Positions 1 to 64,000 of a DNA stretch of 64,000 nt are shown piece after piece (within the stretch, counting starts at the first letter, position 1; the number at the start of each line of letters is the position of its first letter). The position numbers were made by a program, and so were the translations under genes. The stretch is from Gilliamella sp. Pra-s52 (lineage in GTDB: Bacteria > Pseudomonadota > Gammaproteobacteria > Enterobacterales > Orbaceae). The notes below the pieces were generated by a model, which had not been told where the DNA came from, did not search any database, and saw nothing but the letters and a program-made list of their open reading frames with translations. The stretch is taken from the NCBI RefSeq assembly GCF_009795805.1, contig NZ_WTEY01000010.1, positions 1-64,000 on the forward strand, in the 5' to 3' direction.

Positions 1-2
1 TT

Positions 3-395
3 AACACAATGACAGCAACAGGTAACGTTGGTAAAGACGCTGAACTACGTTATCTACAAAACAATACAGCAGTAGCAGAATTTCAATTACCAGTTAAAGC
101 AGGCTACGGAGATAATCAAAAAACATCATGGATTAAGTGTGTGCTATGGGGTAAAGCGGCAGAAGGTTATGCTCCAAATATCAAAAAAGGAGATTTAGTT
201 GTGGTCGGTGGTGAGTTTTATGTTGAAGAATGGCAGAAAGATGGCGCAACATTCACAAGACCGTGTTTGCGTGTATCTCAAATTCAATTGACTAAAAAGC
301 ATGATGAGCAACAAGCACAACAACCTAAACCGCACGCACCGGCTCAGGCTCAGGCTCAGCAAGATGAGTTTATAGATGATGAGATTCCATTTTAG
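3..395 (+). CDS. ssb: Phage-type single-stranded DNA-binding protein, 5' end cut by the window edge
   Basis: OB-fold SSB. The start of the family is recognisable in TATGNVGKDAELRYL, and the protein ends in the acidic tip DDEIPF that SSBs use to recruit partner enzymes. A proline/glutamine-rich linker (roughly residues 98-120) separates the two. An ATG lies at 9, but the frame is open to the left edge and family members normally have two or more residues before TATGN, so the true start is probably just outside the window. It is short (about 130 aa), as in phages. It directly precedes the c4-like immunity region, so it is most likely a prophage replication or recombination gene rather than the housekeeping ssb. 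Confidence 0.88.
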   Translation, partial: NTMTATGNVGKDAELRYLQNNTAVAEFQLPVKAGYGDNQKTSWIKCVLWGKAAEGYAPNIKKGDLVVVGGEFYVEEWQKDGATFTRPCLRVSQIQLTKKHDEQQAQQPKPHAPAQAQAQQDEFIDDEIPF

Positions 396-396
396 T

Positions 397-425
397 TTGA
401 CAATAATTTTATCGGGTTGTATAGT
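397..425 (+). promoter_or_regulatory. Strong sigma70-like promoter of antisense unit A
   Basis: TTGACA at 397-402 and TATAGT at 420-425 are separated by exactly 17 bp, which is close to consensus. The predicted start is near 432, immediately before the predicted antisense target at 433-445. The promoter begins 2 bp after the ssb stop codon. Confidence 0.7.
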
Positions 426-432
426 TGTAATC

Positions 433-445
433 ACTACAACATACG
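433..445 (+). promoter_or_regulatory. Predicted antisense target of c4-like RNA A
   Basis: The segment has two parts, ACTAC (433-437) and CATACG (440-445). They are exact complements of GTAGT (574-578) and of the hairpin loop CGTATG (566-571) in c4-like RNA A. The two-part pairing is arranged as in unit B, but with different bases. Confidence 0.5.
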
Positions 446-452
446 CGGACTT

Positions 453-479
453 CCGCACCCGAAAGCTAGCGGTTTTTTT
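453..479 (+). terminator. Possible attenuator hairpin between target A and RNA A
   Basis: CCGC (453-456) can pair with GCGG (469-472), followed by seven T. The same CCGC can instead pair with GCGG at 445-448, which abuts the antisense target. The two folds exclude each other, so this may be a switch. The stem is only 4 bp with a long loop, so confidence is low. Confidence 0.3.
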
Positions 480-510
480 ATGCCTATTTTTAGGTATTTG
501 ATCATGTCTA

Positions 511-591
511 TGATCGGGTCGAGAGGACGTAATACAATACTCGAAAGAGGAATAAGTCCCGCCGTCGTATGCGGTAGTTGAAGCCCGATCA
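511..591 (+). ncRNA. c4-type antisense RNA, copy A
   Basis: An 81-nt element closed by a perfect 8-bp stem (TGATCGGG 511-518 with CCCGATCA 584-591). Inside are AATACAATAC (531-540) and GGAATAAGTCC (549-559), both shared exactly with copy B, and a CCG/CGG hairpin (562-574) with a 7-nt loop. Size, core sequences and position before an AntA/AntB gene match the C4 antisense RNA of phages P1/P7 and relatives, which is about 77 nt and blocks antirepressor synthesis. Its antisense loop differs from that of copy B and fits a target at 433-445. Family assignment rests on remembered consensus and context; no covariance model was run. Confidence 0.7.
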
Positions 592-642
592 CCTACTAAA
601 TCTTTTTCATAATTACTATCTTTATTAATATCTTTTAAAATA

Positions 643-672
643 TTGACTTCAAATATCATATTGCGATATATT
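643..672 (+). promoter_or_regulatory. Promoter of antisense unit B and the antirepressor gene
   Basis: TTGACT (643-648) and TATATT (667-672) are 18 bp apart, with a predicted start near 679, just before the first target of RNA B. A 9-bp inverted repeat (663-671 with 705-713) overlaps the -10 box and could be a repressor site. Confidence 0.5.
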
Positions 673-713
673 GACCCTTGAGGTGTAGAAACCTTTACAA
701 GCGGATATATCGC
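663..713. repeat. 9-bp inverted repeat around RNA B target 1
   Basis: GCGATATAT (663-671) is the exact reverse complement of ATATATCGC (705-713). The arms overlap the -10 element and lie on both sides of the antisense target at 686-701. It may be a repressor operator pair or an RNA stem that hides the target; the sequence alone does not decide. Confidence 0.4.
686..701 (+). promoter_or_regulatory. First predicted target of c4-like RNA B
   Basis: TAGAAA (686-691) and TACAAG-like TTTACAAG (694-701) repeat the sequence that precedes the antirepressor start. They are complementary to TTTCTA (815-820) and CTTGTA (805-810) in RNA B; 13 of 16 positions pair overall. In P1 the c4 RNA likewise has a target before and one after its own sequence. 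Confidence 0.5.
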
Positions 714-753
714 CCCGTTAGTGTGATTTTTTTGTACCTAAATTTCGTTCTAT

Positions 754-831
754 GATCGAGAGGGCGACGAATACAATACCATAAATGGGAATAAGTCCAG
801 CCGACTTGTACGGTTTTCTAACCTCTTGATC
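754..831 (+). ncRNA. c4-type antisense RNA, copy B
   Basis: A 78-nt element closed by a 10-bp stem (754-763 with 822-831, one G-U pair). It shares AATACAATAC (770-779) and GGAATAAGTCC (788-798) with copy A. A CCG/CGG hairpin (801-813) exposes the loop ACTTGTA, and TTTCTA follows at 815-820. These two segments are complementary to TACAAG and TAGAAA at 862-867 and 851-856, the first of which overlaps the Shine-Dalgarno of the antirepressor gene. This is how C4 of phage P1 acts. The prediction is that RNA B, processed from the leader, shuts down translation of the downstream gene. Confidence 0.75.
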
Positions 832-850
832 GCCCTATTTGGGCTTAGTG

Positions 851-870
851 TAGAAACTAAATACAAGGTG
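851..870 (+). promoter_or_regulatory. RNA B target overlapping the antirepressor Shine-Dalgarno
   Basis: TAGAAA (851-856) and TACAAG (862-867) are complementary to RNA B. The second overlaps the ribosome-binding site AAGGTG (865-870), which lies 7 bp before the ATG at 878. Binding of RNA B would cover the Shine-Dalgarno directly. Confidence 0.6.
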
Positions 871-877
871 CAACATC

Positions 878-1630
878 ATGCAAAATCAAATTATCCCTAT
901 CTTTAACAGTGTTATAAACCAAGAAGAAGTAAAATCCGTCAATGCTAAACTTTTACATTCCTTTTTAGAGGTTGATACAAGATTCAATGATTGGATCATT
1001 CGTCGTATAAATGATTATCAATTTATTGAAAATATTGATTTTGTTTTGGTTACTCAAAAAAGAGTAATCAAAAATAGAGGTGGGGATCGTCGTTCAAAAG
1101 ACTATCATATTACTTTAGATATGGCGAAAGAATTAGCCATGATTGAGAGAACTGAAAAAGGAAGGCAAGCAAGAAAATATTTCATTGAATGTGAAAAACG
1201 ATTAATGCAAATATTACATCCAACAACAATTAACACCGAACAGCAACAAGCAATCAAACAAGCGGTAAATGAACGTTCATTTAGAACAGGTGAGCATTAT
1301 CAAGCCATCTACACTAAACTTTATGAACAATTCAAAATCCCACGTTATCAGGATTTACTTGCTAGTAAGTTCGACGAAGCTATTAAGTGGTTGGGTGGGG
1401 TTACAAAAACAAGAAAAGATATGATTGAGGTAAACAGAACCAATTTGATTTGTTTAGTTCATCACATGATTTGGTTGAACGATTTCTACATAGATAATCG
1501 TTTATATGATGTTTTTAAAATGCTGGGGTCTAATTTCGGTGTAAGACTTCACGATCATTTTGGCGACGGTGCTTTTGTTGCTTCAATGTTTAAACAACAG
1601 CTAGAAAAGAAACAATTACAGAAACTATAA
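878..1630 (+). CDS. ant: AntA/AntB-family phage antirepressor
   Basis: A 250-aa protein whose N-terminal ~100 residues match the AntA/AntB antirepressor domain: NAKLLHSFLEV, NDWIIRRI, then DYHITLDMAKELAM and GRQARKYFIECEK, in family order. Antirepressors inactivate the phage repressor and trigger lytic genes. The C-terminal half (from about residue 115) contains LICLVHHMIWLNDFYIDNRL and resembles no domain I can name with confidence. Start chosen at 878 because AAGGTG sits 7 bp upstream. Two c4-like RNAs precede it, so synthesis is probably controlled by antisense RNA. A terminator follows at 1634. Confidence 0.88.
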   Translation: MQNQIIPIFNSVINQEEVKSVNAKLLHSFLEVDTRFNDWIIRRINDYQFIENIDFVLVTQKRVIKNRGGDRRSKDYHITLDMAKELAMIERTEKGRQARKYFIECEKRLMQILHPTTINTEQQQAIKQAVNERSFRTGEHYQAIYTKLYEQFKIPRYQDLLASKFDEAIKWLGGVTKTRKDMIEVNRTNLICLVHHMIWLNDFYIDNRLYDVFKMLGSNFGVRLHDHFGDGAFVASMFKQQLEKKQLQKL

Positions 1631-1633
1631 ATT

Positions 1634-1654
1634 AAGGGCATTATGCCCTTTTTT
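1634..1654 (+). terminator. Rho-independent terminator after the antirepressor gene
   Basis: AAGGGCA (1634-1640) pairs with TGCCCTT (1644-1650) across a 3-nt loop, followed by a run of T to 1654. It starts 4 bp after the antirepressor stop codon. Confidence 0.8.
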
Positions 1655-1768
1655 AATCCCCAAAATCTGTTAATAACACACTGAACAACCACCCTATTCT
1701 ATTAATTTATTACAAATATCTGCGCTGACTATTTGGCGTGCGATTTCTATTATCTAAAGGAAACAATT

Positions 1769-2065
1769 ATGACAACACACGAACTAAAAATTAAATCAGA
1801 GCATTTCATGGACGTTATAAAAGGCATAAAAAAGGCTGAAATTCGTTACAACGACCGAAATTATCAAGTCGGAGATATTCTAAAGTTGCATGAAATTGAT
1901 GAGCACAGCAATCGTACTGGTAATCAATGTGGCGTTATTGTCTCTCATATTTTAGACGATACTGAGTATTTGCGCGACGGGTATGTAATGTTGAGCATCG
2001 GAGTAATGTCTAGGTTTATATTGAATGAGACGGCGAACGATGAAAAAACCACTAAAAACAACTGA
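1769..2065 (+). CDS. DUF3850 protein (ASCH/PUA-like fold)
   Basis: A 98-aa protein that is almost entirely one DUF3850 domain: HELKIKSEHFMDVIKGIKK, then EIRYNDRNYQVGDILKL and ending DGYVMLSIG. The family is common in phages and is related to ASCH domains, which have a PUA-like RNA-binding fold; its role is unknown. The ATG at 1769 is chosen over an upstream in-frame GTG at 1733 because AAAGGA lies 7 bp before it. It follows the antirepressor terminator and has its own leader. A 19-codon frame overlaps its 3' end. Confidence 0.78.
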   Translation: MTTHELKIKSEHFMDVIKGIKKAEIRYNDRNYQVGDILKLHEIDEHSNRTGNQCGVIVSHILDDTEYLRDGYVMLSIGVMSRFILNETANDEKTTKNN

Positions 2066-2099
2066 CGGTAGAGTCAAAAAGAGAGTTTACAGTGAATAA
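2040..2099 (+). CDS. Possible tiny basic protein overlapping the DUF3850 gene
   Basis: An ATG at 2040 opens a 19-residue frame, MKKPLKTTDGRVKKRVYSE, overlapping the last 26 bases of the DUF3850 gene in another frame. Seven of 19 residues are Lys/Arg. The upstream Shine-Dalgarno is weak. Phage operons often hold such small overlapping genes, but nothing here proves translation. Confidence 0.2.
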   Translation: MKKPLKTTDGRVKKRVYSE

Positions 2100-2161
2100 A
2101 CACTGCGAATTACTGAGTGTTATTTATTGATGAGAGATGAGAAGAAATTATAGGAGTAATC

Positions 2162-2362
2162 ATGGAAAAAATTATTTTAACAAAAGCAGTATCGTTGCAA
2201 GGCGTAAAATCTATAACAAGCTTTAGCCGAGCAACAATATATAGAAAAATACAAACAGAAAACTTCCCTCGACCAATAAAAATATCAGCCAAGAGGGTCG
2301 TCTGGGACGAAGCTCAAGTAAAAAATTGGCTACAAGAAAAGGCTAACTCGTATATTCAGTAG
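2162..2362 (+). CDS. AlpA-family regulator/excisionase
   Basis: A 66-aa winged-helix protein. The order typical of AlpA (prophage CP4-57 regulator family) is visible: a helix-turn-helix with SRATIYRKI near residues 21-29, then FPRPIKISAKRVVWDEAQVKNWL. AlpA proteins activate or direct excision by the neighbouring integrase. GGAG upstream (about 2152) supports the ATG at 2162. The last 20 bp overlap the end of the convergent integrase gene, an intimate arrangement that fits a regulator/integrase module. Confidence 0.82.
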   Translation: MEKIILTKAVSLQGVKSITSFSRATIYRKIQTENFPRPIKISAKRVVWDEAQVKNWLQEKANSYIQ

Positions 2363-3548
2363 TCCATTTATCTATCATATCCGCCCAATCTTGTAATAGT
2401 TTTCGCCTTTGCTCTGAGTATTCAGCTTTATTGTAAACAGCTCTAACGCCTCGTTGCTCATGAGCTAAAGCCTTTTCTATCCAGTCAGAATTGTATCCAG
2501 CTTCATGTAGGTGAGTTGATGCGGTTCTTCTCATGTCATGTACAGTAAAATCACCGAGATTAAAACCGTTCTTTTGAGCCAATTGAATAGTATGCGTGCA
2601 AGCTCTGTTTAGTGATGATTTTGATATATTCCCGTACTTTGATTGCCCAAAGCTTGGTAAAACAAATGGTGATTCGCTTGATAATATCTTTAACTGCATA
2701 AACAAATCGATTGCTTGTTTAGATAAATAAACAACATGAGGTCTACCTGCCCCCTGTCTGCTCGCTTTCATGCGTTCGGCAGGGATTGTCCATTCCGCAT
2801 TTTTAAAATCTATTTCATCCCACGTTGCATCAACTATTCCACTTTTTCTTGTCATTGTTAGCATAATTAGCTTTAGTGCGATCTTTAATTGAAGAGACGT
2901 TTTGCTAATTTTCAATGTGTTAAAAAATATACCCACTTCTTGCTTTGTTAACGCTCTATCCCTTGGTGTGAAAGTCGCTATTGAAGATCCTTTTACATAA
3001 TCAGCAGGATTATCATAATTAGCCCCCCTCGCCTTCGCGTATGTAAAGACCATGCCAACAATATCTCGTGTTCTTACCGCCGTTACAGGTGCGCGTTCTT
3101 TAATTTTCTCACAATATTGCCTCAACATTGTTGGAGTTATTTCTGACAATAACAATTTACCGAATTTTGGAGCAACATCTCTTGCGATTATTCCTTGCAC
3201 TACATCTCTGGTACTAATTGCATAATCAACATCATTAAACCATTTATCCAACCAATACCCAAAAACATCATTATTTTTTGTTTGCTTTTCACGTTGCTTT
3301 TCCTTTGCGGGTGAAAGCCCATTTGCAATTAATTTCTTTGCTTCAAGTAGCTTATCTCTTGCTTCAGATAGTGATAATTCACCATGTTTACCAAAAGTGA
3401 TTGTTTCTCGTCGCCCGTTAATGCGGTAATCATAACGAAAAGACAACGTACCTGCTTTAGATACGGCAACATACAACCCATCTCGATCTGGAATTTTATA
3501 TTGTTTGTCTTTTGGCTTTATTGATTTAAGCTTAGTTTCTGTTAACAT
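2343..3548 (-). CDS. int: P4-type tyrosine integrase
   Basis: A 401-aa tyrosine recombinase. Residues 1-~90 are the DUF4102 arm-binding domain (DGLYVAVSKAG, ITFGKHGELSLSEAR). A SAM-like core-binding domain follows, then the catalytic domain with R234 (TMTRKSG), H337-x-x-R340 (VHDMRR), H363 (LAHEQ) and Y372 (VYNKAEY), so the active site is complete. It would integrate and excise the element whose other genes lie to its left. The 5' end faces the 3' end of guaA, a site used by P4-type integrases. TACCGTCA repeats occupy its upstream region and could be arm-type sites. Confidence 0.93.
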   Translation of the reverse strand: MLTETKLKSIKPKDKQYKIPDRDGLYVAVSKAGTLSFRYDYRINGRRETITFGKHGELSLSEARDKLLEAKKLIANGLSPAKEKQREKQTKNNDVFGYWLDKWFNDVDYAISTRDVVQGIIARDVAPKFGKLLLSEITPTMLRQYCEKIKERAPVTAVRTRDIVGMVFTYAKARGANYDNPADYVKGSSIATFTPRDRALTKQEVGIFFNTLKISKTSLQLKIALKLIMLTMTRKSGIVDATWDEIDFKNAEWTIPAERMKASRQGAGRPHVVYLSKQAIDLFMQLKILSSESPFVLPSFGQSKYGNISKSSLNRACTHTIQLAQKNGFNLGDFTVHDMRRTASTHLHEAGYNSDWIEKALAHEQRGVRAVYNKAEYSEQRRKLLQDWADMIDKWTTEYTS

Positions 3549-3560
3549 ATTTATCTCCTA

Positions 3561-3633
3561 TACCGTCATGCGTGTCGGTAATTTTAGTAAAATATTCTAT
3601 GTTAAAATTATGATACCGTCAAAGCTACCGTCA
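3561..3633. repeat. TACCGTCA repeats upstream of the integrase gene
   Basis: TACCGTCA occurs at 3561-3568, 3614-3621 and 3626-3633, with an inverted one-mismatch copy at 3573-3580. Another inverted exact copy lies at 2063-2070, before alpA. Short clustered repeats beside a P4-type integrase are typical arm-binding or excisionase sites; the role here is inferred from position only. Confidence 0.5.
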
Positions 3634-3650
3634 AAAAAAGTGAGCTTAAA

Positions 3651-3680
3651 TGAGACAAAATAAGACAAAATGAAACAAAA
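3651..3680. repeat. Three tandem 10-bp repeats
   Basis: TGAGACAAAA, TAAGACAAAA and TGAAACAAAA follow each other without gaps, a spacing of one helical turn. They lie between the integrase gene and the guaA end and may bind integrase, IHF-like proteins or excisionase. Confidence 0.5.
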
Positions 3681-3701
3681 AAGCCTTGATAAACAAGGCT
3701 T
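3681..3701 (-). terminator. Terminator of guaA
   Basis: AAGCCTTG and CAAGGCTT form an 8-bp stem with a 5-nt loop. Read on the minus strand the stem is followed by TTTTTTG, so it ends guaA transcription before it enters the integrase gene. Confidence 0.75.
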
Positions 3702-3770
3702 AAAATAACAAAAAAAGACAATATGAGATTACATGATATTAAATGCAATCATTCCCACTCAATAGTAGCT
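3702..3770. other. Presumed attachment-site junction at the guaA 3' end
   Basis: The integrated element ends somewhere between the integrase repeats and the last codons of guaA (stop at 3749-3751). The guaA 3' end is a known target of this integrase type. The matching repeat at the other end is outside the window, so the exact core cannot be read. Confidence 0.3.
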
Positions 3771-5332
3771 GGCGGTTTTCCGCTTATATCATACACAACA
3801 CGGGATATGCCGTTAACCTCATTAATAATGCGGTTAGAAACTCGCCCAAGGAATTCATATGGTAAGTGAGCCCAATGAGCAGTCATAAAGTCAACCGTTT
3901 CAACTGCCCGCAGTGAAACAACCCAATCATATTTACGCCCATCCCCCATTACACCTACTGAACGTACAGGTAAAAACACAGTAAAGGCTTGACTAACTTT
4001 ATGATAAAGTTCAGCTTTGTAAAGTTCTTCGATAAAAATAGCATCAGCTTGACGTAATAAGTCACAATACTCTTTTTTAACTTCACCAAGAACTCGTACA
4101 CCTAAACCTGGTCCTGGGAATGGATGGCGATAAAGCATATCGTAAGGTAAGCCAAGTTCTAAACCTATTTTGCGTACTTCGTCTTTAAATAGCTCTCTTA
4201 ATGGTTCAACTAAGCCCATTTTCATATCTTCAGGTAAACCACCAACATTATGATGTGATTTAATCACATGAGCCTTACCTGTGTCGGCTGCTGCCGATTC
4301 AATAACATCAGGATAGATAGTACCTTGTGCTAACCATTTTACATCTTTAAGTTTTGCTGCTTCTTCATCGAATACAGCAACAAATTCACGTCCAATAATT
4401 TTACGTTTAGCTTCCGGATCCGCTTCACCTTTTAGTGCAGCTAAAAAGCGATCTTCGGCGTTTACAGCAATAATATTTAAGCCAAATTTATTACCAAACA
4501 TATCCATAACTTGCTGCGCTTCATTCAGGCGCAATAAACCATGATCAACAAATACACAAGTTAACTGATCACCAATAGCTTGATGTAATAATAATGCAGT
4601 TACAGAAGAATCCACTCCACCTGATAAGCCAAGTAACACTTTGTCATTACCAACCTTTTCTTTAATGCGAGCAATAGCGTCACTAATAATTGATGATGGA
4701 GTCCAAAGTTTTTCGCAGTGACAAATGTCGATCACAAAACGTTGCAGTAATTCAAAACCTTTAATCGTATGCGTCACTTCTGGGTGAAATTGCACACCAT
4801 AAAATTGTTTTTCATCATTAGCCATAATAGCAAATGGACATGTTTCGGTACGACCAATAAGTGTAAAACTGTCTGGTAGCGTTGTGACTTTATCGCCATG
4901 GCTCATCCATACATCGAGTTGGTTAATCCCTGTATCAGTCGTATTATCTAAAATGCCATCAGTTAACTTAGATGATCCAACAATATCCACTTTGGCATAA
5001 CCAAACTCTCGTTGATTAGAAGCGGTAACTTGCCCTCCTTTACCTACTTGAACTGCCATAGTTTGCATGCCATAACAGATCCCCAATACTGGCACACCTG
5101 CATTGAACACATATCCGGGTGCTCGTGGGCTGTTTGGTTCAGTAGTACTTTCAGGGCCACCTGATAAAATAATACCTTTGGGATTAAATTGTTTGATTTT
5201 TTCTTCCGATACATCCCACGGCCAAAGTTCACAATAAACACCAATTTCGCGAATACGACGAGCAATTAACTGAGTAACTTGCGAACCAAAATCAAGAATT
5301 AAAATGCGTTGCTGGTGGATGTCTTTTTTCAT
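3749..5332 (-). CDS. guaA: GMP synthase (glutamine-hydrolysing)
   Basis: 527 aa, near the usual 525. It converts XMP, ATP and glutamine to GMP in the cytoplasm. The N-terminal glutamine amidotransferase has C86 in GICYGMQT and the FHPEVTHT histidine/glutamate; the ATP-pyrophosphatase domain has LSGGVDSS; the C-terminal dimerisation domain ends PPATIEWE. The start at 5332 (MKKDIHQQ) fits the family and has AGGA upstream; an 18-codon extension to 5386 is possible but does not resemble GuaA. guaB is not next to it, unlike in E. coli: the upstream neighbour is a divergent gene. The 3' end borders the integrated element and the gene is intact. Confidence 0.97.
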
Positions 5333-5535
5333 CAATTTTATTCCTAAACTATGAACTAATACAAAATTAGGGTGATATTGTACCATTTACCAAATAAATT
5401 GAGAGCATTAATTAAAAACAATTATAAATATTTTATATTATCAATAATTTTCAAATCACCTTATTACAGAATTCAATATCATGGTCATCAGACTAACCTT
5501 GTGATAAGTCAGCAAATCAAAAAAATTAAATTCCC

Positions 5536-5577
5536 TTTACCCAGTTAATAAGTAAACTTATAATAAGTCAACTTATT
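5536..5577 (+). promoter_or_regulatory. Promoter with two tandem palindromic operators (MarR-type)
   Basis: TTTACC (5536-5541), 17 bp, TATAAT (5559-5564). Two palindromes with arms AATAAGT/ACTTATT lie at 5547-5562 and 5562-5577, 15 bp apart. They cover the -10 box and start site of an operon whose second gene is a MarR regulator, so autorepression is likely. Confidence 0.6.
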
Positions 5578-5590
5578 AAAAGGAGACGCT

Positions 5591-6022
5591 ATGGATACCA
5601 TTTCAATTTCTTTCATATTACCAACCAAAGCTAAACCAACTCAAATTTGGCAATACTATACTGATCTTAATTTAAGAAAATTATGGGAAACTGATCTTGA
5701 AGAATTTCGTATATTTGGTGACTTAAAAACAGGATCTAAAGGTATTTTCAAATTACAAAATATACCAGAAATGGAAGTTACTTTATCAAAGATTATTGAT
5801 GAGCAAGAATTTACAGAACAATTTGATATGCCTGAAATAGGTTTACTTTTTTTCTCACATCAAATTATTGAAATATCGCATAATCAATATGCATTAAAAT
5901 CAGAAATTTCTCTAAAACCGAACAAAAAAATGGATACTAAAGCATCTTATGATTTTATAAAACAGATTTCAGATGATATTATTGATAAAGCTTACAAATT
6001 AAATAGCTTAGTTGAAGGGTAA
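5591..6022 (+). CDS. SRPBCC-family (START-like) protein
   Basis: A 143-aa protein with the helix-grip layout of SRPBCC/polyketide-cyclase-like proteins: an opening strand (ISFILPTKAKPTQIWQYYTDLN), a central run of strands with GSKGIFKL and IPEMEVTLSKI, and a long C-terminal helix (SYDFIKQISDDIIDKAYKL). These bind small hydrophobic ligands or act as AHSA1-like or cyclase proteins; no ligand can be named. AGGAG lies just before the ATG. It is 3 bp upstream of the MarR gene and shares its promoter. It could supply or sense the compound to which the regulator responds. Confidence 0.7.
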   Translation: MDTISISFILPTKAKPTQIWQYYTDLNLRKLWETDLEEFRIFGDLKTGSKGIFKLQNIPEMEVTLSKIIDEQEFTEQFDMPEIGLLFFSHQIIEISHNQYALKSEISLKPNKKMDTKASYDFIKQISDDIIDKAYKLNSLVEG

Positions 6023-6025
6023 ATT

Positions 6026-6493
6026 ATGACAAAGGACAATAAGTTTTTGACTCAATTCCAAACTGATTCTGAATCTATTGGTTTTGTTTTTATGAAAACT
6101 TATTCGTCTTGGCATACAAATATCAAAAATTGCTTGAAAAAACAGTCTATCACTCATCCTCAATTTATTGTGCTTGCAACACTTGCTTATCTATCACAGC
6201 AACCAGACGAAATAACACAAGTTATTTTATCAAATAAAACAAATATCGATGTGATGACAATTTCCCAAATATTAGAGAATTTAGAAAAAAAGGATTATAT
6301 AAAACGCTCTTGCTCAATTAAAGATAGCCGGGCAAAATCCATTCAATTAACACAAAAAGGATTGAATAAAGCGAATGAAACTGTACCTTTGGTTGAACAA
6401 ATAGATAAAGATTTTTTTTCAACATTACAAGGTGATAAAGAACAATTTATGAAAATGTTATTAACACTATTAAAAACCAACATGGAGGGATAA
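6026..6493 (+). CDS. MarR-family transcriptional regulator
   Basis: 155 aa with a winged helix: a recognition region NKTNIDVMTISQILENLEKKDYIKR and wing SIKDSRAKSIQLTQKG, the most conserved part of MarR proteins. MarR dimers bind palindromes and release them when a small ligand binds. The double palindrome at 5547-5577 in front of the operon is a fitting site. It is co-transcribed with the SRPBCC gene (3-bp gap). No drug pump or degradation gene is adjacent, so the effector is unknown. Confidence 0.88.
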   Translation: MTKDNKFLTQFQTDSESIGFVFMKTYSSWHTNIKNCLKKQSITHPQFIVLATLAYLSQQPDEITQVILSNKTNIDVMTISQILENLEKKDYIKRSCSIKDSRAKSIQLTQKGLNKANETVPLVEQIDKDFFSTLQGDKEQFMKMLLTLLKTNMEG

Positions 6494-6667
6494 AATCATT
6501 TATAACTTTTTATTATTTATTGTTTTTATCAACTTTGAATGCTTAGACTTGACTTAAAATAAGTTTTTGAAGACCTTCTCTCAAATTTCTAGAACAAAAT
6601 ACTTTAAAACTGAATCGTTATAACTCAAACTTTTTAAAGCTCATTACTTGGCGCAATTTAATTAAAA

Positions 6668-6690
6668 AAAGGTGATATTTCATCACCTTT
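6668..6690 (-). terminator. Terminator of pta
   Basis: AAAGGTGAT (6668-6676) pairs with ATCACCTTT (6682-6690), 9 bp with a 5-nt loop. On the minus strand it is followed by a T run, so it ends the ackA-pta transcript; it may also stop the marR transcript. Confidence 0.75.
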
Positions 6691-6718
6691 TATCTATAGT
6701 CAAAATGTATTACTAAAC

Positions 6719-8869
6719 TTATTTTGAAGCGTTTTGTTCTTGAGCCGATTGAATTGCGGTTAATGCTATAGTGTAAACGATATCGTCAACTAATGCACCA
6801 CGAGACAAGTCATTAACTGGCTTACGCATACCTTGTAGCATTGGACCAATTGAAACAAGATCTGCAGAACGCTGTACTGCTTTATAAGTCGTATTACCCG
6901 TATTAAGATCAGGGAAGATAAATACAGTTGCTTTACCAGCAACTTGCGAATTAGGCGCTTTTGATTTAGCCACATCAGGCATTACGGCTGCATCATATTG
7001 TAATGGACCATCGATCATAAGATCTGGGCGTTTTTCTTGAGCAATACGAGTGGCTTCTTTTACTTTTTCTACATCAGCACCTTGACCTGAACTACCTGTT
7101 GAATAAGAGATCATTGCAACGCGTGGTTCAATACCGAATGCGATAGCTGTATCAGCTGATTGAATCGCAATTTCAGCTAATTCTTGTGCATTTGGATCAG
7201 GATTAATTGCACAGTCACCGTAAATGTAAACTTGATCAGGCATTAACATAAAAAATACTGATGAAACAAGTGAACTACCTGGTGCTGTTTTAATTAATTG
7301 TAATGGTGGACGAATAGTGTTAGCTGTTGTGTGAACCGCACCTGATACTAAACCATCAACTTCGTTAGCTTCAAGCATCATCGTACCAAGTACTACGTTA
7401 TCAGCTAATTGCTCGCGAGCAATAACTTCAGTCATGCCTTTGTTTTTACGTAATTCAACAAGACGAGGAACATATTTTTCACGAATATTTTCAGGATCAA
7501 CGATCTCAACCCCTTGTCCTAAAATCACACCTTGTGAAGCAGCAACTTTACGTACTTCATCAGGATTACCAATAAGCACACATTTTGCAATGTTGCGTTC
7601 AGCACAAATTGCCGCAGCTTTGACTGTTCTTGGCTCATCACCTTCTGGTAATACAACAACTTTCTTAGCATTACGCGCAAGTTCAGTTAATTGATAACGG
7701 AAAGCTGGTGGTGATAGACGACGTGCAGAATTCACTACTTCATTTAATGATTTAATCCAATTTGCATCTATATGATCAGCAACAAAATTCTGGGTATTTT
7801 CCATGCGCTCTTTATCATCAACAGGAATTTCCAAATTGAATTGTTGTAAATTGATAGAGGTTTGGAAAGTATTGGTTTTAACAGTAAATACAGGTAAACC
7901 TGTATCAAAAGCTGGTTGGCATAATTTTGCGACTTTTTCATCGATTTCATAACCACCAGTTAATAAAACACCACCAATTGAGACGCCATTCATTGCAGCT
8001 AAACAAATAGTGGTTAATACATCTGAACGATCGGCTGATGTTACTAAAAGAGCATTTGGTTGTAAATGACTGATAATATTAGGAACACTACGTGAACAGA
8101 AAGAAATATGTTTGATACGACGGTTTTTGATATCACCTTCGTTAATAATTTTTGCATCAAAATGTTTAGCAATATCAACAGATCGACAAGCACTTAAGTC
8201 CATATTCCAAGGAATACAACCAAGAACAGGGAGTGGGCTATACTCATTTAAATCTTTGATTGTGACTTTTTTACCGTCAAATTTAGGCGTATGATAAATT
8301 TCTGCCACATCAGGACGAGCAAGACTTTGCTCTTCAACTGGTGCATTAACTTTATTAACAATAACACCAATGATTTTTTCATTTTTGATACCACCAAAAT
8401 TAGAACGTGCAATTTCAATACGATCTTTAAGTTGCTCTGGTGAATCTTTACCCATATTGACAACAAAAATAATTTCAGCACCAAGTGTTTTAGCAATATT
8501 ATTATTAAGCTCATTAGCAAAAGGATAATCAGATGTTGGTACAATACCCTCAACTAAAACAACGTCAGCACCTTTAGTGTTTTCAGCATAAAGTGCAACG
8601 ATTTCTTCCATTAGCACATCTTGTTGATTCAAACCTAATAGGTTTTCAACATGGCTCATTTTAAGCGGTTTCAAAGTTGGAATTGACGTGTTATGGCTAA
8701 CTAAAGTTGTTGTGTTATCTGGAGCATCACCACCAGATCTTGGTTGTGCTACTGGCTTGAACACATTTAAGTTAATACCTTGACGCTCCATTGCTCGAAT
8801 AACACCAAGGCTCACACCGGTTAACCCGACATTAGTACCGGTTGGAATGAGCATAATTGTACGAGACAT
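6719..8869 (-). CDS. pta: Phosphate acetyltransferase
   Basis: 716 aa, the long enterobacterial type (E. coli 714). It interconverts acetyl-CoA and acetyl phosphate; with AckA it makes acetate and ATP. The N-terminal P-loop-like domain ([12 protein letters not shown]) and DRTGG middle domain precede the catalytic domain ([50 protein letters not shown]). The ATG at 8869 has GAGGT upstream and aligns with E. coli Pta; the frame extends 12 codons further without support. It lies downstream of ackA in the same direction with a hairpin between, so the two genes can be expressed unequally. Confidence 0.97.
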
Positions 8870-8903
8870 AATTTTACCTCTTAATTCTTTATTAAATAAA
8901 AAC

Positions 8904-8924
8904 AAACCGCCATTAAGGCGGTTT
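8904..8924 (-). terminator. Internal terminator/attenuator between ackA and pta
   Basis: AAACCGCC and GGCGGTTT form an 8-bp stem with a 5-nt loop. On the minus strand TGTTTTTATTT follows. It lies 10 bp past the ackA stop and before the pta Shine-Dalgarno, so part of the transcripts should end here. Confidence 0.7.
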
Positions 8925-8934
8925 TTATTGAATA

Positions 8935-10140
8935 TTACGCAGTTAGACGCGCAGCATCTTGAGCAATCACAAGCTCTTCATTAGTTGGAATTACCATTGC
9001 GATAGCTGAACCATCTTTAGTGATTGTGCCACCTTTACCAAAACGAGCAGCTAAGTTACGCTCTTGATCAAGTTCAAAACCAAGAATACTTAATTTTTGT
9101 AACGCCATGCGACGAACCTCTTCAGAATTTTCACCAATACCACCGGTAAAGATGATAGCATCTAAACGACCATCTAAAAGCATTGCATAACCACCAATAT
9201 ATTTAACTAAACGGTGAACAAAAACATCTAAAGCGTTTTTAGCATTTTCATCTGTTTCGTAATTATCAGTTACATAACGGCAGTCACTACTTACACCTGT
9301 TAAACCTAATAAACCTGATTTTTTATTTAATAGATTATTAATATCAGAAACAGACATTTTTAAATTGTCATGTAAGAAAAACATAATAGCAGGATCGATA
9401 TCACCACTACGAGTACCCATTACTAAACCTTCTAGTGGTGTTAAGCCCATTGAAGTTTCAACACATTTACCATTTTTAACAGCTGTAATTGAAGCACCGT
9501 TACCTAAATGACAAGTGATAACATTAGTTTGATCAACTGGTTTATTTAATAATTTTGCTGCTTCACGACTAACATAATAATGGCTAGTACCATGTGCACC
9601 ATAACGACGAACACCATGTTTAGTATAAAGTTCGTTAGGAATAGCATATAAATATGCTTCTTTTGGCATTGTAGTATGGAAAGCAGTATCAAATACAGCT
9701 ACATTTTTAGCTTTTAAATGTGGAAACGCTGCAAATGCTTCACGAATACCAATTAAATGAGCAGGATTATGTAATGGTGCAAATGCTGCTGCTTCTTCGA
9801 TTCCTTTTAATACTGAATCATCAATAACTACCGATTGAGTATATTTTTCACCACCATGAACAATACGATGACCAATCGATTTAATGCTATCTAATAATTC
9901 TGGTTTTTGTGGAAAGATGCTATTAACAATAAAACGAATTGCTTCACTATGTGCAGCACCTGCACCTAAAGAGGCTTCACCTTTAACACCGTCAAGTTTC
10001 CACTTAATACGTGCATCAGGAAGGTTAAAACATTCAGCTAAACCAGATAAAAATTCATCACCGTTTTCAGGGTTTATAATGGCAAATTTTAATGATGAAC
10101 TTCCGCAATTAAGAACAAGAGCGTTATTACTTGATGACAT
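8935..10140 (-). CDS. ackA: Acetate kinase
   Basis: 401 aa (E. coli 400). ASKHA-fold kinase making ATP and acetate from acetyl phosphate. Visible signatures: [14 protein letters not shown] at the start, [13 protein letters not shown], the active-site loop [21 protein letters not shown], and FTGGIGEN. The ATG at 10140 (MSSSNN) matches the family start and has AGGAA upstream; 24 more in-frame codons upstream are unlike AckA. It is first in the ackA-pta operon and divergent from the yfbV homologue, exactly as in enterobacteria. For a gut fermenter this is a main energy route. Confidence 0.97.
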
Positions 10141-10172
10141 AGTAATTCCTATAGATTGAATAAAAAGACATA

Positions 10173-10190
10173 TACCAATCAAAATTGGTA
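10173..10190. promoter_or_regulatory. Palindrome in the ackA leader
   Basis: TACCAAT and ATTGGTA are 7-bp arms around CAAA, 33 bp upstream of the ackA start codon. It could be an operator or a leader hairpin; the bound factor is unknown. Confidence 0.35.
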
Positions 10191-10309
10191 ACTCAGCACA
10201 TGATAAAATCAATGTGACTACACTAGGTGACTTCTGATATCTTGCTTTTTGAGATAAAATAGAGGAGTCTCCAATTTGAATAACACTATTTTAAGACAAT
10301 AAGAAGTGA

Positions 10310-10780
10310 ATGTCGAGGAATCCGCAAAAGATGAACCTAATAAACACAATTAAAGCAGGGATAAGGTATATGAAGCTTTGTCCGACGGACAAACAGCTAA
10401 TGCATTCATTTCCTGAATTAAAAATCATTAACCACATAAAAACCGCAAATAAATACTTGCCCCCTATCATTATTGGCTTACTAGTTTGGCAATATTGCCT
10501 GCCTGCTCAAATTGCAGTAACAGCAATAACCATATTATTTGCCTTAAGTTTACCTTTACAAGGGATATTTTGGCTAGGACGACGCGCACTATCACCTTTA
10601 CCACTTAACTTAATTGACTGTTATAATCAATTAAAATTAAAGTTGATTGCTAAAAAAATCATCGCAGAAAATAGCTCAGAAGACAATAAACTAACATTTG
10701 AAGCATTTATGAAAATTATAAATTTAGCCAAATTGCACTTAGGTGATTACTTTGGTTCAGATGATACCTTACCTTATTAA
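10310..10780 (+). CDS. yfbV: YfbV/DUF412 inner-membrane protein (UPF0208)
   Basis: 156 aa. It shows the family sequence around two membrane segments (about residues 48-64 and 66-84): YLPPIIIGLLVWQY and LFALSLPLQGIFWLGRRALSPLP. Divergent position next to ackA-pta is conserved in enterobacteria. The E. coli homologue is linked to terminus segregation; its biochemical function is not settled. The start at 10310 gives the same N-terminal length as E. coli YfbV; ATG 10331, preceded by GAGGA, is an alternative. Confidence 0.88.
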   Translation: MSRNPQKMNLINTIKAGIRYMKLCPTDKQLMHSFPELKIINHIKTANKYLPPIIIGLLVWQYCLPAQIAVTAITILFALSLPLQGIFWLGRRALSPLPLNLIDCYNQLKLKLIAKKIIAENSSEDNKLTFEAFMKIINLAKLHLGDYFGSDDTLPY

Positions 10781-10794
10781 AAAGGCCGACAATA

Positions 10795-11304
10795 ATGGCA
10801 GATTTACTCACAACACTACAAAATCAAATTAACCAGCTAGAACAACAAATCAATTTAGCAAACGAAAAGCAATATCAAGAGCCCTATTTTGACGAACAAC
10901 TATTTCAAACCAATAAAATTGTGACAGACAAAACATTTTATCTTGAAAAAATAAAACACACCTATCAAACATTAGTTGCTAATATCGAATCAGAAAAAGT
11001 CGAACAAATCACTTTTTTATCAGACATGTTAGTCAACCAAATTACAGCCCTAACACGTGAACTAGCCACCCACAATTTGCGCAAAAAAGAGCCCCAAATC
11101 ATTATTGAAGAAACCCTAGCTCAAAAACACATGCGCCATTTAGATTATTTACGTCGATTGCAAGAAATGAAATACGAGTTAGAACTATCATCTGACATCA
11201 TTAATCAAAGCAAAATAGCTGCACTTGATAATCGAATTTACCGCTGTGAACAAGCAATTAAAAAAATTGAGTTTGAGATGGAAAGTGATATCAATGATTT
11301 CTAA
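10795..11304 (+). CDS. priC: PriC-like primosomal replication protein
   Basis: 169 aa, almost all alpha-helical, in keeping with PriC (E. coli 175 aa), which reloads DnaB on stalled forks and binds SSB. The C-terminal part HLDYLRRLQEMKYELE and the N-terminal coiled pattern LQNQINQLEQQI match the family weakly but in the right places. It starts 14 bp after yfbV and is probably co-transcribed. It could instead be an unrelated coiled-coil protein, but length and motif favour PriC. Confidence 0.68.
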   Translation: MADLLTTLQNQINQLEQQINLANEKQYQEPYFDEQLFQTNKIVTDKTFYLEKIKHTYQTLVANIESEKVEQITFLSDMLVNQITALTRELATHNLRKKEPQIIIEETLAQKHMRHLDYLRRLQEMKYELELSSDIINQSKIAALDNRIYRCEQAIKKIEFEMESDINDF

Positions 11305-11393
11305 TAAAAGCCAATTTAATGTCGTAAACAAAATAGTTACATAACTATTGCATAAAATTATAAAATTAAATACCAGCCTTTAATAAATCATTA

Positions 11394-12041
11394 TCAATGA
11401 TTTGATGATTTAAAACCCATTAATTGAGAAAAATATTTAGCACCATAGCCTTTAAAATAAAATTGAACCTGACGACTTTTCAAAGCGTAGATAAATGCGC
11501 TTGTTTCCTCATACGAATAAAAACCACTTACCCAACGTTTATTTAACTTAATCTTATCATTTTTGAAAGTCAAACATAACAAACATGAATTTACGAATGC
11601 TGAAGATCTATACCTATTTATTCCATCATGCTGACGAGATAATCGCATAGTAATTTTAACATTAAGATCACTATTGATATCATAACAAATATCTCGCCTA
11701 AATTTTCGTGATACAATAATTTTATTATTGCTAACTATAGAAAAAACTGGCGAAAAAAACATTTTCACTATATACAACAGACTAGTAATTAAAAAAATCC
11801 CACATATACAACTATTAAAATTCAATAAATTCAAACCTAAAAAACGATTAACTACGTCAAAAAAAAGTAAAGTATCGACAAAATAAAAATCAATTACAAA
11901 AATGAATAAAACACAACACACAGCCCCTAACAATATTCCTGTAATACTACCCATTATCAAGGTACAAATTAAAGACTTTTGGAACGGTCCTAATATTTCT
12001 ATTTTTGGCTTTGATCTTGTTGGTTTTAGTCGTTTTCTCAT
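11394..12041 (-). CDS. Unknown two-pass membrane protein
   Basis: 215 aa with a basic N-terminus (MRKRLKPTRSKPK), then two membrane segments at about residues 25-52 and 76-100, then a ~115-residue soluble C-terminal part rich in beta-type sequence (NNKIIVSRKF, CLLCLTFKND) that could be a PH-like fold. I do not recognise a family. It is convergent with priC and divergent from cysK, a single gene. Codon use is AT-rich like its neighbours. Confidence 0.6.
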   Translation of the reverse strand: MRKRLKPTRSKPKIEILGPFQKSLICTLIMGSITGILLGAVCCVLFIFVIDFYFVDTLLFFDVVNRFLGLNLLNFNSCICGIFLITSLLYIVKMFFSPVFSIVSNNKIIVSRKFRRDICYDINSDLNVKITMRLSRQHDGINRYRSSAFVNSCLLCLTFKNDKIKLNKRWVSGFYSYEETSAFIYALKSRQVQFYFKGYGAKYFSQLMGFKSSNH

Positions 12042-12163
12042 TAAGCTACGGTCAAATTAATCTATTAATTGCGTTAATATAATAACAAAAAATCTATCAT
12101 TTAAGATGATGATAAAAATAAAATTAAAAAAACATTATACGGGATTAGTGTTTATTTTTCTTA

Positions 12164-12183
12164 TCATAAGATTATTCTTATGA
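12164..12183. promoter_or_regulatory. Palindrome upstream of cysK
   Basis: TCATAAGA and TCTTATGA are perfect 8-bp arms around TTAT, 125 bp before the cysK start and 122 bp before the divergent gene. A regulator site is likely, but it is not a known CysB sequence. Confidence 0.35.
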
Positions 12184-12308
12184 CTAAAGTGAATATTGTT
12201 ATAATGATTAATTAGTATCGTCTTTTTGGATTATATTTATAATAATGATTATTCATAATCAGTAGTACAATACTATTTATTTTAAAACGATTAATTAAGG
12301 ATTTTGAT

Positions 12309-13274
12309 ATGAGTAACATATTTGATGATAACTCACAAACCATTGGGCATACTCCATTAGTCAGATTAAAACACTTTGGTCATGGCAACATATTAGCCAA
12401 AGTCGAATCACGCAATCCGAGTTTTAGTGTTAAATGCCGCATTGCATCGAATATGATTTGGGATGCTGAAAAACGAGGTTTATTAAATTCTGACGTTGAA
12501 TTAGTTGAACCCACCAGTGGCAATACGGGCATTGCGCTCGCCGCTGTTGCAGCCGCTCGTGGTTATAAATTAACATTAACAATGCCTGAAAGCATGAGTA
12601 TAGAGCGTAGAAAGCTACTTAAAGCGCTTGGCGCTAACTTAGTATTAACCGAAGCAGCCAAAGGAATGAAAGGCGCTATCGAAAAAGCTGAAGAAATTGT
12701 CGCAAATGATCCTACAAAAAATATTATGCTACAACAATTTAGCAATCCAGCCAATCCAGAAATTCATGAAAAAACAACGGGTCCTGAAATTTGGCAAGAT
12801 ACCGATGGTAAAGTCGATATTTTTATTGCTGGCGTCGGAACTGGAGGCACTTTTACAGGTGTAACACGTTACCTTAAAAAAACACAAGGAAAGGATATTA
12901 CTGCGGTTGCCGTTGAACCAACTAACTCATCAGTCATTAGCCAAGCACTCGCTGGTGAACCAATAAAACCGGGGCCACACAAGATCCAAGGTATTGGTGC
13001 AGGATTTATTCCTGATAATTTAGATTTAAGCTTAATTGACTTAGTTGAAAAAGTCACCAATGAACAAGCCATCAACACAGCTCGAGAATTAATGGAAAAA
13101 GAAGGCATATTAGCGGGGATCTCATCTGGCGCCGCAGTTTTTGCAGCAGATCGCCTCGCAAAATTACCTGAAAACGCCAACAAAACCATCGTCGTTATTT
13201 TACCCTCTTCTGGCGAACGTTATTTAAGTACCGATTTATTTAGTGGGATTTTTACTGAAAAAGAGTTGGGATAA
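12309..13274 (+). CDS. cysK: Cysteine synthase A (O-acetylserine sulfhydrylase)
   Basis: 321 aa. A PLP enzyme making cysteine from O-acetylserine and sulfide. The PLP lysine is K42 (SFSVKCR); the substrate loop is [10 protein letters not shown]; the phosphate-binding loop [16 protein letters not shown] and [11 protein letters not shown] complete the pattern. It is the CysK type ([10 protein letters not shown]), not CysM. The start has AAGGA upstream. It stands alone with a strong hairpin after it. Regulation by CysB, whose gene is at 37204, is expected from the family but no site can be shown. Confidence 0.96.
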
Positions 13275-13300
13275 ACGACATCAAATGAATATCTTAAAAA

Positions 13301-13326
13301 CTAACACCACCTTATAGTGGTGTTAG
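13301..13326 (-). terminator. Bidirectional terminator between cysK and ruvB
   Basis: CTAACACCAC and GTGGTGTTAG form a perfect 10-bp stem with a 6-nt loop. The minus strand continues TTTTTAAG, so it serves ruvB best; it also lies 26 bp after cysK. Confidence 0.75.
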
Positions 13327-13382
13327 AATAATAAATCACATATTTATCAACAAAATATTAATAATAAATTAAACATATCCGC

Positions 13383-14387
13383 CTATGCATCTTGAATAAT
13401 GCCAAAATGCCGATACGCATGTGGTGTTGCAATTCTGCCACGAGGCGTTCGTTGAATATAACCTTGTTGAATTAAAAAAGGCTCAAGTACATCTTCGATC
13501 GTTTCACGTTCTTCACCGATAGCTGCAGCAATGTTATCGAGACCAACGGGCCCACCCATAAATTTTTCAATAATGGCTAGCAATAATTTACGATCCATAT
13601 AATCAAACCCTTCGTTATCAACATCAAGCATATCAAGTGCTTGAGTAGCTATTTTTTGATCGATAACACCTTTTGATTTTACATCGGCATAATCACGCAC
13701 ACGGCGCAAAAGACGATTAGCAATCCGAGGGGTACCTCGAGAACGTTTAGCAATTAAATGTGCACCTTCATCAGACAAATCCATCCCCAAAAATTTGGCA
13801 CTACGACTCACAATATACTCCAAATCCTCGACACGATAAAACTCAAGACGTTGCACAATACCAAAACGATCACGTAGTGGCGAAGTTAATGACCCAGCAC
13901 GCGTTGTTGCACCAATTAACGTAAAAGGGGGAAGATCAATTTTAATCGAACGCGCAGCAGGTCCTTCACCAATCATAATATCCAATTGATAATCTTCCAT
14001 TGCTGGATATAAAATTTCCTCAACAACAGGAGACAATCGATGGATTTCATCAATAAACAACACATCATTAGGCTCCAAATTGGTCAGCATAGCAGCTAAA
14101 TCGCCAGCTTTTTCGAGCACAGGGCCAGAAGTAGTCCGTAGATTAACATTCATTTCATTAGCAACGATATTAGCTAACGTGGTTTTCCCCAATCCTGGTG
14201 GCCCAAAAATCAACACATGATCGAGTGCATCTTTACGTTGTTTGGCTGCTTGAATAAAGATCTTCATCTGTTCACGCACCTGTGGTTGCCCAATATATTC
14301 ATCCAAACATTTAGGACGAATTGCACGATCTAGTGATTCTTCTTCCTTTTGCGCTTGTGGCGCAATCAAACGATCCGCTTCAATCAT
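13383..14387 (-). CDS. ruvB: Holliday junction helicase motor RuvB
   Basis: 334 aa. AAA+ ring that drives branch migration with RuvA. Walker [10 protein letters not shown], Walker B FIDEIHRL, the sensor region [18 protein letters not shown] and arginine finger [16 protein letters not shown], and the C-terminal winged helix (RTPRGRIAT) are all present. ATG 14387 fits RuvB (MIEADRL) and AGGG lies ahead of it; a TTG two codons upstream is less likely. It begins 13 bp after ruvA and is in the same operon under a LexA box. Confidence 0.97.
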
Positions 14388-14400
14388 AATCAATCCCTAT

Positions 14401-15009
14401 TTACAGTGCCGACTTTAAGGCTTCACGAATCAGCGTTTCGCTATCCATTTCAGGTTTAATGACTTTACTAATAATACGGCTAGCTTCTTGTGGTTTATAG
14501 CCTAATGCAATTAGAGCCGAAACCGCCTCGCCTTCAATTTGATTAGCCGATTTTTGAACGTTATCCATATCAACAAACGTACTAGTATTGGATAATGGTT
14601 CTCCTAAATGCTTAATACGATCTTTCATTTCAACAATTAACCGCTGTGCTGTTTTATTGCCCACACCGGGTAGCTTAACTAAAGTCTTAATTTCGCCCTG
14701 TTCAACCGCACCAATAAATTGCGATGCTGACATACCTGACAAAATAGCTAACGCTAATTTAGGTCCCACACCATTAACTTTAATAAGCTCACGAAATAAC
14801 TCGCGCTCTTGCTCTTGATTAAACCCATAAAGTACTTGCGCATCTTCACGCACAGCAAAATGAGTTAATACAATAACTTCTTGCCCGTTTTCAGGTAATT
14901 CATAAAAACAGGTCATCGGCATAAACACATTATAACCGACGCCACCAACTTCAATCAGAACTTTCGGGGGTTGTTTTTCAATAATGGTGCCACGTAAACG
15001 ACCAATCAC
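14401..15009 (-). CDS. ruvA: Holliday junction-binding protein RuvA
   Basis: 202 aa. A tetramer that binds four-way junctions and loads RuvB. N-terminal OB fold ([21 protein letters not shown] cut here: residues 1-21), two helix-hairpin-helix motifs ([32 protein letters not shown]) and a C-terminal UBA-like domain ([16 protein letters not shown]) are clear. The start codon is GTG with AAGGA upstream. A perfect LexA half-site pair lies 83 bp before it. ruvC is not in this window. Confidence 0.96.
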
Positions 15010-15091
15010 AATATATCCTTAAAAATAAAGCATAACAATTAAGCAAATAATTGGTTAGTTTACCCGATAGCAAACAAATAATAAAGAAAAA

Positions 15092-15107
15092 CTGTATAAA
15101 TAGACAG
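15092..15107. promoter_or_regulatory. LexA box of ruvAB
   Basis: CTGT (15092-15095), 8 bp (ATAAATAG), ACAG (15104-15107) matches CTGT-N8-ACAG exactly. It lies upstream of ruvA, as in E. coli, so SOS control of ruvAB is predicted. The divergent nuclease-like gene starts 170 bp away. Confidence 0.78.
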
Positions 15108-15129
15108 GCAAATCAAAAGTTAATTACAG

Positions 15130-15157
15130 CATATATCATTTTACTAAATGATATATG
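15130..15157. repeat. 12-bp perfect inverted repeat between ruvA and the CSD/nuclease gene
   Basis: CATATATCATTT and AAATGATATATG are perfect arms around TACT. There is no T run on either side, so it is more likely an operator than a terminator. It lies 120 bp before the gene at 15277. Confidence 0.45.
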
Positions 15158-15276
15158 GAATGAATCTATATATAATACTGATTAAAATAGTCGCTTTGTC
15201 TATAGAGGTTGTAGTTATTCAATAATCAAAAATTATGTTTTGAAGTCATAATTTATTCCATTAAGGAGCGTTATAT

Positions 15277-16083
15277 ATGATTAGTCAAATAAAAAAACTT
15301 TGTAAAGATAAAAATAATGAAGATGCCTATTATGGATTTGTAAGAGCATTGGATGAAGGAAAGGATTATTACTTTACCAAAAAGGATTTTGATAATTTAC
15401 CTATAGATGAAATAGAAATAGGCCTACGAGTGGCATTTACTGCTAATGAAAAAGATTCAGGTCAACGATTTGCAACAAATATTAAAATCATCAGAGATCA
15501 AGCAACAGAAAACAATCAACAGAGCTTATCTGATGATAAATCTTTGAAAAATAAAATTGATGCCCAAGGCTATCAAGCACTTTTAATAAATTCTGTCCAA
15601 CAAATCAAGTATATTAACGAACCACTGGCGTTTGAAGATTCAGTCTTCAATTTATTAAAAGTGATTGGTTTAAATAAAATATTTCAATTTGATCGTGATA
15701 ATCAAGCGGGTAAGGCCGATGGCTTTTTTATTATCGAAAATTTAGCTGTAATGTATGACTGTACGCTGCAAAAAAACTTTGAATCGTTTAAAGAAGAACA
15801 AATAGAAAACTACATAAATAAACTAAACCAAAAAGCACAATTAACTTTCAACATTAAAAAAAATGATGGTGGAATCACCCCTAAAACAATTCCATTAACA
15901 GGCAAAAATAAACAAGTTTGGATTATTACCAAAGGAGAAAGCAAAGAGATAAGCGATTTCGATAATGTGAAAGTAAAAGAAATTTCGATATATGACTTAT
16001 GTGAAATTTACAAAAAGCGATTAAGTGATATTACTTATGATAATGAAAAACTAGTAAACGATTTTATCTTTATTGGAAAATAA
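15277..16083 (+). CDS. Cold-shock-like domain fused to a restriction-endonuclease-like domain
   Basis: 268 aa. Residues ~17-72 read as a cold-shock/OB domain: YYGFVRAL, a GKDYYFTKKDF strand pair, then GLRVAFTANEKDSGQRFATNI. Residues ~110-190 resemble a PD-(D/E)XK core: FEDSVFNLLKVIGLN as the first helix, then GKADGFFI and MYDCTLQKNF as strands 2 and 3, followed by a helix with EEQIENYINKL. The E-x-K pair appears as D-C-T, with Lys three residues later, so activity is uncertain. AAGGAG precedes the ATG. Not a family I can name. A stand-alone nucleic-acid-targeting or defence protein is my inference. It sits between ruvA and ybaB, where recR is expected in enterobacteria. Confidence 0.55.
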   Translation: MISQIKKLCKDKNNEDAYYGFVRALDEGKDYYFTKKDFDNLPIDEIEIGLRVAFTANEKDSGQRFATNIKIIRDQATENNQQSLSDDKSLKNKIDAQGYQALLINSVQQIKYINEPLAFEDSVFNLLKVIGLNKIFQFDRDNQAGKADGFFIIENLAVMYDCTLQKNFESFKEEQIENYINKLNQKAQLTFNIKKNDGGITPKTIPLTGKNKQVWIITKGESKEISDFDNVKVKEISIYDLCEIYKKRLSDITYDNEKLVNDFIFIGK

Positions 16084-16149
16084 TTTTTAGCAAAAAAGCA
16101 GAAAGAAAATATAATTTTTCTTCCTGCTCACACTCAAAATAATCTATTT

Positions 16150-16488
16150 TTAAAACGGCATTTTAAAACCTGGTGGTAATTGCATGCCACCTGTTACTTG
16201 CGCCATTCGCTCTTTTTGCGCTTCGTCTAAACGGCGGCTTGCATCGTTATAAGCTGCCGCAATAAGATCTTCTAGCATTTCTTTATCATCTTCGGTTAAT
16301 AGCGATGGATCGATTTCAACACGTTTACAGCTATGTGTACCATTAACGGTCACTTTAACCATACCTGCACCTGATTCGCCTGTAACTTCTAATTTAGCGA
16401 TCTCTTCTTGCGCTTGTTGCATTTTTGCTTGCATTTGTTGGGCTTGTTTCATTAAGTTGCCCAATCCACCTTTTCCACCTGAAAACAT
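16150..16488 (-). CDS. ybaB: YbaB/EbfC nucleoid-associated protein
   Basis: 112 aa, near the usual 109. Small dimeric DNA-binding protein. [16 protein letters not shown] at the start, [18 protein letters not shown] in the middle and [11 protein letters not shown] at the end are diagnostic. It follows dnaX by 33 bp in the same direction, as in most proteobacteria, but recR, which normally comes next, is absent. Confidence 0.95.
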
Positions 16489-16521
16489 AATAATTCCTCG
16501 TTTAAAAAAATATGACCATGA

Positions 16522-18783
16522 TTATACAGGACGAACACTTGCTTCATCAATCTTAGCGTCAAAATATCGGCAAATTGTTGCCACTTTTGGATCTTCGGCA
16601 ACGGCTATCTTTGCCTGCGCAAGTTTTTCTTGGTACAACTCCTCGCGCATTTCGATTGGTGTTTTATAATTTAGATCATCATCAATAATAATATTCACAT
16701 CAAGCTCTTGATTACGATGTTTACAAAGGGCTTTTTTTACTTTAATCACATTCGATATCGAATTAATCAAATGCTTAACGCTTGAACGCAGGTGCAACAC
16801 AATCATCCCATCATCTGTTTGTTCAAAAAAAGAGTTAACGACAATTTGCTTAATCAAAGGTGACAAATCCAATTGCTCAATTTCAGCACACCATGCATCC
16901 TTTTGAGCCATTTCGGCAATCAACTTTTTAGTCATTTCGGGTGTTTTTTCACCGTTAAGAGACTCACGAAAAGCTTTCGTATCCACAACAAGCTCTTCTT
17001 TCATCGGAATTAAGCCACTAGCTTGCCATTGATAATTTTCAGCAGTGATTTCTTCTTCCTCGTCATCATTATCGATACGACTATCACCGCTATCAGTATT
17101 GACAGACTCAACAGAAACAGAATTTTGCTTAATCCGCTCAAGTGATGCGTTGATGACTGAACTTTTAGGTTGAGCGGCCTTAGTTGCATCAACCGCTTTA
17201 GACTTTTTTGGATTTTGTTCCTCTTTCATCAACTGCATACGCATTTCTAAAATACTCTTAGTCACCGACGAAACCTCATCAGGAATCGCTAAATCATCAC
17301 CTCCTGATTTAGTCGTTTGTTCAACTTTAGGGCTGGCAACTAACGACTTATCATGCGCAGGTTTAGAAGAAACATGCGGTTGTTCAGGTTCAGATAAAGG
17401 CGAACCAAGCGCTGATTGTTGTGCTTCAAGTGAAAAGGGTTTAACGGGCTCTGAATGGTTAACCGAATTATGTCCTAGCTGACTTACTTGTGGTGCCTTT
17501 GTAGTTTGTGCTGGTGTTGTTGCATGCGAAATTTGCGTTTGAGAATTAACTGACTTATTACCCTCTGCTTGCTTCGATACATTCGTTTTCCCCATCGTTT
17601 GAACTTGAACTTGAGCTTGGGATTGAGTTTGTGATTGATGTTGAGTTTGGGTTTGCGATTGTGGCTGTAGTGCAGTTGGAGGAACAACTGCATCAACGTC
17701 CTTTGGCATAAAAGCCAAAGCCCGCAAAAAGCTCATTTCAACACCAATTTTTTTATCGGGAGCAAAAGCAAGCTCTTTACGACCCATTAACAAAATTTGA
17801 TAAAACAACTGCACATCATTCGGAGCCATATATTGTGCTAAAAAACGGATACGTTCTTCGTTATCGGTATAATCGCCTAATGCGGTTGGCACCACTTGTA
17901 ATAACGCAATTTGGTGCAATAGCGTAATGGTTTCGGCTAATAAATTGTCCCAATCAGCACCTTGAATTGCCGCAGACTCGATTTGTTGCATTAAGGCATT
18001 ACCGTCACAATGATGCAATGCTTCGAGCAACGAAAATGGGATCGATTTATCAAGTGTACCAAGCATTACTGATACTGATTCAGCGTCGACTTTACCGTTA
18101 CCAAGAGCAATGGCTTGATCAGTTAAACTTAGCGCATCGCGCATACTACCATTAGCAGCTTTAGCCAATAGGCCAATGCCTTTAGGATCATGACTAATTT
18201 GTTCTAACTGTAAAATATGATCCAGTTGTTTGCTGATTAACGTCGAATCAAGCACATTTAAATGCAAATGCAAACAGCGTGACAAAATAGTAATTGGCAA
18301 CTTTTGAGGATCAGTAGTTGCCAATAAAAATTTAACATGTTCGGGCGGCTCTTCTAAGGTTTTTAGTAATGCATTAAAGCTACTGCGTGACAGCATATGA
18401 ACTTCGTCAATCAAGTAGACCTTAAACCGCCCTTTGGTTGGTAAGTATTGAATGTTATCAAGGATTTCGCGCGTGTCTTCGACCTTGGTTCGCGATGCTG
18501 CGTCGATTTCGAGCAAATCAACAAATCGCCCTTGCTCAATATCACGACAATTATCACAAACCCCACAAGGCGTTGCCGTAATACCCGTTTCACAATTGAG
18601 TCCTTTTGCTAATAAACGTGCAATTGATGTTTTACCCACGCCCCGCGTGCCTGAAAACAAATAAGCATGATGAACACGACCAAGTGATAGAGCATTAGAC
18701 AAAATTTTAAGGACATGCTCCTGCCCCACTACTTCAGAAAATGATTTTGGTCGCCATTTGCGTGCTAAAACTTGATAACTCAT
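16522..18783 (-). CDS. dnaX: DNA polymerase III clamp-loader subunit tau (gamma by frameshift)
   Basis: 753 aa, longer than E. coli tau (643). AAA+ domain with Walker A GTRGVGKTS, zinc-binding CETGITATPCGVCDNC, Walker B LIDEVHML and SRC sensor; domain III follows. Residues ~365-550 are a low-complexity, Gln/Ser/Thr-rich linker including repeated Q-x dipeptides, which explains the extra length. The C-terminal tau domains for DnaB and Pol III alpha come after it. The start at 18783 (MSYQVLARKWRP) is the conserved one, although its Shine-Dalgarno is weak; an ATG three codons upstream is in frame. A slippery A AAA AAG lies at codons 525-527 and gives a ~528-residue gamma. Operon with ybaB; apt is not upstream. 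Confidence 0.96.
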   Translation of the reverse strand: MSYQVLARKWRPKSFSEVVGQEHVLKILSNALSLGRVHHAYLFSGTRGVGKTSIARLLAKGLNCETGITATPCGVCDNCRDIEQGRFVDLLEIDAASRTKVEDTREILDNIQYLPTKGRFKVYLIDEVHMLSRSSFNALLKTLEEPPEHVKFLLATTDPQKLPITILSRCLHLHLNVLDSTLISKQLDHILQLEQISHDPKGIGLLAKAANGSMRDALSLTDQAIALGNGKVDAESVSVMLGTLDKSIPFSLLEALHHCDGNALMQQIESAAIQGADWDNLLAETITLLHQIALLQVVPTALGDYTDNEERIRFLAQYMAPNDVQLFYQILLMGRKELAFAPDKKIGVEMSFLRALAFMPKDVDAVVPPTALQPQSQTQTQHQSQTQSQAQVQVQTMGKTNVSKQAEGNKSVNSQTQISHATTPAQTTKAPQVSQLGHNSVNHSEPVKPFSLEAQQSALGSPLSEPEQPHVSSKPAHDKSLVASPKVEQTTKSGGDDLAIPDEVSSVTKSILEMRMQLMKEEQNPKKSKAVDATKAAQPKSSVINASLERIKQNSVSVESVNTDSGDSRIDNDDEEEEITAENYQWQASGLIPMKEELVVDTKAFRESLNGEKTPEMTKKLIAEMAQKDAWCAEIEQLDLSPLIKQIVVNSFFEQTDDGMIVLHLRSSVKHLINSISNVIKVKKALCKHRNQELDVNIIIDDDLNYKTPIEMREELYQEKLAQAKIAVAEDPKVATICRYFDAKIDEASVRPV
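17173..17220 (-). promoter_or_regulatory. Programmed -1 frameshift signal in dnaX
   Basis: On the minus strand the heptamer A AAA AAG (17209-17203) is in the correct phase (CCA AAA AAG). After a -1 slip the next codons are GTC TAA, so translation stops at once. GAGG, an SD-like stimulator, lies 10 nt upstream, and a hairpin with AGCGG/CCGCT arms (17197-17173) starts 5 nt downstream. All three E. coli elements are present. Confidence 0.82.
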
Positions 18784-18792
18784 AATCACCAT

Positions 18793-19335
18793 AACTTATT
18801 GCCATTGAATTTGGCGCTAATCATACCACAAACCAATAAAATAGTCTTTAAACTGCCGATAATTAATGCAATATTGAACAACAAAAATCTCTCTACAATT
18901 AGTCAAAAACTCTACTGTAAAAAATAACCAACTTATTGATAAAGAGCACAAGATAGGATTGAAAAGGATTATTAGGTTGCTTAGTGCCACCCAACTTATT
19001 GATTTTAAACAAAAAAAGAAAAATAAAAAACTTCAATAAAATCAATACCTTTCCTGACCGTTTTTTGAGTAATGATTAGATCTTTTTATCTCCTATTTTA
19101 AAAAACACTCAAAATTAACAAACTTTCGAATACAATCAACTAAAAGAATATTCGTTAATAAAATACTATTACCTTGCTAATATGAAAATTTGAAATAATC
19201 ATTATCTTATTATATAGTCGCACAGTTTTTATAAAATAAAAAATACATAAGGAGTATTAAGTATTAAATAAAGCCATTAATTCATGACTTAATGGCTATA
19301 AAAAGTATTTTGTTATAAAGGTAATTCAACTCGTA
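18793..19335. other. Gene-free region between dnaX and the DUF805 remnant
   Basis: No convincing reading frame. It holds one copy of a dispersed intergenic repeat (19031-19058) and a 9-bp hairpin (19272-19280 with 19289-19297), and otherwise AT-rich sequence. apt, which often precedes dnaX, is not here. Confidence 0.5.
19031..19058 (+). repeat. Dispersed intergenic repeat, copy 1
   Basis: The 24-nt core CAATAAAATCAATACCTTTC plus CTGA (19034-19057) recurs in the inverted pair at 63534-63613 and, with three changes, at 28438-28461. It is absent from coding regions seen here. Confidence 0.65.
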
Positions 19336-19539
19336 GTGAGTTTGGTTATATTTTTGATTGTTAGCTTCTTAGCAATGTTATCCTACAATGTTAGACGACT
19401 ACATGATGCAGGAATGAGTGGTTGGTGGTGCCTTGCTTATTTTATCGCTGGAGCAGTTTTAATAGGCGTATCTCTAGTAATGACTCCAACTCCAGGTGCA
19501 AACCAATACGGACCAGATCCAAGAACATCATCAAAATAA
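19336..19539 (+). pseudogene. C-terminal remnant of a DUF805 membrane protein
   Basis: The 67 residues contain the diagnostic DUF805 end: NVRRLHDAGMSGWW, a membrane segment, then PGANQYGPDP. Whole members have about 110-150 residues with an N-terminal charged segment and two more helices, which are missing. The reading frame opens only with GTG at 19336 (an in-frame stop is at 19285) and has no Shine-Dalgarno. It is probably a truncated gene, though a short functional protein cannot be excluded. A hairpin follows at 19546. Confidence 0.6.
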
Positions 19540-19545
19540 TAAAAT

Positions 19546-19567
19546 CCCCCGCCTTACTAGGTGGGGG
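19546..19567. terminator. GC-rich hairpin between DUF805 remnant and riboflavin synthase
   Basis: CCCCCGCC pairs with GGTGGGGG (one G-U) around a 6-nt loop. On the minus strand ATTTTATTATTTT follows. It can stop transcription from either convergent side. Confidence 0.55.
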
Positions 19568-19665
19568 TACAGATTATCCTTATATCCAATCCCCCTAATC
19601 TTAATTATTTTATCTAACCTTTATTCTAAGTTTTAAAGTAACTTTCATCTTGATATTTTAACGAT

Positions 19666-20283
19666 TTAATTAACCCAATTTTTTGTTGCTAATACTCGCT
19701 CAACGGTATCGACAATTGCTTGAGTTTGAGAATCAATTTCGATATTAACTTTGTCCCCAATTTTTTTAGCATCTAATGTGGTAATGGCAAGCGTTTCAGG
19801 AATTAGATGAATCTGAAAACAACTATCGTTAACCTTACCAACTGTCAAGCTTGCACCATCAATCCCAATAAAGCCCTTATATAATACATACTTACTAAAC
19901 TCTACAGGCAACTGTAACATCATTTGGCAATTGGTTGCGGTTTTTTGAATATCAACAATCGTTGCAGTACAAGAAATATGACCAGACATAATATGTCCAC
20001 CTACTTCATCGCCATATTTTGCACTACGTTCAATATTAACAAAATCATGGACTTTCTTATCGCCTAATGTCGTTAACGCTAAGGTTTCTTGCATAATATC
20101 AAACGATACCCAATCTTGCTCAAAACCTGTCACCGTCAAGCAACAACCATCATTAGCAATTGAAGCACCAATTTCAATTTTATTGGCCAATTGATGTGGC
20201 AATTTAACTTTATATGTTCTTAATTTATCTTTATCTTCAATATCAATAATCTGACCAACACCTTGCACAATACCTGTAAACAT
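19666..20283 (-). CDS. ribC: Riboflavin synthase, alpha chain
   Basis: 205 aa with the internal duplication typical of the enzyme: MFTGIVQGVG and NDGCCLTVTG in the first lumazine-binding half, GHIMSGHISCTATI at the join, and KGFIGIDGASLTVG in the second. Two 6,7-dimethyl-8-ribityllumazine molecules are dismutated to riboflavin. The gene is called ribC in E. coli and ribE in many other annotations. It stands alone, divergent from the fluoride channel gene. I found no FMN riboswitch upstream. Confidence 0.95.
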   Translation of the reverse strand: MFTGIVQGVGQIIDIEDKDKLRTYKVKLPHQLANKIEIGASIANDGCCLTVTGFEQDWVSFDIMQETLALTTLGDKKVHDFVNIERSAKYGDEVGGHIMSGHISCTATIVDIQKTATNCQMMLQLPVEFSKYVLYKGFIGIDGASLTVGKVNDSCFQIHLIPETLAITTLDAKKIGDKVNIEIDSQTQAIVDTVERVLATKNWVN

Positions 20284-20473
20284 ATATAAACCTCAATACT
20301 TAATAATACTCAACATTCTATCTCAATCTGCTTAGAATTTCCTATTTCTATTTTCTACTGGTATGATCGCTTCAAATGTTTATGCATCAATTATTATTGA
20401 TATCGATAGCAAATTCATATTTCAATTTTATAAAATAACTTTTTATTTCAGTATATAAGCAAGGACATATCAT

Positions 20474-20851
20474 ATGTTAAAACTGATTTTAGCTATTTCG
20501 ATCGGTTCGGTGGCGGGTGGTTTGTTGCGTTGGTTTTTATCGCTTAAATTAAATATTATTGCTTTTGCAATTCCGCTAGGCACATTACTGTCTAATTTGG
20601 TTGCAGGTTATATTATTGGTTTTGCCATTGCCTTTTTTAACCATTCTAACCTTTCTGCCGAATGGCGTTTGCTTGTGATAACCGGTTTTTGTGGTGGACT
20701 ATCAACTTTTTCGACTTTTTCAGCCGAAATTGTTAACTTTTTACAAGAAGGTCGAATATCTTGGGGCTTAGCAGCCATATTGATTCATGTAATTGGCTCT
20801 GTTTTAATGACATTTTTAGGGATTTTATCGTACCAATATTTGCGATCTTAA
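20474..20851 (+). CDS. crcB: Fluoride channel FluC/CrcB
   Basis: 125 aa, four membrane helices, the normal size. Key segments: [27 protein letters not shown] (with the conserved Asn) and [16 protein letters not shown], whose phenylalanines line the pore. It forms a dimer that exports fluoride. AAGGAC lies before the ATG. I looked for a fluoride riboswitch in the 190 bp upstream and saw none. Confidence 0.95.
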
Positions 20852-20913
20852 AGTGATTTAATTAACAAATAATACAAAAAATAATCACAAATAGAGTTTA
20901 CAACACCAAAATA

Positions 20914-20944
20914 CTGTATTAATATACACTGTATATAGACACAG
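20914..20944. promoter_or_regulatory. LexA box (and an overlapping weak second box) of sulA
   Basis: CTGT (20929-20932), ATATAGAC, ACAG (20941-20944) is a perfect CTGT-N8-ACAG in a good flank (CACTGT...ACAGTA). A second, CTGT-N8-ACAC at 20914-20929, has one mismatch. They lie 14-44 bp before the start codon. Confidence 0.82.
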
Positions 20945-20957
20945 TATTGAGGTTATT

Positions 20958-21368
20958 ATGCTAATTGAACATTCATCACAACAACTTATGGCAATTCATT
21001 TTGAATCACCTTTTCAACAACTGTTACAGCAACAACGCTCTTTATTAAAATCACTTAATAAAGCCAAAAAATGGCAATTATGGCTTTCTGAACGCCCAAT
21101 GTTAAAACGTTCATGGATTAATACTGCAGGGTTAGACAAACAAAAAGTTGTTCATTTAAGTAATTTAAAAAACGAAAATCTAATATCGACAATAGAAAAG
21201 GCACTACGAAGCCAAACCTGCAGTTATATCGTTGCGTGCATCAACGATCTTAATGAACAAGACAAACAACGATTACAACAAGCCGTATTATCAAGTAATA
21301 CCTGCCTACTTTTAGTTAACGACGAACAACCAAATGAACAACACGGACAGCCAATTCAATATCATTAA
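20958..21368 (+). CDS. sulA: SOS cell-division inhibitor SulA
   Basis: 136 aa (E. coli 169). The central region aligns with SulA: KWQLWLSERPMLKRSWINTAG and KVVHLSNLKNENLISTIEKALRS, then a SYIVACINDL strand matching SVVIGWL-type sequence. SulA binds FtsZ and stops division during DNA damage. The N-terminus is shorter than in E. coli and the last residues match the ...YH ending. The LexA box immediately upstream strongly supports the assignment. GAGG precedes the ATG. lon, which degrades SulA, is not in this window. Confidence 0.88.
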   Translation: MLIEHSSQQLMAIHFESPFQQLLQQQRSLLKSLNKAKKWQLWLSERPMLKRSWINTAGLDKQKVVHLSNLKNENLISTIEKALRSQTCSYIVACINDLNEQDKQRLQQAVLSSNTCLLLVNDEQPNEQHGQPIQYH

Positions 21369-21382
21369 ATTACAAAATATGA

Positions 21383-22894
21383 CTAACAAGACAAATACAG
21401 TTGAGTTAGTCGTTTTCGATCAACTTTACCGATCTTTGTCATAGGTAATTGATCGATAATATTGATCTTTTTCGGCATTTGATAACGGGCAATTTGAGAC
21501 TTTAACCAACAAAATAGTACTGTTTCGGTTAATTTACTATTAGGTACTAAAACAACAAAAGCCACTAACCGTTGCCCAAATTCTGTATCAGGAACACTAA
21601 TAACAGCGGTATCTTTAATTTCAAGATGCGATAGTAAATGTTGCTCTAGTTCAAACGGATAAACGTTTTCCCCACCTGAAACAATCATATCATCTACTCG
21701 ACCTTTTAGATAATAAAATCCCTCAGCATCTTTATCAGCCAAATCCCCAGTTGCAACCCAACGCTTGCCCAACGTTGACCAAGCACATTTGATATAAAGC
21801 TCCTTTTTATCTTCTTTTGCTACTAATTTAGCGCAAAGCCCTTTAAGTGGCCTACCTATTGTCGTTGGCTTGATAGCTAAATCATCGGGAGTGGCAATCA
21901 TACAAACGCCAGCTTCAGACGTGCCATACAAATTGAATAAAACCTTACCAAGCTGATCTAATGTTTGTTTAACCAACATCGCAGTAATCGGTGCTCCACC
22001 AGTAATAATACAACTCAGGCTTTTAAGTTGATCAACAGAATATGTCAACATTCGATTTAACATTAAAGGCACCAATGTCACCACTTCAATTTGATTATCA
22101 GCAATTAATTGACATGATCTTTTAGCTTCAAATCGCCTAGTTAAAAACATGGTTGCCCCTAATAATACCGACATACATAAAGTCGCTATACCAAAACCAT
22201 GATAAATCGGTGTAGCAATATAGATTTTTTTATAATGGCTAAGTTTCAATTTTACTAATAACTGCAAAAATGGACGCATAAAATTCTGCGCTTTACTGCT
22301 ACGCCCTGCCATCTTAAAGCGCCCCGTTGTACCACTGGTTAAAACTGTCACCTTAGCAAAGTGCGTCACTTTAATTTTAGTTTGAGGCGTTAACGGCAAA
22401 GCGGTTAATAATGAATAAACAGAAGTTTGGCTTTCATGATAAGTTGGCAAGCTGTTTTTTATAGGTGGTAGCGCAGTAACATCAGGATCATAAATGACCC
22501 AATCAAATTGCACATTATTGCTAATATCATTAACTTGTGCCGCCGATAGCTCAGTATTTAATAAATAAATATCAGCCCCAAGCCTTGCCACTGCAAATAA
22601 AGCATGAACCAAAATTGTGTGATTACTTGCCATAATAGCGACTTTTTGATGAGGTTTAATACCACAATGTAACGCTAATTGCATTGCCAAATGTTGAGAT
22701 TGACAATAAAGTGTGCGGTAATTAATACAAACACCATCTTGGCTAATCGCAATTTGCTCAGGGCAAAGTCTTTGGCGAATATATAGCAAAGCCATTAAAT
22801 TCATACCAACAAGACGAATACTAGTAAATAAATACCTAATGCCTTTAAAGGTCAATAATTGCGTTTTATACAAAGCTAAAATCGATTTTATCAT
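21383..22894 (-). CDS. Acyl-CoA ligase-type AMP-forming enzyme
   Basis: 503 aa, ANL superfamily. Adenylation motifs are present: VTVLTSGTTGRFK (P-loop), LYGTSEAG, ATGDL, LKGRVDDMIVSGGENVYPFE and C-terminal PMTKIGKVDR with the catalytic Lys. It should activate a carboxylic, probably fatty, acid to its acyl-CoA via acyl-AMP. The N-terminus has hydrophobic stretches suggesting membrane association. It overlaps the upstream SDR gene by 4 bp, so the two are translationally coupled and probably act on the same lipid. The exact substrate cannot be read from sequence. Confidence 0.85.
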   Translation of the reverse strand: MIKSILALYKTQLLTFKGIRYLFTSIRLVGMNLMALLYIRQRLCPEQIAISQDGVCINYRTLYCQSQHLAMQLALHCGIKPHQKVAIMASNHTILVHALFAVARLGADIYLLNTELSAAQVNDISNNVQFDWVIYDPDVTALPPIKNSLPTYHESQTSVYSLLTALPLTPQTKIKVTHFAKVTVLTSGTTGRFKMAGRSSKAQNFMRPFLQLLVKLKLSHYKKIYIATPIYHGFGIATLCMSVLLGATMFLTRRFEAKRSCQLIADNQIEVVTLVPLMLNRMLTYSVDQLKSLSCIITGGAPITAMLVKQTLDQLGKVLFNLYGTSEAGVCMIATPDDLAIKPTTIGRPLKGLCAKLVAKEDKKELYIKCAWSTLGKRWVATGDLADKDAEGFYYLKGRVDDMIVSGGENVYPFELEQHLLSHLEIKDTAVISVPDTEFGQRLVAFVVLVPNSKLTETVLFCWLKSQIARYQMPKKINIIDQLPMTKIGKVDRKRLTQLYLSC

Positions 22895-23730
22895 TGTTTT
22901 TTCTTAATATAATAATAATTTAATTTGCACCAAACGCCGTTAAAAATAACAGAAGCCAGTTGCCCCAAAATCGCCCACCATGGTTTATATTGACGTTTTT
23001 TGGTAACAAGCAAACGACTAATAATAGTTGCCGCTTGGTTAGGTTGCAATGCAGGAAGTTTTTTATAGATTTTAGTCGGCGCTATCATTCGGGTTTTAAC
23101 TAAAGGCAAATAAGCTGTCGAAACGGCTATCTGCTGGTTTTCAAACTCGCTACTAGCACAACGTAGCCACTGGTCAAAAGCGGTTTTAGATGCTTGATAA
23201 GCCGCCCAATTAACTGTTGGTGCTAACAAAACGTTTATTGCCGAAACATTAACAATGTGCCCTTTCGCTTGTTGTAATTTAGGAACTAATGCCAAACACA
23301 ATTTAACGGGAGCCAAATAGTTTAGCTTAATGGTTCTTTCAAAATCATGCATACGATCTAACGATTGCATAATTGGGCGGCAAATTGATATACCTGCGTT
23401 ATTAATAAAGACATCAACATGATAAGGTTCTAAATAAGTAATAAAACTATCTAACTGTTTAGCATCACGCAAATCGGCACTAAACAGTGCAACTTTTGCT
23501 TTTTTGTTTGATAACGATTGCTTAATGAATTGCAATTTATCTGCTGTTCTAGCCACTAAAATCAGTTGACACTCAATATCAGCCAAAAGATAACATAACG
23601 CCTCACCAACTCCAAAACTAGCGCCAGTAATAATAATTGTTTTATGTTGTAAAGACTGTGTTAACTGGCAAAAATTGGGCTTGCGTATAGGGAAAAGGAG
23701 ATAATTAAGCAATTCAATCAAAATCTTCAT
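22891..23730 (-). CDS. Short-chain dehydrogenase/reductase
   Basis: 279 aa. Rossmann fold with TGASFGVG (residues ~36-43), NNAG, the catalytic Ser in NVSAINVLL and YQASK with Tyr/Lys. A hydrophobic N-terminal extension and C-terminal hydrophobic segment suggest membrane contact. Coupled to an acyl-CoA ligase (4-bp overlap), it could be a fatty acyl-CoA or keto-lipid reductase; this pairing is also known from lipid-modifying loci. Substrate unknown. Confidence 0.83.
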   Translation of the reverse strand: MKILIELLNYLLFPIRKPNFCQLTQSLQHKTIIITGASFGVGEALCYLLADIECQLILVARTADKLQFIKQSLSNKKAKVALFSADLRDAKQLDSFITYLEPYHVDVFINNAGISICRPIMQSLDRMHDFERTIKLNYLAPVKLCLALVPKLQQAKGHIVNVSAINVLLAPTVNWAAYQASKTAFDQWLRCASSEFENQQIAVSTAYLPLVKTRMIAPTKIYKKLPALQPNQAATIISRLLVTKKRQYKPWWAILGQLASVIFNGVWCKLNYYYIKKKQ

Positions 23731-23873
23731 CGGTCAATAATTAATATTTTAACGTAACAGTATAAAATTAATGCTAAACAAGTCAATATGATAGATATTT
23801 TAACAAAAGCCGACAGCACAACAAATCATTGCCATAGGAATAAAAATTGGAAATATAATCCTCCCCACTAATA

Positions 23874-24368
23874 TCAAATGATATTTATTTCATGATTTGT
23901 TTTAAATGATATGCTTATTGGTTTTGACAATAAATATTGTTCAGACAACGTATTGGCTTGCTTATAAGCCATCCCTTTGGTTGTAAATAGCACTTGATAA
24001 TAGCCATCTTCTAAAACCAAATTTGATTTATCCTTTTCAAGGAATTTTTTATCACCTAATGTTTTTTTGAAGATAAAATTGGTATACCGAGCAGTAATTT
24101 CACCATCTATATTTTCTTGATAAAAAGTGATTGATACACTTTTAACATAATTCTTATATTCGGTTAAAAATTCACGATAAATTTTGAGTTTCTGTAACGC
24201 ATCTGGACTAGTAAATTGGTATGAATATTGTTTGGATTCGGCAATAATACCGGTGTTTTCATCGGCTTTTAATTTTATAATAACGTCTTTGTTCGGTAAA
24301 ATATTTTTATACGCACATCCACAAAGGCTAAAAATAAGGATAAGAATAAAAACAAATTTTTTCGTTAT
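23874..24368 (-). CDS. Putative lipoprotein with an ATA initiation codon
   Basis: An uninterrupted 164-codon frame on the minus strand, ending in TGA at 23874. It begins ATA ACG AAA AAA and encodes TKKFVFILILIFSLCGC, a lipoprotein signal peptide with a plausible lipobox (LCGC), followed by a soluble ~145-residue domain of unknown family (QYSYQFTSPDALQKLKIYREF; ITFYQENIDGEITARYTNF). An in-frame stop lies five codons upstream and there is no ATG, GTG or TTG nearby. Either ATA is used, or a G-to-A change destroyed ATG and the gene is silent. Standard gene finders would miss it. Confidence 0.55.
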   Translation of the reverse strand: MTKKFVFILILIFSLCGCAYKNILPNKDVIIKLKADENTGIIAESKQYSYQFTSPDALQKLKIYREFLTEYKNYVKSVSITFYQENIDGEITARYTNFIFKKTLGDKKFLEKDKSNLVLEDGYYQVLFTTKGMAYKQANTLSEQYLLSKPISISFKTNHEINII

Positions 24369-24701
24369 ATCTTTTCTATTTTAAGTATCGGGATGGAAAT
24401 GAATTATTATTCTATGTAATCCATTTTTCTATAAACCTATTAAACTTTACAGTAAAATTATCACTTAACAATATGAGTAGTTAAATTACTTTAAATTTTC
24501 AACTAAATTTTAGTGCTATTTGCCTAGTTTGTTTACTGATTTTACATACTGTATCATCGATTTAGACAACAAAAATCAATTTAACCTAACAATTCATCTC
24601 AAAAAAGAATAAAATTCATTAAATATTATCGAAAACAGGGAAATATTTTTGCCAGATCGCCCTTAAATTAATCGCAAAAGAATAGTGCTAAGTAGGAACA
24701 G
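24369..24701. other. Intergenic region, nothing recognised
   Basis: 333 bp of AT-rich sequence between the divergent lipoprotein frame and the unknown gene at 24702. No convincing promoter, repeat or RNA structure was found. Confidence 0.4.
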
Positions 24702-25460
24702 ATGAATACACCCCAAAAATGGTTAAGATTTTTAATTAATGAGGATTGCACATTTGAACAATTATTGGACAATCTTGAGCAGACCTTCAACAGTACATTC
24801 ACCTATAAAAATGACAGTAGCATAGCTAAGGCTAAATTAGATGATTTTACAATAATGGTTCATGACAAAATCGATCGTATTTTTGATATTGCTCTTCGTC
24901 CAACTTATATTCTTAGTTTTATGATTGCAAGAGATAAATGCCTTAATTGTCACGTTGAAGAGCATATTCAAACAACTTTAACCTCTCATGGTATCACTTA
25001 TCAACAATCACAAGTAAAAGATCTTGCCTATCCCATTGAACTTCCTTTTTGGCAAGCACCCAACAATGATCTTGTTATAAAATCTAGCGGCGATAAGTTA
25101 ACCGCCTATTGTAAAATATGGTACAAACCAGCAAAATATTCTAAATTTACAGGAATATTTCAGTTTTCTGATGTTTGGGCAATGCGTTTTGAACGAAACA
25201 AACAGCTTGCTTACTATAGCCATTGTGATGGTGATGATTTTAATGCTTGTTATTGGATTATTCCAGAATCATCATGGCTTGAACAATTAAAAAATGAACG
25301 ACAATCCCATTTTCCTGATTGGCAACATTATGATTGTGGTGATTATTGGCATTATATTGTTCAAAGCGATAAATTTTATGTAGAGGTCATCGCAAAACAA
25401 ATCGAAATATCAAAAAAACAATTAAATGGAATCTTTTTAGCAAAAAAATTAATCATTTAA
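24702..25460 (+). CDS. Unknown protein, 252 aa
   Basis: No family recognised. Soluble, with several aromatic and Cys-containing motifs (RDKCLNCHVEEHI, CDGDDFNACYWIIPESSW) and no signal peptide or membrane segment. AGGAAC lies before the ATG. The sequence ends KKLII. It is followed by a shorter unknown frame. The tryptophan-rich style (NDLVIKSSGDKL, FQFSDVWAMRFERNKQ) is like small immunity or repeat-family proteins of gut bacteria, but that is only an impression. Confidence 0.6.
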   Translation: MNTPQKWLRFLINEDCTFEQLLDNLEQTFNSTFTYKNDSSIAKAKLDDFTIMVHDKIDRIFDIALRPTYILSFMIARDKCLNCHVEEHIQTTLTSHGITYQQSQVKDLAYPIELPFWQAPNNDLVIKSSGDKLTAYCKIWYKPAKYSKFTGIFQFSDVWAMRFERNKQLAYYSHCDGDDFNACYWIIPESSWLEQLKNERQSHFPDWQHYDCGDYWHYIVQSDKFYVEVIAKQIEISKKQLNGIFLAKKLII

Positions 25461-25513
25461 AATTTTTTATAAACAATTTTATACAAACAAACAGAAAACA
25501 ACGATATCACTTT

Positions 25514-25837
25514 TTGCTTCATAGCAAATGGAAAAAATTTTCCAGTAATATTAAACATCTTGATAACCATTTAAATCACTATTGTGTAAAAATTGATAAC
25601 AATACTTTTGAGGCATTTAATCAAATAGTAAAACATTATTCGATTAAATCAGGCTACTACTATGATGCCAATACTAAAGGAATAGAAATATCGACAACTT
25701 GCTTAGATTGCATTTGTGATGATAGCCTGCTTATTTGCACTGATAACAATATTGCATTCTATTTCCATCATGATGGGTGGTTATGGTTTTGCCAAGTTAA
25801 ACAATCGGAAAATAATCTATTTAGTGGTAGCCTATAA
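25514..25837 (+). CDS. Unknown short protein, start unclear
   Basis: 107 codons from a TTG at 25514; no Shine-Dalgarno and no ATG in a suitable place. The frame remains open back into the end of the previous gene. It is rich in Cys, His and aromatics (YYYDANTKGIEIS, CLDCICDD, FYFHHDGWLWFCQV). It may be the 3' part of a larger gene or a gene with a non-standard start. A terminator follows. Confidence 0.35.
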   Translation: MLHSKWKKFSSNIKHLDNHLNHYCVKIDNNTFEAFNQIVKHYSIKSGYYYDANTKGIEISTTCLDCICDDSLLICTDNNIAFYFHHDGWLWFCQVKQSENNLFSGSL

Positions 25838-25861
25838 TGATGAAAGAAATTAGCATAAACT

Positions 25862-25889
25862 AAAACGCCTATTTAAAATTAGGCGTTTT
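25862..25889. terminator. Bidirectional terminator between convergent genes
   Basis: AAAACGCCTA and TAGGCGTTTT form a 10-bp stem with an 8-nt loop, A-rich before and T-rich after, so it works for both strands. Confidence 0.75.
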
Positions 25890-25926
25890 AGTTTATTAGA
25901 TTGCTTTTTTAACACGTTGCTATTTA

Positions 25927-26823
25927 TCAGATTGAGTTATTATTAATTTCAACCACCAAAACATAGCCTGTATCTTTTAAAAAATACTCATCACCTTTAG
26001 GTGCACGTAGTGACATTATTTTATTATCCCCTACTTCCATAGTATCTCCTGGTACCATTGTTGCACCACTATCACGCAAATACTGTAGAATATTACCAAA
26101 CATATCAAAATAGTATTCGCCCTCATCATGGGTATTTGCCAATACAGCAAAATCTGGCAAACAAAAAACACTGGCACCATAGGTACGCATCCAAACACCT
26201 TTAACGTTTTCGACATCATATTTAACAAAACCACAAAAAAACGTCGGTAAACAATAACATAAACTATTAATACCATCTTTATCTGCGATTAGTTTATGAA
26301 TAACATTAACAGGCAAAGAAGTATGGCCATTAGGATTAATCACCGCTAAGGCATTAAATGGCTCAAAACAAGCTGCTACATAAGTTAAAGCTAAATATTG
26401 CTCAAGCACATCTTGGTCATATCCCACATAATATAAAAGCAAATGGCTATCGTTATGACGAATTTGTTCTTTAAGCTCCTGACTATAATGAGCAGGAGTA
26501 ACACACTCCTCTAAAATATCAACAGGATAAGGTGCATTAATACCAAACAGCTTTACCACATGCTTTCCCCAACCTACTAAGGCATAAGATCCCTCATCCA
26601 ACTGCCCAAAAGGAGTTTGATATTGTGCGTTTTTTAGCGTGGGATTTAACTTACGCAGCGAATCTAACAAATCACTTTCATTAAAGTTGACCGAACCTTT
26701 AAATACAATACTTAACGATAATGCTTCTTTAATATTGGTATTTTCGATCAATACATCATCTGCTTGGCAAAGTTGAGACTGCGGTTGGGACTTTTTGCCA
26801 AACAAGCGTGAAAATAAACTCAT
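25927..26823 (-). CDS. DUF4261-like protein
   Basis: 298 aa. Begins MSLFSRLFGKK, a short basic start, then a region with VNFNESDLLDSLRKLNP; a central part GHDQ-like with LLLYYVGYDQDVLEQYLAL; and a C-terminal DUF4261-like block (DEGEYYFDMFGNILQYLRDSG, PGDTMEVG, GDEYFLKDTGYVLVVEI). Function unknown; the family is often found near secretion or toxin genes, but no such gene is adjacent here. Assignment is from memory and moderate. Confidence 0.6.
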   Translation of the reverse strand: MSLFSRLFGKKSQPQSQLCQADDVLIENTNIKEALSLSIVFKGSVNFNESDLLDSLRKLNPTLKNAQYQTPFGQLDEGSYALVGWGKHVVKLFGINAPYPVDILEECVTPAHYSQELKEQIRHNDSHLLLYYVGYDQDVLEQYLALTYVAACFEPFNALAVINPNGHTSLPVNVIHKLIADKDGINSLCYCLPTFFCGFVKYDVENVKGVWMRTYGASVFCLPDFAVLANTHDEGEYYFDMFGNILQYLRDSGATMVPGDTMEVGDNKIMSLRAPKGDEYFLKDTGYVLVVEINNNSI

Positions 26824-26939
26824 TTCTAATTCCTTATTTATTATTCATTTATTTTATTAAAATTGATATTAAATCTAATTGTATTATTTCAATAAATTAT
26901 ATGATTTCAGAAAATATTTCAAATAATAACTATTATTTT

Positions 26940-27851
26940 TTAGTTAACAGACCATTGATAATCATTTAGTTCACTAACTAAAAAATCAATTAAACAACGA
27001 GTTCGAAGTGGTAACAATTTACGACTTGGATAAACTGCATAAATATTCAAATCCTCAATATTGTAATCCAACAAAACACGCACCAATCGCCCTATTTTTA
27101 GGTCTTGACCAATAATAAAATCAGGTTGCAACGAAATACCTCCGCCTTGTAACATAATTTGGCGACAAGTATCACCATTATTACAATAGACATTCGCTTT
27201 TAAGTTAACTGACTGACGGGTATTACCTTTATAAAAGTGCCATTGCTCTTTTTTAGCCCACTGACTATACATCACAATTTTATGATTGAACAAATCGTTA
27301 GGATCATTCGGCATGCCATACTTAGCAATATAATCAGGCGACGCGGCGGCGATAATTTGCGTAGTGGCCAACTTACGACAAATCAGCGACGAACTTTCTA
27401 ACTGGCCTATTCGAACAGCAAGATCGTAACCCTCTTCAAGCAAATCAACCACACGATCTGATAATGTAATATCTAGTTCAATTTTGGGATATTTATCGAT
27501 AAAATTTTGCCATAAAGGTGCCAAGTGCAAAATACCAAAACTCACAGGCACATTAACCCGAAGAATACCTTGAGGACTTGCTTGATCTAAAGTGAGGTTA
27601 TTTTCAGCTTCTATAGTGGCATTAATAATGGCTTTAGCTTGCAAATAAAAAATTTGCCCTTCGTGAGTAATAACCATTTTGCGAGTGGTTCGTTGCAATA
27701 ACCGAACTTGCAAGCGATCTTCTAATGCTTGAATATAACGTGACACCGCCTGCTTAGACATATTTAACTTAATTGCCGCATCAACAAAGCTACTACAATC
27801 AACCACCGCCACAAAAACCGTCATTTCTAGTAATTTGTTAGATCTATCCAT
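26940..27851 (-). CDS. LysR-family regulator
   Basis: 303 aa. N-terminal winged helix-turn-helix (FVDAAIKLNMSKQAVSRYIQALEDRLQVRLLQRTTRKM) and a C-terminal periplasmic-binding-like effector domain. It is divergent from the DoxX gene, which suggests it controls that gene. A palindrome with the LysR spacing T-N11-A lies between them at 27886-27908. The effector is unknown. Confidence 0.92.
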   Translation of the reverse strand: MDRSNKLLEMTVFVAVVDCSSFVDAAIKLNMSKQAVSRYIQALEDRLQVRLLQRTTRKMVITHEGQIFYLQAKAIINATIEAENNLTLDQASPQGILRVNVPVSFGILHLAPLWQNFIDKYPKIELDITLSDRVVDLLEEGYDLAVRIGQLESSSLICRKLATTQIIAAASPDYIAKYGMPNDPNDLFNHKIVMYSQWAKKEQWHFYKGNTRQSVNLKANVYCNNGDTCRQIMLQGGGISLQPDFIIGQDLKIGRLVRVLLDYNIEDLNIYAVYPSRKLLPLRTRCLIDFLVSELNDYQWSVN

Positions 27852-27885
27852 TTGCTTTCACCTACACAAATCAATTGTTCCATTT

Positions 27886-27908
27886 ATTATGACAATAAAT
27901 CACATAAT
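27886..27908. promoter_or_regulatory. LysR-type operator candidate
   Basis: ATTATG (27886-27891), 11 bp, CATAAT (27903-27908): a T-N11-A-type interrupted palindrome 35 bp before the LysR gene start, in the LysR/DoxX intergenic region. Confidence 0.5.
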
Positions 27909-27993
27909 AGCTTATTTATCTACAAAATAATAACCATTATGATAAACAAACAGTAATAATTGATCGTAATAATCAACCTATAGGACATCAAAA

Positions 27994-28395
27994 ATGAAAT
28001 ACTACCAAATAGATCTAGCTTCGCTAATATTACGAATTGCATTAGGTGTTATGTTTTTAGCGCATGGTTTCACCAAACTATTTGTCTTTACTCCAACAGG
28101 CACCGCACAATATTTTCAATCACTTGGCTTTCCAAGTTTTGTAGGTTACTTAACAATTATGTTTGAAATTGGTGGTGGTCTATTATTACTTTTAGGCATT
28201 TTAACGCGCATTATTAGTTTATTAGCAGTGATTCAAATGACTGTTATTACATTTATTCACTCGGTGAATGGCTGGTCATTTAGTAATTCAGGTGGCGGTT
28301 GGGAATACCCAGCTTTTATGGCCCTCACTGCACTTAGTTTAGTGTTGTTGGGGAGTGGTCGATTTAGTGTGTTGCCTAAGTATATTGCATATTAG
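27994..28395 (+). CDS. DoxX-family membrane protein
   Basis: 133 aa, four membrane helices, with the DoxX opening LILRIALGVMFLAHGFTKLF and central EIGGGLLLLLGILTRIISLLAV. DoxX proteins are associated with redox or thiosulfate chemistry, though individual roles are mostly unknown. It is divergent from a LysR regulator and probably controlled by it. Confidence 0.87.
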   Translation: MKYYQIDLASLILRIALGVMFLAHGFTKLFVFTPTGTAQYFQSLGFPSFVGYLTIMFEIGGGLLLLLGILTRIISLLAVIQMTVITFIHSVNGWSFSNSGGGWEYPAFMALTALSLVLLGSGRFSVLPKYIAY

Positions 28396-28423
28396 TGAGG
28401 ATATTAGCTGTTTTTTGACAAAA

Positions 28424-28475
28424 CACCCAAAAAATACCAATAAAATCAACGTCTTTCCTGAATAGTTTTTGGGTG
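28424..28475. repeat. Dispersed intergenic repeat, copy 2, inside an inverted repeat
   Basis: The repeat core (28438-28461) differs from copy 1 at three positions. It is flanked by CACCCAAAAA (28424-28433) and TTTTTGGGTG (28466-28475), a perfect 10-bp inverted pair, so the RNA would form a hairpin with the core in the loop. It lies between convergent genes. Confidence 0.6.
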
Positions 28476-28606
28476 GGGAATATCGCCTTTTTTAGATGAT
28501 TAGAATAAATTAGGTGTAGGATTTTAGGACGTTTGTTATGCTATCACTTTTGTGGCATCCATTAGCCATAATCATTTAATCATAATACGATAATTTATCA
28601 AATAAT

Positions 28607-29158
28607 CTATTTGGTTTGAATAAACGTTTCACAACTTATAACCGATGCAAAATTGCTTAAGGCAGACATAAAACTATTATGTACCACTTGGAATGGAATC
28701 GTTTTACCGTCAAATTCAAGATCACGAGTTGTACAAGCGTCATGAATTAATATCGGTTGATAACCAAGTTCAGATGCGTGACGTGTTGTTGAGTCAACAC
28801 ACATATGGCTCATCATTCCACAAATAACAAGTTGTTGAATCTGTTCTTGTTGTAATTTTTGTTGTAACTCTGTTTGATAAAAACTGTTAGGAAATGCTTT
28901 TTTTACAAGATATTCATGCAAGTTACCAAGCTGTAACAAACTTGGGTGAATTTCAGCACCTAAACTTCCGTTAGCAAAAAAATCAGCATGAGGATCGGGT
29001 TTTATATGCTGGATATAAAAGATTGGGAGTTGTTGTGATCTAAAGTGTTTTTGTAGTTTTAAGGTATTTTGTAATGTTAATTCTGTATTGTTTAAAGTAA
29101 ATTTACCCGTTGGGAAATAGTCATTTTGTACGTCGATAATTATTAACCCTTGTTTCAT
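28607..29158 (-). CDS. Isochorismatase-family cysteine hydrolase
   Basis: 183 aa. The catalytic triad is visible: D9 (LIIIDVQNDYF), a Lys at 86/87 (YLVKKAFPNSF) and C120 (GMMSHMCVDSTTRHA). Members hydrolyse isochorismate, nicotinamide or small amides; the substrate cannot be told, but a nicotinamidase-like or YcaC-like amidase is possible. It is divergent from an Lrp/AsnC regulator gene, which likely controls it. Confidence 0.9.
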   Translation of the reverse strand: MKQGLIIIDVQNDYFPTGKFTLNNTELTLQNTLKLQKHFRSQQLPIFYIQHIKPDPHADFFANGSLGAEIHPSLLQLGNLHEYLVKKAFPNSFYQTELQQKLQQEQIQQLVICGMMSHMCVDSTTRHASELGYQPILIHDACTTRDLEFDGKTIPFQVVHNSFMSALSNFASVISCETFIQTK

Positions 29159-29276
29159 TGTTTTGTCCTTAAATTATGTTTGAGTTGATAATTATGCGAT
29201 AATTACGCTATCTGTTACATAACGAATTGAAAGTATTATTACTTAGCTACTTTCAATATGAAAAAGATGAGCAAGT

Positions 29277-29669
29277 ATGGATAAAAAAGATCGCGCTATT
29301 TTAGATGAACTTAAAAAAAATAGTCGCCAATCATGGAAAGAAATTGGCGAAAAAGTATTTTTGTCAGGACAGGCTGTTGGACAGCGAGTTCAAGAATTGT
29401 ATGATAGTCATATTATTGAAAAATTTACTATTAAAGAAAAAACAAATCAGCTTCAGTTTATTACAATTTATATGAATTCAAATCAATTCACCTTGTTCGA
29501 AAACATGGTCATGTCGTTTAAGGAAATCATCGAATTTTATAAAATCACAGGCGATGGGTGTTATTTTATAAAAAGTGAATTTACAGACCAAAATTTAATC
29601 CACTTTTTAGACAAGCTTGAGCACTATTGCCGTTATAAAGTTAGTCATCAGTCAAAAGTGATTCGATAA
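29277..29669 (+). CDS. Lrp/AsnC-family regulator
   Basis: 130 aa (somewhat short). N-terminal helix-turn-helix (DKKDRAILDELKKNSRQSWKEIGEKVFLSGQAVGQRVQEL) and a C-terminal RAM-like effector domain (ITIYMNSNQFTLFENMV, GDGCYFIKSEF). Divergent from the isochorismatase-like gene, so probably its regulator, with an amino acid or related ligand. Confidence 0.85.
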   Translation: MDKKDRAILDELKKNSRQSWKEIGEKVFLSGQAVGQRVQELYDSHIIEKFTIKEKTNQLQFITIYMNSNQFTLFENMVMSFKEIIEFYKITGDGCYFIKSEFTDQNLIHFLDKLEHYCRYKVSHQSKVIR

Positions 29670-29745
29670 TGCTATTTTAAAGATTTACATCTAAACTTGT
29701 TTACTATTTTTATATAAAAATTTTTAAATAAAAATCAAAAAAAAG

Positions 29746-29774
29746 TTGCGAGCATGTAAATTCTGTTATATTTT
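29746..29774 (+). promoter_or_regulatory. Probable his operon promoter
   Basis: TTGCGA (29746-29751) and TATTTT (29769-29774) have 17-bp spacing; TATATT at 29767-29772 is an alternative with 15 bp. It lies about 50-75 bp before the leader peptide. Confidence 0.4.
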
Positions 29775-29820
29775 GTTCAGTAGCTTTAATTATCAACTCA
29801 GTTAAAGGTTTTTTATTTTT

Positions 29821-29883
29821 ATGAATTGTTTTTGCGTTTTTATTACTAATGCTATTAGTACACATCATCACCGTCATTCCTGA
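29821..29883 (+). CDS. hisL: his operon leader peptide
   Basis: Twenty codons, MNCFCVFITNAISTHHHRHS, ending in TGA at 29881. Four of the last six residues are His (His-His-His-Arg-His). Ribosome stalling at these codons when histidyl-tRNA is scarce controls the attenuator that starts 4 bp downstream. AAAGG lies upstream. It is shorter in His content than E. coli HisL (seven His in a row), but position and structure leave little doubt. Confidence 0.93.
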   Translation: MNCFCVFITNAISTHHHRHS

Positions 29884-29886
29884 ATA

Positions 29887-29983
29887 GTCTTCGGGCGATT
29901 GGTGCTGGAAGACGTTGATCTTCCGGTGATATCGCAAAAGCAAGCAGAGAACCCTCGGAAGATCAAACTTCCGAGGGTTTTTT
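29887..29983 (+). terminator. his attenuator with alternative hairpins
   Basis: Pause hairpin: GTCTTC (29887-29892) with GAAGAC (29908-29913). Antiterminator: GATCTTCCG (29917-29925) with CGGAAGATC (29956-29964). Terminator: AACCCTCGGAAG (29950-29961) with CTTCCGAGGGTT (29968-29979), 12 bp, then T to 29983. The second and third overlap, so they exclude each other. hisG starts 42 bp later. Confidence 0.93.
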
Positions 29984-30024
29984 GTTTGTGGTTTATAAAT
30001 TTTTAGATAACTTTGGAGAAAGAT

Positions 30025-30924
30025 ATGTTGGATAATTCGCGTTTACGCATTGCAATGCAAAAGTCAGGTCGATTAAGTGACGAATCAAAAAAGTTACTTG
30101 CTCAATGTGGTATTAAAATTAATCTTCAAGAACAACGTTTGATCGCTTTTGCCGAAAATATGCCAATTGATATCTTGCGTGTTCGTGATGACGATATCCC
30201 CGGATTGGTTATTGATGGTGTTGTCGATATTGGGATTGTCGGCGAAAATGTTTTAGAAGAAGAAGTATTAGATAGGCAGGCCGAAGGCGAAGATCCACAA
30301 TTTAAAAAATTGCGCAGTTTAGATTTTGGTGGCTGTCGGTTGTCGATCGCTGCACCTCGTGATTTTGAATATTCTGGACCAGAATGTTTAAATGATTTGC
30401 GTATTGCCACCACTTACCCTCATCTGCTCCGCCGTTATCTTGCTCAATATAATGTTACCTTTAAGACCTGTTTGCTGAATGGTTCGGTCGAAGTTGCCCC
30501 TAGAGCAGGGCTTGCTGATGTTATTTGTGATTTGGTGTCTAGCGGTGCAACGCTTGAGGCCAATGGACTAAAAGAGATCGAAGTTATCTATAAATCCAAA
30601 GCCTGCTTAATTCAACGTCAAGGCGAAATGCCACCAATAAAACAGGCGTTAATCGATAAAATCATGACACGCATTCAAGGCGTTATTCAGGCTCGCGAAT
30701 CGAAATATATTATGCTCCACGCCCCTACCGCTGTTTTGGAAGATATTGTTGCCTTATTACCGGGTGCAGAAAACCCTACTATTTTGCCTCTCACTGGTGA
30801 GCAAAATCGTGTTGCATTACATATGGTGAGTAGTGAGTCTCTATTTTGGGAAACCATGGAAGAGTTAAAAGCATTAGGCGCAAGTTCAATTCTTGTATTA
30901 CCAATTGAAAAAATGATGGAGTAA
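30025..30924 (+). CDS. hisG: ATP phosphoribosyltransferase
   Basis: 299 aa, the long hexameric form (E. coli 299). First histidine-biosynthetic step, ATP + PRPP to phosphoribosyl-ATP, feedback-inhibited by His. [14 protein letters not shown] at the start, [13 protein letters not shown], the PRPP loop in [13 protein letters not shown], and a C-terminal regulatory domain ([21 protein letters not shown]). ATG 30025 has GGAG 6 bp upstream; a TTG at 30013 would overlap that Shine-Dalgarno and is rejected. Confidence 0.97.
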
Positions 30925-30928
30925 TAAG

Positions 30929-32230
30929 ATGAAACTTTCTTATTGGCAACAATGTACTGACGATCAACGAAAGATACTACTGACTCGCCCTGCAATTAAT
31001 GCGTCGGATTCGATTAGCAAGGCAGTAGCCGATATTTTGGCACAAGTAAAACAGCACGGCGATGAGGCTCTAAAAGCATTAAGTAACAAATTTGATAAAG
31101 TTCAAATTGAGCAAATAAAGCTTACAAAAGAAGAAATTAAAACCGCCGCAAATCGTGTTAATCCTGAATTAAAACAAGCCATGCAATTAGCGGTTGCCAA
31201 CATTAAAAAATTTCACCAAGCACAAGCCTATCAATCCATTACGGTCGAAACAATGCCGGGGGTAAAATGTCAGTTAGTTACTCGTCCTATTGATTCAGTT
31301 GGGCTTTATATTCCGGGTGGTTCTGCCCCTTTATTATCTACTGTGTTAATGCTTGCAACGCCAGCTAAAATTGCGGGTTGTCGTCAAGTTATTTTATGTT
31401 CGCCACCGCCCATCGCTGACGAGATTTTATATGCTGCTCAGTTGTGTGGTGTTAGCGAGGTTTATCAATTAGGCGGTGCGCAAGCCATTGGTGCAATGGC
31501 GCTAGGTACTGAGTCGGTTCCTAAAGTTGATAAGATTTTTGGTCCAGGTAATGCTTATGTTACCGAGGCTAAACGACAAGTTAGCCAGCGACTTGATGGC
31601 GCTGCCATTGATATGCCAGCAGGTCCGTCTGAAGTGTTGGTGATTGCGGATAGTTCAGCGAATCCTGCTTTTATTGCCGCCGATCTTTTATCGCAAGCTG
31701 AGCATGGTCCTGATTCGCAAGTGGTGTTATTAACGCCAGATGAAACGATTGCTCAAGCTGTTTCGCAAGAAGTGGATAAACAGTTGGCTGAGCTGTCTCG
31801 CCAAGGTATTGCCGAAAAGGCACTCCAAGAAAGCCGTTTGATTGTCACAAAAGATTTGGATGAGTGTGTGGCAATTAGTAATCGTTATGGACCTGAGCAT
31901 TTAATTATCCAAACCCGTAATGCCGATGAGTTAGTGGAACAGATAACCAGTGCTGGTTCAATATTTTTAGGCGATTGGTCGCCAGAATCAGCCGGCGATT
32001 ATGCTTCAGGAACGAACCATGTTTTGCCAACTTATGGCTATACAGCAACCTGCTCTAGTCTTGGTTTGGCAGATTTTCAAAAACGTATGACGGTGCAAAA
32101 ATTATCACCAGAGGGGTTAAAAGCTATTGGTCATGCGGTTGAGTTAATGGCAGAAGCGGAACAACTCACCGCCCATAAACAAGCGGTTAGCCTTAGACTT
32201 GCGGTATTAAATTCAATAAATCAAAAATAG
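30929..32230 (+). CDS. hisD: Histidinol dehydrogenase
   Basis: 433 aa (E. coli 434). Last two steps, histidinol to histidine with NAD+, zinc-dependent. Signature [43 protein letters not shown] (zinc ligands) and [12 protein letters not shown] are intact. It begins 4 bp after hisG. Confidence 0.97.
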
Positions 32231-33298
<1,068 letters not shown>

Positions 33299-33306
33299 GA
33301 GCAAAT

Positions 33307-34374
33307 ATGTTACAAAAATACTTATTTATTGACCGAGACGGCACATTAATTACCGAACCACCCGTTGACTTTCAAGTTGATCGCTTTGATAAACTGGCTT
33401 TTGAGCCGAATGTAATCCCTGCCCTTCTTAAATTGCAAGCCGCTGGCTATAAGCTAGTGATGGTGACGAATCAAGATGGACTTGGTACCAGTAGCTATCC
33501 ACAAGCCGATTTTGTGGGTCCGCATAATTTAATGATGCAGATTTTTAAATCACAAGGGGTTAATTTTGAGGAGGTCCTTATCTGCCCTCATTTTCCTAAA
33601 GATAATTGTGAGTGCCGTAAACCAAAAATTCAATTAGTTTTACCTTATCTTACCAGTGGCAAATTAGATAAAGCCAATAGTTACGTTATTGGTGACAGGG
33701 TCACAGATATTCAGTTAGCTGAAAATATGCAAATCAAAGGACTACGCTATCACCCTGAAAATTTAAATTGGAGCGAAATCGCCCAACAATTAACCACTAA
33801 AGATCGCTATGCGAAAGTTGAACGCAACACCAAAGAAACAAAAATACGCGTTGAAGTATGGCTTGATCGTCAAGGTGGTAGTCATATCAATACGGGGATC
33901 GGTTTTTTTGATCATATGCTTGATCAAATTACCACTCACGGTGGAATTAAACTTAATATTCAAGTCGATGGCGATTTGCATATTGATGATCATCATACTA
34001 TCGAAGATACAGGGCTTGCCTTGGGTGAGGCTTTAAAAATAGCACTCGGTGATAAACGTGGTATAACTCGCTATGCTTCAGTAATTCCGATGGATGAGTG
34101 TTTAGCAAAATGTGCAATGGATATTTCAGGTCGCCCTTATCTTAAATTTTCGGCTCAGTTTACCCACCAGAAAGTGGGCGATATGAGCACTCAAATGGTT
34201 GAGCACTTTTTTTATTCAATCAGCTATGCAATGGCAATCACCTTGCATATTGAAACAGAAGGCGATAATGATCACCATAAAGTTGAAAGCTTGTTTAAAG
34301 CTTTTGCTCGCACCTTAAAACAAGCAATTAAGATTGAAAGTGACCAACTACCTAGCTCAAAAGGAGTGCTATAA
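33307..34374 (+). CDS. hisB: Bifunctional histidinol-phosphatase/imidazoleglycerol-phosphate dehydratase
   Basis: 355 aa, the same as E. coli. The N-terminal HAD phosphatase has DRDGTLI, the zinc-loop [15 protein letters not shown]; the C-terminal dehydratase has [31 protein letters not shown] and MVEHFFYS, with metal-binding histidines. The fusion is typical of enterobacteria and relatives. TAGGAG overlaps the hisC stop and precedes the ATG at 33307. A matS-like palindrome lies inside (33692-33704). Confidence 0.97.
33692..33704. promoter_or_regulatory. matS-like site within hisB
   Basis: GTGAC-AGG-GTCAC has perfect arms of the MatP site GTGACRNYGTCAC; only the last centre base departs from consensus. 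It is within coding sequence (Gly-Asp-Arg-Val-Thr), so chance is possible. Confidence 0.4.
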
Positions 34375-36468
<2,094 letters not shown>

Positions 36469-36475
<7 letters not shown>

Positions 36476-37125
36476 CTCAAAATTGCGATACAAAATTAGA
36501 TTTACAACAATTAAATTTACAACAACTAGATTTGCAACAACTGGATTGGCAAAAAGTAAACAATCTAATGCCGGTGATTATTCAGCATTATGTTTCTGGT
36601 GATGTGCTGATGCTGGGTTATATGAATCAAGAGGCATTAGCGCAAACAAAAAATAGTGGTAAAGTGACGTTTTATTCACGCACCAAACAGCGACTTTGGA
36701 CCAAAGGCGAAACGTCTGGTAACTTTTTAAATGTGGTGAGTATTTCGGCAGATTGTGATAATGATACTTTACTGATTTTAGTTGATCCTATTGGTCCAAC
36801 TTGTCACACAGGATCAAATAGCTGTTTTGATAAAGTAAAAACCGAATGGGGATTTTTGTTTGAGTTAGAACAGTTAATAGCGGGGCGTAAAAATGCCGAT
36901 CCTAAATCATCATATACCGCCAAACTCTATCATGACGGCACTAAACGTATTGCTCAGAAAGTTGGTGAAGAAGGCGTTGAGACAGCATTAGCCGCAACCG
37001 TACATGATCGCGAAGAGTTAAAAAATGAATCTGCTGATTTGGTTTATCATCTTTTAGTTTTACTTCAAGATCAGAATCTATCGCTACAAGATGTGATCGG
37101 GATTTTAAAAGCAAGACATAAATAA
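36469..37125 (+). CDS. hisI: Bifunctional phosphoribosyl-AMP cyclohydrolase/phosphoribosyl-ATP pyrophosphatase
   Basis: 218 aa (E. coli 203). The cyclohydrolase half has [27 protein letters not shown] and [12 protein letters not shown] (metal Cys); the pyrophosphatase half has [24 protein letters not shown] and [10 protein letters not shown]. Residues ~11-25 are a threefold LQQL[DN] repeat, an expansion that accounts for the extra length. Last gene of the operon, overlapping hisF. Confidence 0.96.
36499..36543 (+). repeat. 15-bp tandem repeat in hisI
   Basis: Three near-identical 15-bp units (36499-36513, 36514-36528, 36529-36543) each encode [DN]-L-Q-Q-L, followed by the native DWQK. Silent differences between units (TTA/CTA/CTG) show that the expansion is not brand new. 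Confidence 0.75.
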
Positions 37126-37134
37126 TAAACCTAG

Positions 37135-37162
37135 CTAAAGTGCAAATCCCATTGCACTTTAG
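37135..37162 (+). terminator. Terminator of the his operon
   Basis: CTAAAGTGCAA (37135-37145) pairs with TTGCACTTTAG (37152-37162), 11 bp with a 6-nt loop, followed by a T-rich tail. It also faces cysB from the other side. Confidence 0.75.
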
Positions 37163-37203
37163 TGTTAATTTTATATTCAATTAGCATAAAACAATAAATC
37201 AAC

Positions 37204-38175
37204 TTAGCAAACGGGTAATTTTACCCCGTTAAACATTGCTAATACTTCGGTATTGTTTTCACATAAAATAAGCTTATCAACTGTTTGTCGATTCAAATGA
37301 GGTGCAAAAAGATGAGTAAAATCGTACATATAACTACGTAAAAATAGCGATCGTGAAAAAACAATATAGGTCGTACTGTAAGGAAAGATATGTCCTGCGT
37401 TAAGTACAACAAAATTATCATCTGAATTATTACTTACCGCCATTTTTGCAACAATACCCACCCCTACACCTAGCTTTACATAAGTTTTAATTAAATCAGC
37501 ATCGGTTGTACTAAAAACAATATTTGGCGATTGCTTAGCCTTTAAGAAGGCTTGATTTAAATCTGAACCATCATTTGAAAAATCATAACTGACTAACGGA
37601 TATTTAGATAATTCTTCAATCGATATCAAGCGGCTTTTTGCTAAAGGATGATCTTTCATAACAATAACCGCTTGGTTCCAGTGATAGCAAGGCAAAGCGA
37701 TCATATCGTCATTTAATTGTGAAATATCAGTCACAATAGCAAATTCCGCTAGCCCTGTTTGTGCTTGTAATATGCATTGTGCAGATGATCCTTGTTCCAT
37801 ATGTAAAGTAATATTTGAGTATTGCTTCATAAATTTTTGGATCACAGACGGCAAAGCATAACGGGCTTGAGTATAAGTGGTTGTAATAGTGAGTGATCCT
37901 TGATTTGGCTGACTAAACTCTTTGGCAATAATTTTGATATCGTTAGATTTATTGAGGATTTCTCTAGCCGATGCAATAATTTTTTCACCAACGGGGGTTA
38001 CTTGTGAAAGGTGTTTACCTGTTCGAGTAAAAATTTGCACACCAAGTTCATCTTCTAATAGCTTTATTTGTTTGCTAATGCCTGGCTGAGAGGTATACAG
38101 TTTTTCGGATGTTAGCGATACATTAAGATCGTTATTTGCGACTTCAACAATATAACGTAATTGCTGCAATTTCAT
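37204..38175 (-). CDS. cysB: LysR-type regulator CysB
   Basis: 323 aa (E. coli 324). Controls sulfate assimilation and cysteine synthesis with N-acetylserine as inducer. MKLQQLRYIVEV, YTSQPGISKQIKLLEDELG (helix-turn-helix), THTQ-like TYTQARYALP, FSTTDADLIKTYVKLGVGVGI and FLRSYMYDFTHLFAPHL are CysB-specific. The start at 38175 fits the family; TTG at 38184 is a poorer alternative. It lies after topA in the same direction, as in E. coli. A target gene, cysK, is at 12309. Confidence 0.94.
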   Translation of the reverse strand: MKLQQLRYIVEVANNDLNVSLTSEKLYTSQPGISKQIKLLEDELGVQIFTRTGKHLSQVTPVGEKIIASAREILNKSNDIKIIAKEFSQPNQGSLTITTTYTQARYALPSVIQKFMKQYSNITLHMEQGSSAQCILQAQTGLAEFAIVTDISQLNDDMIALPCYHWNQAVIVMKDHPLAKSRLISIEELSKYPLVSYDFSNDGSDLNQAFLKAKQSPNIVFSTTDADLIKTYVKLGVGVGIVAKMAVSNNSDDNFVVLNAGHIFPYSTTYIVFSRSLFLRSYMYDFTHLFAPHLNRQTVDKLILCENNTEVLAMFNGVKLPVC

Positions 38176-38338
38176 GACAAACAAAAGCTCCTTTAACTGT
38201 ATGCTTTCTCCCTTTTAATAATGTTTTAAAAGGGAGAATTTAGGAGGTAAGTTTTTCACACATCAGCACAAAAAACAATCGTTTTATACTGAAAGGTATA
38301 CTCCTTTGAAACTTTTAATAAAATTTAAAGGTTCTTAC

Positions 38339-40948
38339 CTATTTTTTACCATTAATCCACTTGCCATCCACATAGTGCATTACCCAACCTGTCGATTTTC
38401 CATTAACTTCAGAAGTGACATACTGTTGTTTATTTTTACGACTAAAACGAACAATAGAGGGATTGCCTTCAGGATCTTTATTTGGTGCTTCGGTTAAGTA
38501 AATAAATTTTTCTGGTAAGCGATCTTTAAAGCGTTGTAACTCTTCAATTAAAGGCGCTCGTGTTTCCCTTGATTTTGGAAAGTTATGCGCAGCTAAAAAG
38601 ATTCCTGAAGCACCATCACGTAACACAAAGTGTGCATCTGATTTACTGCATTGAAGCTCAGGTAAATCAACAGGATCTTCTTTCGGTGGCGCAACTTCAC
38701 CATTTTTTAAGATTTTACGTGTATTTTTACAATCAGGGTTAGTACATCCCATATAAAGACCAAAACGACCTGATTTTAAATGCATTTCTGAACCACATTT
38801 TTCACACTCAATAATTGGACCTTCATAGCTTTTTATTTTGAAGTTACCTTTCTCGACAATAAAGCCATCACAAATTGGGTTATTACCACAAATATGTAAT
38901 TTACGTTCGTTATCAAGTAAATAACTATCCATTGCTGTGTGGCATTTTGGACAACGTTTACGTGCTCTTAATGCGTCAGTTTCGGCTGTCTCAGACTCTT
39001 CTAAAAGATTAAGTGTTTCATGCTCAGGGATTAAGTTAATCGTTTGTTTACAACGCTCTTTAGGAGGCAATGCATAACCAGAACAGGCTAAAAATACGCC
39101 AGTACCCGCAGTTTTAATTCCCATTTCACGGCTACAATTTGGGCATTTGATTTCAGGCGTTAATACCAATGGATTAAGTTGCATACCACCTTTATCAGGC
39201 GTTTGTTCGGCCACTTCAAGATGTTGACTGAAGTCGCTAAAAAATTGGTCAAGCACTTCACGCCATTCTTGTTTTTTATGTGCAATTTCATCAAGTGCAT
39301 GCTCCATACGAGCGGTAAAATCATAGCTCATCAAATCATTGAAATTCTCGCTAAGTCTGTCAGTAACAATTTCTCCAATTTTTTCAGCATAAAAACGACG
39401 GTTATCTAAACGTACATAACCTCGATCTTGAATAGTCGAAATAATAGTCGCATAAGTCGAAGGGCGTCCAATTTCACGTTTTTCAAGCTCTTTAACTAAT
39501 GACGCTTCGTTGTAACGTGCTGGTGGCTTAGTAAAGTGCTGATTTGGGTTTAAACTAATTAAATCGAGCTTATCGTTTACCGATACCTGCGGTAATATCT
39601 TATCTTCACTATTTTTAGCTAGCTGTGGTTGCACTTTAGTCCAACCATCAAAACGCAATGTACGACCTTTAGCTTTTAAAGTGAAATCGCCAGATTCAAC
39701 AGTCAGTGTTGTTGAATTGTATTCAGCCGATGTCATTTGACATGCCACAAATTGACGCCAAATTAGTTGATATAATTTGCACGCATCGGCTTCAACATCA
39801 CTAAGATTGTCAGCTAAGATAGTAACATCTGATGGTCGAATCGCTTCGTGTGCTTCTTGCGAGTTCTTTTTGCTACTGTATACATTAGCTGATTTAGGTA
39901 GATATTTGTCACCAAAGTTTTTACCAATATAATCGCGTACCATGGTTAAAGCATCTTGACTTAAATTGGTCGAGTCAGTACGCATGTAGGTGATGTAACC
40001 TGCTTCGTATAATCGCTGTGCCAACATCATGGTTTTTTTAACACCAAACCCTAAACGTGTGCTAGCCGCTTGTTGTAAAGTCGAGGTTATAAACGGCGCT
40101 GTAGGATTGCTTTTGGTTGGCTTTTCTTCAATATTTGTGACTTGATATTGGCTTTTGTTGAGCTCGGCCAAAGCAATATCAATCGCAACTTTATCCTTAG
40201 GTTCAAAAGCTTTATCTTTGTAGTGTGTAACTTGTAAAGTAAGCTGATCTTTCTTTGCGGTGTTTAGATCGGCATAAAGATCCCAATATTCCTCAGGAAT
40301 AAAGGCGTGGATTTCACGCTCACGCTCAACGACAAGACGAACCGCAACCGATTGTACACGGCCAGCTGATAATCCTCGGGCAACTTTCTTCCAAAGTAAT
40401 GGCGATAACATAAACCCTACAACACGATCCATAAATCGACGTGCTTGCTGTGCATTTACGCGATCCATATCAAGCATTGATGGCTCATTAAACGCATTTT
40501 TGATTGCGGTTTTGGTAATTTCATTAAAGACCACACGACGGTATTTACTATCATCACCTCCAATAACATCTTTAAGGTGCCATGCAATGGCTTCCCCTTC
40601 TCTATCCAAGTCGGTTGCGAGATAGATCATGTCTGCGTCTTTTGCTAGCTTTTTAAGTTCAGATACAACCCGCTCTTTACCCGGTAAAATTTCGTAATGT
40701 GCTTTCCAACCGTTATAAGGATCAACGCTCATACGATCAACTAAGACCTGCTTTTCTGAACGTTTAACCTTTTTCTCGGTTTTATTTTTTGTATCTTTTG
40801 CAGTTTTTTCAGCTCGTTGGCTACTACCACTCACAGGTAGATCTCGAATGTGACCTACACTTGATTTAACCACGAAATCTTTACCAAGATATTTATTAAT
40901 CGTTTTAGCTTTGGCTGGTGATTCCACAATAACAAGGGATTTTCCCAT
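38339..40948 (-). CDS. topA: DNA topoisomerase I
   Basis: 869 aa (E. coli 865). Relaxes negative supercoils. TOPRIM domain with ESPAKAKTI and [12 protein letters not shown]; active-site Tyr near residue 330 in [29 protein letters not shown]; and three C-terminal zinc fingers (CPNCSREMG..., CPKCHTAMD..., CEKCGSEMH...) plus a final non-zinc domain. Adjacent to cysB in the same direction and downstream of matP. Confidence 0.97.
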
Positions 40949-40977
40949 AATTAAACCTATTTATCCTGTAATTTACG

Positions 40978-41442
40978 TTATTTACTGTTTTGCTTCACAT
41001 CAAGCATCGACAGCAAATCATCTTTAATTGTTGATACTTTTGTTACATATTGCTCTTTCTGCTCAGCATCTTCAATTAGTTGTGTAATTGTTTGCGACAA
41101 CGTACAACCTCGGCGTTTAGCCAAATTAGCAAGTCGTTGCCAAACTAAAAATTCCAAATCGATAGACTTTTTCCGTGTATTTTGTTGCTCTGCATTAAAA
41201 TGCCGTTTTCGTCTTGCCCGAATAGTTTGCTTCATACGGTTATCTAAATCGGGATTTAAATGTGCTTTTATCCAATCAATAACTGCTGTTGGATTATGTT
41301 GTAATAACAATAATTCATTCACAGCATGCTCAGCTGCACTGTTTTCAACATGCCGTGTAATACGTTCACCGTCCTGATGCCTTTTTACTAAATAGTGCCA
41401 CTTCCAACCACATTCAAGGTTCTCTAATTGCTGATATTTCAC
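40978..41442 (-). CDS. matP: Macrodomain Ter protein MatP
   Basis: 154 aa (E. coli 150). Organises the terminus region by binding matS sites and contacts Zap[16 protein letters not shown] at the start, [20 protein letters not shown] and [20 protein letters not shown] are nearly identical to the enterobacterial protein. The start is GTG at 41442, preceded by AAGGTGAG; a longer ATG frame (to 41553) adds 37 residues unlike MatP and is rejected. A near-consensus matS lies 12 bp upstream. Confidence 0.95.
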
Positions 41443-41453
41443 TGACTCACCTT

Positions 41454-41466
41454 GTGACGCTGTAAC
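41454..41466. promoter_or_regulatory. matS-like site upstream of matP
   Basis: GTGACGCTGTAAC differs from GTGACRNYGTCAC at one position (A for C at position 11). It ends the matP leader, just before the Shine-Dalgarno, so it could let MatP repress its own gene as well as mark the terminus. Confidence 0.5.
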
Positions 41467-41590
41467 AAATAAACTAGTTTTAGCATAATCTCGGCACACA
41501 ATAAAGAAAATTATTGCATTTGACAAATTTTTTATAAATCTGCTATCGTTCACTTTTCATTTCGATCTTTATTTTAAGGAATCATTAATC

Positions 41591-43270
41591 ATGGTTAAAG
41601 CGGATGTTATTTACATTAATGGCTATATTTATACAGCTGACAAGCAAGACACTGTTTGCCAAGCTGTAGCAATCGAAAACGGTTATATTATTGCAACAGG
41701 CACCACGCAAGAAATAAATAGCAGTCAATATGTCGATAATCATACGATCATTTGTGACTTACAAGGTAAAACCATGATGCCGGGTATCATTGATTCGCAT
41801 TTGCATACTTTTTGGGGAGGAATGCAATTATCATCATGTAATTTGAATTATCAAAGCTTAACAATTGATGATACTTTAGCCATTATACAACAATATTTAG
41901 ATAAGGATTCTATAAACGATAATAATCACTGGCTACAAGTTCGAGGTTGGTTACGACAAGAAGTTTTGCCAATTGGCACCGATATCACACGCTTTGACCT
42001 TGATAAGCTCAATACAAAACGCCCTGTTATTTTATTTTCAAACGATTGCCATACGTTAGTTGCCAATAGCACTGCTTTAGAAAAATTTGGACTAAATAGA
42101 AATACACCTGAACCAACTGACGGTAAAATTGGTCGTACTGAAGATGGCGAACTTAACGGCATTTTAGAAGATGCGCCAGCTATGCGAGCATTTGATAGCA
42201 TATCTAAACTTACCGATGAGCAAGCTGTAAACATTGCTAAACTATCACAAGCGGAACTCAATAAGCAAGGTGTCACTGCAGTTATGGATGCCCGAATTAC
42301 AGAAGTTCAAGCCGATGCTTTTTTAAAACTACAGCAACAAGACCAGCTATCTGTCCGCTTATTTGGTGCTCGTGAACTACCACCAGATGATGTATCATCA
42401 ATTGAAGATATCCCAAATGTTATTAACAAAGTAAAGCAATTTGCAGCACGTTATGACGATAAAAACTGGCAACCAAAACCAGGAATCAAAATTTCACATA
42501 CTAAGTTGTTTGTTGACGGCGTAATGCAAGCACCATTAATGACTGCAAGGCTATTAAAACCCTATTTGCTTGAAAATGAAAAAGATCGTTATGGTGATCT
42601 TTATTATTCTACTGAGATGCTAGATGCTTTAATTCTTGAGTCATCTCGAGCAGGGTTTCATCCACATATGCATACAGTAGGTGAAGGTGCGATTGAAGTC
42701 GTTTTAAATTCCATTGAAAAAATGCGTAAAGCATTGCCTAATGCAGACATACGTCCAAGTACTGCTCATAATGAGCTTAGTGCGTCACATCAATTTACTA
42801 GATATCAGCAATTGAACGCTTGTGTAGTTTTCTCGTTCCAATGGGCCGGCTGTAGCTCAGCGATGATCGAACAATATAAGACATTATTTGGTCCTGAGCG
42901 TTATAACGGTTTAGAAGCTCACGGACAATATATAAATGCAAGTGTAACTTGCGCATTTGGAAGTGATTGGCCAATTGATCCATTAAATGAGTGGTATGAT
43001 TTCCAAATTGCCATGACCAGACAAATCGATGCCGAACATCCTCGATTAGACAGTGATCGCAATTTAACCATTACCGAAGTATTACGTAGCGCAACAATCA
43101 ATGCGGCTTATGTTCTAAAACAAGAGGCATATATTGGTTCAATCGAGAAAGGAAAATTTGCGGATTTAATTATTTTAGATCGTAATCCATTTACTATTCC
43201 AACAACTGATATTCAAAATGTGAAAGTACTAACCACTATCGTTGGCGGGAAAACAGTTTATCAACAATAA
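41591..43270 (+). CDS. YtcJ-like amidohydrolase
   Basis: 559 aa, amidohydrolase 3 family. An N-terminal metal-dependent hydrolase beta domain (YINGYIYTADKQDTVCQAVAIENG), H70-x-H72 in GIIDSHLHTFWGG, later HTVGEGAIE and FGSDWPIDPLNEW with the metal Asp, and the returning C-terminal strand KFADLIILDRNPF. It should hydrolyse an amide or ring bond with zinc; the substrate is unknown. Single gene, divergent from matP, ending at a bidirectional hairpin. No signal peptide. Confidence 0.85.
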   Translation: MVKADVIYINGYIYTADKQDTVCQAVAIENGYIIATGTTQEINSSQYVDNHTIICDLQGKTMMPGIIDSHLHTFWGGMQLSSCNLNYQSLTIDDTLAIIQQYLDKDSINDNNHWLQVRGWLRQEVLPIGTDITRFDLDKLNTKRPVILFSNDCHTLVANSTALEKFGLNRNTPEPTDGKIGRTEDGELNGILEDAPAMRAFDSISKLTDEQAVNIAKLSQAELNKQGVTAVMDARITEVQADAFLKLQQQDQLSVRLFGARELPPDDVSSIEDIPNVINKVKQFAARYDDKNWQPKPGIKISHTKLFVDGVMQAPLMTARLLKPYLLENEKDRYGDLYYSTEMLDALILESSRAGFHPHMHTVGEGAIEVVLNSIEKMRKALPNADIRPSTAHNELSASHQFTRYQQLNACVVFSFQWAGCSSAMIEQYKTLFGPERYNGLEAHGQYINASVTCAFGSDWPIDPLNEWYDFQIAMTRQIDAEHPRLDSDRNLTITEVLRSATINAAYVLKQEAYIGSIEKGKFADLIILDRNPFTIPTTDIQNVKVLTTIVGGKTVYQQ

Positions 43271-43315
43271 TACAAAATACACGGTTAACTTTTCTGTTTT
43301 TTAAAGCTGTAAATC

Positions 43316-43344
43316 ATTACACTGGCAGTTACTGCCAGTGTAAT
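43316..43344. terminator. Near-perfect palindrome between convergent genes
   Basis: ATTACACTGGCAGT and ACTGCCAGTGTAAT are 14-bp arms around one T. It lies between the convergent amidohydrolase and PTS genes and can end transcription from both, although T runs are short. Confidence 0.65.
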
Positions 43345-43353
43345 TACCTGTTA

Positions 43354-44742
43354 TCATTCAACTTCCGTATTTACTTCGCTCTCAACAGCTGTTTTTTTAG
43401 TGAAATGTAAAATAGCTGCGATAATAAGCGCACCTATAAACATGTCAATGACATACCACATTGCACCTTTAGTGACTCCACCTAATGCCACTAAACCACC
43501 AAATGCAACAAGCGAATCTATACCATTTAGCATACCTAGCATACCTGCTATCGCCGTACCAACCACAATTGCAATGATAACTCGTTTAGGGTCTTTGGCA
43601 GCAAACGGAATAGCACCTTCTGTTATTCCTGCTAGTGATAAAAAGAACGCTGTAATACCAAATTTTTTTTCTTCTTTGGTATATTTAGATCTTGATACTA
43701 TCAATGATGACACCGCTAATCCTAATGGTGGAATAGCACAGCACATACGAAACACACCATTTGGGCAATAAACGCCTTCCGCCATTGCCGCTAATGTAAA
43801 TGCTGTGGCAGCCTTGCTACATGGTCCACCCATATCTAACGCGGCCAATATACCAATGCCAATACCTAGAAATGCTGCATTTACCTCAGACATACCTTTT
43901 AAAGTAGCCACCATAGCTTTAACAAACCAAACAAGAGGATAAGATAAGCCATAAATATAAATGGGAGCCATAACCAATAAAGTTACTGTTGGAATAATCA
44001 TTACTGGCATAATCGACTCTATCACAGGATGAACTTTAACCGTTTTAAACCATTTAACAAAATAACCAATTAAGATACCAAATATCATTGCACCAATAAA
44101 ACCAGTGCTGACTTGATTAGCACCAATTGGATTATTCACTACATATCCCATAATAAATGCAGGCGCTAAAGCTGCATTCCCCCCAATGGAATAAGCCATA
44201 TAGGCTGCTAGTACGGGTACCATCATGGCAAAACCATATAGTGCAACCTGTTTTAAATCGACAAAAAATTGATTACTTGGTAAGATATCGCCATTAGTAA
44301 CATCGCCTGTCATTAACACAATTGAAAAAAGTATTCCTGATGCGATGATGACTGGTAAAAATTTACTGATACCTGTATTTAACGCTCTAAATATTTCTTT
44401 ACCTATACTATCTTTAACCTCTTTGGTTGATATTTGATCCGCATTATTAAAAATTGTAACGGTATTTTTTACAGCTTCACCAGTACTAACTTTAATGATA
44501 TTTTTATAAGGTTCCAGTCTATCAGCATTTTCGATTGAAATATCGGTAGCTAATACAATAACATCCGCAGTTTTAAGATCTTGCTCGGTTAATGGATTAT
44601 CAATTCCAGCAGCACCTTGTGTTTCAACCTTATAATCCCAGCCACGTTTTTTGGCTTCATTTTCAATTTTTTGTTTGGCAATATAAGTATGCGCCATGCC
44701 AGCTGTACATGCACAAATCGCAACAATCTTTTTTTTACTCAT
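43354..44742 (-). CDS. PTS fructose-type transporter, EIIBC
   Basis: 462 aa. Residues 1-~100 form EIIB with the phospho-cysteine C12 (CACTAGMAHTYIAK); the rest is an EIIC with about ten membrane segments, including GGPCSKAATAF, and GITEGAIPFAAKDP, the substrate loop motif of the fructose/mannitol family. It is translationally coupled to EIIA (8-bp overlap). The sugar cannot be told. Confidence 0.92.
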   Translation of the reverse strand: MSKKKIVAICACTAGMAHTYIAKQKIENEAKKRGWDYKVETQGAAGIDNPLTEQDLKTADVIVLATDISIENADRLEPYKNIIKVSTGEAVKNTVTIFNNADQISTKEVKDSIGKEIFRALNTGISKFLPVIIASGILFSIVLMTGDVTNGDILPSNQFFVDLKQVALYGFAMMVPVLAAYMAYSIGGNAALAPAFIMGYVVNNPIGANQVSTGFIGAMIFGILIGYFVKWFKTVKVHPVIESIMPVMIIPTVTLLVMAPIYIYGLSYPLVWFVKAMVATLKGMSEVNAAFLGIGIGILAALDMGGPCSKAATAFTLAAMAEGVYCPNGVFRMCCAIPPLGLAVSSLIVSRSKYTKEEKKFGITAFFLSLAGITEGAIPFAAKDPKRVIIAIVVGTAIAGMLGMLNGIDSLVAFGGLVALGGVTKGAMWYVIDMFIGALIIAAILHFTKKTAVESEVNTEVE

Positions 44743-45169
44743 ATAATCCTCTGATTTTATTAGCTACAAATTGAATATCGCTGTTAAGTAAATCCTGAAT
44801 AAAATCATCATCAGCTAAATTTGATGCTAATTTAGCAATAATAGATAGATGTTCTTTATTAGCATGCTCTGGCGCACCAATTAAAATTACTAATTTGACT
44901 TTATTATCATTATTCCAAACTATGCCATCAATATATTTACCGACAACAATAAATGGCGAATTAACTGCTGTACTTTTGGCATGAGGCAAAGCAATATCTG
45001 GTAACATATCTGTTTCCATTTCCTGCTCATGAGCCATCACATCATCAAAAAAACTTTTAACATTTGTTAAATAAACTTGGCTAGCTTTAGCCATTAAATT
45101 AATAACGGAAGATTTTTGATTAGTAACATCACTAGTCAAATCAACCGATAAAACAGGAATTGACTGCAT
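44735..45169 (-). CDS. PTS fructose-type EIIA
   Basis: 144 aa with phospho-histidine H63 in IALPHAKSTAV, and the flanking FFDDVMAHEQEMETDML and LIGAPEHANKEHLSIIAKLA. It passes phosphate from HPr to the EIIB Cys of the next gene. First gene of the two-gene operon. Confidence 0.93.
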   Translation of the reverse strand: MQSIPVLSVDLTSDVTNQKSSVINLMAKASQVYLTNVKSFFDDVMAHEQEMETDMLPDIALPHAKSTAVNSPFIVVGKYIDGIVWNNDNKVKLVILIGAPEHANKEHLSIIAKLASNLADDDFIQDLLNSDIQFVANKIRGLYE

Positions 45170-45225
45170 AAATAGACTCTCTTTAATTAATGATAACTAT
45201 CCAAAATAAATTAATTTTATTTTGC

Positions 45226-45246
45226 TTTGTATGTTCAATATACAAA
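45226..45246. promoter_or_regulatory. Inverted repeat upstream of the PTS operon
   Basis: TTTGTAT and ATACAAA, 7-bp arms around a 7-nt spacer, 57 bp before the EIIA start. Possible operator for a sugar-responsive regulator; none is encoded nearby. The rest of the 370-bp gap (45170-45539) holds the permease leader and nothing else I recognise. Confidence 0.35.
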
Positions 45247-45460
45247 AATTTATTTATGCTGACATTTATTTTGTTTAGAAAATAATAGATTTGGATCACA
45301 AATATGAAAATTAAAACTTATCATGTTTTAAGTATCTCATTTAAATTAAATCGCCCTGAAATACCAAGTAATACATTTTAAAGTTTATAATTCGCCCGTT
45401 TTAGTACTATTTTACTAAAAATTAACTTGCATAATTATCATAATATGTCAGAATTCCCTG

Positions 45461-45504
45461 CCGCTTTAAGCGGGTAAAAAGGCAAAACTATACTTAGTAG
45501 TTTT
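45461..45504 (+). promoter_or_regulatory. Structured leader of the APC permease gene
   Basis: Two hairpins: CCGCT/AGCGG (45461-45473, loop TTA) and AAAACTA/TAGTTTT (45484-45504, 7-nt loop) followed by T-rich sequence. The second looks like a weak terminator, so the leader may attenuate. No known riboswitch class was recognised. Confidence 0.35.
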
Positions 45505-45539
45505 TTATTGTTTTTTGGGACAGAGGAGCAAAGTAAGTC

Positions 45540-46901
45540 ATGTCCGCAATAAAAATGAAACGAGTTTTAACCACACCTGCATTAATTGCATTTGGTTTAG
45601 CTTATATGGTTCCTTTAGGGATCTTTACCACTTATGGGGAAGTCACTGTTGCCAGTAATGGACACTTACCTATAGCCTATATCATCACCCTTGCTATGAT
45701 TTTTTTCACTGCATTAAGCTATTGTCGTATGGCAAATAAGCTACCTATTGCAGGTTCTGCTTATTCTTATGTACAACGTACTTTTGGTGGAAAAGTTGGT
45801 TTTTTGGTGGGCTGGGCACAAATCCTTGATTACCTATTTTTGCCAATATTAAATTATTTGGTTTTAGGTATTTATCTTAATGAAGCATTTCCAAGCATTC
45901 CTGCTTATGTTTTTGTATTGGGTTCGCTTATTAGTGTTAGCTTTTTAAATTACCTTGGTATAAAACTGATTAATTCAGTAAACTTTACCTTAATCATTGT
46001 ACAAATGGTTTTTATCGGGTTATTTATATTTTTGAGTTTAACTAATGTGGATTTAACTCCTGAAGCAATGATGAAACCATTGCAAGTTAATGCCAGCGAT
46101 TTTAGTGGTTTAATGTCAGGAGCAGCAATATTGTGTCTTGCTTTTTTGGGCTTTGATGCTATTGCAACCCTAGCCGAAGAGTCTAATGATGCACAAAAAT
46201 CACTACCAAAAGCCATTATATGGACTGTGTTAATTGCGGGTTGTATTTTTTTAGTGGTTTCTTATTGTGCTCACTTAGCTTACCCAATGTGGACTGATTT
46301 TACTGATAACAAAGATACTGCAAGTTTAGAAGTGGTTCGTCAAGTTGGTAAAATCAGCCAATTAGGCGGTGATTTTATGTATAATTTCTTCCAAGCAGCC
46401 TACTTAACGGGAGTTTTTGCATCGGCAATGACTGCGCAAACTAGCGTGTCACGGATTTTCTATGCAATGGGACGTGAAGGGGTGCTACCTAAACAGATTT
46501 TTTATAAAATTCATCCACGTTTTAGAACGCCTTATTTATCGATTATTTTTGTTGCCTGTTTTTCATTGTTGTCATTAGTATTAGATCTTAGTTTAGTGGT
46601 TTCAATGATAAGCTTTGGCGCATTAGTAGCTTTTACTTTTGTCAATTTATGTGTGATCAAAAGCTACCTTGGTGGTAATAATGCAAAAACAGCATCAATG
46701 CTATTTAAGTATGGACTATTACCTGCAATTGGCGTTTTGCTTTCATTGTGGTTGTGGACAAGCCTTGATGCGACTGCAATGATTGTTGGTTTGGTTTGGT
46801 TAGCAATTGGGTTTATTTATTTAATTTATCTAACTAAAGGTTTTACCAAAATGTTGCCGTCTATTGATCATAACGAATTGAATTCAATAATTAAAGATTA
46901 A
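45540..46901 (+). CDS. APC-family amino acid or polyamine permease (PuuP-like)
   Basis: 453 aa, about 12 membrane segments. ALIAFGLAYMVPLGIFTTYGE, PIAGSAYSYVQRTFGG and LAFLGFDAIATLAEESNDAQKSLPKAI match the YeeF/PuuP branch, the last being the conserved binding-site helix region. Likely imports putrescine or an amino acid. GAGGAG lies 11 bp upstream. Single gene with a structured leader. Confidence 0.83.
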   Translation: MSAIKMKRVLTTPALIAFGLAYMVPLGIFTTYGEVTVASNGHLPIAYIITLAMIFFTALSYCRMANKLPIAGSAYSYVQRTFGGKVGFLVGWAQILDYLFLPILNYLVLGIYLNEAFPSIPAYVFVLGSLISVSFLNYLGIKLINSVNFTLIIVQMVFIGLFIFLSLTNVDLTPEAMMKPLQVNASDFSGLMSGAAILCLAFLGFDAIATLAEESNDAQKSLPKAIIWTVLIAGCIFLVVSYCAHLAYPMWTDFTDNKDTASLEVVRQVGKISQLGGDFMYNFFQAAYLTGVFASAMTAQTSVSRIFYAMGREGVLPKQIFYKIHPRFRTPYLSIIFVACFSLLSLVLDLSLVVSMISFGALVAFTFVNLCVIKSYLGGNNAKTASMLFKYGLLPAIGVLLSLWLWTSLDATAMIVGLVWLAIGFIYLIYLTKGFTKMLPSIDHNELNSIIKD

Positions 46902-46959
46902 TTTAATCTTTTTAAATTAGGTCTACTTAAAAGTATCTAGTTACGCCTTTCAAAAAACA

Positions 46960-46985
46960 ATTCCGTCGACATAAGTCGACGGAAT
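46960..46985 (-). terminator. Terminator of the HPr gene
   Basis: ATTCCGTCGAC and GTCGACGGAAT form a perfect 11-bp stem with a 4-nt loop; TGTTTTTT follows on the minus strand. Confidence 0.8.
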
Positions 46986-47025
46986 CAAATCTAAAAAATA
47001 ATTATTAGCTAAACTAAGGTTGCAA

Positions 47026-47289
47026 TTACTCACCAAAACCAGTAGCAAATAATTCACGAATTTCGTCCATTGCTGCTTGCTCGTCTTCACCATCACAGAT
47101 GATTTCAACAGTTGAACCACCTTTAACGCCAGCACCAAGTAAACCCATCATGCTTTTTAATTTGATTGCTTTACCATTATAAACAAGTTCAATTGATGAT
47201 TTATAACGACCAGCTAATTTAACTAGTGCCGTAACAGGGCGAGCATGAAGACCAGTTGAATTTTTTACTACCATTTCTTCTTTTAACAT
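47026..47289 (-). CDS. HPr-family phosphocarrier
   Basis: 87 aa with H15 (TGLHARP) and S46 (KLKSMMGLL), the site used for regulatory phosphorylation in many HPr proteins. It carries phosphate from enzyme I to EIIA proteins. ptsI is not adjacent, so this could be the main HPr or a second one; the fructose-type PTS lies 2 kb away. A strong terminator follows. Confidence 0.9.
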   Translation of the reverse strand: MLKEEMVVKNSTGLHARPVTALVKLAGRYKSSIELVYNGKAIKLKSMMGLLGAGVKGGSTVEIICDGEDEQAAMDEIRELFATGFGE

Positions 47290-47416
47290 AATAAAGTCCT
47301 TATTTATATCTTAACGTTAATACAATGACTCTATTTATATCATAAATTAAATAATTTTTCTCTTTTTTAGTTATGATTTTTATACAATACTTTTAATTAC
47401 TGGCATTTTAGACAAG

Positions 47417-48355
47417 TTATGTCCAATAATATCGCACAATATGAAAAAAAATTGGTGCAGCAAAACAGATAGAGTCCAAACGATCAAGCACACCACCATG
47501 CCCACCAATAATTTTTCCCCAATCTTTGATACCTCTATCTCGTTTTATTGCTGACATGACAAGTCCTCCAAAAAATCCAAGTAGAGTAATCATCAACGAA
47601 ATCAAACCCGATTGAATAAAAGTAAAAGGTGTTATCCAAAATAAACAAGCACCAATTAAACTTGCCGATAACACTCCCCCAATAAAACCTTCAATGGTTT
47701 TTGATGGTGATAAATTTGGGCTAATAGGATGTTTACCAAATAATTTACCAAAAACATATTGTAAGACATCTGAAAGTTCGACAACCAAGACTAAAAAAGC
47801 AATCAAAAGTAAATTACGATCTTGGTAATGTTCAATGTTTAATGCTAATAATGCTGGCACGCAAGAGATACTATAAACAGTAATCATTAATCCCCATTGA
47901 ACTTCAGCTGTTCTTTCTAGAAAATTATGCGTTGAGCCTGTGATTGCTGCCAAAATAGCTAATAACAAAAAACCATAAACAGGAATAAAAATACTAAATA
48001 GTCCGTACCAAGATACAGCCACTAAAATATATTGTAAAGGCAAAGCAATAAAATAAGAAAACATTAAAGCATAATTATCATAACCATTAGCTGAAATTAA
48101 GGTAAGAAATTCTCTCAGGGCAATACATGATGCTAGGAAAAATAGAAAAATAACCGCCAATTTACCTAATAAAAATGCAATGCCAATGATTACTACCATT
48201 ACCCACCATGAATTAATGCGAGTATTTAAATTATCAATGACACTATTTGGGCTTTTCATACGTTTTTTTAGTTGTAAGCCTATTATTGATGCAATAATGA
48301 GTAATACACCTATACCCACAAACAATAATAAAGTATCACGTTGATAATCAGACAT
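47417..48355 (-). CDS. ynbB: CdsA-like phosphatidate cytidylyltransferase (YnbB-like)
   Basis: 312 aa, about eight membrane segments, ending in the CDP-diglyceride synthase signature: SAIKRDRGIKDWGKIIGGHGG followed by VLDRLDS. SPNLSPSKTIEGFIGG is the second conserved block. It should make a CDP-activated lipid. Its place with ynbA, ynbC and ynbD homologues shows it is the accessory YnbB type, not the essential CdsA. Last gene of the operon here, after an extra small gene; in E. coli ynbB is second. Confidence 0.85.
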   Translation of the reverse strand: MSDYQRDTLLLFVGIGVLLIIASIIGLQLKKRMKSPNSVIDNLNTRINSWWVMVVIIGIAFLLGKLAVIFLFFLASCIALREFLTLISANGYDNYALMFSYFIALPLQYILVAVSWYGLFSIFIPVYGFLLLAILAAITGSTHNFLERTAEVQWGLMITVYSISCVPALLALNIEHYQDRNLLLIAFLVLVVELSDVLQYVFGKLFGKHPISPNLSPSKTIEGFIGGVLSASLIGACLFWITPFTFIQSGLISLMITLLGFFGGLVMSAIKRDRGIKDWGKIIGGHGGVLDRLDSICFAAPIFFHIVRYYWT

Positions 48356-48416
48356 TGTTTTCCCCTTAATTACATTTGCAGTATAATAAACTTAAATCAA
48401 TTATAAAGTTAACTAT

Positions 48417-48899
48417 TTAACCAAAACGAATCATTCCACTGATTAATATTCCAACTAATAGTAGTATTTGTAAAATAAACCAAAAAATTTGTTTTTTTAA
48501 TAATTTTATTGTTCCCTTTTGACGTTCAATAATCGATCTTGTAGGGAATTGATTGGTGTTAATTAAATTTAATTGCTGTAATGCCTCATCTAATTCCATT
48601 AATTTATTTGGTAACTGATCAACATTAGTGGCTAAATAATCAAACAGCTTTTTATCAAATTCAATACGTAGGGCATAATATTTGCTAATTAACCCCATCA
48701 ACAAGCAGATAAGACAACCAATAACGCATAACAATGAACCTATCCACCAACTTGCTATCAATCCAAAACATAATGTTATTATCGTTATAGCTAATGAAAA
48801 AATATAAAATTGTTTACTCATTTCCAATAAGCTACAAAATATCACCAGTGTAGTTTGATTTATAATTTTAGGTGATTTTGTTTTGTTATAACCTAGCAT
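48417..48899 (-). CDS. Unknown small membrane protein in the ynb cluster
   Basis: 160 aa; two membrane segments at about residues 30-70 and one near the C-terminus (FWFILQILLLVGILISG), with a charged helical middle (DYLATNVDQLPNKLMELDEALQQL). It overlaps the end of the ynbD-like gene by 7 bp and AAGGAAA precedes its ATG at 48899, so it is translationally coupled. I know no counterpart in the E. coli cluster. Confidence 0.65.
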   Translation of the reverse strand: MLGYNKTKSPKIINQTTLVIFCSLLEMSKQFYIFSLAITIITLCFGLIASWWIGSLLCVIGCLICLLMGLISKYYALRIEFDKKLFDYLATNVDQLPNKLMELDEALQQLNLINTNQFPTRSIIERQKGTIKLLKKQIFWFILQILLLVGILISGMIRFG

Positions 48900-50224
48900 A
48901 GGTTTCCTTTTTGTATTTGTAAAAATAGATCTGATAAAATTAAACGTTGTTTAGTTGTAATAACGACTGAATGACGGTTTGACTTGACTTTCGTAATAGC
49001 ATCATCAAGGTTAGAAGCCCTTTTTGTTAGTAATAGCCAAGCAATTACTGCTGTTGCACTACGCGAATAACCTAATGCACAACAAACGAGTACATTTCCT
49101 TGTTTATGATACTGCTCAATCATTTTAGAGGCTTGCTGACATTGTTCAATAGTTAGTGGTGTCATATCTAACACAGGAATTGAGCAATAATTACCAGAAA
49201 CACATCCTATAGGTAATTCAGCACACAGATCAACAATCGAGAAACAAGAATATTTTCGTAATGTATTGTTAGAGGGTATCCGTCCTAAATAAACATTATC
49301 ATAAATTAAATCGGCTGATTCATTTTTAAATGTCCATAATCGTGAATTGATCCACATGATTATAAAATAAGGTAAATATAAAATCGTAGTGGCAAGATTA
49401 AAATGTCCGTTAGTCTGCTTTTGAAATCCTATTGCACCAACAAATAAGTAATTGACACAAACCAAAAATAAGGAAGCAGAAAGCCAAAGCAACCAAAGCC
49501 ACCATCCATTAAAGTAGATTGCTAAACTCAGAAATAACAAAAATAATATAAAATAGATACTAGCCCAAACATAGTGTTTGGCTAGTTGTCTATTTTTTAA
49601 TGGCGATAAGTTGTTATCTGGCCATAACCAAATACAAAAACAGCCAACCCATAATCCAGTTGGAATATCAAAAAAATGGTGTTGCCAAGTTGTTAATACT
49701 GACACGCCTATTAAGAGACACCAAACATGCAAAATATAACGAGCAAGCTTGGTATGTAAATAATTAACATAAAACTGCCATAAAATGATAAGTAATGTGA
49801 TGTGTAATGAAGGTGCTTGATTAAATGGCTTATCAAATCCCATTAAAACATCAAACAATACTCCAGAAAAACCGTCTAATGGTGGGCGTTCAAAACTAAA
49901 TTTAAGTGGAAAGATTAAAAAACAAAAAATACAAATAATCTGAGCAGATAAAAGTCTAAAACCAAGCCTTTTAAGAGTAGGATAAGAACTAGCCAACAAA
50001 ATAGCTAATCCATACATAAGATCTATTGACCAATAAGGTATGATAGTCCAAGGCCATAAAGGTATTGAGTGTTCCCATTCAAAAACTAAACTGCCTACAT
50101 CACTTCGCATCGCTGTAAGTTCATTAGCAAAATTATAGCTAGTAAAAAAGAAAACGGTTAAACCAACTAACCATGCTAACTTATAAGCAGTTAGCTTATT
50201 AAAACAATATTTTAACTCATACAT
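48893..50224 (-). CDS. ynbD: PAP2-like/dual-specificity phosphatase fusion (YnbD-like)
   Basis: 443 aa. N-terminal ~260 residues: several membrane segments with a PAP2 pattern (KFSFERPP; PSLHITLLIILW; WQHHFFDIPTG). C-terminal ~150 residues: a dual-specificity phosphatase with the CX5R loop CALGYSRSATA. E. coli YnbD has the same layout. It may dephosphorylate a lipid phosphate and a second phospho-substrate at the membrane; not established. Confidence 0.83.
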   Translation of the reverse strand: MYELKYCFNKLTAYKLAWLVGLTVFFFTSYNFANELTAMRSDVGSLVFEWEHSIPLWPWTIIPYWSIDLMYGLAILLASSYPTLKRLGFRLLSAQIICIFCFLIFPLKFSFERPPLDGFSGVLFDVLMGFDKPFNQAPSLHITLLIILWQFYVNYLHTKLARYILHVWCLLIGVSVLTTWQHHFFDIPTGLWVGCFCIWLWPDNNLSPLKNRQLAKHYVWASIYFILFLLFLSLAIYFNGWWLWLLWLSASLFLVCVNYLFVGAIGFQKQTNGHFNLATTILYLPYFIIMWINSRLWTFKNESADLIYDNVYLGRIPSNNTLRKYSCFSIVDLCAELPIGCVSGNYCSIPVLDMTPLTIEQCQQASKMIEQYHKQGNVLVCCALGYSRSATAVIAWLLLTKRASNLDDAITKVKSNRHSVVITTKQRLILSDLFLQIQKGNLC

Positions 50225-50230
50225 TCTTTA

Positions 50231-51982
50231 TTATTTAATTCGTTGAGCCAGTGATACGGTAAAAATCCCCCACTGATCAATACGCATAGTGATCTTTTTA
50301 AACCCAGCGTCTGCGACAAGTTGATCCATTTCAAGTTGGGTACGTCTGCGCATAATCCAAGGTTGTCCATCTCTATGTGATGTTAATGCTCTTGCTATAA
50401 ATTCAAGTTGTGGGTGCCAAGGTTGATTAGTATAAATTAAATAACCACCTTCAGCGATTGAATCAGCTAAACCTGACAAAGATGCACGCAGTAACTGGTT
50501 ATCACTAAATAATTCATATAACCCCGAAACAACGGCTAATGTTGGTTGTGGTGATAATTGGGCTAGCTGTTCACGATTAAAAGCATCACCTTTTTCAAAA
50601 CGGGCTATATCAGTTAATCCTTTTTCCTCTATTAATGCTTGGCCATCTTGTATGTTAATATCACTATAATCTCGTAATAGTACCGAATTGGGTTTATTAG
50701 CGAGTTGGTTAATCGTTTCTAAAATATAACGACCATGCCCTGCAGCAATATCAACAATATCGACAGGCTTATTTTGTTCGTGAAGTTGATTGATAGCGAG
50801 TTTTAACAGTTCTTCAAGGTGTGTCTTTCGTTGACGGATACCTCTCCATCCGATAGATTGTAAGTAAACATAATCTAAAAAACGCCCTAGTTTTGAGGTA
50901 CCAGACGGTTCATTACGATAGACATAATCCAATGAGCCTCCCGAGTCAAACCCTATTGTCGTGCCCAATTTTATCCCATCCGAAAGTCGGCTAGCGTATG
51001 CTAAACTAGCTTTAATAAATTTCCAATATAAAGGTCTAATCCAACCTGATGGCGGTAAGGATAAATTATCTGCTTCTTGTCTTGTGTAACCAAGCATATC
51101 GGCATTAGTAAATGACTGAATTTTAGGTTCATTGGCAAAAGATCCTAGAATAAATCGCCTTGCACGATCGATTGCAAATTTTCGCTCTTTTTCACCAAAA
51201 GTATCATGATAAAAGCCAGGCAACACATGAAACTCTTTTTGTTCAGAACCTAAATTGTCATAAAATTGTTTTTGCGGTTTACGTTTTACTACATAATCCG
51301 AGCCTGAAACTAATAATTGCGTTGGAATATTAATGGCATTGGCATCTTTAACAATACGATCAGACACTTCATATAAATCAAGGAGTAATCGAACAGATAT
51401 TGGTCGAGTAATCAATGGGTCTTGAGTAAATGATTCAGCACGTTCAACGTCGTGCGTCAACAATTTAGGTTTAACATAGCTGTTAACGAAAAAATTACCT
51501 TTTAAATTATACAGCAATTTCAAACCAGATATGGCTAATGGTACATATAATTTTACACTAAAGGCCGGTGAAGCTAATACCAAAGCACGAATATTGGGCA
51601 CATAGTCATGTACCCATGCCGAGGCAATGACAGCCCCAACACTTTGGGCAATAATGGCAATATCTTCATAACAAAGCGAATAAGTTTGTTTAATATGTTC
51701 AATAAAACAGTTTGCATCTCTAATTAACGTTGCAAAATTGAGAGCATCACCACGATCACCCTCCGATAGACCATTTCCTCTAGCATCCCAAGCAAATATT
51801 TGATAATCAGGTAGTTCTAGTTCGTCAGCCAAGTGAGCCATGCGCCCAGAATGTTCATGCCCTCGATGAAAAAGAACAATTGCTTTAGAAAGACCTTTAT
51901 TATTATCAGTAGCAGGCCAATAGCGATAAAACAACCGACAACCATCATGGCTAATAAAACTTTTTTGTTGCTGTTGACGCAT
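50231..51982 (-). CDS. ynbC: Alpha/beta hydrolase-methyltransferase fusion (YnbC-like)
   Basis: 583 aa. N-terminal ~290 residues are a monoacylglycerol-lipase-like hydrolase: LFHRGHEHSGRM, AWDARGNGLSEG and the nucleophile elbow AQSVGA (S114), then YHDTFGEKER with the His. C-terminal ~200 residues are a class I methyltransferase with VDIAAGHGRYILE. Same fusion as E. coli YnbC. It probably modifies the lipid made by YnbA/YnbB. Confidence 0.85.
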   Translation of the reverse strand: MRQQQQKSFISHDGCRLFYRYWPATDNNKGLSKAIVLFHRGHEHSGRMAHLADELELPDYQIFAWDARGNGLSEGDRGDALNFATLIRDANCFIEHIKQTYSLCYEDIAIIAQSVGAVIASAWVHDYVPNIRALVLASPAFSVKLYVPLAISGLKLLYNLKGNFFVNSYVKPKLLTHDVERAESFTQDPLITRPISVRLLLDLYEVSDRIVKDANAINIPTQLLVSGSDYVVKRKPQKQFYDNLGSEQKEFHVLPGFYHDTFGEKERKFAIDRARRFILGSFANEPKIQSFTNADMLGYTRQEADNLSLPPSGWIRPLYWKFIKASLAYASRLSDGIKLGTTIGFDSGGSLDYVYRNEPSGTSKLGRFLDYVYLQSIGWRGIRQRKTHLEELLKLAINQLHEQNKPVDIVDIAAGHGRYILETINQLANKPNSVLLRDYSDINIQDGQALIEEKGLTDIARFEKGDAFNREQLAQLSPQPTLAVVSGLYELFSDNQLLRASLSGLADSIAEGGYLIYTNQPWHPQLEFIARALTSHRDGQPWIMRRRTQLEMDQLVADAGFKKITMRIDQWGIFTVSLAQRIK

Positions 51983-51994
51983 AATTTTTCCTCG

Positions 51995-52603
51995 TTATTT
52001 TTGCGTTTCTTGCATGCCTTTTCGAACTCGGTTAATGACAGTATAAATAAGTAAAAAGCTGATGATCCAGAATAACGTATTAATCCACATTAAAGGTAAT
52101 AAATAAGTTGCAATACCTAAACTTATCACCCCAAAGACAAAGGCTCGATCACTTTTACCCATTGGTCCATCATATCTCCTTGATGCTCCAATCATGACAC
52201 CTAGAATGCCACTATATTCCGTTAAAATGGATAGTAAAACCAAAAAAATAACTAAATTGTTATTTACTTCTTGAAGTTGTGTAAAAGTGACCAATAGCAC
52301 ACTGTCAGAAATTACATCACAAATTTCATTTAAATAAGCACCTAAATTTGATTTTTGATGATATTCCCTTGCAAGCATACCATCAATAGCATTGAGTGCC
52401 ATACGGATAAACATCCATATTGGAATAAGATAAAAAATCCATTGATATGATGCCAATATTCCAACAATAAAAGCAATCATGACAGATCCCAAACAGGCAA
52501 TCAAGGTTACTTGATTAGCTGTAATATTAGCCTTATAAAGACGATCAACATAAGGACGTAGTCGTGCTTGAAACTTCGGCTTTAATTGATAAATTGATAA
52601 CAC
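51995..52603 (-). CDS. ynbA: CDP-alcohol phosphatidyltransferase (YnbA-like)
   Basis: 202 aa, about five membrane helices. The CDP-OH-P motif is D74-G-x2-A-R-x8-G-x3-N92-x3-D96: the third catalytic acid is Asn rather than Asp. From memory E. coli YnbA has the same substitution, so it is a subfamily trait rather than decay. It should transfer a lipid-phosphate from a CDP-lipid to an unknown alcohol. 13 bp after queH and 12 bp before ynbC. Confidence 0.82.
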   Translation of the reverse strand: MLSIYQLKPKFQARLRPYVDRLYKANITANQVTLIACLGSVMIAFIVGILASYQWIFYLIPIWMFIRMALNAIDGMLAREYHQKSNLGAYLNEICDVISDSVLLVTFTQLQEVNNNLVIFLVLLSILTEYSGILGVMIGASRRYDGPMGKSDRAFVFGVISLGIATYLLPLMWINTLFWIISFLLIYTVINRVRKGMQETQK

Positions 52604-52616
52604 AGGAAATCCTTGT

Positions 52617-53336
52617 TTAAATTTCTTTAGCTAATCCTTGTTTAGCTATTTTTATCACATTTTTTAAATCAACACCTTGTGCTTTAGCGGCAAAAATACA
52701 GCCACAATAACACTGCCGATAAACATCATACTCTTTACAAAGCTCGATAGAACGTTTATAGCCATTATTTTTTTTAAAATCAGAAGGCAGATAATTGACC
52801 GAAAAAATTTCTTGAATTTCTAATCCTAGTTCATTAATTTTTTGGCTGTTTTTTTTAGGACTTAATGTTAATGCACTGGCAAAATAGTCAAAGCCCAACT
52901 CTTGCGCTTTAATAGCAGCCAAATCTAAACGCATTTTATAACAGAGATGGCACCGTTCTCCCCCTTCTGGGGCATCTCGTAAATGTTCAACTTGCTTAAT
53001 AAACTCAGCAGGCTGATAAGGAGCTTCTAAAAACTGAACGTTATTGCCTGTTTTTTGATTAAAATCAGTAATAAACTTTTGTTGCACCACGCTACGATAT
53101 TCATATTCAACACGAGGATGAATATTAGAATTAGCAAAATAGATCGTAATATCAGCATATTGTGCTAAATACTCTAAAACATATGTACTACAAGGAGCAC
53201 AGCAACTATGAATCAACAGTTTGGGGCGAACAGCTGTCGATTGCCAATCAGTAATCACCTCTTTTAAAACGGAATCGTAATTTACTTTATTATGTGGGTT
53301 TAATTTATCAAGAATAGTTTTAGCATTAATTAACAT
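52617..53336 (-). CDS. queH: Epoxyqueuosine reductase QueH
   Basis: 239 aa. Iron-sulfur enzyme for the last step of queuosine tRNA modification. HSCCAPCSTY (C45, C46, C49), GGERCHLCYKMRL and YRQCYCGC carry the cluster-binding cysteines. It is the non-cobalamin alternative to QueG. First gene of the operon that continues into the ynb genes, an association with no obvious functional reason. Confidence 0.92.
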   Translation of the reverse strand: MLINAKTILDKLNPHNKVNYDSVLKEVITDWQSTAVRPKLLIHSCCAPCSTYVLEYLAQYADITIYFANSNIHPRVEYEYRSVVQQKFITDFNQKTGNNVQFLEAPYQPAEFIKQVEHLRDAPEGGERCHLCYKMRLDLAAIKAQELGFDYFASALTLSPKKNSQKINELGLEIQEIFSVNYLPSDFKKNNGYKRSIELCKEYDVYRQCYCGCIFAAKAQGVDLKNVIKIAKQGLAKEI

Positions 53337-53576
53337 GAGGACTCAATTATTTGTTATTTTAGAGAATAAAGCCTTTAAGATTGGCTATGATATAGTGTTA
53401 CCATTTATCCTTCAAGAACAACGCAAAATTTTTATACTTATAACTATGTATCATAAATTTAAACACTAAACCTTTACCAAAAAATAAATAAAAAAATGTA
53501 CAACACAAAAACTAATCCCCCCTACATAGCCATTAAAGACTATGCTTAATTAGTCCTGCTCAAATGAAATTTTATA

Positions 53577-54038
53577 TTATTCGTCATGTAGTTTTAAAAA
53601 ATAATAGACAAACTGATCATCAATTTTATAATTTAATTTTTCATACAAAGCTCTTGCTTTGTAATTTTCGACTGATGCACATAATAAAATGCCACTATAT
53701 CCAGAATTACTTGCAAAATTTTTTACTTTTTCCATTAATTGAGTTGCAACATTATGCCTTCTGTAACTTTTTATAATATATAAATCATTTAAAATTATAG
53801 TTGGTGATATGGATAAAGAAGGATAAGAAAAATATAGCTGTGTAAAACCACATGCTATTTTATTATCGTAAGCAAGAAAAATTATTGAATCATTGTTGAT
53901 CAATCTTTCTCTAATGAATCTCTTTGATTCAGAATAACAACTTTTAATACCATAAAATTCTCAATATTCAGAAAGAAGTAATGATATATCATCAAGTTCG
54001 TCTAATGTCCCTTGCACTATATTAAATGAAATACTCAT
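53577..54038 (-). pseudogene. GNAT acetyltransferase broken by one in-frame TGA
   Basis: From an ATG at 54038 the frame reads MSISFNIVQG, ... LLLSEY, TGA (53961-53963), then EFYGIKS..., and continues without a stop through a GNAT core (NDLYIIKSYRRHNVATQLMEKV, ALYEKLNYK) to 53577. Related proteins have YREFYG where this has Y-stop-EFYG, so a CGA-to-TGA change is likely. The remaining 108 codons start with TTG and lack strand 1, so activity is doubtful. Possible stop readthrough cannot be excluded. Confidence 0.75.
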
Positions 54039-54146
54039 CAGTTTATAAAACTTCCTAATCACACTTTAGTTAAAAGTATTTTTAATACTAAACTGATAAT
54101 TATTTTTAGTCAGATAAAAATAAGAATTACTTTTTAACAGAAATTA

Positions 54147-55337
54147 TTAATCATTTTTATTAACATCCATAACAAACGTCTTCTTGATATAACGTTTTTC
54201 TAAAATAAAGGCGATAATAAAATAGATAATCGTCAATACCCACAAATGCCAATATTGCTGACTAAACTCAGAAAAGCTTGCACCCATTTGATTAATTTTT
54301 ACAGAACCAACAATAGCGGGTACTGCTGGAAATATATAATCAATTAACTGGAACAACGAAGGCATCAATTCTTTTGGCCAAGATAGTCCGGTAACAAAAA
54401 ATATAATCATACTTGACGGTATAATTAAACAAAAAACATCACTAACTGTATGAACAAAATGTGATACCACTTTACCTAATAACGCCGTAGAAAAAATAAA
54501 AGGAATAATAAACGACAAGGAAACGAAGATATTACCTAAGCGTGGCAAGTTATACCAATAATTAGCAAATACGGTATAGATAATAAAATAGATCAAATAA
54601 AGTACTAAATAAGTGAACAATTTACCTGAAAGTAGCAATAGCGCTGAAGATGTAGCATTACTTTGTTGATTAATAAATGTTGTTTCAAAATCAGAATTTT
54701 TGCTGAATAAACGACACAATATGCTACCAATAAGTAATGTTTGATATAAAATCAAAATAAAGGCAGCTGGAATAATATAAGTTGCATAACCAGATTGCGG
54801 GTTAAATAAACTAATCAGCTGAGTGCTAAAAGGCGAAACATTACTTGTTGCAACAGCAGGATCAACGCCTTGAGCTATTTTGCGTGAAATCGAAATTTTA
54901 GCACCAAAATTACTAGCTACAGTATTAATAGCCGTTGCCACATTACTATAAATCAAAATATAACTAGCATCGCCATAATATAAAACAGTACTCGTTTTCC
55001 CCGCTAAAATATGTTGCTGAAAACGATAAGGTATCAATACTACACCATATATTTTGCGTTCTTCAATCAGTTTTTTAGCTGTCTGTAAATCTGTAATGTG
55101 CAAATCTGTTTCAATAGATTTATTTGCATCAATCTGCCTAACTAGCTCTCGGCTATAATTAGTATTATCTTGGTCAATAACAGCGATAGGAACATCACGT
55201 ATCGCTTCATGTAAATAAGGTTGAGGATAAAAAAAGAAATAGATAAATATTCCCAAAAACATAACACTAAGTATCGCTTTGGTTTGAAATATTCGCTTTA
55301 ATTCATCATAGGAAATTAATAGTAAAGATTTAATCAT
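54147..55337 (-). CDS. ABC-2-type permease, second of pair
   Basis: 396 aa. N-terminal membrane helix, a long extracytoplasmic domain (DVPIAVIDQDNTNYSRELVRQIDA) and about five membrane helices at the C-terminus, the YhgE/YhhJ layout. Overlaps the first permease by 4 bp. No ABC ATPase gene is adjacent. Confidence 0.88.
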   Translation of the reverse strand: MIKSLLLISYDELKRIFQTKAILSVMFLGIFIYFFFYPQPYLHEAIRDVPIAVIDQDNTNYSRELVRQIDANKSIETDLHITDLQTAKKLIEERKIYGVVLIPYRFQQHILAGKTSTVLYYGDASYILIYSNVATAINTVASNFGAKISISRKIAQGVDPAVATSNVSPFSTQLISLFNPQSGYATYIIPAAFILILYQTLLIGSILCRLFSKNSDFETTFINQQSNATSSALLLLSGKLFTYLVLYLIYFIIYTVFANYWYNLPRLGNIFVSLSFIIPFIFSTALLGKVVSHFVHTVSDVFCLIIPSSMIIFFVTGLSWPKELMPSLFQLIDYIFPAVPAIVGSVKINQMGASFSEFSQQYWHLWVLTIIYFIIAFILEKRYIKKTFVMDVNKND

Positions 55338-56494
55338 ATTAACCGCCTACGAATTTTTCGTAAATGAAGCATAATAAGCATTGATACAATACTGAATTGA
55401 ATCAGTAAATAAATAAATGGTTCTAATGAAGTCATCATATTTGGTGCCCTGAGTGTTTGATCAAGGCGAATCTGTATATACCATGTCACGGGTAATAAAG
55501 CCCCCCAAACATAAGCAAAAGTATTCATGGCAATACGAGGGAAAATAAGTCCTGTAAAACCAAAACTAGGCGATGCAACTAAACTTGCAGTACCATATGC
55601 CTGCGCTAATGTTGAACCAGTTAACCCAAAAAAAATCCCATATAAACATGACGTCAAGATAAAACATATATCACCGAATATAAGCAACATCAAATATCCA
55701 TTCAATGGTAAATTAAAATAGGCGATTAAAACGCTATCAAATAAAATTAGGCAAAATAAAAAATAACTAAAATAAGGAGTAATGCGCCCTACTAAAAAAG
55801 TAAAAATGTTGTAATTAGCTAATTGTAATGTTTTTTGGTAGCTTGTTCCGTCAAAGCGATCACGAGTGATACTAGTAACCATTGCTATCATAATAATAAT
55901 CTGCAAAATGGTAGGGATTAAACCACTCATTAATGTATATAGGTAATTTAATGTTGGGTTAAATAATGGATGTAAATTAGTTGGAACCGTTTTCATTTGA
56001 CTTTGTGCAACAGGTAAAGCAACTCCATTTTCTAATAATCCTTGCAATACAATTTGACTATTAGCTGTTTTTAATGCTGTGCTCATGGCCCGAAAAATAA
56101 TGGTGCCAGCAGACATATATTGATTATTATAAAAAGCGACTACTTCAGGTTGGCGTCCAGCTATAAGATCCTTTTCAAACTGAGGCTGAATAAAAAGTAC
56201 TGCATAAACATCCCCTTTAATCAAAGCATGTTTAGCAGAGGAAAGATCTTGATAACGTTTAGCCACCTGTAATTGTGGAGAAGCAGCTACCTGTTGAATT
56301 AATAAACGTGATGATTTAGTTGTGTCTTGATCAACAACAGCAATAGGTACCTGAGTAATAACACCGGCATGGTACATATAAAGAAATAAAAAAATAAATA
56401 ATAAAGGGTAGATAAAAACTAGTAAAAACAAAAATCGTTGTTTCACTAATTTACTCAGTTCCCATCTAATCACTTGTAATAGCGAACTAGACAT
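55334..56494 (-). CDS. ABC-2-type permease, first of pair
   Basis: 386 aa from ATG 56494, which has AAGGACGG upstream; a longer frame to 56563 is possible but overlaps the HlyD gene and has no Shine-Dalgarno. Same layout as its neighbour (VPIAVVDQDTTKSSRLLIQQVA; helices later). Probably an exporter half with the following gene and the HlyD protein. Confidence 0.88.
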   Translation of the reverse strand: MSSSLLQVIRWELSKLVKQRFLFLLVFIYPLLFIFLFLYMYHAGVITQVPIAVVDQDTTKSSRLLIQQVAASPQLQVAKRYQDLSSAKHALIKGDVYAVLFIQPQFEKDLIAGRQPEVVAFYNNQYMSAGTIIFRAMSTALKTANSQIVLQGLLENGVALPVAQSQMKTVPTNLHPLFNPTLNYLYTLMSGLIPTILQIIIMIAMVTSITRDRFDGTSYQKTLQLANYNIFTFLVGRITPYFSYFLFCLILFDSVLIAYFNLPLNGYLMLLIFGDICFILTSCLYGIFFGLTGSTLAQAYGTASLVASPSFGFTGLIFPRIAMNTFAYVWGALLPVTWYIQIRLDQTLRAPNMMTSLEPFIYLLIQFSIVSMLIMLHLRKIRRRLI

Positions 56495-56534
56495 GAATGC
56501 CGTCCTTTTGCGTAAGATGACCAGATTAATTATG

Positions 56535-57509
56535 TTAATGAGGTTGCCATTTTGTGGTAACACTCATTCCTGGACGTAGACCTGCCACTTTATTGATTGG
56601 TTTTGCACGCATTTCAAAGGTTTTTAGATCAAAGTCACCGGTTGCCTTAGTCGCCTGCCAATTAGCATATTGACCTAAAGCATTTAATACCGTAACTTTA
56701 ACATCAATAACTTGATTATTTAATGCAGGAACTTTTACCTGAAACTTATCACCGACTTTAATATTTCCTAATAAATCTTCGCGAATATTGAAAGTAAACC
56801 AAATATCGTTTAAATCAATAATAGAATAAAGAGGAGTTCCTAGGCTATACAACTGCCCTGTTTCAGCAACTCGTGTAGTAATTTGACCACTAATAGGAGC
56901 AATCAAAGTTAATTCATTAACATCTGCTTTTACTTGCGCTAAAGCAGCTTTTGATTGTTCTACTTGAGTATCAGCTAATTTCTTCTGTTCTATGCTACTA
57001 CCATTTTCAGCCAATGTCAGATTAGCTTTAGCTGCTTCATAAGCCTTGACAGCTGCTTGATATTGATTAAACGATTCATCATAGTTTTGCTTTGAAACCG
57101 TTCCATTTTTGACTAAACGATTAATTCGGTCATAACTAGCTTGAGCTAAAGCTAAATCCGATTTTGCTTTATCTAATTGAGCCTTTTGCACATCAATTGT
57201 TTCTGGCCTAGTACTATACGTCGTATCGCGACTTGCTATTGCCACATTTAATTGTGCTTCAGCGGTTGCAAGCTGAGCTAATAATGCAGGACTTGAAAGA
57301 GTAAGAAGCGTATCCCCCTTTTTAACATCATCCCCAACATCATAATTAAATTGAATCACTCGACCTTGTACTCTAGCGGCGACATCAACACGGTTAGATT
57401 CAACTTCACCCTGTAATATAATGGTACTAGGTTGATTAGCAAAATAGATAATAACTATAACCATAACGATCATAATAGCTACAATCAAAGAAAGACGTTT
57501 TTTTTGCAT
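56535..57509 (-). CDS. HlyD-family periplasmic adaptor
   Basis: 324 aa. One membrane anchor (residues 7-25), lipoyl-like barrel half (VAARVQGRVIQFNYDVGDDVKKGDTLLTL), a coiled-coil hairpin of about 100 residues, second lipoyl half (LIAPISGQITTRVAETGQLYSLG) and beta-barrel. It links an inner-membrane pump to an outer-membrane channel. First gene of the export operon; no outer-membrane factor is present. Confidence 0.92.
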   Translation of the reverse strand: MQKKRLSLIVAIMIVMVIVIIYFANQPSTIILQGEVESNRVDVAARVQGRVIQFNYDVGDDVKKGDTLLTLSSPALLAQLATAEAQLNVAIASRDTTYSTRPETIDVQKAQLDKAKSDLALAQASYDRINRLVKNGTVSKQNYDESFNQYQAAVKAYEAAKANLTLAENGSSIEQKKLADTQVEQSKAALAQVKADVNELTLIAPISGQITTRVAETGQLYSLGTPLYSIIDLNDIWFTFNIREDLLGNIKVGDKFQVKVPALNNQVIDVKVTVLNALGQYANWQATKATGDFDLKTFEMRAKPINKVAGLRPGMSVTTKWQPH

Positions 57510-57886
57510 AAATTATATTTATAAATGATTAGTGTAAAGCTAGAATAAGATTATTCGCAATAATATAAAGCGAAATATTAAATTACGCAATAAAATATAA
57601 TGTTGTAACATTAATCCTTCTTAAAAACTATACAGCTTATAGTAAAATAATCAACTTACAGAAATAACTTTATATCCTATAAAATTGATTTATTGACTCT
57701 CTTTTTCTTTTTGGGATCATATATAATGATACAATCATAAAAGACAAAATTCTTTTTAATAAAATTTATTACAGCTTTTATTACAGTTACAAATACAATT
57801 TAATGATAAAACTTGATAAGTTTTGAAATAACCTTAACAAAAAAAACATAATAATATGAATTTTAAACATAAAAAGAAAAACCACC
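57510..57886. other. Divergent promoter region of hlyD-like gene and mutS
   Basis: 377 bp, very AT-rich. TATAAT at 57722-57727 is a possible -10 for mutS, but the TTGACT at 57693 is too far (23 bp). No repeat or RNA structure recognised. Confidence 0.35.
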
Positions 57887-60445
57887 ATGACTAATAAAGA
57901 CAATTTAGCCAGCCACACCCCAATGATGCAGCAGTATTTAAAACTTAAAGCTGAAAACCCTGATATTTTATTGTTTTATCGTATGGGTGATTTTTATGAG
58001 ATGTTTTATGATGATGCTAAACGGGCATCAGAGCTTTTAGATATTTCGCTAACTAAACGTGGTTCTTCAAATGGTGAACCAATTCCAATGGCTGGTGTGC
58101 CCTATCATGCGGTTGAAAGTTATTTAGCTAAGTTAATTTCGCTAGGCGAATCCGTTGCTATTTGTGAACAAGTTGGTGATCCTGCGACAAGTAAAGGACC
58201 AGTTGAACGAAAAATTGTCCGTATTGTGACGCCCGGAACCGTCAGTGACGAATTATTACTAGAAGATCGCAAAGACAATTTACTGGCTTCAATTTGGCAA
58301 CATAAAAAACATTATGGCTATGCCACGCTTGATATTAGTTCTGGTCGCTTTTATGTTTTTGAATGCGATAGCTTTGAAGCAATGCAAGCTGAACTGCAAC
58401 GAACAAGTCCAGTTGAATTGTTATATCCTGAAGATTTTGAATCGATGCCTTTAATTGAACATCGCCATGGTTTGCGTCGTCGTCCACAATGGGATTTTGA
58501 TCTAGAAACAGCAAAGCAACAACTCAATTTACAATTTGGTACGAATGATTTAGTCAGTTTTGGCGTAGAGGCATGCCAATATGCACTTTGTGCTGCTGGT
58601 TGTTTATTGCAATACGTTAAAGATACCCAACGCACAGCTCTACCTCATATACGTTCAATTATCAAACAGTCAACATATGACTTTGTGATATTAGATGCCG
58701 CAACTCGTCACAACTTAGAAATCACCGAAAACTTATCAGGCAGTACATCAAATACGGTTGCAGAGGTATTAGATAAAACACAAACCCCAATGGGTAGCCG
58801 AATGCTTAAACGCTGGTTGCATTCACCGATTCGTCATATTGAAACTTTGCAAAACCGCCAAGATGCCATTGCTGAATTACAACAACATATTGATGACGCA
58901 TTACCATTATTAAAACAAATGGGCGATCTTGAACGTGTTTTAGCAAGACTGGCGCTACACACAGCTCGCCCACGGGATTTTGCGCGTTTGCGTGATGCCT
59001 ATAATTTATTGCCACAATTACATTTTTTATTAGGACAATTTAGTTCGCCTTATTTACAAACTTTACGAACCAAAATTAACCAATTCGATCATATTGCCAC
59101 GTTATTAAATAGTGCAATTGTTGAAACGCCACCCGCTATTATTCGTGATGGCGGTGTGATGGCAACAGGCTACAATAGTGAATTAGACGAATTGCGTAAT
59201 CTTGCCGATGGCGCAACCAATTACCTTGAACAGCTTGAAATAAGAGAACGTGAATCACTTGGCATTGATACGTTAAAAGTTGGATTTAATGCAGTACATG
59301 GTTATTACATCCAAATTAGTCGTGGACAAAGCCACCTAGCGCCAATTCATTATACTAGGCGCCAAACATTGAAAAATGTGGAACGTTATATTATCCCTGA
59401 ACTCAAAGAATACGAAGATAAAGTGCTTACCTCAAAAGGTCGAGCATTAGCGCTTGAAAAGCAGCTATACGAACAACTATTTGATCAATTAATGCCAGAC
59501 TTAGCTGATATGCAAACGAGTGCTGAAGCAATTGCAGAGCTTGATGTTTTAACTAATCTTGCCGAACGAGCACTAACGCTTAATTATCAACGCCCAACAT
59601 TATCAACACAAGCAGGTATTAAGATCAAAGACGGACGTCATATTGTTATTGAACAAGTTCTACAAACACCGTTTATTCGCAATTCGCTGCACCTTTCACC
59701 TGCAAGGAGAATGCTGATTATTACTGGCCCGAATATGGGTGGAAAGAGCACTTACATGCGCCAAGCGGCATTGATTGTTCTACTTGCTTACATTGGTAGC
59801 TTTGTTCCTGCATCAAAAGCAGTAATTGGACCTGTTGATCGTATTTTTACCCGTATTGGGGCTTCTGATGATTTAGCTTCGGGGCGCTCTACCTTTATGG
59901 TAGAAATGACCGAAACAGCCAACATTATGCATAATGCGACAGAACAAAGCCTTGTTTTAATGGACGAAATTGGTCGAGGAACTTCAACTTATGATGGGCT
60001 TTCACTTGCTTGGGCCTGTGCTGAAAATCTTGCCAACGAGATCAAATCAATGACACTATTTGCCACGCACTACTTCGAACTCACACAACTTCCTGAGCAT
60101 ATGCAAGGCGTTTATAACATCCACTTTGATGCCATTGAACATGACAACACAGTGGCTTTTATCCACGAAGTATCAGAAGGTGCTGCTAGCAAAAGTTTCG
60201 GTATTGCCGTTGCCGGGCTTGCTGGTGTACCTAAACCGATTTTGAAACGTGCTAAACAAAAATTAAAAGAGTTAGAAGTCATCTCAAAACAATCGGCTAA
60301 TAGTAATGTCGACCAATCTCAACTCTCCTTTATTGACGAACCTGAACAGTCAGAAGTTGAAGAAGCCTTAAAACAGATCGACCCTGATGCATTAACGCCA
60401 AAACAAGCATTAGAGATGTTATATCAACTAAAAAAATTACTGTGA
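57887..60445 (+). CDS. mutS: DNA mismatch repair protein MutS
   Basis: 852 aa (E. coli 853). N-terminal mismatch-binding domain with [19 protein letters not shown] (the F-x-E wedge), connector and core domains, then ATPase domain with Walker [10 protein letters not shown] near residue 617, Walker [15 protein letters not shown], and FATHYFEL. The C-terminal tetramerisation tail is present ([10 protein letters not shown]). Single gene; no strong Shine-Dalgarno. Confidence 0.97.
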
Positions 60446-60492
60446 TTAAATAGTATGATAGTGAGGTTATCGCATTATGATACTAAAATAAA

Positions 60493-60523
60493 AAACCACT
60501 AGGTGGATTCCTAGCGGTTTTTT
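60493..60523. terminator. Bidirectional terminator between mutS and dld
   Basis: AAACCACTAGG (60493-60503) and CCTAGCGGTTT (60510-60520) with T to 60523; the single mismatch becomes a G-U pair on the minus strand. A run of A before it gives T on the other strand. Confidence 0.75.
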
Positions 60524-60564
60524 ATTGTTAATAACCACTAAAATTTAACAGTAACAACAAGGAA

Positions 60565-62262
60565 TTAAACCCAATTTTTCTTCTTAGAGGTTTTACCTAT
60601 ACCTGGGTTAAGGCTATTTGTCGGATCAAGTTCTTGATAGAATTTTTTCAAATCCGCATTGGCATGATATAAATGCCCAACATTATGCTCGGCTGGGTAT
60701 TGTGCACCACGCTGATCAAGCAATGCTAAAATCTGTTCCTTAACTTTATTACAATCCACCCCTTTTTTTGCAATATAATCTTGATGAAACACATAACAAA
60801 AAAAGTGTCCATAATACATTTTGTAAACGAAATTTTGATCGACGTTTTCTGGTAATGTTTCAAACCAATCGGTATCATTACGCTTTAATGCAATATCTAA
60901 TGCAACGATATCTTCTACCGTTTTGCTATGTACATTACGATAAGACGTTGCCGCACCTGCTGCTGCAAAACGGTGTAGCATGGCTGCTTCGGCTTCTCTT
61001 TCGTTACATAAAAAGTAATTACCACTTCTATTTTGAAAATAGTCTTTCAAAAAAGTCTCGGCTTCTGCAATTCCATCATCTGCCATTTTTAAAATAAGAT
61101 GATGTTCATAACGATCACGATAATCACGCATTGATTTTGGTAAATGATTTGGCAAAAATTTGCAAACAAAGATAGAAAATCGATCCGAAAAATTCTTTGG
61201 AAAAAATGGAATTTTAGCCGTAACACGATCAACAAAATTTTTAAAAGCAAACATGCGTGGCATCATATCCGTACCTAGCTTTTTAATAGCTAAAAAGGAC
61301 GGTTTGCCATAAACTGCGGCAATATCGAATGCCACGCGATGAATATACTCCCCCGACACTGGTAACGTTTTAAATTGACCTAAAATATGTCGACGAATAC
61401 CATTTAATTCGTTGATATCATTTGTACCTATGTAAAATACGGCTGATTTTTTTTCTAGAGGAAAAGTATCAAGCCGTACAGCAAAAACCATCAAACGCCC
61501 AGCACTGCCAGAGGCTTCATAATGACGAGCAGGATCGGCATTATACCGTGCAGGCGTATCAGCATCAATTTCACGAACATGATCACAATAATGATGATCA
61601 TGGCCTAAGCCTGCATCACGCTTAATGTCTTTATCACTATAAGCATGACTTTGCAGATTTTGCAAAATCGTTTCTGGATCATCGCCTAGCTCAATACCTA
61701 AATGATTTACCAAGTGCAACTGACCTTGCGCATCTAATTGAGCAAACACAGCCATTTGCGTATAAGCAGGACCACGCTGAATAAGCGCACCACCCGAATT
61801 ATTACATACACCTCCCATCACAGATGCACCAATGCAAGATGACCCAATAACCGAGTGAGGACCTCGATGATATTTTTTTAACTCTTTTTCCAACCTAAAT
61901 AACGTACTACCTGGCAAACAAACAACTTGTTCACCATTTTCAATCACATTAATGCCATCCAAACGGCGAGTACTGACAATTACAATAGGACGATCATAAT
62001 CATTACCATCCGGTGTTGAGCCCCCTGTTAAGCCTGTATTTGCTGATTGTGTAATAACAATTACATCCGCCTCAACACACGCTTTTAACACTTGCCACTG
62101 CTCAACTAACGTTCCGGGCAACACAACAGCCAATGCATCACCTTCACCAAAACGAATACCTTGGCGATAAGGTAGCGTATGGTTAGGATTCGTTAACGTG
62201 TATTTCTGTCCAACAATACCTTGTAGCTGCTCAATGAGCTGAGCTGTTTGATTACTATTCAT
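60565..62262 (-). CDS. dld: Quinone-dependent D-lactate dehydrogenase
   Basis: 565 aa (E. coli 571). FAD-dependent peripheral membrane enzyme oxidising D-lactate to pyruvate for the respiratory chain. FAD-binding (VVLPGTLVEQWQVL; NTGLTGGSTPDGNDYDRPI; SVIGSSCIGASVMGGVCNNSGG) and D-LDH membrane-binding and C-terminal domain (QYPAEHNVGHLY, DPTNSLNPGIGKTSKKKNW) are all present. AGGAAA precedes the ATG. Confidence 0.96.
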   Translation of the reverse strand: MNSNQTAQLIEQLQGIVGQKYTLTNPNHTLPYRQGIRFGEGDALAVVLPGTLVEQWQVLKACVEADVIVITQSANTGLTGGSTPDGNDYDRPIVIVSTRRLDGINVIENGEQVVCLPGSTLFRLEKELKKYHRGPHSVIGSSCIGASVMGGVCNNSGGALIQRGPAYTQMAVFAQLDAQGQLHLVNHLGIELGDDPETILQNLQSHAYSDKDIKRDAGLGHDHHYCDHVREIDADTPARYNADPARHYEASGSAGRLMVFAVRLDTFPLEKKSAVFYIGTNDINELNGIRRHILGQFKTLPVSGEYIHRVAFDIAAVYGKPSFLAIKKLGTDMMPRMFAFKNFVDRVTAKIPFFPKNFSDRFSIFVCKFLPNHLPKSMRDYRDRYEHHLILKMADDGIAEAETFLKDYFQNRSGNYFLCNEREAEAAMLHRFAAAGAATSYRNVHSKTVEDIVALDIALKRNDTDWFETLPENVDQNFVYKMYYGHFFCYVFHQDYIAKKGVDCNKVKEQILALLDQRGAQYPAEHNVGHLYHANADLKKFYQELDPTNSLNPGIGKTSKKKNWV

Positions 62263-62439
62263 ATCGGTATTTCCTATGCTTATTGAAGATTAAGGTGAGT
62301 TAATAGTGGTGATTAAATAATAACCTATCTTAACCAAAAGCAAGACAATAAGCTATCGGAATTTTTATAGAGATGAACTAAACGTACTCAAGCAATATTT
62401 CATCAAAAAATCATTTAAAAAAATATTTAGTTATAATTT

Positions 62440-63408
62440 TTAAACCTCTATTTTTGAGGTGTTTTTTGATAAAAGTTGTTGGCGTTCATGTTGATTAAAG
62501 AAAGTCCATGCGACAAATCGGCTGATTTTTTGCCCCTGAGCCATAGGAACAATATGGCTTTCAACAACATTGGCTTGTTTTAATTTTTTGTTGATTACCG
62601 ACAAGGTCTCTTTTTTCGACACTAATGAAGTAAACCACAAGCATTGAGTTTTATATTGAATACTTTCGTTAATCATATTACTAATAAAAGCACTTTCACC
62701 ACCTTGACACCAAAGTTCGGCATGTTGCCCACCAAAATTAAGCACAGTTTTTTGAGTGGAATGCGTTAACTTGCCTAACTTCTTCAGTTTGGTTTGCGTA
62801 CTTGCCAACGCATCTTGTGCTGAAGCATGAAAAGGCGGATTACACAGCGTTAAGGTATAAAACTCGTTAGGTTTAATAATATGCCTAAAAATCGCTTTAT
62901 AGTCTTTTTGTAATCGACACCGCAAAGTGCTTTTTAATAGCGCATTAGCTTGTGTTATTAACGAAGCAACTTTGATCGCCACAGGATTAATATCACTCCC
63001 AACAAATGACCAACCATATTCGGCACAACCAATAATAGGATAAATCACATTGGCACCAACGCCGATATCCAATACATGAATTTGCTTACCTGTAGGGACA
63101 TGATTTTGATTGTCTCGCGCTAATAAGTCAGCTAAATGGTGAATATAATCCGCTCTACCAGGAATGGGCGGGCATAAATAACCGTCAGGAATATCCCAAT
63201 AACTCACCTGATAATAGCTAAACAACAAAGCTTTGTTTAACATTTTAACCGCCATCGGATCGGCAAAATCGATCGATAAATTGCCATAGGGATTCTGATT
63301 TACATAGTGAGATAGCTCAGGCAGTATATTGATAAGTTTTGCAAAATCATAACCGTCTTGATGTTTGTTTCGGCAATGTAATTGAGGCTTTTTTAATGAC
63401 GTTTGCAC
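62440..63408 (-). CDS. rlmF: 23S rRNA (adenine-1618-N6)-methyltransferase
   Basis: 322 aa. SAM-binding DIGVGAN (residues 114-120) and the N6-adenine methyltransferase motif NPPFH (190-194). LHCRNKHQDGYDF near the start and PDGYLCPPIPGRADYIHH are typical of RlmF (YbiN). Single gene, downstream of an inverted repeat. Confidence 0.93.
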   Translation of the reverse strand: MQTSLKKPQLHCRNKHQDGYDFAKLINILPELSHYVNQNPYGNLSIDFADPMAVKMLNKALLFSYYQVSYWDIPDGYLCPPIPGRADYIHHLADLLARDNQNHVPTGKQIHVLDIGVGANVIYPIIGCAEYGWSFVGSDINPVAIKVASLITQANALLKSTLRCRLQKDYKAIFRHIIKPNEFYTLTLCNPPFHASAQDALASTQTKLKKLGKLTHSTQKTVLNFGGQHAELWCQGGESAFISNMINESIQYKTQCLWFTSLVSKKETLSVINKKLKQANVVESHIVPMAQGQKISRFVAWTFFNQHERQQLLSKNTSKIEV

Positions 63409-63533
63409 GATTGTCCTATTTTATTCAAAATCAAATAACCGCTATTATAACGGCTTAACGACAATATATGAAAACTGAACAGATAAATTAATCAAATTGA
63501 TACTAATTAGTGTTGTTTTTTAATAAAAAACGT

Positions 63534-63613
63534 TCAGGAAAGGTATTGATTTTATTGAAGTTTTTTTGACGATATAATTTAAAAAAGTTGAATAAAATCA
63601 ATACCTTTCCTGA
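63534..63613. repeat. Dispersed intergenic repeat, inverted pair (copies 3 and 4)
   Basis: The core occurs inverted at 63534-63557 and direct at 63590-63613; the arms match at 23 of 24 positions and enclose a 32-bp spacer. The RNA would form a long hairpin. The same core occurs at 19034-19057 and, degenerate, at 28438-28461. The remainder of 63409-63810 holds no gene that I can recognise. Confidence 0.7.
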
Positions 63614-63810
63614 CTGGTTGTGGGTGTATCTTCTTAATAAATGTTTAACATAAAACACACTAAAACCTATTAAATAATTTCAATAATATAACGCTTATAA
63701 ATCGGTTTTTGAAAATAAGTGTGTTAATTCTGTACGTTTGAAATGGTAATATTTGCTAAAATGAACAACAAAGGCTAATGGCAAGCAACGACTGCTTAGA
63801 GTGTTTAGTA

Positions 63811-64000
63811 ATGGCAATTATTTCTTATCAAGTTCAAACAATTTCAGATTTATTAAATCTGGCTTTAACTATTCCGGAATATCAACGTCCATATAAATGG
63901 GATACCAGACATGTTAATCAATTGATCGATGACATTTTAGCTTATAAAAAAAAGACGCGTTATCGCTTAGGTACAGTAGTGCTTCATCAAGAAAAAGAGG
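63811..64000 (+). CDS. DUF262 protein, 3' end outside the window
   Basis: From ATG 63811 the frame is open to the edge: MAIISYQVQTISDLLNLA, then TIPEYQRPYKWDTRHVNQL (the DUF262 signature IPxYQRPYxW), IDDILAYKKKTRYRLGTVVL. DUF262 is the ParB/Srx-like NTPase-nuclease half of GmrSD-type restriction and related anti-phage proteins. The Shine-Dalgarno is weak. Whether a DUF1524 HNH domain follows cannot be seen. Confidence 0.82.
   Translation, partial: MAIISYQVQTISDLLNLALTIPEYQRPYKWDTRHVNQLIDDILAYKKKTRYRLGTVVLHQEKE

Follow-up and report, generated by a model that had tools for sequence, protein, structure and literature searches.

Tandem sRNA-Xcc1 RNAs as putative antisense silencers, one of them an apparent orphan, ahead of a Gilliamella antirepressor gene

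An AntA antirepressor gene (ant, 878–1630) of Gilliamella sp. Pra-s52 is preceded by two tandem modules, each consisting of a promoter, a target site, a terminator and an RNA of about 87 nt of the sRNA-Xcc1 family. It is probable that both RNAs act as antisense silencers: the second module (unit B) would silence the phage switch next to it, and the first (unit A), an apparent orphan, would act in trans and widen superinfection immunity. The window analysed is the first 64,000 nt of contig NZ_WTEY01000010.1, and the parts of both modules and ant lie on its forward strand. The product of ant carries AntA/AntB and ORF6C domains (PF08346, E 8e-26; PF10552) and matches the PHROGs family anti-repressor Ant (E 1.7e-44).

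Unit A opens with the promoter-like sequence TTGACA-17-TATAGT (397–425), which agrees with the consensus at 11 of 12 positions; transcription would start near 432. Site 1 follows at 433–448 and contains an arm word, ACTAC, and a loop word, CATACG (together 433–445), then CGG. It is complementary to the arm and loop of RNA A, and its loop word and CGG are kept at this place in relatives. Next comes an intrinsic-type terminator-like hairpin, CCGC...GCGG with seven T residues (453–479). In an alternative hairpin GCGG (445–448) pairs with CCGC (453–456), and the predicted fold switches once site 1 is blocked. RNA A occupies 511–598 (covariance-model match at 512–598), with the loop TCGTATG at 565–571. 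Unit B has the promoter TTGACT-18-TATATT (643–672, 10 of 12 consensus positions), a probable transcription start near 679, and a site 1 at 680–704 made of GAGGTGTAGAAACC, the loop word TACAAG and CGG, in which the target words TAGAAACC..TACAAG span 686–701. A terminator-like hairpin, ATCGC...GTGAT with a T run, lies at 709–733, and RNA B at 753–839 (match at 754–839), with the loop ACTTGTA at 804–810.

Unit B has a further element downstream of its RNA. The words GTGTAGAAAC and TACAAG, located at 683–692 and 696–701 in site 1, recur in the same order at 848–857 and 862–867. This site 2 (GTGTAGAAAC...TACAAGG, 848–868) is complementary to the loop and arm of RNA B only, and its TACAAGG (862–868) contains the ant Shine-Dalgarno sequence. 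The two RNAs share a block with 78% identity over 45 nt (531–575 and 770–814), and their second hairpins are CCG-TCGTATG-CGG (562–574) and CCG-ACTTGTA-CGG (801–813). A preliminary description of this DNA had given the places of both elements, the difference between their loops and a separate promoter before each target, and all of these were borne out on re-reading of the sequence. Its list of targets was correct for the two copies of site 1 and overlooked the second B site over the ant Shine-Dalgarno.

Relatives share one plan: −35 and −10 boxes, site 1 (arm word, loop word, CGG), a GC hairpin with a T run, the RNA, a linker and then site 2, whose loop word runs into the Shine-Dalgarno sequence a few bases 5' of the start codon. 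What relatives keep of the pairing is the loop of hairpin 2 together with its 5' CCG, and the arm that follows this hairpin. Judging from the sequences of relatives, this CCG could lengthen the duplex by joining the CGG that follows site 1, at the cost of one bulged nucleotide. A further pairing of GGAATAAGTCC, implied in the preliminary description, did not hold up in relatives: GGAATAAGTCC can pair with GGACTTCC in unit A, but this is not conserved in A-type relatives (L024, L036) and was treated as a coincidence.

An SSB-like protein gene is found upstream of the leader, and AlpA and an integrase beside a GuaA-like gene (GuaA recognized from its translation) further downstream, so that the two-unit leader is the edge of an integrated element. 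Between the antirepressor and the AlpA-like regulator, a small DUF3850/ASCH-domain protein is encoded at 1769–2065. Elsewhere in the window, a histidine operon leader (RF00514) was detected at 29862–29986.

Both units were retrieved with the sRNA-Xcc1 covariance model (RF02221) in a search of the whole window. Unit A scored 57.6 bits (E 1e-7) and unit B 62.2 bits (E 8.4e-9), both full-length (1–87) and above the gathering cut-off of 53 bits; with two such matches, chance does not account for the two units. Computed duplexes between each RNA and its own site 1 reached −21.1 kcal/mol for A and −24.8 kcal/mol for B, whereas crossed pairs gave −5.7 and −8.9 kcal/mol; in 1000 shuffles of the targets, neither cognate energy was attained. 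The pairs thus do not cross-react in prediction, as had been proposed. At the ant Shine-Dalgarno, the computed duplex with B is modest (−12.7 kcal/mol, a value that 9% of shuffles reach), and that with A (−9.7) is no better than with shuffled sequences. The case for Shine-Dalgarno pairing by B therefore rests more on the repeated words and on family-wide statistics than on its own energy.

These statistics come from a pattern-and-structure scan that returned 295 non-redundant units with both flanks, a sample and no census, as the pattern scan misses 10 of 55 covariance-model loci. We compared the 24-nt hairpin-2 stretch (loop plus the start of the arm, so that the figures cover both jointly) with the flanks of the same unit, and as a control exchanged units that have unlike stretches. 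Of the 295 units, 77% could form at least 7 paired nt with their own upstream site, compared with 11% of swapped units. For the initial 90 nt downstream the figures were 74% and 9.5%, about a quarter of units being without such a match there. When only windows before start codons were considered, 58% matched against 2% of swapped units. The match positions fall in two clusters, the loop and the arm. In a viral contig (L272), a tandem pair of near-identical units aligned over 229 columns shows 21 differences. Site 1 and hairpin 2 with its arm make up 42 of the columns and hold 15 of the differences, among them a matched arm change. The covariation, the duplex energies and this pair all agree with the earlier idea of a diverged, non-cross-reacting riboregulator of C4 type in which loop and target have changed together.

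The genes predicted to be silenced by sRNA-Xcc1 RNAs are mostly antirepressors and, in Xanthomonas, also SymE toxins. Pfam searches with 76 diverse proteins, each with a start site that fits the loop stretch, gave Bro-N (21), P22_AR_C (13), ORF6C (11), pRha (10), KilA-N (9), AntA (8), SymE_toxin (8), P22_AR_N (6) and ORF6N (3), in overlapping tallies to which one protein may contribute several times. Haemophilus phage Aaphi23 carries an sRNA-Xcc1 module before its annotated ant, and Escherichia phage vB_EcoP_phi296 an RF02221 module directly 5' of an annotated 'anti-repressor Ant'. SymE genes whose Shine-Dalgarno matches the adjacent loop (L468, L470, L471 and L473 on the Xanthomonadaceae side, and also L028) are candidates for an antisense-controlled toxin, in part on integron cassettes. 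Among the sampled species genomes, sRNA-Xcc1 was found in 74 of 247 on the Xanthomonadaceae side and 69 of 140 on the Pasteurellaceae side. Many Xanthomonas loci retain site 1 and have no Shine-Dalgarno match, so the family has further uses beyond the present explanation. Dispersed Xanthomonas-side units (L476, L478, L487, L493, L443, L444 and L454–L456) have a matching site 1 and terminator and no Shine-Dalgarno match; several of the small proteins encoded downstream of them resemble each other.

The module would work like the C4 RNA of phage P1 or the CI RNA of P4. From the promoter, transcription would pass through site 1 and the terminator into the RNA of about 87 nt, which would be processed and would hold two hairpins within a closing stem; complete modules continue with site 2 across the Shine-Dalgarno of the next gene. 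The hairpin-2 loop and the following arm would bind both sites: at site 1 the pairing would favour early termination and at site 2 it would block ribosomes, and the antirepressor would thereby be kept off in the lysogen. A terminator-like hairpin with a T run was present 3' of site 1 in 266 of 273 units. However, blocking site 1 raised the computed terminator pairing no more in these units than in shuffled controls, and the terminator of unit B is predicted to form whether site 1 is blocked or free. These computations lend a designed attenuator switch little support, and Shine-Dalgarno blocking is thus the better-supported arm of the mechanism. Unit B would be the cognate silencer of ant.

Unit A has no Shine-Dalgarno site at the local antirepressor, only site 1. 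With promoter, site 1, terminator and RNA intact and no Shine-Dalgarno target in cis, it is by its sequence an orphan. The preliminary description had read the leader as two immunity switches; for ant this is not supported, as unit B alone matches the ant Shine-Dalgarno. From 397, the first base of its −35 box and the exact point at which the homology begins, to 599, unit A shares 95% identity with a complete module (L019/L540) of G013, another species of the genus. There, an antirepressor-like product of 258 aa (L019) begins after the Shine-Dalgarno CATACGAGG, which fits the loop of A with a computed duplex of −15.1. The predicted target of A is therefore the antirepressor of another prophage type, and the suggested origin by recombination with another phage gains support from the same match. 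A pattern search of the host genome found no AACATACGNGG..ATG and hence no second Shine-Dalgarno target for A there. Matches in relatives other than G013 were rejected as A targets, as they precede genes unrecognizable as antirepressors or lie within coding sequence. Most likely, unit A was left from an earlier or recombined module and still yields an RNA, which would act in trans to silence an antirepressor belonging to a second immunity type. The specificity of C4 decides heteroimmunity in P1 and P7 (PMC12197685, PMC5320573), and on this basis orphan A may give immunity to a second phage type.

Compact arrays of two to five such RNAs recur, with units about 90–450 nt apart. Covariance-model support was obtained for the array of the window, for those of G018 (three units) and G017, for four from the Pasteurellaceae-side search (G953, G968, G1005 and G954) and for the viral contigs L260, L264, L272, L299, L304, L341 and L393; spurious-looking calls in the start-site scan (e.g. 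L277, L482) were left out of the array cases. Several arrays (G018, G953, G968 and G1005) sit on large single contigs, which argues against an assembly artefact. In most arrays, a match to the adjacent start site is confined to the last unit; in the exceptions L341 and L526 the last unit has no match, and in L304 the two later of three units each match a start. Orphans were picked by rule, requiring an intact own site 1 and, at most 450 nt away, a next unit matching its gene. The words of 8 of these 10 orphans, a set chosen partly for intact site 1, were found at the Shine-Dalgarno of another module in a pattern-based sample library (shuffled words, mean 3.4; p=0.003).

Some arrays are more complex. 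On the reverse strand of G1005 (L525, C1:1350000-1352800), two sRNA-Xcc1 units are followed by AaHKsRNA82 and C4, forming a mixed-family array. Its first antirepressor is truncated by the next module, which starts inside the reading frame, and a comparable truncation is seen in L548. Between the first two units of L525 is a fragment that resembles the 3' end of a further unit. In a Marinobacterium MAG (L202, reverse strand, about 2499–3170), five sRNA-Xcc1-like RNAs with five different loops stand in a row, four promoterless ones with a period of about 87–111 nt plus one complete unit. The four share 77–93% of the scaffold and 20–60% at loop positions, and the single RNAs score below the RF02221 cut-off. 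True C4 RNAs also occur in tandem, up to three of them and mostly with isrK (L098–L101 and L105, in G512, G682, G595 and G019), so sRNA-Xcc1 is not alone in forming arrays. CRISPR-DR4 repeats (L010, 32–299; L008, 2709–2736) lie no more than about 1.5 kb from the arrays of G017 and G018.

The recurrence of arrays with orphan units suggests that a phage may be equipped with RNA immunity to types of phage beyond its own, silencing rivals. We advance only tentatively the broader possibility that phages and hosts maintain arrays combining a constant scaffold with interchangeable loops of about 7 nt, each recording one antirepressor (immunity) type, and that orphans act in trans on incoming phages of these types as a heritable RNA immunity repertoire. 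The L202 array and the mixed L525 array are its clearest cases.

The alternative explanations differ in weight. The preliminary description had called both RNAs c4-type; that they are members of the known C4 family (RF01695) we consider highly improbable. The likeness to C4 is real in gene context, in a similar three-stem plan, in pairing by loop plus arm and in the proposed mechanism: both units lie upstream of an antirepressor gene, and in unit B, not in A in cis, two segments are complementary to the ribosome-binding-site target (848–857, 862–868). Moreover, true C4/isrK modules exist in the host genome and in related species. However, when 380–900 was searched with permissive settings, RF01695 gave no match up to E=1 for either unit, whereas RF02221 matched both at E<=1e-9, and in Rfam C4 belongs to clan CL00128 and RF02221 to none. 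C4 membership was therefore rejected. The host genome itself (G000: C44, C20, C26) contains four C4 loci, three of them with isrK, and four sRNA-Xcc1 units with four different loops. Processing of the 5' end by RNase P counts as a further mark of C4 antisense RNA. It is just as hard to believe that sRNA-Xcc1 RNAs are host or virulence regulators of chromosomal genes whose place before antirepressors is incidental. Published links to HrpG/HrpX control and to vesicle sRNAs point that way (PMC12444791, PMC12189769), but the loop covaries with the adjacent upstream and Shine-Dalgarno sites, also at Xanthomonas SymE genes.

A serious rival concerns unit A, which could be only a scar, a functionless antisense RNA that remained when a module of new specificity displaced the old antirepressor. 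We regard this as a real possibility, if not the expected one. Intermediates such as L525 and L548, where a later module starts inside a truncated antirepressor frame after an earlier unit, are what such displacement would leave, and in the arrays of G018 and G017 the leading unit no longer has its promoter/site 1. Against this, unit A retains promoter, site 1, terminator, fold and an exact loop-target match, several other orphans retain site 1 followed by CGG, and the contrast between scaffold and loop identity in the L202 orphans is unlike simple decay. It is unlikely that both units feed one antirepressor, with promoter A reading through into ant and A serving as a second attenuator-controlled input. 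The units have the same orientation with no intervening gene, and readthrough could in principle overcome both terminators, but A does not pair with the ant Shine-Dalgarno above the shuffled level, and a readthrough transcript from promoter A would still include site 2 of B. Cognate silencing by B with trans-silencing by orphan A remains the reading that we prefer.

This reading offers a testable mechanism for a widespread Rfam family, in which the next gene is silenced through pairing with its Shine-Dalgarno, a role that is likely rather than settled. In the literature that we found, sRNA-Xcc1 appears as a virulence or integron RNA whose action is unknown. In Xanthomonas, it is described as encoded on an integron and controlled by HrpG/HrpX, its mechanism on targets not being known (PMC2996969, PMC12444791), and a 2025 integron paper placed it upstream of symE, leaving the mechanism open (PMC12444791). 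Expression as an RNA of about 88 nt is a mark of the family, on which there are published data from other organisms (PMC2996969, PMC5331693). RNA-seq of EHEC EDL933 found it abundant and untranslated (40,293 reads, coverage value 0.02; PMC5331693), and in Xylella Temecula1 all seven copies were transcribed (PMC12189769). If the present reading is correct, loop-target words would let heteroimmunity groups be predicted from sequence.

Among known systems, Xanthomonas sRNA-Xcc1 (RF02221) is alike in that its cassettes before symE-like genes show the same match between loop, site 1 and Shine-Dalgarno. By description, Xylella fastidiosa sXF1-5, five tandem sRNA-Xcc1 homologues about 381 bp apart, resemble the arrays described here, although they were read as vesicle-borne virulence RNAs (PMC12189769). 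P4 CI RNA, with its seqA and seqC targets upstream and downstream, acts on early termination (PMC4825925) and by description is likewise an antisense RNA with one target on each side; however, P4 controls replication genes and not an antirepressor, whereas here the downstream site covers the Shine-Dalgarno. An a1b1 element upstream of C4 (c4-a1b1/isrK) has been listed beside it (PMC2864571). C4 of P1 and P7 (RF01695) is also a small structured RNA 5' of an antirepressor, whose loop and neighbouring segment pair with a ribosome-binding-site target. The present modules differ from it in belonging to the RF02221 covariance family, in having SymE toxins among their targets and in forming compact arrays with orphan units.
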